In this document: positions 1 through 20,040 of the stretch, piece after piece | Layout: each line of letters starts with the position of its first letter | Position numbering within the stretch: position 1 is the first letter of the stretch | Source of the DNA: a virus | DNA: 20,040 nt | Virus record (IMG/VR): IMGVR_UViG_3300009175_001425 | Span: 1-20,040 of that record | Strand: one strand, 5' to 3' | Position numbers and translations under genes: made by a program | Notes under the pieces: model-generated | Seen by the model: only the letters and a program-made list of their open reading frames with translations | What the model was told of the DNA's origin: nothing | The model's database searches: none

Positions 1-501
1 GTCTTGTTGGTCTTCCTCTTTCTCGGGATTCTTTAGATTTTCAGAAACTGGGGAAATTTTCCCTTTCTCTTTCTTTTTCTCTGAAATATCTGTAGTAGTC
101 TCTGGTAATGGTGTACCCATTTTGGGTATTTGCATTTGCCCAAAATGGGTAAATGCATTTGTTGTTTTCCCGAATTGCTCTACGGCGTGGTAATTAATCC
201 GATACCACTTCGTTCGGTCCCTCTTGTCCTTATTATAGTTACCAACTTTGAGAAGTCCCTTACGGACTAGGGAGTCAATTGTCCGTATGATAGTGTTGGT
301 CCCCCACCACGGGAATTGCAATTGCCATTGGGTAACACTGTTATATATCCATCTAAATCCGTCGTGATTGTGTTTAGATGTCGATAACCAATAATGGACT
401 TGCTGGAGGACAATAGCCTCATTTAATCCGATTTCGGCTGCAACCTCTGGAATAATGACAAGCGGGTTCGTTTCCAATAATAACAATTTCGATTTTTTCA
501 T
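1..501 (-). CDS. DnaD-like phage replisome organizer, N-terminal part (3' end outside window)
   Basis: My translation of the minus strand from ATG at 501-499 stays open for 167 codons to the window edge. The start MKKSKLLLLETNPLVIIPEV, then IGLNEAIVLQQVHYWL, a WIYNSV segment, a winged-helix stretch TNTIIRTIDSLVRKGLLKVG and a TKWYRINY segment match the N-terminal winged-helix domain of phage replisome organizers of the DnaD/DnaB-like type, which load the replicative helicase at the phage origin. After about residue 125 the sequence becomes a charged Lys/Glu/Pro linker, where these proteins normally join their C-terminal domain. A strong Shine-Dalgarno (AAGGAG, 6 nt from ATG) supports the start. 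This gene is separated from the late operon by a terminator and a regulatory region, and its ribosome binding site is a predicted target of the antisense RNA at 542-615. Family identification is confident; the exact subfamily is not. Confidence 0.85.
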   Translation of the reverse strand, partial: MKKSKLLLLETNPLVIIPEVAAEIGLNEAIVLQQVHYWLSTSKHNHDGFRWIYNSVTQWQLQFPWWGTNTIIRTIDSLVRKGLLKVGNYNKDKRDRTKWYRINYHAVEQFGKTTNAFTHFGQMQIPKMGTPLPETTTDISEKKKEKGKISPVSENLKNPEKEEDQQD

Positions 502-502
502 A

Positions 503-532
503 CTTCACTCCTTTTTGCCCTGTTATCACTCT
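503..532 (-). promoter_or_regulatory. Ribosome binding region of the replication gene with two antisense target boxes
   Basis: Read on the minus strand, AGAGTG-AT-AACAGGGC (532-517) is followed by AAGGAGTG (513-506), which contains the Shine-Dalgarno of the gene starting at 501. Both boxes are complementary to the upstream C4-like RNA. AACAGGGC and AGAGTG pair with GCCCTGTT and CACTCT of that RNA, and AAGGAGTG can pair with CACTCTTT from the same loop (8 pairs, one G-U). This matches the known arrangement in which C4 RNA of P1/P7 pairs with target boxes at the ribosome binding site of the ant operon. That regulation occurs here is inferred from complementarity. Confidence 0.75.
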
Positions 533-541
533 AAAAAATCG

Positions 542-615
542 GGCGGCAGGCTGCCCCTAAAGAGTGCGAAACAGGGCAGTTTTTCTTTTGGGAGCAACCC
601 CAAAAGCCTGCCACC
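542..615 (-). ncRNA. C4-type phage antisense RNA
   Basis: The minus strand folds as a three-way junction of about 74 nt. The closing stem pairs GGTGGCAGGCT (615-605) with AGCCTGCCGCC (552-542), with one G-U. The first hairpin is CTTTTGGG/CCCAAAAG with a 6-nt loop (606-585). The second hairpin is CTGCCCT/AGGGGCAG (579-551), whose 14-nt loop GTTTCGCACTCTTT is left open. Size, architecture and the loop that is complementary to a box near a downstream start codon match the C4 antisense RNA class (P1/P7 c4, P4 CI RNA), which is processed from the leader of the operon it represses. The target here is the replisome organizer leader at 503-532. Loop-target pairing is mutually exclusive with parts of the second hairpin, giving a strand-exchange switch. 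The promoter is not clear from sequence. Identification is from remembered class features, not a covariance search. Confidence 0.82.
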
Positions 616-683
616 GTCATTTTTAAAAAATCAATGCATCTACACCCATATGCAAAATATAAAATTATTATTGCACTAAGATT

Positions 684-731
684 GAGATGCTTAAGAGATG
701 CCTAGAAGTGCCTGAGAGATGCCCGAATGCC
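684..731 (-). repeat. Helically phased short direct repeats (GGCATCTCT-like)
   Basis: On the plus strand the core (A/G)TGC(C) recurs five times (ATGC 687, ATGCC 698, GTGCC 708, ATGCC 719, ATGCC 727), mostly within GAGATGCC. Spacings are 11, 10, 11 and 8 bp, so four copies lie on one DNA face. An isolated copy, ATTGAGATGCC, sits at 1130-1140, matching ATTGAGATGC at 681-690. Placement about 70-115 bp upstream of the C4-like RNA suggests binding sites for a regulator or initiator. No protein binding can be shown from sequence. Confidence 0.6.
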
Positions 732-1038
732 TTGGTGGATTGGAATGAATACCAACCCGAATATCTACCTATATTAATTTCTCCTTAATTCACCGTCAAT
801 AAATTTTAAAATATTTTTGAAAGTTTGAAGATGGTGAGTAGAATCAAATATTGTCCTTCTCTCATTCCGCATGACCAAAATAAATACCCTCTACAATGCC
901 CTACAATCGATTTCCCTACCTACCCCCTCACCCTTACCTCAATTCATATCCTTTTTCGGTTTTAGACCTATCCTATCCATCAAGATTGACATGTTTTTAA
1001 ACTAATCCAATCCTAATAACTAATTCATTACTACTCAT

Positions 1039-1064
1039 TCAGCCCATTTGATCAATCTGGCTGA
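1039..1064. promoter_or_regulatory. Operator-like palindrome
   Basis: Outer arms TCAGCC (1039-1044) and GGCTGA (1059-1064) and an inner palindrome TTGATCAA (1048-1055) share one centre of symmetry, separated by non-matching 3-bp spacers on each side. This modular dyad is typical of a site for a dimeric DNA-binding protein, or could form a hairpin. No regulator gene is present in the window to pair it with. Confidence 0.45.
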
Positions 1065-1074
1065 TATTATCAAT

Positions 1075-1089
1075 GTTGACTCCGTCAAC
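1075..1089. promoter_or_regulatory. Small inverted repeat, operator-like
   Basis: GTTGAC and GTCAAC are perfect inverted arms around the 3-bp spacer TCC. The site lies 11 bp from the palindrome at 1039-1064. TTGAC resembles a -35 element in either direction, but no matching -10 element lies at about 17 bp, so I call it only as an operator-like dyad. Confidence 0.35.
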
Positions 1090-1208
1090 CCTCACGACAT
1101 ACTTCCTTATTATAATATGACTGTCTGGAATTGAGATGCCGGAAAAGGACAATATTTGATGTAACTCGTTCTTGGAGATAACTTTATATTTTTAATCTCA
1201 AAAAGTGG

Positions 1209-1246
1209 TTACGGATCTAAATCCCATATTTTACGGATCTAAATCC
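1209..1246. repeat. 16-bp direct repeat with 22-bp period
   Basis: TTACGGATCTAAATCC occurs at 1209-1224 and again, identically, at 1231-1246. The 22-bp period is about two helical turns, so both copies face the same side. This arrangement is common for iterons and tandem activator or repressor sites. No third copy was found nearby. Confidence 0.6.
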
Positions 1247-1277
1247 TCTTTCATTTTGCAAAAGCATAAATAAATTC

Positions 1278-1313
1278 TTAGTTTCTGTCGGGATATGGAA
1301 TGTAAGAAACTAA
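1278..1313 (+). terminator. Weak AT-rich hairpin followed by T run
   Basis: TTAGTTTCT (1278-1286) and AGAAACTAA (1305-1313) form a 9-bp stem around an 18-nt loop, followed on the plus strand by AGATTTTTTTG. It could end plus-strand transcription, but the stem is AT-rich, the loop long, and no plus-strand gene precedes it. It may simply be a structured AT-rich segment. Confidence 0.25.
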
Positions 1314-1356
1314 AGATTTTTTTGTAGAAAATGTCAGAAATTGGAACTTTAAAAAG

Positions 1357-1390
1357 AAAAAGGACCTAGGTTACAGTCCAGGTCCTTTTT
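1357..1390 (-). terminator. Intrinsic terminator of the late operon (possibly bidirectional)
   Basis: AAAAAGGACCT (1357-1367) and AGGTCCTTTTT (1380-1390) form an 11-bp stem around a 12-nt loop. On the minus strand the stem is followed by CTTTTT, giving a classic Rho-independent terminator about 165 bp after the stop of the last late gene. The A/T-flanked stem can also work on the other strand. It insulates the structural operon from the replication leader. Confidence 0.8.
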
Positions 1391-1555
1391 CCCACTTTTA
1401 ATACTGTAATTTCTTCTTTATTTTTTTAGTGAGTAATAATGTTTTTTTGCACTACTCTGTTTTTAAAAGAGGCAAAAACCGCTCGGTTCGAACCCCTATT
1501 TTGTGAGCAATACTAGTAATGCGATTATACAGCCCAACAAAAATTGTTTTACAGA
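1391..1555. other. Short non-coding segment between last late gene and terminator
   Basis: I see no gene here. The segment contains long T runs and, at 1485-1494, the perfect 10-bp palindrome GGTTCGAACC followed by CC, which resembles a tRNA T-arm. Flanking bases do not pair as a tRNA T stem and no CCA follows, so it is not called as a tRNA remnant. It could be an attachment-site core, but there is no integrase in the window to support this. Confidence 0.3.
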
Positions 1556-1903
1556 TTAATCTATGGATTTCTGCAAATCAATCACACCTTCTAATACCGT
1601 ATAGGTCTTCCCATTTGCCAAATTAACCCGAATATCAAATACATATTGCCGAATATCTATACTCTCCGTGTCTTCAGGTACAATATAGAAAAAGACTTCT
1701 CCTAATTCTATATCCCCAATCTCTCCCTGCCCTGATACTGCCGTAGATTTCTGAAATGTAATTGCGGAAATCTCTTTGTCAGTCTTAACCGTAAATAGAC
1801 AGGTTGCGCCTGTTAAATTGACAATGTCCAAGTCAGGATTTTTGACATATAACCGTATGGTCCTATTATCCCCAGAATTCAAATCTATAATCACATATTG
1901 CAT
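1556..1903 (-). CDS. BppU-like baseplate/tail N-terminal-domain protein
   Basis: The 115-aa protein begins MQYVIIDLNSGDNRTIRLYV, followed by NLTGATCLFTVKTD, a VFFYIVPEDTESI strand-loop and QYVFDIRV, then KTYTVLEGVIDLQ. This order (a Gly-Asp start, a Leu-Thr-Gly strand, an extended beta strand, a 'dT' turn, 'Y.yDi.v' and a closing 'tv..G.i.l') is that of the BppU N-terminal beta-sandwich found in baseplate upper proteins and similar small tail attachments. It is the last gene of the late operon, 13 bp after the preceding stop. The start lacks a strong Shine-Dalgarno, so the exact N terminus is less certain. I infer a virion role, perhaps attaching fibres. A small stand-alone domain like this could also be a chaperone. 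Confidence 0.55.
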   Translation of the reverse strand: MQYVIIDLNSGDNRTIRLYVKNPDLDIVNLTGATCLFTVKTDKEISAITFQKSTAVSGQGEIGDIELGEVFFYIVPEDTESIDIRQYVFDIRVNLANGKTYTVLEGVIDLQKSID

Positions 1904-1916
1904 AATAACTGTAACC

Positions 1917-2342
1917 TCAGTGGGTAATTGTAACTGTGGGAGTTGGTAAAAAATGATGGACTACATCCCGCAAAATGGGAGCCCCATACGGACTAATCAA
2001 AGCAAGGGCTAGGATACAAGTTAACTGGTTTCTAAATTGATACATTAGCCCGAGTTTGCCTTTTGGAGCAGATGCCAGGACACAAGAATTTGCATGACTA
2101 TTAATAGCGCGACTGATTGCTGTAGCCGTCTCTACCGCCTGATTACGGTCCCGTCTGACAATGTATATTGCCAACAGCCCAAACGCATTTGACAAATCCA
2201 AAATCCTATCTAGGCTGCCATTGGTCACAGTCTCACAACTTCGCAACAGATCTAGGGTCGATTCTCTCTGAGGGTCTGACAATTGGATGTCAGATTTTAC
2301 AGCCTCAATTTCATCCCCGATTTTCAATTTTATCTCACTCAT
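1917..2342 (-). CDS. Hypothetical protein with C-terminal hydrophobic segment
   Basis: I do not recognise this protein. The reading frame opens at an ATG at 2375, but the second ATG at 2342 (MSEIKLKIGD...) has a better ribosome site (GAGG 5 nt upstream), so I choose a 141-aa product. It begins with a charged, probably helical region. It then has a hydrophobic stretch around FGLLAIYIV and a stronger one, LTCILALALISPYGAPIL, near residues 107-124, just before the C-terminal end. One or two membrane segments are possible, so a lysis-related role such as holin is conceivable in this position after the tail genes. It does not look like a standard holin, and no endolysin is present in the window. 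The next gene downstream starts 13 bp away. Confidence 0.55.
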   Translation of the reverse strand: MSEIKLKIGDEIEAVKSDIQLSDPQRESTLDLLRSCETVTNGSLDRILDLSNAFGLLAIYIVRRDRNQAVETATAISRAINSHANSCVLASAPKGKLGLMYQFRNQLTCILALALISPYGAPILRDVVHHFLPTPTVTITH

Positions 2343-2421
2343 GGGCACCTCACTATTTGTTTGATTTGTTGTCATTTATTTCCGTGTGAGATATTCCCCC
2401 CACCGATTTTCTAATGTTTAA

Positions 2422-4020
2422 TTAATTATTCGTTAAATTATTAGTCACATTGTTGGCATTTCTAAAAAACAAATTTGTTTGATCTGAAAAAATAAATGCA
2501 TTGGTTGATCCCAAAAAAAATTTACTGAAGATCTGCGCACTAATCACATTAGACAGATTCGTAACCTCACTGGCATTGTGTAAATGTCCAGTGGGAGAAT
2601 AATTAGGCAAATAAACTGTATCGTTTGTACTAATCCAGTTAGTGATAGACATTTGTGCATACGCAATATGGACTGTACCAGATGCGTTACCCATGCCGGA
2701 CATGTTTGAGTCCATCGGTAACCGTACGGGCGAACATAGATAAATTGATGGATAAGTCATAACTTCTAAAAGGCTGTCACCACCACTAGAGCCGTCCCAC
2801 GATATTGACCACCCGAGCGCATTGGTAAATGGGGCGTCATCGGGATTATAGTCACGGGTATATGTACCCCATGCACCAGGGTTACTGCTACCCGCATCTG
2901 TAATAATAATAGTGTTAGTATTATCAACACTGGATATTTTTGCCATTGCCCCAAATTGATAAGATTGGACCGTGCTACTTAGAGAATCAATTGACGCCAA
3001 ACCATTGGTTATATCCGCTTTGACAAAACCATTGGTTAATCCGGGGAGTGAGTTAGTCGAAATACAGACACCTAGAGCATTCTGGACATACCCAGTAGTT
3101 GCCCAGCCATTGGTCACATCTGATTTGACGAATCCATTAGTCAGACTGGGCAATGCATTCGTAGGGATGAAACCACTGATAATATTATTTACAAAATTTG
3201 TTGATGCCAATCCGGGGAGTGAGTTAGTCGAGATATACAGCCCTCCATTTGTTAAAGCGTTGATTACCCTCGAATCATTCGTCTTGATAAATCCCTGCAA
3301 TAAATTTGTATTGGCTAAAGAGGCTACTGCATCATTTACAAAATTTGTTGATGCCAATGGAGATATCACATTGACGACAAAATCCGTAGAAGCCAGTCCA
3401 TTGATAATATCTGATTTTACAAATCCATTGGTCAAACTGGGTAGACTATTGGTGCTGATATACCCACTGATAATATTATTTACAAAATTTGTTGATGCCA
3501 ATGGAGATATCAAATTATTAACAAAATCTATCGATGCCAATCCATCAATGTCCCGCTGGATCAAATAGTTGTTTGCAAAATTTGTCCCCGATACACTCGG
3601 GTCATTATATATCCGAAAATTCCCAATCTTGATACTGGTCGGCATCCCATCAGCCCAAATCGTCACACCAAAAACAAATGGCACTTTGGGATTACCCAAC
3701 TCACAAAGTTGACTCGGAGAAAACGTGGCGTTGAATGTCCCATTGTTGGTATCCAGATTAGTTATTTTTGCAGTCACAACATCTTTGGAATCTGGACACC
3801 GCGCCCACCAAAAAACAGGATTAGAGGTCACACCCCCATTTGCAAATGACACAGGTTGCCCCTGATTTCTCACCGTCACCGCATAGGTCTGGCGATTGGC
3901 AAAATAGGCATACAACGGCGGCGCGAATGGTTGGGCAGTGTCAATCGTTACCGGGATCGATAACCCGTATGATAGAGATACGGTCGTCATTAATGCAGTG
4001 ACTATGGGTATCAGTCTCAT
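2422..4020 (-). CDS. Repetitive tail fibre-like protein with signal-like N terminus
   Basis: The 532-aa protein starts with a short basic-hydrophobic segment (MRLIPIVTALMTTVSLSYG), which looks like a Sec signal peptide cut after SYG. Residues about 22-145 form a beta-rich domain (YAYFANRQTYAVTVRNQGQP ... KIGNFRIYNDP) that resembles the BppU-type N-terminal domain of tail attachment proteins. Residues 161-349 are short repeats built on ASTNFVNNIIS, ISTNSLPSLTNG and FVKSDITNG, with units of 13 and 9 residues; this suits a trimeric fibre shaft. The remaining roughly 180 residues (TIIITDAGSS..., TGHLHNASEV) look like a globular tip with a 'GHxH' turn often seen in phage fibres. Position after the tail genes suggests host recognition. 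The family is inferred from composition and place, and the signal peptide is unusual for a virion protein. Confidence 0.65.
   Translation of the reverse strand: MRLIPIVTALMTTVSLSYGLSIPVTIDTAQPFAPPLYAYFANRQTYAVTVRNQGQPVSFANGGVTSNPVFWWARCPDSKDVVTAKITNLDTNNGTFNATFSPSQLCELGNPKVPFVFGVTIWADGMPTSIKIGNFRIYNDPSVSGTNFANNYLIQRDIDGLASIDFVNNLISPLASTNFVNNIISGYISTNSLPSLTNGFVKSDIINGLASTDFVVNVISPLASTNFVNDAVASLANTNLLQGFIKTNDSRVINALTNGGLYISTNSLPGLASTNFVNNIISGFIPTNALPSLTNGFVKSDVTNGWATTGYVQNALGVCISTNSLPGLTNGFVKADITNGLASIDSLSSTVQSYQFGAMAKISSVDNTNTIIITDAGSSNPGAWGTYTRDYNPDDAPFTNALGWSISWDGSSGGDSLLEVMTYPSIYLCSPVRLPMDSNMSGMGNASGTVHIAYAQMSITNWISTNDTVYLPNYSPTGHLHNASEVTNLSNVISAQIFSKFFLGSTNAFIFSDQTNLFFRNANNVTNNLTNN
2974..3540 (-). 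repeat. Intragenic repeats encoding the fibre shaft
   Basis: Residues 161-349 of the fibre-like protein are degenerate tandem units of 13 residues with interspersed 9-residue units. At DNA level short identical blocks recur, for example ACAAAATTTGTTGATGCCAA on the plus strand near 3190, 3338 and 3482. Repeats remain in frame, so expansion and contraction by 39 or 27 bp would change shaft length without breaking the gene. Confidence 0.8.
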
Positions 4021-4025
4021 AATTT

Positions 4026-4400
4026 TTATGCCTCCCAGATCCGGATCTGCACATACCCACTGCCAACCGACATCGCATAGGTGATCGTCGATATGTCATA
4101 GGCAGGGGTGGGACTTAGGAAATTTGTCACACCAGGCGGGATAGACAATAGTGTCGTTGCACCATTGTCAACCGACACCAGCACATTGCCTACCGTGTTG
4201 ATATTTGAGACAAACATGCACCCGAGAGACCCCACGGAGCCTTTGGAAAATGCTGTGGGGGCAGTGGTAATGGCTTGGACGGCAGTCGATATGGCTTTGC
4301 CCGTTTGGTCCAACATCGTGTTTTCGACCTGCTGCTGTTGGTCGCGGACAGAACCTTTGACCAATTGAGCGTATAAATTTATCGTGATTTCTTGTGACAT
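4026..4400 (-). CDS. Small hypothetical tail-region protein
   Basis: The 124-aa product is not recognised at family level. It starts MSQEITINLYAQLVKGSVRD and has a Gln-rich helix (DQQQQVENTMLDQ). It then has alternating short beta strands ending in YVQIRIWEA. The second half looks like a beta-sandwich (VLVSVDNGATTLLSIPPGVT), a pattern seen in small virion decoration or fibre-base proteins. A good ribosome site, AGGAGAGG, precedes the ATG by several bases. It lies 5 bp before the fibre gene and after a 154-bp intergenic gap that carries the conserved motif at 4436-4454. A structural or fibre-assembly role is inferred from place only. Confidence 0.55.
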   Translation of the reverse strand: MSQEITINLYAQLVKGSVRDQQQQVENTMLDQTGKAISTAVQAITTAPTAFSKGSVGSLGCMFVSNINTVGNVLVSVDNGATTLLSIPPGVTNFLSPTPAYDISTITYAMSVGSGYVQIRIWEA

Positions 4401-4554
4401 TTTAACCTCTCCTAAAATTATTTAACGACAGAACTCCACAAACATTTATACGCCCAAATGGCGTTGTTTGCTTTCGGAGGGGATGGACAGAAGGGTAATA
4501 CCAATACAAGGGGGACGGGATTTAAATCAATCGTGGGGCATCCCAGAGACTCAA
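4401..4554 (-). other. Intergenic gap carrying the conserved late motif
   Basis: No gene is visible in these 154 bp, which is long for this otherwise compact operon. The minus strand holds a small hairpin ACGCC/GGCGT (4464-4450) overlapping the conserved motif GGCGTATAAATGTTTGTGG (4454-4436), then GTTAAATAATTTTAGGAGAGG leading into the next gene. The motif and gap together suggest a promoter or processing site. Confidence 0.5.
4436..4454 (-). promoter_or_regulatory. Conserved intergenic motif, copy 3 (late-promoter candidate)
   Basis: Minus strand GGCGTATAAATGTTTGTGG matches copies at 12592-12574 and 15405-15387, consensus GGCGWATAAATGYTTGTGG. All three lie in gaps between late genes, 35-57 bp before the next start codon. 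The TATAAATG core resembles the T4-type late promoter -10 box TATAAATA. Alternatively it marks a tiny leader peptide, since each copy contains an ATG; here that ORF is only seven codons. Confidence 0.5.
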
Positions 4555-6450
4555 TTATTGGTACTTCATCTCAAATTTAACCTGCATAATCGCATCATCT
4601 ATCTGAAATCCACAAAATGACGTTCCCCCAACTGGTGGCAAAACCTCGGGCAACTTCGGATGCACATTAATATCAACACTGTATTTATACCTATTCCCCG
4701 ATCCCGATTCCCCTGTACTCGTATATGCATTTTGCAATAACGGATTCGGCAATCCATCAACACTCGCTACATCAAATAAATTGGTCCATGCATCTGCATT
4801 GATTTTGTTAGCCTCAATATACGCACAAACTTGACTTACATTATTACTAGATAAATATGTCGATAATCGTGCAGAATGAACCGCAAATGTCACCTGATAA
4901 TGTGTACCAATATCTGGATACACATTATTATACTTAGTTTCCGTTACACGCATATAGGGCGGTGATAATTCCGTACCATAATATCCGTTTGTTTTCGCCG
5001 CATAAAATGCCAAAAACGGCGTATCTCCATACCCATATCCATAATAAGTATTGTTACTGGATATTGATTCCCAAAATGGTGTCGAATTCGGATTAATATA
5101 TTGACCACCATTCCGCTTTATAACCAACGTATCCATTTTTTTCAGAACATCATATCTCTGCTGAAACATGTTTTTATTTAGTCTGGTGTTGGGAGAATTG
5201 GACGGAACTGAAACATTACTATCAAAATTAACTATCCACGCTCCACTATTGGTATCTTGATATTTATTCGTCAATCCCCATGTCTCTGGATGATATAACC
5301 ACTCACTCCAATTCGTCGTGTAATTAACTCCCCAAAAACTGGAATCAATGTAACAACCATAATTTTGAACCCAAAAAATATCTTGCCCAATGATGATATG
5401 AAAATTGTCTTTTTGGGGATAATTCCAACCACCCCAAACCATAGGACTACTATCCTCTGAGGCAGAGAATATCGTGGTCGGAACATTCGTCGAATATGTT
5501 GTCGTATCTGGATATCCAAATATCCCCGCATCCATTTGACTGAACAATGTCTCATAACTCGGAATACGATTTAACAATACCCAATCATCCACAATACTTG
5601 TCTTGTAACAGGGAGAATCATCAATCGGCACGGGAATATTATTCGTCACCGAATTGGTCCCAACCATCGAAATAACAGGAGTTGTCAAACGATTACCCCT
5701 GATACATGTAATGTAAAAAGGGTCATACAATGGATAGTGAGCCCACGTACTATCATCATATACGAGAGCACCCAACCATGGAGGCAATAATGATTCGTAA
5801 TAATCACCGTAACCAGCCCCACGATTATCTTCAAAAAATGTCCCGTTGGCAGAATAATACAGTTCAATCCCATTTTGATTTATAAACGCATAATGATCTT
5901 TAGTGGTTATTACCACAGGGTAAAACTGATTTGTCTCGACCTGATTTACATATAACCCATTAAAATCATTATTGGAAAACCCCGAAATGAGAAATGAATC
6001 GTACACCCCAACTATCCATCTGTTGCTATAATCGTAATCATAGAATGTATTCGGAAAACTCGGGAATGGATCAATAAAACTGTGAGTCAAGGTAACGGGT
6101 TTTTGCTCATACCAATCAAAATTACCTGAAGTGTATAAATTGGTTATTGGCGTTTTTTCGGCTATCAAAACAGGGTCAATATAAAATTGTTTATTGGTTC
6201 CGATATAGAAATAATTAGTTGTCGGAGAACCTGGCGTTATCGAATATTTGTCAGTTGGTATTGTAGGAGTCCAATTAGTGGATGGTTGCCCCCATCTCGT
6301 ACACAATGTGCGCTCCTGATACATGTTCATCAGAAAAAATACGTCTTGTGGCTGTATCTGATTATCCGTTCTTTCCGTCCAGATTGAATTAGACAAATAT
6401 GGGATTACAGTTGATACGGCATAAACCAAACCCGTTAAAACAAGATTCAT
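4555..6450 (-). CDS. Large Tyr/Asn/Trp-rich tail or host-interaction protein
   Basis: I do not recognise a named family in this 631-aa protein. It starts with a hydrophobic segment (MNLVLTGLVYAVSTVIPYLS) that may be a signal peptide or membrane anchor. The body is very rich in Tyr, Asn, Trp and Thr, with FNGLYVN and YYSANG blocks like short beta modules in extracellular virion proteins. A mid-protein helix (FQQRYDVLKKMDTLVIKR) interrupts the beta-rich body, and the C terminus (CGFQIDDAIMQVKFEMKYQ) is beta-rich. Composition and position between minor tail proteins and the fibre suggest a baseplate or receptor-contact protein. It starts 3 bp after the preceding stop, so it is translationally linked to the tail genes. 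A secreted, non-virion product is the main alternative. Confidence 0.55.
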   Translation of the reverse strand: MNLVLTGLVYAVSTVIPYLSNSIWTERTDNQIQPQDVFFLMNMYQERTLCTRWGQPSTNWTPTIPTDKYSITPGSPTTNYFYIGTNKQFYIDPVLIAEKTPITNLYTSGNFDWYEQKPVTLTHSFIDPFPSFPNTFYDYDYSNRWIVGVYDSFLISGFSNNDFNGLYVNQVETNQFYPVVITTKDHYAFINQNGIELYYSANGTFFEDNRGAGYGDYYESLLPPWLGALVYDDSTWAHYPLYDPFYITCIRGNRLTTPVISMVGTNSVTNNIPVPIDDSPCYKTSIVDDWVLLNRIPSYETLFSQMDAGIFGYPDTTTYSTNVPTTIFSASEDSSPMVWGGWNYPQKDNFHIIIGQDIFWVQNYGCYIDSSFWGVNYTTNWSEWLYHPETWGLTNKYQDTNSGAWIVNFDSNVSVPSNSPNTRLNKNMFQQRYDVLKKMDTLVIKRNGGQYINPNSTPFWESISSNNTYYGYGYGDTPFLAFYAAKTNGYYGTELSPPYMRVTETKYNNVYPDIGTHYQVTFAVHSARLSTYLSSNNVSQVCAYIEANKINADAWTNLFDVASVDGLPNPLLQNAYTSTGESGSGNRYKYSVDINVHPKLPEVLPPVGGTSFCGFQIDDAIMQVKFEMKYQ

Positions 6451-6453
6451 TTT

Positions 6454-6963
6454 TTAGTTACCTCCCCAATTTGCAGGATATACCATATGATTGCATTTCT
6501 TACTGACACTGACTGTCCCAGTTCCGTCTTCTGTTACTGGTGGGGTAAATTTCAGATACCACAATTTGCGCCTGATATGGTCGGCGTCACTTACAAAAGT
6601 TGAACCAAAATTAACAATGGAAAAAGTTTTATTGGGGATACTATATTCTGTTCCGATAATACAATCAGAGGTTATGGCGAAATCGGTGTCAGTGGCATTG
6701 TAGTCAGTAAAACAATAAGTGTAAGTACCGCCATAGATTGACACAACATTGGCATTAATAGCCTTAATTCCAAACTCCTCGGGGGTAATCACTGATGCAA
6801 CCGAGGGTGTTTTCATGACCTCAATCGATGTCCCCCGCGATGTCGGATGAATCAGTAATGTTGTTGATTTGCAAAACCACAACATTTTCAAACATTTGAT
6901 AATTGCATTAATCGTTTCGGAATTTTGACCGGAAACCTCAGGTGGAATGTAAGTATTTTTCAA
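6454..6963 (-). CDS. Minor tail-region hypothetical protein
   Basis: The 169-aa protein begins MKNTYIPPEVSGQNSETINA, followed by a helix (IIKCLKMLWFCK). A beta-rich body then contains NANVVSIYGGTYTYCF and a series of short strands to VYPANWGGN. It has five Cys residues, which is notable for a small structural protein. Its start overlaps the stop of the preceding gene by 4 bp (ATGA), so it is coupled to it. Location between the tape measure/distal tail region and the large tail protein suggests a minor tail component, but I see no specific family. Confidence 0.5.
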   Translation of the reverse strand: MKNTYIPPEVSGQNSETINAIIKCLKMLWFCKSTTLLIHPTSRGTSIEVMKTPSVASVITPEEFGIKAINANVVSIYGGTYTYCFTDYNATDTDFAITSDCIIGTEYSIPNKTFSIVNFGSTFVSDADHIRRKLWYLKFTPPVTEDGTGTVSVSKKCNHMVYPANWGGN

Positions 6964-7745
6964 GGTCCGGTCCCCCCCTTATAAATAGTTCCCGAAGCCA
7001 TAACACTACCAACCCACTCTCTGCTGATATGCCATTTGTGCTGATTACGATTCCAAGTCACCTCTGTCCCCATATCCAGCCAATCGGCGAGAGCCATTGG
7101 TTCAAATGTTTCTCCCGTCCATTGCGATACAACAGGACAGATAAATTTTGAATTTGCTGGAACACCTATGTGGTCCCATGTCAAAACCGTCCACGCCGCC
7201 GCCGCATTAGCCTGATACGCGGATTTGCGCGATACAACAATCGTCTGCCTGACTCGCCACACCCCCGATTCGTAGGTATCTGTCCCACCCATTCTCAAAT
7301 CACGATATATATCTAATTTGCCCCCACCATCTGTATATTTAGTGTCCCAATTTTGCGTTATAGTTGGCATATCACCCGAGTCAATGGCTCGGTCAATCTC
7401 CGCTAGATAACCCTTCCCTGCCCCAACTTTAAAAACTGGATGTGACGACAAAATCTTGTCAACGGGTTCGGGAATCAATTCCCAAATCGCATCTTGAATC
7501 GCCTGTGTAACCTCATTGCTCCACGCCACCGCGTATGGCGTATCAATGACAATGATTGCTGGATTGCCCGTCGTCGCCGAAATCTGGTCAGCATCCACGG
7601 CATCCAAACTCTGCATAAACAACCACATTTTTTCCAGCGGACCTTTCCAGATTTGCTGGAGATACCAGCCGCGCTCACGTTGGAATTTGTAATCCTGAGA
7701 TTCCAGAGTAAAACCGTTATAGCCTTGGACTTTTACTGCATTCAT
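6960..7745 (-). CDS. Putative distal or minor tail protein
   Basis: The 261-aa product lies directly after the tape measure, 7 bp past its second-part stop, where distal tail proteins are encoded. Its start MNAVKVQGYNGFTLESQDYK and later beta-rich segments (ESGVWRVRQTIVVSRKSAYQ, WHISREWVGSVMASGTIYKG) fit a virion protein. A central helix-rich part (VTQAIQDAIWELIPEPVDKI) is unlike the compact Dit/gpM type, so I do not assign those names. The C-terminal WNRNQHKWHISREW block is Trp/His-rich. Its stop overlaps the next gene start by 4 bp. Role is inferred mainly from gene order. Confidence 0.5.
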   Translation of the reverse strand: MNAVKVQGYNGFTLESQDYKFQRERGWYLQQIWKGPLEKMWLFMQSLDAVDADQISATTGNPAIIVIDTPYAVAWSNEVTQAIQDAIWELIPEPVDKILSSHPVFKVGAGKGYLAEIDRAIDSGDMPTITQNWDTKYTDGGGKLDIYRDLRMGGTDTYESGVWRVRQTIVVSRKSAYQANAAAAWTVLTWDHIGVPANSKFICPVVSQWTGETFEPMALADWLDMGTEVTWNRNQHKWHISREWVGSVMASGTIYKGGTGP

Positions 7746-7752
7746 AATGATT

Positions 7753-8355
7753 TTACCCCTTATTCTCCTCGTGTTTTAACCAGGCATTGTGGTTCTCCTC
7801 GACCTGTTGCAACCGCTCGTTGATTCGGGTCATCTCGGTCAATATCCGATTGGTGATTTGAGTTTCTTTCAGTTGCCGCTCCGCCAGCATCACGGGTTGA
7901 TTATTGACCTGTCCACCCGTAAATAATCCCATCCGTGCATATCTGTCGGCGGCTTGTGGTGCTGATACGGTAATCCGATTTTTCTCATCATTTCCGCGCG
8001 TGGTTACAGTGTCGATTTCCTCACTGATTTTCTTTTTCTCACTCTGATATTTTTTCTCTTCAGTTTCTTTTCTTTCAGATTCGGATTTGTCATCTTTCCT
8101 GATTTTTGCCTGTAATGTCCTCAATTCCGTGGTCTTTTTAATTGCCTCCTGCAATTTCTTTTCCCTGTCAATTTCCGACAACCCTTTGTCATTAACAGCG
8201 TCCTGTAATTTTTTGGCTTCCTTTTCCAACTCAAAGGCTTTTTCTTTATCGGTCAAATTTTTATTGGAAAACTGTTCCAACAATTTTGCGGTCTTTGCCT
8301 GTTCAGTCGCCAACTCGGTAGCCTGATTTTTTTCGAGTTCTGTTTTTTTGTTTTT
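7753..8355 (-). CDS. Tape measure protein, C-terminal part in -1 frame
   Basis: This frame is open from just after a TAA at 8358-8356 to 7753. It has no ATG near its beginning; an isolated reading would need TTG at 8313 without a good ribosome site. It encodes a long charged coiled coil (FELEKEAKKLQDAVNDKG, REKKLQEAIKKTTELRTLQ) and then ADRYARMGLFTGGQ, followed by a helical end (RILTEMTRINERLQQVEENH). This layout is typical of the tail tape measure C terminus. Its natural upstream partner is the ORF at 8253-9209. A -1 shift at the A7 run 8343-8349 joins them into about 485 residues. Separate translation, or an indel error, are the alternatives. Confidence 0.7.
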   Translation of the reverse strand, partial: KNKKTELEKNQATELATEQAKTAKLLEQFSNKNLTDKEKAFELEKEAKKLQDAVNDKGLSEIDREKKLQEAIKKTTELRTLQAKIRKDDKSESERKETEEKKYQSEKKKISEEIDTVTTRGNDEKNRITVSAPQAADRYARMGLFTGGQVNNQPVMLAERQLKETQITNRILTEMTRINERLQQVEENHNAWLKHEENKG

Positions 8356-9209
8356 TTATCCGCAACCACTTTTTCCATTTCAGAAACTTTGATATCCCCC
8401 GCAATCTTGTCTGCGTTCAAATTCCCCAGTAAATCACCATTCCAAAAATCCTTGAAACTCATACCTCTGCCTAATGTGGCTAATCGGATAATGGCATCGT
8501 ATAAATTTGTCGTTGCAGTAATAGCACCAGCAAAAGTTTTCGACCCTAAACTGTCACAACTCAGTTTGAATTCTTTCAAAACCCCATTGGCAACTTTCAG
8601 TTTTGCAATAGTTTCCTGGTCAATCGCCTCACCAGATTCAATCGCCGCGTCCTTGATTCCCTGCAACCCAACAACCGCGACATCTTTTAAAAGGGGCATC
8701 AGTTCCGCCCCCATCCCACGCCCAAAAATCTCATTCAAATCTCTGATTGCCGTAGCGTCATTTTCAGCACCTTTTGCAATATTCCCAAACAATTCCTCAA
8801 TTCCCATCGATGCAACCTGCTCTGCACTCAAACCCAAATTTCTAAATGCCTGCGTGACTTGCTTATTCATTTGCACAACTTTATCTTGAGAATCAGCCAG
8901 CCTGTTCAACCCTTTAATCATTGTTTCCTGTTGGACATCAGCCTTGTATCCGGCAGCATAAAGAGCCTGTAATGACTCAACGTTGATTCCCAAAGTTTTG
9001 GATTGTTTGTCCAATTCGACACTCGTATCCATTACCGATTTTCCAAACTCAAGTATTTTGGAAACGGCAAATGCGCCACCAATAGCCCCAGCCACTCCAG
9101 CCAATTCCCCGCTGGTAAAACTGGCAACACTCTGACTCATTTTGTTGATGCCCAGTTCGAACTCGCTGGCATCAAGAGTTGATTTACTTTTTAATATTGC
9201 TGTAGCCAT
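8253..9209 (-). CDS. Tail tape measure protein, N-terminal part (frame 0)
   Basis: The frame begins MATAILKSKSTLDASEFELG, then a Gly/Ala-rich hydrophobic stretch (GELAGVAGAIGGAFAVSKIL) and the block LDKQSKTLGINVESLQALYA, which is characteristic of phage tape measure proteins ('s..lGis.e.lq.l..A'). A second typical block reads AFRNLGLSAEQVASMGIEEL, followed by LNEIFGRGMGAELMPLL. The tape measure sets tail length and helps DNA entry. Up to about residue 289 the protein looks normal; the last roughly 29 residues (SKKIRLPSWRLNRQRPQ...) are Arg-rich and non-family-like, because the true continuation is in the -1 frame. Frame-0 product is 318 aa; the shifted product would be about 485 aa, implying a short tail. 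Confidence 0.85.
   Translation of the reverse strand: MATAILKSKSTLDASEFELGINKMSQSVASFTSGELAGVAGAIGGAFAVSKILEFGKSVMDTSVELDKQSKTLGINVESLQALYAAGYKADVQQETMIKGLNRLADSQDKVVQMNKQVTQAFRNLGLSAEQVASMGIEELFGNIAKGAENDATAIRDLNEIFGRGMGAELMPLLKDVAVVGLQGIKDAAIESGEAIDQETIAKLKVANGVLKEFKLSCDSLGSKTFAGAITATTNLYDAIIRLATLGRGMSFKDFWNGDLLGNLNADKIAGDIKVSEMEKVVADKKTKKQNSKKIRLPSWRLNRQRPQNCWNSFPIKI
8312..8357 (-). promoter_or_regulatory. Candidate -1 programmed frameshift site in the tape measure gene
   Basis: On the minus strand two A7 runs are separated by C (8357-8351 and 8349-8343). In frame 0 the second run reads ..A AAA AAA C, a slippery X XXY YYZ heptamer. A -1 slip there moves ribosomes into the frame holding the coiled-coil C terminus. 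Three bases after the run, AACTCG (8339-8334) and CGAGTT (8317-8312) can form a 6-bp stem with a 16-nt loop, which is weak and closer than usual for a stimulator. Homopolymer indel error is the main alternative. Confidence 0.55.
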
Positions 9210-9212
9210 TTT

Positions 9213-9428
9213 TTAACCACTCCACTTTCGGGCATTATCCTCTAAAATCTTTTGAGTATGTTCTTCCATATCTTGTAAGGCACTGGAATTAGTCACGGTT
9301 CCGCTAATAGTGTAACCGCCGAAACCAACAAACACTGTTGCACCCAATTGCACAATGGCGGATGTCCCGGCACCTGTCTTGTATTTGATTCCTTCAACCT
9401 TGACTTCCTCAACTTGGACTTCGTTCAT
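9213..9428 (-). CDS. Small hypothetical tail protein
   Basis: The 71-aa product is not recognised. It has an acidic beta-like start (MNEVQVEEVKVEGIKYKT), a Gly/Val-rich middle (GATVFVGFGGYTISG) and a charged helical end (LQDMEEHTQKILEDNARKW). It sits 3 bp upstream of the tape measure start, the place where tail assembly chaperones or small tail proteins are normally found. It is much shorter than the lambda gpG/gpGT chaperones and has no frameshifted extension that I can see. A tail-assembly role is inferred from position. Confidence 0.5.
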   Translation of the reverse strand: MNEVQVEEVKVEGIKYKTGAGTSAIVQLGATVFVGFGGYTISGTVTNSSALQDMEEHTQKILEDNARKWSG

Positions 9429-9449
9429 AATCTTTAACCCTCACTTTTT

Positions 9450-9899
9450 TTAATTGCCCTGTAATGGGGCAAGCCATATTTCAACACTCAACTCCGTCTG
9501 ATATTCAGTTCCGACAACCTTGTTTACCCTTCGCCCCGGCTTCAGATAAAAAATCTGGCATCCATAGGTTGCCCCAAAAACATTCAGGGCTTCTATCACT
9601 GATTGCCCTGCCACCAAATCAGCAATGCCACCCGTCAAAATGTCGTGAAAAGTCCCCTCCTCCGAATCCTCTTTTATGTATTGAGTCCTCACTGTCAGTT
9701 TGAGATTACAGACCCAACTCAACACGTGATTGCTATCATCGTAATTTCTCGGGACCGCCTCATCACAAACAACATCAACACACGGCAATGTTTTTATTTT
9801 TCCTGAAAACCGTGTCCTCATCCCAACATTGGAAAACCCATTTTGAAAATAGGATACGATTGATTGTTCGACTTTTCTTTCTGGAGTGTGGATAGCCAT
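9450..9899 (-). CDS. Probable tail terminator/tail completion protein
   Basis: The 149-aa protein begins MAIHTPERKVEQSIVSYFQN with an amphipathic helix. It continues with a beta-rich middle (LSWVCNLKLTVRTQYIKED), a second helix (FHDILTGGIADLVAGQSVIEAL) and a final strand (YQTELSVEIWLAPLQ). A helix, beta-sheet, helix order with a closing long strand at this length is the usual build of tail terminators and neck completion proteins (gpU/gpZ-like), which cap the tail tube and join it to the head. Its place between the head-tail connector gene and the tape measure fits. Similarity is structural in style, not a motif match. Confidence 0.5.
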   Translation of the reverse strand: MAIHTPERKVEQSIVSYFQNGFSNVGMRTRFSGKIKTLPCVDVVCDEAVPRNYDDSNHVLSWVCNLKLTVRTQYIKEDSEEGTFHDILTGGIADLVAGQSVIEALNVFGATYGCQIFYLKPGRRVNKVVGTEYQTELSVEIWLAPLQGN

Positions 9900-9901
9900 T
9901 T

Positions 9902-10219
9902 TTATTCAAACTCCCCCGTTGCAGTAATGTTGATTGTCACACCGTCGTCGGAAATAAACCTGTTCTTGATTTTATAATTTTGCTGTCTGTAACTGATGAT
10001 GTCCGCCTCTACTGGCAAGGTCTTACAATCGACAACCGCAAAATATGCGGTCAATCTCCGCTCATCTGTCACACCAGCAATTTCCAATCCGTCGGACTCT
10101 TGACCAGTAGACACAGACGCCTCGACAACCTTGCCGTCTGCCAATACAAGCGTCTGTTTCATCCCACCCATGATTTCCCTCAAATCACTCAAGGATTGTT
10201 CTGGATTAAAGTCCTGCAT
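9902..10219 (-). CDS. Putative head-tail joining protein (gpFII-like position)
   Basis: The 105-aa product opens with MQDFNPEQSLSDLREIMGGM and has a compact beta-rich second half. There, TLPVEADIISYRQQNYKIKN resembles the 'gd.i...g..y.v' hairpin of gpFII-type head-tail connectors, and DDGVTINITATGEF gives a final strand. These proteins sit at the portal end and join the head to the tail. It is 2 bp from both neighbours, so it is part of a tightly packed cluster after the capsid gene. Motif evidence is modest; gene order carries most of the weight. Confidence 0.5.
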   Translation of the reverse strand: MQDFNPEQSLSDLREIMGGMKQTLVLADGKVVEASVSTGQESDGLEIAGVTDERRLTAYFAVVDCKTLPVEADIISYRQQNYKIKNRFISDDGVTINITATGEFE

Positions 10220-10221
10220 CT

Positions 10222-10518
10222 TTATTTTTCCTTGGACTCATCCTCATCGGGTTCAACTTCCTTGGACTCATCCTTCACCACAGGCTTTGCAACAGGCTTT
10301 GCTGCAACAGGACGATATTTAAATGAGTAGATGGGTCCAAACCCTGAAGTGTGGAAAACCACACCACCAACAATCGCCTGCTCTTTCCCATTAATTTTTA
10401 CCGCGCCGGCAACCCGAGCCTTTTTCGCCTGGTCAACCAGAGTCCCAACCTTGTCACTCACACCAACACAGGATTGCTGCCCATTTTTCAGTTCAACTGT
10501 AAAACATACTGATTTCAT
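10222..10518 (-). CDS. Small capsid-region hypothetical protein with charged tail
   Basis: The 98-aa product has a folded N-terminal part with two short beta hairpins (MKSVCFTVELKNGQQSCVGV and AVKINGKEQAIVGGVVFHTS). It ends in a low-complexity extension KPVAKPV followed by an acidic/Lys stretch (DESKEVEPDEDESKEK). The end is encoded partly by a direct repeat, CTTGGACTCATCCT, seen twice near 10231 and 10260 on the plus strand. A good Shine-Dalgarno (AAGGAG) precedes the ATG. Just downstream of the capsid gene such small proteins are often head decoration or head completion factors. I recognise no family. Confidence 0.5.
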   Translation of the reverse strand: MKSVCFTVELKNGQQSCVGVSDKVGTLVDQAKKARVAGAVKINGKEQAIVGGVVFHTSGFGPIYSFKYRPVAAKPVAKPVVKDESKEVEPDEDESKEK

Positions 10519-10539
10519 TTTTTGATTCTCCTTGTGAAA

Positions 10540-10571
10540 ACGGGGAGAAGGATTTCTGCCCTCCTCCCCGT
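10540..10571 (-). terminator. Hairpin after the major capsid gene (terminator or attenuator)
   Basis: On the minus strand ACGGGGAG (10571-10564) and CTCCCCGT (10547-10540) pair, and the stem extends inwards with one mismatch (GGGGAGGAGG against CCTTCTCCCC). The hairpin is followed by TTTC, a weak U tract. It lies between the capsid stop (10602) and the next gene's Shine-Dalgarno. Partial termination here would raise capsid mRNA relative to downstream genes. Confidence 0.6.
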
Positions 10572-10601
10572 AAAAAGTGTTACCTTTATATTTTTACCAA
10601 C

Positions 10602-11507
10602 TTACGCAGTCACCAACCGAACAGCCGCGTTCTGCCCAACAGCGCAACCAGACAACAGACTGCACTCACCAGACAACTTGCCAGCACCATCAACAGTCAT
10701 CGTGTAGAGGACGCTGATTTTGCTTTCGGGGTCGGTGATAATACGACGCTGGACCACATTGCCCTGACCTGCCTCAATCAGTGGATCTGGCGGAGCAGTA
10801 GCAACCAACAGAGCCGCCCTGCCGAACATCGTGCCCACCAGATTTTCCCCGTTAGGGGGGAACGCATCATACCGCGCACCGGGAACACCCAGAATGTCAG
10901 GAAGCGTCCCAGACACCATCGCGTCCTTGCCCGACAGAGCGTAGGTAATCGCCAACAGACTGTTACCCATCAAACCAAACGATGCCTGAGTCCCAAGCAA
11001 AATGGTCTTCTCACGCTGTTTGATTTTTGTGGTGCCGATACCGACAAACGAGGCAATAGATGCCTGATCCAAATCAGCAATAGCCGTGGTCTGCTTGTCG
11101 ACCGCTTCGGTATTACCAAAGTTCGAAGCCTTAACCAGAGTCAGGGAGCGGTCAATCACCCCTTTTGCGCAAACATACATCGCACCAGCCGCCTTATCAG
11201 CCCAAGCCTCCGCCAGTAAATTCGCCCGAATTTCGCCTTCATTGAAAGACCAGCAAGAATTTTTGAAATTCGTCAACTGAACCTGCACACCTGCCAAGGT
11301 TCCGTCGGGAGTTCCAGCCTCACCAGGAGTCTTGTCCTGCTCGGTCGGGTCCGTAGAAATAGGGACATAAATGGAATCATTTTTTACCCGTCCATTTGAT
11401 TCGACCTGATAAGAGAAACTCTTAAGCAGAGTCAGCGTATACCGCAAAGCCTTGACGACCTTTTGGTCAACAAGGGCTTCATTAATTTGCGAAACTAGAG
11501 TAGCCAT
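10602..11507 (-). CDS. Major capsid protein
   Basis: The 301-aa product occupies the capsid position after protease and scaffold genes. It begins MATLVSQINEALVDQKVVKA and has a strand/loop domain (GRVKNDSIYVPISTD). A central helical spine follows (FNEGEIRANLLAEAWADKAA, then AAGAMYVCAKGVIDRSL). Later come the P-domain-like KTILLGTQASFGLMGNSLLA and DILGVPGARYDAFPP, with a final beta strand pair (VLYTMTVDGAGKLSGECSLL). Length and order fit the HK97-fold major capsid family, though I cannot see a specific subfamily motif. GAGG lies 8 nt before the ATG. Flanking hairpins at 11525-11542 and 10540-10571 bracket this gene and may set its transcript level. Confidence 0.75.
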   Translation of the reverse strand: MATLVSQINEALVDQKVVKALRYTLTLLKSFSYQVESNGRVKNDSIYVPISTDPTEQDKTPGEAGTPDGTLAGVQVQLTNFKNSCWSFNEGEIRANLLAEAWADKAAGAMYVCAKGVIDRSLTLVKASNFGNTEAVDKQTTAIADLDQASIASFVGIGTTKIKQREKTILLGTQASFGLMGNSLLAITYALSGKDAMVSGTLPDILGVPGARYDAFPPNGENLVGTMFGRAALLVATAPPDPLIEAGQGNVVQRRIITDPESKISVLYTMTVDGAGKLSGECSLLSGCAVGQNAAVRLVTA

Positions 11508-11524
11508 TTTTATACCTCAACAAA

Positions 11525-11542
11525 TCCCGCTAATTCGCGGGA
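11525..11542 (-). promoter_or_regulatory. Hairpin in the capsid gene leader
   Basis: TCCCGC (11525-11530) and GCGGGA (11537-11542) form a perfect 6-bp stem around a 6-nt loop. On the minus strand it lies between the scaffold stop and the capsid Shine-Dalgarno (GAGG), followed by TTTG. The U tract is too short for a convincing terminator. It may protect the capsid mRNA end or act as a processing site. Confidence 0.45.
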
Positions 11543-11550
11543 ATATTTTT

Positions 11551-12063
11551 TTATTCCTGTTCAATACCCAAAACTTTCCAATTCTTTTTTCGGAACTCTG
11601 TCTTTGCCTCCGAACTTCCCAACGCATTGTAAGCGGCGTGGGCTTCTGCCTGACTCATTTCGTCAGAATTTCCACCCTTGCCGATTACCCCACCGTCCTT
11701 GGATTCCCCGTTCGGAGTCCCCTTAGACCCAGCAATCTCAAACCCAGGATTGGCAAGTCTGGCTTTCGCCGTATCCAATTCCGTTTTTGTCGTTGCGTGA
11801 TTCTTTAACTCAACATCAAGGTCAGCCTTAATCTTGGCAACATCAGCCTCAGCCTTTGTTACTAAAACCTCTGCATCAGCCTTAATCTTGGCAACATCTG
11901 CATCAGTCTTTGCCTTTGCTTCAATTACCAAAGCCTCAGCCGCCTTAAGTTTGTTTTCCATGTCCAATTTTTCAGCCGCCAACGCCTCTACCTTGCCAGT
12001 CAAATCTGATATCCGTAACTGGGCATCTAACAACTGATTAATCACTGTCTTTTCAATCGCCAT
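11551..12063 (-). CDS. Coiled-coil capsid scaffold protein
   Basis: The 170-aa product is a long helix: MAIEKTVINQLLDAQLRISD, then heptad-rich segments to about residue 100. They include two near-identical blocks built on ADVAKIKAD, and the encoding DNA repeats GCCTTAATCTTGGCAACATC on the plus strand near 11825 and 11879. A Gly/Pro/Ser-rich hinge (ANPGFEIAGSKGTPNGES) follows, then a small helical C-terminal domain (EAHAAYNALGSSEAKTEFRK). This is the expected build of a phage scaffold: coiled coil plus a coat-binding helical end. It lies immediately upstream of the capsid gene. A head-tail peptidase fusion is absent, since the protease is a separate gene. Confidence 0.75.
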   Translation of the reverse strand: MAIEKTVINQLLDAQLRISDLTGKVEALAAEKLDMENKLKAAEALVIEAKAKTDADVAKIKADAEVLVTKAEADVAKIKADLDVELKNHATTKTELDTAKARLANPGFEIAGSKGTPNGESKDGGVIGKGGNSDEMSQAEAHAAYNALGSSEAKTEFRKKNWKVLGIEQE

Positions 12064-12087
12064 ATTTTTTTCCTTTGTTTTTGAAAA

Positions 12088-12534
12088 TTACCAAGCAATC
12101 ATCGGGGCTTTTTCAAAATAAATCGTCACGACCACAGTGTTTTTGTTGGTCGTACATCCCGCATCAGTCACACTCATTTTGGTTGTCCCACCGAGAGACA
12201 CACGCGATACAGACGCATTGGTCAACACTGCCCCTGTCGCATCCGTAGGAGCAAAACGAGGTCTCACAACCTTATTGCCAACCAACCCGGAGAGATTTAC
12301 AAACACCTCGGTTGCCGTATCCCCAACATAATTTGCAACTGTCACCGTTGAGGTTGCCCCAGCAGATTGACAAACCTCAATCTTGTCCAACACCCCCGAG
12401 ACGGGAATTGCGGAACTAATAGCAATAGGTTGTCCGTTGGTAACAGTAATGGACATCGTTTGAGTCCCAGCCATTGCCACACCCGCCACACCCGCCATAA
12501 ACACCAATCCAGAAATCAGAGATACAATTTTCAT
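12088..12534 (-). CDS. Signal-peptide protein inside the head gene cluster
   Basis: The 148-aa product begins MKIVSLISGLVFMAGVAGVA with MAGTQ following, a textbook Sec signal peptide with cleavage after AMA. The mature part is beta-rich (TMSITVTNGQPIAISSAIPV, VFVNLSGLVGNKVVRPRF) and ends in a strand (NKNTVVVTIYFEK). It contains two Cys that could form a disulfide. I do not recognise a family. It lies between the S49 protease and scaffold genes, where lambda would carry head genes, and no other gene there encodes a decoration protein. It may be a secreted accessory (moron) gene or an unusual virion protein. A conserved intergenic motif lies just upstream at 12573-12613. Confidence 0.6.
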   Translation of the reverse strand: MKIVSLISGLVFMAGVAGVAMAGTQTMSITVTNGQPIAISSAIPVSGVLDKIEVCQSAGATSTVTVANYVGDTATEVFVNLSGLVGNKVVRPRFAPTDATGAVLTNASVSRVSLGGTTKMSVTDAGCTTNKNTVVVTIYFEKAPMIAW

Positions 12535-12572
12535 TTTTTATTTTTCCTATATTAACAGTTAATCTAATCAAT

Positions 12573-12613
12573 CCCACAAACATTTATTCGCCTAATCTTT
12601 GAGAATTACTTAT
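12573..12613 (-). promoter_or_regulatory. Conserved intergenic motif, copy 2
   Basis: This 41-bp segment is almost identical to 15386-15427 (one substitution, one 1-bp indel) and shares the 19-bp core GGCGWATAAATGYTTGTGG (12592-12574 on the minus strand) with 4454-4436. It starts at the stop codon of the protease gene and ends about 40 bp before the next ATG. Long identity in a non-coding place argues for a shared function, such as a late promoter or RNA processing site. Confidence 0.6.
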
Positions 12614-13475
12614 TACCTGTTTTACCCAGCCACATAACATCAAGTAGGGCTTGGTCAAAAGAGGCTATCTCATCTATCAACCCATTCAATTTTGCCTCTC
12701 CGGTGTCAAAGGACTGCCCCTGCATCACATCAGGATTGATTGTCCTGCCCCGTCCCTCATTAACAGTTGCCCGAAATTGGGCACCCGTCTTGTCAACCTT
12801 TGCCTGTAACATCGCCCGTTGCTCTTCTGACAATGCCGTCCCTGGAGTTCCCATTCCCTTGTTCTTCCCACTTTTAAAAAGTTCTACTTTGATACCAGCC
12901 ATTTCTGCCGCCCTCGAATAATCCAACAACGCCAGATACACACCGATAGACCCAACTTGAGCGGACGGCAGGGCATAAATATAGGTGGCTTGAGATGCGA
13001 TGTAATACGCGGCGGAACACATCTGTCCATCAGCATACGCAATAACAGGCTTGATATTTTTTGCCCGTCTAACTGCCTCTGCCGCCTCCGGGACACCCGT
13101 TACTGTTCCCCCCGGACTGTCAAAATTAAACAGAATTGAATCAATCTCATCGTCATCAGCCGCCGTATTTACCAATCGTTCAAAAATATCAATCGATGTA
13201 ACACCCGAGGAATAAAGAACATCGTCAAATTTTCTGCCAATGACGCCCTCGCACGGTATTACGGCAGTGGAATTGCCCAAAACTTGGAATGCTTTCTTGG
13301 CGGGATTCTGCCCATACGATTGGGCTTTGATATGTTGGTCCGCTTCTGCCTGTCCCCCAAAACCGTGCGCCTTGACAATATCCGTCAATGTCCTGTGCAT
13401 CTCAGGAGTAATCAAAAACTGTTCATTCATCAATGCAGTCATTACTCGTATAAGTTTACAATTCGTTGTAATCAT
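12606..13475 (-). CDS. S49 family capsid maturation protease (gpC-like)
   Basis: The 289-aa product has the SppA/gpC fold markers in order. A strand AVIPCEGVIG lies at residues 71-80, ILFNFDSPGGTVTGV at 114-128 and IAYADGQMCSAAYYIASQAT at 145-164, with Ser154 as the likely nucleophile. QVGSIGVYLALLDYS follows, then VELFKSGKNKGMGTP at 197-211, where a lysine (201-206) should be the general base. It cleaves scaffold and portal-linked proteins during prohead maturation in lambda-like phages. The start overlaps the portal stop by 4 bp (ATGA), placing portal and protease as in lambda B-C. No scaffold domain is fused at its C terminus; the scaffold is a separate gene downstream. Confidence 0.88.
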   Translation of the reverse strand: MITTNCKLIRVMTALMNEQFLITPEMHRTLTDIVKAHGFGGQAEADQHIKAQSYGQNPAKKAFQVLGNSTAVIPCEGVIGRKFDDVLYSSGVTSIDIFERLVNTAADDDEIDSILFNFDSPGGTVTGVPEAAEAVRRAKNIKPVIAYADGQMCSAAYYIASQATYIYALPSAQVGSIGVYLALLDYSRAAEMAGIKVELFKSGKNKGMGTPGTALSEEQRAMLQAKVDKTGAQFRATVNEGRGRTINPDVMQGQSFDTGEAKLNGLIDEIASFDQALLDVMWLGKTGNK

Positions 13476-14986
13476 TTTGTTTCTTCCCTTCCACTTTCAC
13501 CGTCTGCAATCCCTTTTGCCTCTGCCTGTCCCGGTATCTGTGCGTTAATCAAACTATTAGGTGGCAATCCTTTTTCTAATTCGATTTTATGTGCCATTAA
13601 TAGAATGTCCGCTTTCTCATTCAACACATCCTCTAACTCCCGTCCTCGTCTCCGCGCTGCTTCTGTCAACGGTTGTAATGCGAGTTGGTGCAATAATATG
13701 TCGTTGTTGGTTCTGTCTTTCTCATCGATATGGAGTTCGGCATCCACAGAGTTCCATTCGACTTTTCGCCATTCGCTGACACCCAAACTGTTTGTAGGTG
13801 CCGGCGACAATTGACCGCCAACACGCATTTCTTTTGCGATTCTCCAATTCCAAAGTCGCTGATTGAAATTCTGGTTTAACCAAAACTGCCAGTTCCTACG
13901 GATTTGATTCACAAAAAGGAGGACGCCTTTCTGTCTGGAAAAATCCAAAGCGGAAAAATCAAAAGCAAAAAACTCGTATGGCAAATTTAAAGCACTCGCA
14001 ATCAGCATCATCTGGAATTTTAAATACGGAACTTGATTGCTGTCTGGAATATTCAGACTCGGAAACACCACATCCTCCTGCGGAAAAAGGCTCATAATCT
14101 GCCCAAAATCGGTTTTCCAAACATCTCGTTTGCCAGTGGGAGTAGTCACAGTAGACCCACGCGGTTGCATATTGGGAGCCTGTCCGGTCAGTTTTTTCAT
14201 AAACCCGATTATCTGTGACCGGGCTTTAGCATTGTTGAGAACATAGGTATTGAGTTCTCCGATGTCAGACAAAATTGGGATAACAGATGACAGGTCGGGG
14301 ATTTCCCTACCCTGGTCCATGCGATGACCGCGACGGATTACAGGCAACATATTTTCACGCGGAACAAATCGTTCACTGTGCGTATCGCTAAACCCGCCAT
14401 TAGTGTCCCTATCGTGTACCCAATAACCCAGTGTTACACCGCTACTACGATCGTATTTGACCCCATCAACAAAATCTTTTGCCTTATCAACATCACTGGG
14501 ATCTCTAATCCTCTCGCACTCAATCGGTCGTATCTGTCCACCCTCCAACAACTCGAAATATGTCCCTCCTACCACCGGTCTAGAGCCAACTATTATCGCC
14601 TGCAAATCGACAAGCGTTGACCGTTTCCGAATGTCACAGGTTTCAGAATAATCTTTCCAGAAATCCTCCGATGCCCTGTTCCAACCTTTATCTGTTGTAC
14701 GCGCCCTCGGTAACAATCCACTACCGACAAAAAAAGTTTCAATCCTCGTTGTGCACCCAGCAACAACAGGATTATTTCTCTGTAAATCCTGCCCTTTTAG
14801 CCGAATCCATTGCCGTGTAAGGTCGCCACCAACAAGATTTTCCTCATCAAGGGGCTGCATCCTGCCCCAGCCTAAATCTTTTCTGTACCTGGATGATTCG
14901 GCGGAGTCGTAACCCAACCCCAGAATATGACCGATTCCGTTTTTAAGGCGCGTTGAGAATGGAGGAACTAATGGGTTGTTACTCAT
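13472..14986 (-). CDS. Lambda-type portal protein
   Basis: The 504-aa product carries the lambda/gpB portal landmarks. KGQDLQRNNPVVAGCTTRIE at about residues 63-82 leads into FFVGSGLLPR. A domain with GYWVHDRDTNGG and the FVPRENMLPVIRRGHRMDQG block precedes GREIPDLSSVIPILSDIGEL and a helix with AKARSQIIGFMKKL. Near residue 330-370, VPYLKFQMMLIASALNLPYE followed by FFAFDFSALDFSRQKGVLLF is the highly typical region ahead of the long helical stem. The portal forms the dodecameric channel for DNA packaging at one capsid vertex. Start and stop overlap both neighbours by 4 bp. Identity is confident. Confidence 0.92.
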   Translation of the reverse strand: MSNNPLVPPFSTRLKNGIGHILGLGYDSAESSRYRKDLGWGRMQPLDEENLVGGDLTRQWIRLKGQDLQRNNPVVAGCTTRIETFFVGSGLLPRARTTDKGWNRASEDFWKDYSETCDIRKRSTLVDLQAIIVGSRPVVGGTYFELLEGGQIRPIECERIRDPSDVDKAKDFVDGVKYDRSSGVTLGYWVHDRDTNGGFSDTHSERFVPRENMLPVIRRGHRMDQGREIPDLSSVIPILSDIGELNTYVLNNAKARSQIIGFMKKLTGQAPNMQPRGSTVTTPTGKRDVWKTDFGQIMSLFPQEDVVFPSLNIPDSNQVPYLKFQMMLIASALNLPYEFFAFDFSALDFSRQKGVLLFVNQIRRNWQFWLNQNFNQRLWNWRIAKEMRVGGQLSPAPTNSLGVSEWRKVEWNSVDAELHIDEKDRTNNDILLHQLALQPLTEAARRRGRELEDVLNEKADILLMAHKIELEKGLPPNSLINAQIPGQAEAKGIADGESGREETK

Positions 14987-15330
14987 ACGGTCACATTACC
15001 CCCACCAGCAAAAGGCATTGTGTTGGTGTAAAATCCCCGCATATCAATCAGGGTTACACCACGCATCCACAGGAAATCCTTAATTTGTGCCATTAAATGA
15101 TTCTCCTGCGTTTCCAATGTCGGGATTGAAATTTTGGTTACACTCCTACCATTTAAAGTATAACTAGACATAGTCCCAGACCGTAGAGAATCCAATGCCA
15201 ACCTGACTGGTTGCCAACTCTCGATTAGTGTCAGACATTCGAATTTATCCAACTCATTAGGCAGTTGATATGCCTGGTCTGTCAGATAATGTGCTAAATC
15301 CTGCAATTTGCTGGTACTGGGTATTGTCAT
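14983..15330 (-). CDS. Small head-tail joining protein (gpW-like position)
   Basis: The 115-aa product lies between large terminase and portal, the position of gpW in lambda. Helical segments (KLQDLAHYLTDQAYQLPNEL, IESWQPVRLALDSLRSGTMS) are followed by YTLNGRSVTKISIPTLETQE, and the latter resembles the gpW-type 'Y..nGrsvt...l..L...i' stretch before a helix (NHLMAQIKDFLWMRG). It is longer than gpW (68 aa), so homology is uncertain. Stop and portal start overlap by 4 bp. Its Shine-Dalgarno GGGGA is inside the hairpin at 15335-15359, suggesting structural control of its translation. A short 110-bp gap separates it from the terminase gene. Confidence 0.55.
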   Translation of the reverse strand: MTIPSTSKLQDLAHYLTDQAYQLPNELDKFECLTLIESWQPVRLALDSLRSGTMSSYTLNGRSVTKISIPTLETQENHLMAQIKDFLWMRGVTLIDMRGFYTNTMPFAGGGNVTV

Positions 15331-15334
15331 TTTT

Positions 15335-15359
15335 ATTCCCCTAAAAGTTTTTAGGGAAT
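15335..15359 (-). promoter_or_regulatory. Hairpin that covers the ribosome binding site of the gpW-position gene
   Basis: On the minus strand CCCTAAAA and TTTTAGGG pair around a two-base AC centre, with further ATT/AAT pairing outside (arms within 15359-15335). The 3' arm includes AGGGGA, the only good Shine-Dalgarno for the ATG at 15330. No U run follows, so it is not a terminator. The structure could limit initiation until unfolded. Confidence 0.5.
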
Positions 15360-15385
15360 GACAAATTGAAAAATGCTACTCATTC

Positions 15386-15427
15386 CCCACAAGCATTTAT
15401 TCGCCTAATCTTTGAGGAATTACTTAT
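15386..15427 (-). promoter_or_regulatory. Conserved intergenic motif, copy 1
   Basis: The minus strand carries GGCGAATAAATGCTTGTGG at 15405-15387 inside a 42-bp segment that is nearly identical to 12573-12613. It lies in the 110-bp gap between the large terminase stop and the gpW-position gene, where lambda-like phages usually have no gap. An AAATGCT/AGCATTT inverted repeat overlaps its downstream edge. It may be a late promoter or processing site; the three copies are compared in the findings. Confidence 0.6.
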
Positions 15428-15440
15428 GACTAGAATTGTA

Positions 15441-17219
15441 TTAGGCTATCTTTAAATCTATCGCCACGGGATAGAACCCCGTCCATATCGCCCCACACAG
15501 ACATAGACACTCTGTATCCCAACTGTGTTCAGGTCGATTCAGCGGATTTAGCCAGATGCCATTAACACACCTCTCCGCGCTCATTTGCTGGCAATAATCT
15601 GATTTTCCCGAATACCCCGTTGGCACCAGCCAACGCCGCCCATTCTTTTTCAACAACTCGACCAAAATATCCTTCAACCCGTTCGGGTCGATGTTCAGGG
15701 TCGTAATTTCCCGACCCTGCCCCTGTCCCGCTTTCCCGACATCAATATCGAGGGTTTGCACACTGTAGATTGACCGTGCCCGGGTGGTCACGCCCTGACA
15801 CGGCACATACCCCTGATGCGCATACGCAAATTCCTGGATTTCCCGGGTCCGATATCTCTGGTCGATAAAAATATATTTGGCACCAAACTGGTCTGCCATT
15901 TTTTCCAAACTAGTTAACGACTCAACTGTCCCATTCCAGAGCAAACCCGAATCCCCAGAACGATGGTACTGGCGGAATGTGGCAACTAGATAATTTTTCT
16001 GAACGTCAACACCCGCCAGAATTATGGAATCTGATGGGTCATCATATTGCCCAGAATACAATGGCACTGATAACCACTGGGTCCCCTCTGCATATTCTCC
16101 CTCCAACCCCAAAAACTCACTGTCTAATACCCTGTTGTCATATCGCACATAGGGTTGCCCACACTCCGCATTTACAAAATCTTGAAGACAAGATTTTGAT
16201 GTTTGGGCTTTTAACCAGCCAGTTGCCAGATAACTCGTTGTTACAAATTTTGAAAGCCACGCCGGAAACCAGAACGATTGACATTTAGGGTCTCGGGCTT
16301 GTTCTGTGGGCTCCCAGATACCATTATCTATTGCATTCCAGCGTTGCTCATCTGTCCACGGTTTATGGCAATGGGGACATAGATAATGTGCATTTTTCAC
16401 CGCCTCCGCCGGATTCAACTTAGCCAAATCCATATCAATTTTAAAATTTTTCCATTCCAAAATCTGCATTGTTCCACAATGTATGCAGGGGACTTTTAGT
16501 TTCCTCTGGTCCCCATTGCTATATGCCTCTGCGATACCCCCAGTATCATCTGTCGGAGTTGATATGCGGATAATTTTTGCCTGTCCCTTTTTCTTGTAAG
16601 TTTTTGTCCGCTGGATTGCTAATGCCGCCGCGCCTGCCTCTGGATTTGTCCCACCCTTTTTTGCAGACTGATTATTTTGCAAACCGAATGACCGGGGAAA
16701 TTTATCCTCCTCATCCAAAATTAATCTCCTAATCGGTTTTGACGCCAATCGACTCGGGCTGTTTGCACCTACCCAATACACACCAGCCCCATTGATGCGC
16801 TGATAAGTTGCGGTCCAATCCCGTCTGCGGTCTGTTGGCATATACCGTTGCAATTTGTGACTATCCTCAAACATTGGCTGCCAGGTCTCTTTCGATTTGT
16901 CCCGAGCATCGTTGGCGGACGGCATCACTATCAGGGCGGATGATGGGTCGACGGCTTGTGATTTTGCCAGCCACGCGTATGTGGTAGTCGTCACCGCCGT
17001 CTGAGCACCTTTCATAATCACAACACTCTCGACCGATAGACTATCCATTGCCTCCAATGGTCCCCCCGGGCGACACAAAGCCTCCACGTTGGTTCGCCGC
17101 CATTGCCCCGGCTCCGATGTCGGTATCCTCGGTGATAGATAGATATGTTCCGCCGCCCACGCCGGTGTGTCGTATTGTTTTACGACCTGTACAAATCTAA
17201 ATGGATTATAATTGTGCAT
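15441..17219 (-). CDS. Terminase large subunit, GpA family
   Basis: The 592-aa product shows the GpA-type ATPase and nuclease layout. The ATP-binding P-loop region is SVVIMKGAQTAVTTTTYAWL near residues 65-83, an atypical form of the kind seen in lambda gpA. LIVMPSANDARDKSKETWQP (97-116) follows, then Walker B RRLILDEEDKFP (164-175) and a Ser/Thr coupling segment ISTPTDD. Two Cys pairs (C245-x2-C248 and C281-x2-C284) suggest a zinc site. The nuclease domain begins at about GVDVQKNYLVATF (403-415) with the acidic FIDQRYR at 451-457. It drives headful or cos packaging with the Nu1-like subunit upstream. The methyltransferase gene stops 5 bp upstream of its start. Identity is confident. Confidence 0.92.
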   Translation of the reverse strand: MHNYNPFRFVQVVKQYDTPAWAAEHIYLSPRIPTSEPGQWRRTNVEALCRPGGPLEAMDSLSVESVVIMKGAQTAVTTTTYAWLAKSQAVDPSSALIVMPSANDARDKSKETWQPMFEDSHKLQRYMPTDRRRDWTATYQRINGAGVYWVGANSPSRLASKPIRRLILDEEDKFPRSFGLQNNQSAKKGGTNPEAGAAALAIQRTKTYKKKGQAKIIRISTPTDDTGGIAEAYSNGDQRKLKVPCIHCGTMQILEWKNFKIDMDLAKLNPAEAVKNAHYLCPHCHKPWTDEQRWNAIDNGIWEPTEQARDPKCQSFWFPAWLSKFVTTSYLATGWLKAQTSKSCLQDFVNAECGQPYVRYDNRVLDSEFLGLEGEYAEGTQWLSVPLYSGQYDDPSDSIILAGVDVQKNYLVATFRQYHRSGDSGLLWNGTVESLTSLEKMADQFGAKYIFIDQRYRTREIQEFAYAHQGYVPCQGVTTRARSIYSVQTLDIDVGKAGQGQGREITTLNIDPNGLKDILVELLKKNGRRWLVPTGYSGKSDYCQQMSAERCVNGIWLNPLNRPEHSWDTECLCLCGAIWTGFYPVAIDLKIA

Positions 17220-17224
17220 TTATA

Positions 17225-17992
17225 CTAATTAGATTTGTGAATAACAATGAGTTTTGCGGCAACCATAGTCCCGGATGCCTTAAAAGTGCCCGCTGGTAGG
17301 TCTATAACCTCTGCGTTGGTATCCATCAAAAATTCGCCGAACTTTTCAGTCTTTTTGTCATTACGATATGAGATTCCTGCCTCGCAAATTGAAACGAGAG
17401 TGCCCCACGGTTTTAAGAATTTAAAGGCGTGTAGAATATGTGCCAATGCCTGATGTTTTGAGAAAGGTGGATTCATAATGACAGCGTCAAACTTTTCTTC
17501 AGGAACCTGTTGTAGAAAATCGCCTTGAATTAACTCAATACTAGGATATCGCTCACGGATTATGTCACAGTTAATCGTGTTGAGTTCTACCGCTGTCACA
17601 CTGGATGTAATTGGATAGACCTCATCAATGATAGCCCCCTGTCCCGCTGATGGTTCTACCACATTGCTATCCGCTGTTATTCCCGCATATTGGACCATTC
17701 TCTCCGCCAGATTTTTAGGCGTAGGAAAAAATTGAAATATCTGTTGCTCTGATTTGACGCTTTCCCCCGTCTCGATTTTCCCAATCAATATTCCCAATTT
17801 CTCTGCTGGGTTTTCATTTTTCGCAAAAATAAATCCCCCCTTTCCCCGACTCCATTTTCCTCCGATAAAAGACAAAGCCCTAGATACTTCCAAGTATAAG
17901 TCCCTCTCTAATACAATGTTAGGCAATATCACCACATCATTCTCAATTGTTGTTTTGACTAATACCTCAATAGCCTCATTACTCAATTTCAT
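17225..17992 (-). CDS. Orphan N6-adenine DNA methyltransferase
   Basis: The 255-aa product has the class I methyltransferase core. QFFPTP (87-92) is followed by the SAM-binding motif VVEPSAGQGAIID (111-123), an acidic motif II position (AVELN), GDF (157-159) and the catalytic NPPF at 174-177. This motif is diagnostic of N6-adenine DNA methylation. The N-terminal about 80 residues (GGKWSRGKGGFIFAKN) resemble the small module often fused to phage methyltransferases. No restriction endonuclease is nearby, so it is probably an orphan enzyme protecting phage DNA or marking packaging substrate. It lies between the two terminase subunits; its start overlaps the small terminase stop by 14 bp. Target recognition cannot be read from the sequence. 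Confidence 0.88.
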   Translation of the reverse strand: MKLSNEAIEVLVKTTIENDVVILPNIVLERDLYLEVSRALSFIGGKWSRGKGGFIFAKNENPAEKLGILIGKIETGESVKSEQQIFQFFPTPKNLAERMVQYAGITADSNVVEPSAGQGAIIDEVYPITSSVTAVELNTINCDIIRERYPSIELIQGDFLQQVPEEKFDAVIMNPPFSKHQALAHILHAFKFLKPWGTLVSICEAGISYRNDKKTEKFGEFLMDTNAEVIDLPAGTFKASGTMVAAKLIVIHKSN

Positions 17993-18392
17993 CTGGGTCC
18001 CCCTTTATTTCATTTTCTATGGTTTTTTCTTTAGTTTCTAACAATATATTAACTTCTGGAACTAAACCACCCGCTGTCCACCCGGTTACAATCTCACCCA
18101 CAACACCCACAACTGCCTGCCGCACCTCCTCCGCTGACAATGTCCTGCCTCCCAATATCCCAGCCAATCTCTGGGGTAGTGCGCCAAACAAATCACTCTG
18201 GATGACCTCCGCCGCTTCTTTCAGCCCTGCGTTTACAACCTGTTTTGACACCAAACTGCCCTGTAATTTTTTTAACTCTGTTTTAGCCCTCTCGCTGTGG
18301 TAATAATCGAGCCGTTGCCGCGGGGTCATCTCCTCAATGATTTTTTTCAGAGGATATTTTGGCAGTGTTCCAAAATTACTATATGCAGTCAT
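17979..18392 (-). CDS. Terminase small subunit, Nu1-like
   Basis: The 137-aa product contains a helical domain: RQRLDYYHSERAKTELKKLQ, then GSLVSKQVVNAGLKEAAEVI, and DLFGALPQRLAGILGGRT followed by SAEEVRQAVVGVVGEIVTGW. The run 'l..lP.rla..l.g....ev...v..ev...l' is the C-terminal core of Nu1-type small terminases, which recognise the cos site and recruit the large subunit. The usual N-terminal winged helix is not obvious, since only about 25 residues precede the conserved part, so DNA recognition may differ. It lies between the cos-like segment upstream and the methyltransferase and large terminase downstream. A 14-bp overlap couples it to the methyltransferase. Function is well supported by order and pattern. 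Confidence 0.75.
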   Translation of the reverse strand: MTAYSNFGTLPKYPLKKIIEEMTPRQRLDYYHSERAKTELKKLQGSLVSKQVVNAGLKEAAEVIQSDLFGALPQRLAGILGGRTLSAEEVRQAVVGVVGEIVTGWTAGGLVPEVNILLETKEKTIENEIKGDPDEIE

Positions 18393-18612
18393 AACTTCTT
18401 CTCTTTCAATGATTTAACGATTAATTACCCATTAGTCATCATTAGTTGTGGTTTTGGAGGTCAGAATTGATTGAGGAGGGTGCCACGGCACCTGCGAGGC
18501 TCCCCACCCCCTCGGAGAGTACCTATACGGGGGGGGGCATATCCTCTGTCCCTCATCCTGTCTATGTATTAGATATGTATTAATTATCATTTAACATCTC
18601 CCCTTAATCCAC
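18393..18612. other. Gap with GC-rich cos-like segment upstream of the terminase genes
   Basis: No gene is visible in these 220 bp. A GC-rich core (about 18473-18538) stands out between AT-rich flanks. It holds GGTGCC (18479-18484) and GGCACC (18487-18492) as a near-continuous dyad, a CCTGCGAGG segment, a C-rich block and nine consecutive G at 18529-18537. CATTAGT occurs twice with a 10-bp period at 18430 and 18440, like small-subunit binding repeats. In lambda-like phages the packaging site cos lies in this place, just upstream of the small terminase gene. The exact nick positions cannot be set from sequence. Confidence 0.5.
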
Positions 18613-19293
18613 TCATCCCATATTGCCAATTAGATGGATGACCTCCTGCCTCAATCGGGCTCTGGCTTTTGTTTTGACGGTTGCCATTATGGTGGCAACC
18701 CGTGAGGTGGGAATGCCTAGAGTGGTTGCAACCACCCGATATGTCGGACAACCCATATCATTGTATTTTTTAAAGATTTCCCGCTCCTCCGGAATTAGAT
18801 CGTTATCCATCAACAGCCCAATCATCTCACGGGTATAAATTGCCAACTCTGTGTTATCGCTGGTGCGGATTTCCGCATCTGCGTTGGGGTCATCCAATCT
18901 GACTGGCGCAATATGCCCCATATCACGGCAGTGGTTTGTGCGTGTGACACTAGATGTCGAGTTGTGGATATGACCCATCATCGCCATTGGTCCAGCCCGC
19001 ACAACGTCCCGGCATTTGTTATGTGCTATTACAGATACCCATGTCGTCCATTGTACATTTTTCAAAGGGTTAAATTTTTTGACATCTTTGATAATTGCGG
19101 CATTGCAAATCTGCACCAGATCGTCTCGTGATATTGCGGGGTCTTGTATTTTGTGGATATAAATGGCTGTCACAATTCCGATTGGTGGGGCGGCATAATC
19201 CAATAATGTTGATAATGCCCGTTGATATGTCAGAGAGGTAGAATCTCTAGTCCTGATTATCTCAATCAAATTATTGATTTCCGTTTTACCCAT
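18613..19293 (-). CDS. Sigma-70 family-like protein, paralogue 2
   Basis: The 226-aa product has sigma-like order. DPAISRDDLVQICNAA (51-66) is followed by a helix with KKFNPLKNVQWTTWVSVIAH (72-91) and NKCRDVVRAGP, matching region 2 ('f.p..~~f.tWl..i.rn...d..R'). C-terminal LIPEEREIFKKYNDMGCPTY (166-185), VVATTLGIPTSRVATIM (187-203) and KTKARARLRQ form a region-4-type helix-turn-helix. It shares KTEINNLIE, DPA-S--DLVQ, GP and VRLD positions with the protein at 19345-20040, so the two are paralogues. The middle about 60 residues are a divergent linker. GGGGGAG lies upstream of the start. Role: likely directs RNA polymerase to phage late promoters. Confidence 0.7.
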   Translation of the reverse strand: MGKTEINNLIEIIRTRDSTSLTYQRALSTLLDYAAPPIGIVTAIYIHKIQDPAISRDDLVQICNAAIIKDVKKFNPLKNVQWTTWVSVIAHNKCRDVVRAGPMAMMGHIHNSTSSVTRTNHCRDMGHIAPVRLDDPNADAEIRTSDNTELAIYTREMIGLLMDNDLIPEEREIFKKYNDMGCPTYRVVATTLGIPTSRVATIMATVKTKARARLRQEVIHLIGNMG

Positions 19294-19344
19294 TTCCGTT
19301 CTCCCCCTGATTATGTTTAATTCGATTGTAGTATTGTATCTATA

Positions 19345-20040
19345 TTAGTTAGATTTATGGGCAAATTTTAGTCTCGCCTTTTCTCTAATTCGGTCAATGT
19401 GGCGACTCACGCTTTTCCCGCTGAGCCCTAGTGCTGCTCCGATTTCGACAAATGTCTCCCCGTCCATCTCCATTTTTTTTTGAAAAACCCGCAACTGCGT
19501 GGGGTTACAATCTGCCGTCACAATCTCAATTAGTTCTTTTTGAAATATTTCCGCATCGGTGGTGCTGGGGACCGGTATTTGCCGATATTGGTCTTTATTC
19601 GATGCCTCTCCATCGTCATCCACATATAATGGCGCATCTAGCCTTACGGCATCGCCCCGGGCGTTCTCGTAACGCTGGGCGGAAAAACCTTTTCTCAGCG
19701 TTTTTGGTTGTATGTTTTTTATCATCCCCAACGGACCACCACTCAGGCTGTTTTTGCACGCAAAACAAGCCGAACCGTATACCCAGGAGTGCCACGCTTC
19801 TACATGCGCGACTGTAGTTAGATTCCGAATGCTCTTGATGATTTTGACATTACAATCCTGGACTAGATCCTCGCAACTAACAGCGGGATCTTGTAATGAT
19901 CGGGCATATCGATGGGCTGCATTTTTGATGGCTCTCTCCGCCAGAATCAACAGCCCTGCCATAGCATTTTTATAATCTTCTGATTCTGGGTCTGCCGTTT
20001 TGACTGTCTCAATCAGATTATTGATTTCTGTTTTATCCAT
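19345..20040 (-). CDS. Sigma-70 family-like protein, paralogue 1 (start at window edge)
   Basis: The 231-aa product begins at the last base of the window. The true start is probably this ATG, because its first residues MDKTEINNLIE align with the start of the paralogue MGKTEINNLIE, but the ribosome site is outside. Region-2-like features are DPAVSCEDLVQDCNVKIIKS (51-70) and EAWHSWVYGSACFACKNSLS (81-100). Region 4 is TQLRVFQKKMEMDGETFVEI (181-200) and GAALGLSGKSVSRHIDRIRE (201-220), a clear helix-turn-helix with KARLKF at its end. Linker residues include an acidic insert (YVDDDGEASNKD). It may act on phage promoters, as a partner of or antagonist to the second paralogue. It is separated from that gene by 51 bp. 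Confidence 0.7.
   Translation of the reverse strand: MDKTEINNLIETVKTADPESEDYKNAMAGLLILAERAIKNAAHRYARSLQDPAVSCEDLVQDCNVKIIKSIRNLTTVAHVEAWHSWVYGSACFACKNSLSGGPLGMIKNIQPKTLRKGFSAQRYENARGDAVRLDAPLYVDDDGEASNKDQYRQIPVPSTTDAEIFQKELIEIVTADCNPTQLRVFQKKMEMDGETFVEIGAALGLSGKSVSRHIDRIREKARLKFAHKSN

Follow-up and report, generated by a model that had tools for sequence, protein, structure and literature searches.

A phage three-way-junction RNA, closest in architecture to int-alpA RNA, with a loop complementary to the ribosome site of a DnaD-like replication gene

C4 antisense RNAs, known from the phages P1/P7 and P4, fold into a three-way junction in which the two hairpins touch and hairpin 2 is joined to the closing stem by a linker of 7-8 nt. 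For P1, whose C4 RNA has been characterised, the hairpin-2 loop is complementary to a downstream box, and in P4 the sequence can be read in the same way, with UCCUGUGAA complementary to TTCACAGGA at a Shine-Dalgarno. C4 RNAs with this order undergo processing and target ant mRNA (PMC5320573, PMC12197685). According to a proposal of long standing, quoted in PMC12197685, there is a broader class of loop-antisense RNAs with C4 as its prototype.

A second three-way-junction family, int-alpA RNA (RF02996), has a consensus that runs from the closing stem through UA, hairpin 1, an A-rich linker, hairpin 2 and CU to the second strand of the closing stem, followed by a U-run and a terminal uaAgGG. The consensus loop reads aaCCuUua and is thus complementary to the box, uaAgGG, with which the model ends. 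The family is found in 39 of 369 genomes when the class of a Serratia genome is sampled, and a phylum sample around a Desulforudis genome has it in 2 of 299. It was reportedly described by Weinberg and colleagues in 2017, who may have suggested an antisense role at that time. In the literature that we searched, RF02996 is not mentioned, and int-alpA is named only within a list of predicted RNAs.

The locus described here belongs to a linear virus record of 20,040 bases, the whole of which we refer to as the window. Its recognisable genes, among them terminase, portal, head protease and tape measure, are on the minus strand; the late genes are followed by ∼1 kb without clear genes, then by the RNA element and finally by a DnaD-like gene. 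The initial annotation had described a minus-strand junction RNA of 74 nt together with a downstream complement of its loop, and this observation is confirmed. The features of the locus are as follows.

542..615, minus strand: three-way-junction RNA of 74 nt (MFE -39.1 kcal/mol, z -4.43)
615-607 with 550-542, minus strand: closing stem, 9 bp
606-585, minus strand: hairpin 1, 9 bp with a 4-nt loop
584-580, minus strand: A linker (AAAAA), 5 nt, between hairpins 1 and 2
579-551, minus strand: hairpin 2, 7 bp with a 15-nt loop at 572-558
558..578, minus strand: antisense segment UGCCCUGUU-UCG-CACUCUUUA, formed by the 5' arm and loop of hairpin 2
533..541, minus strand: tail of CGA and UUUUU(U) directly after the closing stem, U-run at 538-533, intrinsic-terminator-like
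516..532, minus strand: target box 1, AGAGTG-AT-AACAGGGCA, with 9 + 6 Watson-Crick pairs to the loop and arm of hairpin 2
506..513, minus strand: target box 2, the Shine-Dalgarno AAGGAGTG, an alternative 8-bp partner of CACUCUUU and counterpart of the int-alpA SD-region box
1..501, minus strand: DnaD-like helicase loader or replication initiation gene, start codon 501-499, cut by the contig end
771..799, minus strand: candidate sigma-70-type promoter upstream of the RNA, TTGACG-17-TAATAT (consensus scan, 9/12)
1362..1379, minus strand: candidate late-operon terminator (consensus scan), separating the late operon from the RNA-DnaD unit

Folding of the minus strand gives a junction of exactly 74 nt at 615-542, and none of 200 shuffles reached its stability. 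The large loop of hairpin 2 is likewise found where it had been placed; its predicted length is 15 nt (572-558) rather than 14 (572-559), and the other coordinates were right. The U-run of the tail sits where the int-alpA consensus has its own. An RCCA-like 3' end, a recognition feature of RNase P, can be read in the C4 RNA of P4, and the sequence of the window RNA has no RCC(A)-like 3' end. C4 RNAs are matured at the 5' end by RNase P at GGW; for the window RNA we considered an RNase P-matured 5' end and set it aside, its sole support being that the RNA begins with GGU (615-613). At the DNA level, the element forms an inverted repeat (532-552/605-625) with a GC-rich stem and A- and T-runs on both flanks. 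On the plus strand, TTTTTCTTTT comes after hairpin 2 (550-595), and the element could also terminate transcription of the opposite strand. A plus-strand match to Rfam RF02846 (Ref84) scored 31.2 bits, below the 52-bit threshold.

The loop and the adjoining bases of hairpin 2 are complementary to box 1, as initially proposed, in two runs set apart by 3 and 2 nt. The nine bases of UGCCCUGUU (578-570) pair in full with 524-516, and CACUCU pairs with 532-527, for a duplex of 15 Watson-Crick pairs and -23.7 kcal/mol. When the target was shuffled, two runs totalling at least 15 bp occurred in 0.085% of cases; when the loop was shuffled, they did so in 0.055%. Box 1 is the sole such site in the window: apart from the locus itself, neither strand of the 20 kb holds a complement of at least 13 bp. 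The second proposed partner, the Shine-Dalgarno, also stands up to reading of the sequence, with CACUCUUU facing AAGGAGUG (513-506) over 8 bp that include one G-U. The loop matches are CACTCT/AGAGTG at box 1 and CACTC/GAGTG at the Shine-Dalgarno. The latter lies 29-36 nt downstream of the closing stem on the same strand, and 40 nt separate the closing stem from the start codon, compared with ∼34 nt in most int-alpA loci. A junction structure and an antisense site did not occur jointly in any of 300 shuffles.

The gene that begins beyond these boxes encodes a protein whose residues 7-145, its N-terminal domain, match phrog_6493 (PHROG 6493; profile match, E 1.7e-43). This match agrees with the target named at the outset, a DnaD-like replication gene with its ribosome site in the pairing region. 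The protein shares 34-45% identity with ten aligned phage homologues and up to about 60% within the N-terminal domain (tblastn), and it matches replication initiators of Bacillus and Staphylococcus phages in their N-terminal domain. Three promoter-like sites were seen compared with 4.5 expected by shuffling, and the candidate at 799-771 is weak on its own. The initial annotation had further supposed that silencing takes place in a lysogen. This part finds no counterpart in the record: neither an integrase nor a repressor was recognised among the searched ORFs of the 20-kb fragment, and nothing among its recognised genes points to a temperate phage.

Between the candidate promoter and the RNA (684-733), short minus-strand repeats resembling GGCATCTCTNA recur with a period of ∼11 bp and are possibly iterons or operator sites. 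An exact 16-bp direct repeat, TTACGGATCTAAATCC, occurs at 1209-1246 in the region without clear genes, the copies being 22 bp apart. Two overlapping frames, 8253-9209 and 7753-8313, share the tape-measure gene (7753-9209), which is split at an A-rich stretch, consistent with either a programmed frameshift or a sequencing error. Beside the packaging genes, two adjacent genes (18613-20040) have weak similarity to RNA polymerase sigma factors (phrog_351).

Covariance models place the window RNA in neither described family. The C4 model RF01695, which the initial annotation had suggested running, gave no match at E <= 10 over 400-760 (gathering cut-off 45 bits) and scored 74.9 bits on P4 and 68.8 bits on P1 as positive controls. 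RF02996 gave no match to the window at E <= 10 (gathering cut-off 35.8 bits). We also built a model, R1, from 28 int-alpA and int-alpA-like sequences; at the window element it produced partial matches of 6-10 bits only, the best of them on the wrong strand. Membership in C4 or int-alpA under a single model was rejected because there is no covariance match to either.

We then asked how int-alpA loops relate to the sequences downstream of them, using 50 int-alpA loci (L315-L364) with start codons picked by a heuristic. Forty-one entered a permutation test (eight were not parsed by the script and one had no clear start), in which boxes were swapped between loci 10,000 times and the mean longest complementary run was recorded. 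Loops matched their own box 1 with a mean run of 5.02, compared with 3.86 after permutation (sd 0.14), and their own Shine-Dalgarno region with a mean run of 5.32, compared with 4.14 (sd 0.15); in both tests, none of the 10,000 permutations reached the observed value. The outcome was unchanged with one locus per distinct loop; permutation in general removes relatedness among the loci only in part. Since the Rfam model does not extend to the second box, this box is not selected for by it; in most loci it is the Shine-Dalgarno of the next gene. The three helices are themselves backed by covariation, with 92% of cells paired and 107 double-changed cells among 28 sequences. Most of the next genes are unassigned, and those recognised include DnaD-like proteins, a helicase and endonuclease VII. 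At L361 and L356, for example, the loop, box 1 and Shine-Dalgarno match over 7-8 bp. That the hairpin-2 loop covaries with two boxes suggests that the int-alpA family acts as antisense RNA, and the loop/target covariation for which the initial annotation had wanted relatives searched is borne out among the int-alpA relatives.

Relatives close to the window phage were sought, and none was found in the collections searched, whether by the DnaD-like protein, the terminase or RNA patterns. One search returned two matches, both due to chance in coding sequence, and the exact target pattern matched viral contigs four times, always in one unrelated coding sequence. As the window phage lacks close kin, we instead scanned the regions upstream of DnaD-like genes. 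Loci of DnaD homologues (80 + 80 viral and 80 genome) were gathered, and upstream regions were scanned with a script that scores structure plus antisense complementarity. Among the loci so scanned, a convincing junction was seen only at L117, where the loop CCCUGGCC pairs with GGCCAGGG, overlapping the Shine-Dalgarno of the DnaD-like ORF (0 of 300 shuffles). A class search yielded L263, with the same layout ahead of a DnaD-like gene, and the downstream genes of both loci belong to phrog_6493.

The sequence pattern common to L117 and L263 (GGGCTA...CCGGYTGCCC) occurs at 37 loci and includes some further cases. Most of the 37 are chance matches without the extension of the closing stem and without a target. 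A scan of seven pattern loci identified them through RF02996: L280 (46.1 bits), L117 (38.9) and L303 (38.9) scored above the 35.8-bit cut-off, and L263 (32.3 bits) and L279 fell just below it. The RNAs at L117 and L263 share with the window RNA their layout, a DnaD-like target and the complementarity of the loop to a ribosome-site box; they differ from it in that their sequences and arms are unrelated to its own and match or nearly match RF02996. At L298 (3689-3774), an int-alpA-like RNA lies directly ahead of a phage DNA helicase gene (phrog_16, E 1e-96), and its loop CCTCC faces the ribosome site GGAGG.

The window RNA is probably a divergent phage antisense RNA of the C4/int-alpA type that represses the DnaD-like replication gene. 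This reading draws on the fold, the complementarity, the identity of the gene, the same layout before two more DnaD-like genes and the loop/box covariation of int-alpA. Under such a model, the leader of the DnaD-like gene would be transcribed from upstream, and much of this transcription would probably stop at the U-run past the three-way junction, yielding a small RNA of ∼80 nt. On transcripts that read through, the loop and arm of hairpin 2 could then bind either box 1 (532-516) or, as an alternative, the Shine-Dalgarno of box 2 (513-506), and this pairing would block ribosome loading on the replication gene. Titration of the RNA, or a change in its transcription, may be what ends the resulting low level of replication. 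Termination, the small RNA, pairing in trans rather than purely in cis, and repression of the DnaD-like gene are the steps that we infer.

An element acting purely in cis seems unlikely to us, although it accommodates some of the same observations. Here the junction would remain within the DnaD mRNA, and its loop would fold back on box 1 or the Shine-Dalgarno of the same molecule as a long-range pseudoknot. Having RNA and target on one strand, with the Shine-Dalgarno box 29-36 nt downstream, would favour pairing in cis; the U-run after the closing stem, as in int-alpA, would however free the RNA before its target is made, and C4 RNAs of that arrangement undergo processing and target ant mRNA (PMC5320573, PMC12197685). 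That the element only separates the late operon from the replication gene as a terminator, its loop complementarity being incidental, is less probable again. The late operon has a candidate terminator of its own at 1379-1362, and termination would call for neither a three-way junction nor a loop of 15 nt nor a unique complement of 15 bp at a ribosome site, even if the GC-rich stem flanked by A- and T-runs (532-552/605-625) and the plus-strand TTTTTCTTTT after hairpin 2 are what a terminator would offer. That the hairpins and short repeats are instead a DNA structure of a replication origin beside the initiator gene is highly improbable: ∼1 kb without clear genes, short repeats (688-723, 1209-1246) and the adjoining replication gene would suit an origin, but the element is strand-specific, since only a minus-strand RNA makes sense of the order of loop, U-run, box, Shine-Dalgarno and start codon; in addition, relatives of the element precede other genes (helicase, endonuclease, unknown) at sites that are not obviously origins.

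Beyond this locus, we regard it as an evenly balanced question whether C4, int-alpA and the window RNA represent one design that recurs across phages and mobile elements, namely a terminator-like three-way junction with a loop that is antisense both to a box and to the following gene's Shine-Dalgarno, the silenced gene being a replication initiator in a subset that includes this phage. If so, replication in that subset would be gated by RNA rather than by a repressor protein, and the int-alpA family would acquire a function. Through the window case and its relatives, the loop-antisense class gains many members and two target boxes that are reproducible, and int-alpA, an unexplained Rfam family, gains a testable mechanism. 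In several phages or prophages that are unrelated, the direct target appears to be a DnaD-type initiator, and RNA control of the onset of phage replication can therefore be tested with a reporter.

Comparison with the two described families clarifies where the window RNA stands. As in the C4 RNAs of P1/P7 and P4, a three-way junction lies upstream of its target on the same strand, and the hairpin-2 loop is antisense to a downstream box and a ribosome site. Unlike C4, however, the window RNA carries its linker between the hairpins and none ahead of the closing stem, ends in a U-run instead of an RCC(A)-type end and has a DnaD-like gene as its target. The initial label of a C4-type RNA thus holds for the layout (junction, antisense loop and downstream target in the same transcript) and fails for family membership, given the RF01695 result and the position of the linker; 'C4' fits as a proposed mechanism and not as a family. 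The resemblance to int-alpA extends further. Both have a junction with an A-rich linker of 5 nt between hairpins 1 and 2, a U-run directly after the closing stem and then a box complementary to the loop, and, as at most int-alpA loci, the Shine-Dalgarno of the following gene provides the second complementary box. The window RNA differs in its hairpin 1 (9 bp compared with 4 bp) and its loop (15 nt compared with 9 nt), lacks the UA and CU junction nucleotides and extends its pairing into the hairpin arm. The window RNA has int-alpA anatomy and would work like int-alpA and C4, and by sequence it is not placed in either family. These likenesses may stem from common origin or from convergence. The nearest known architecture is that of int-alpA RNA (RF02996), not that of C4.
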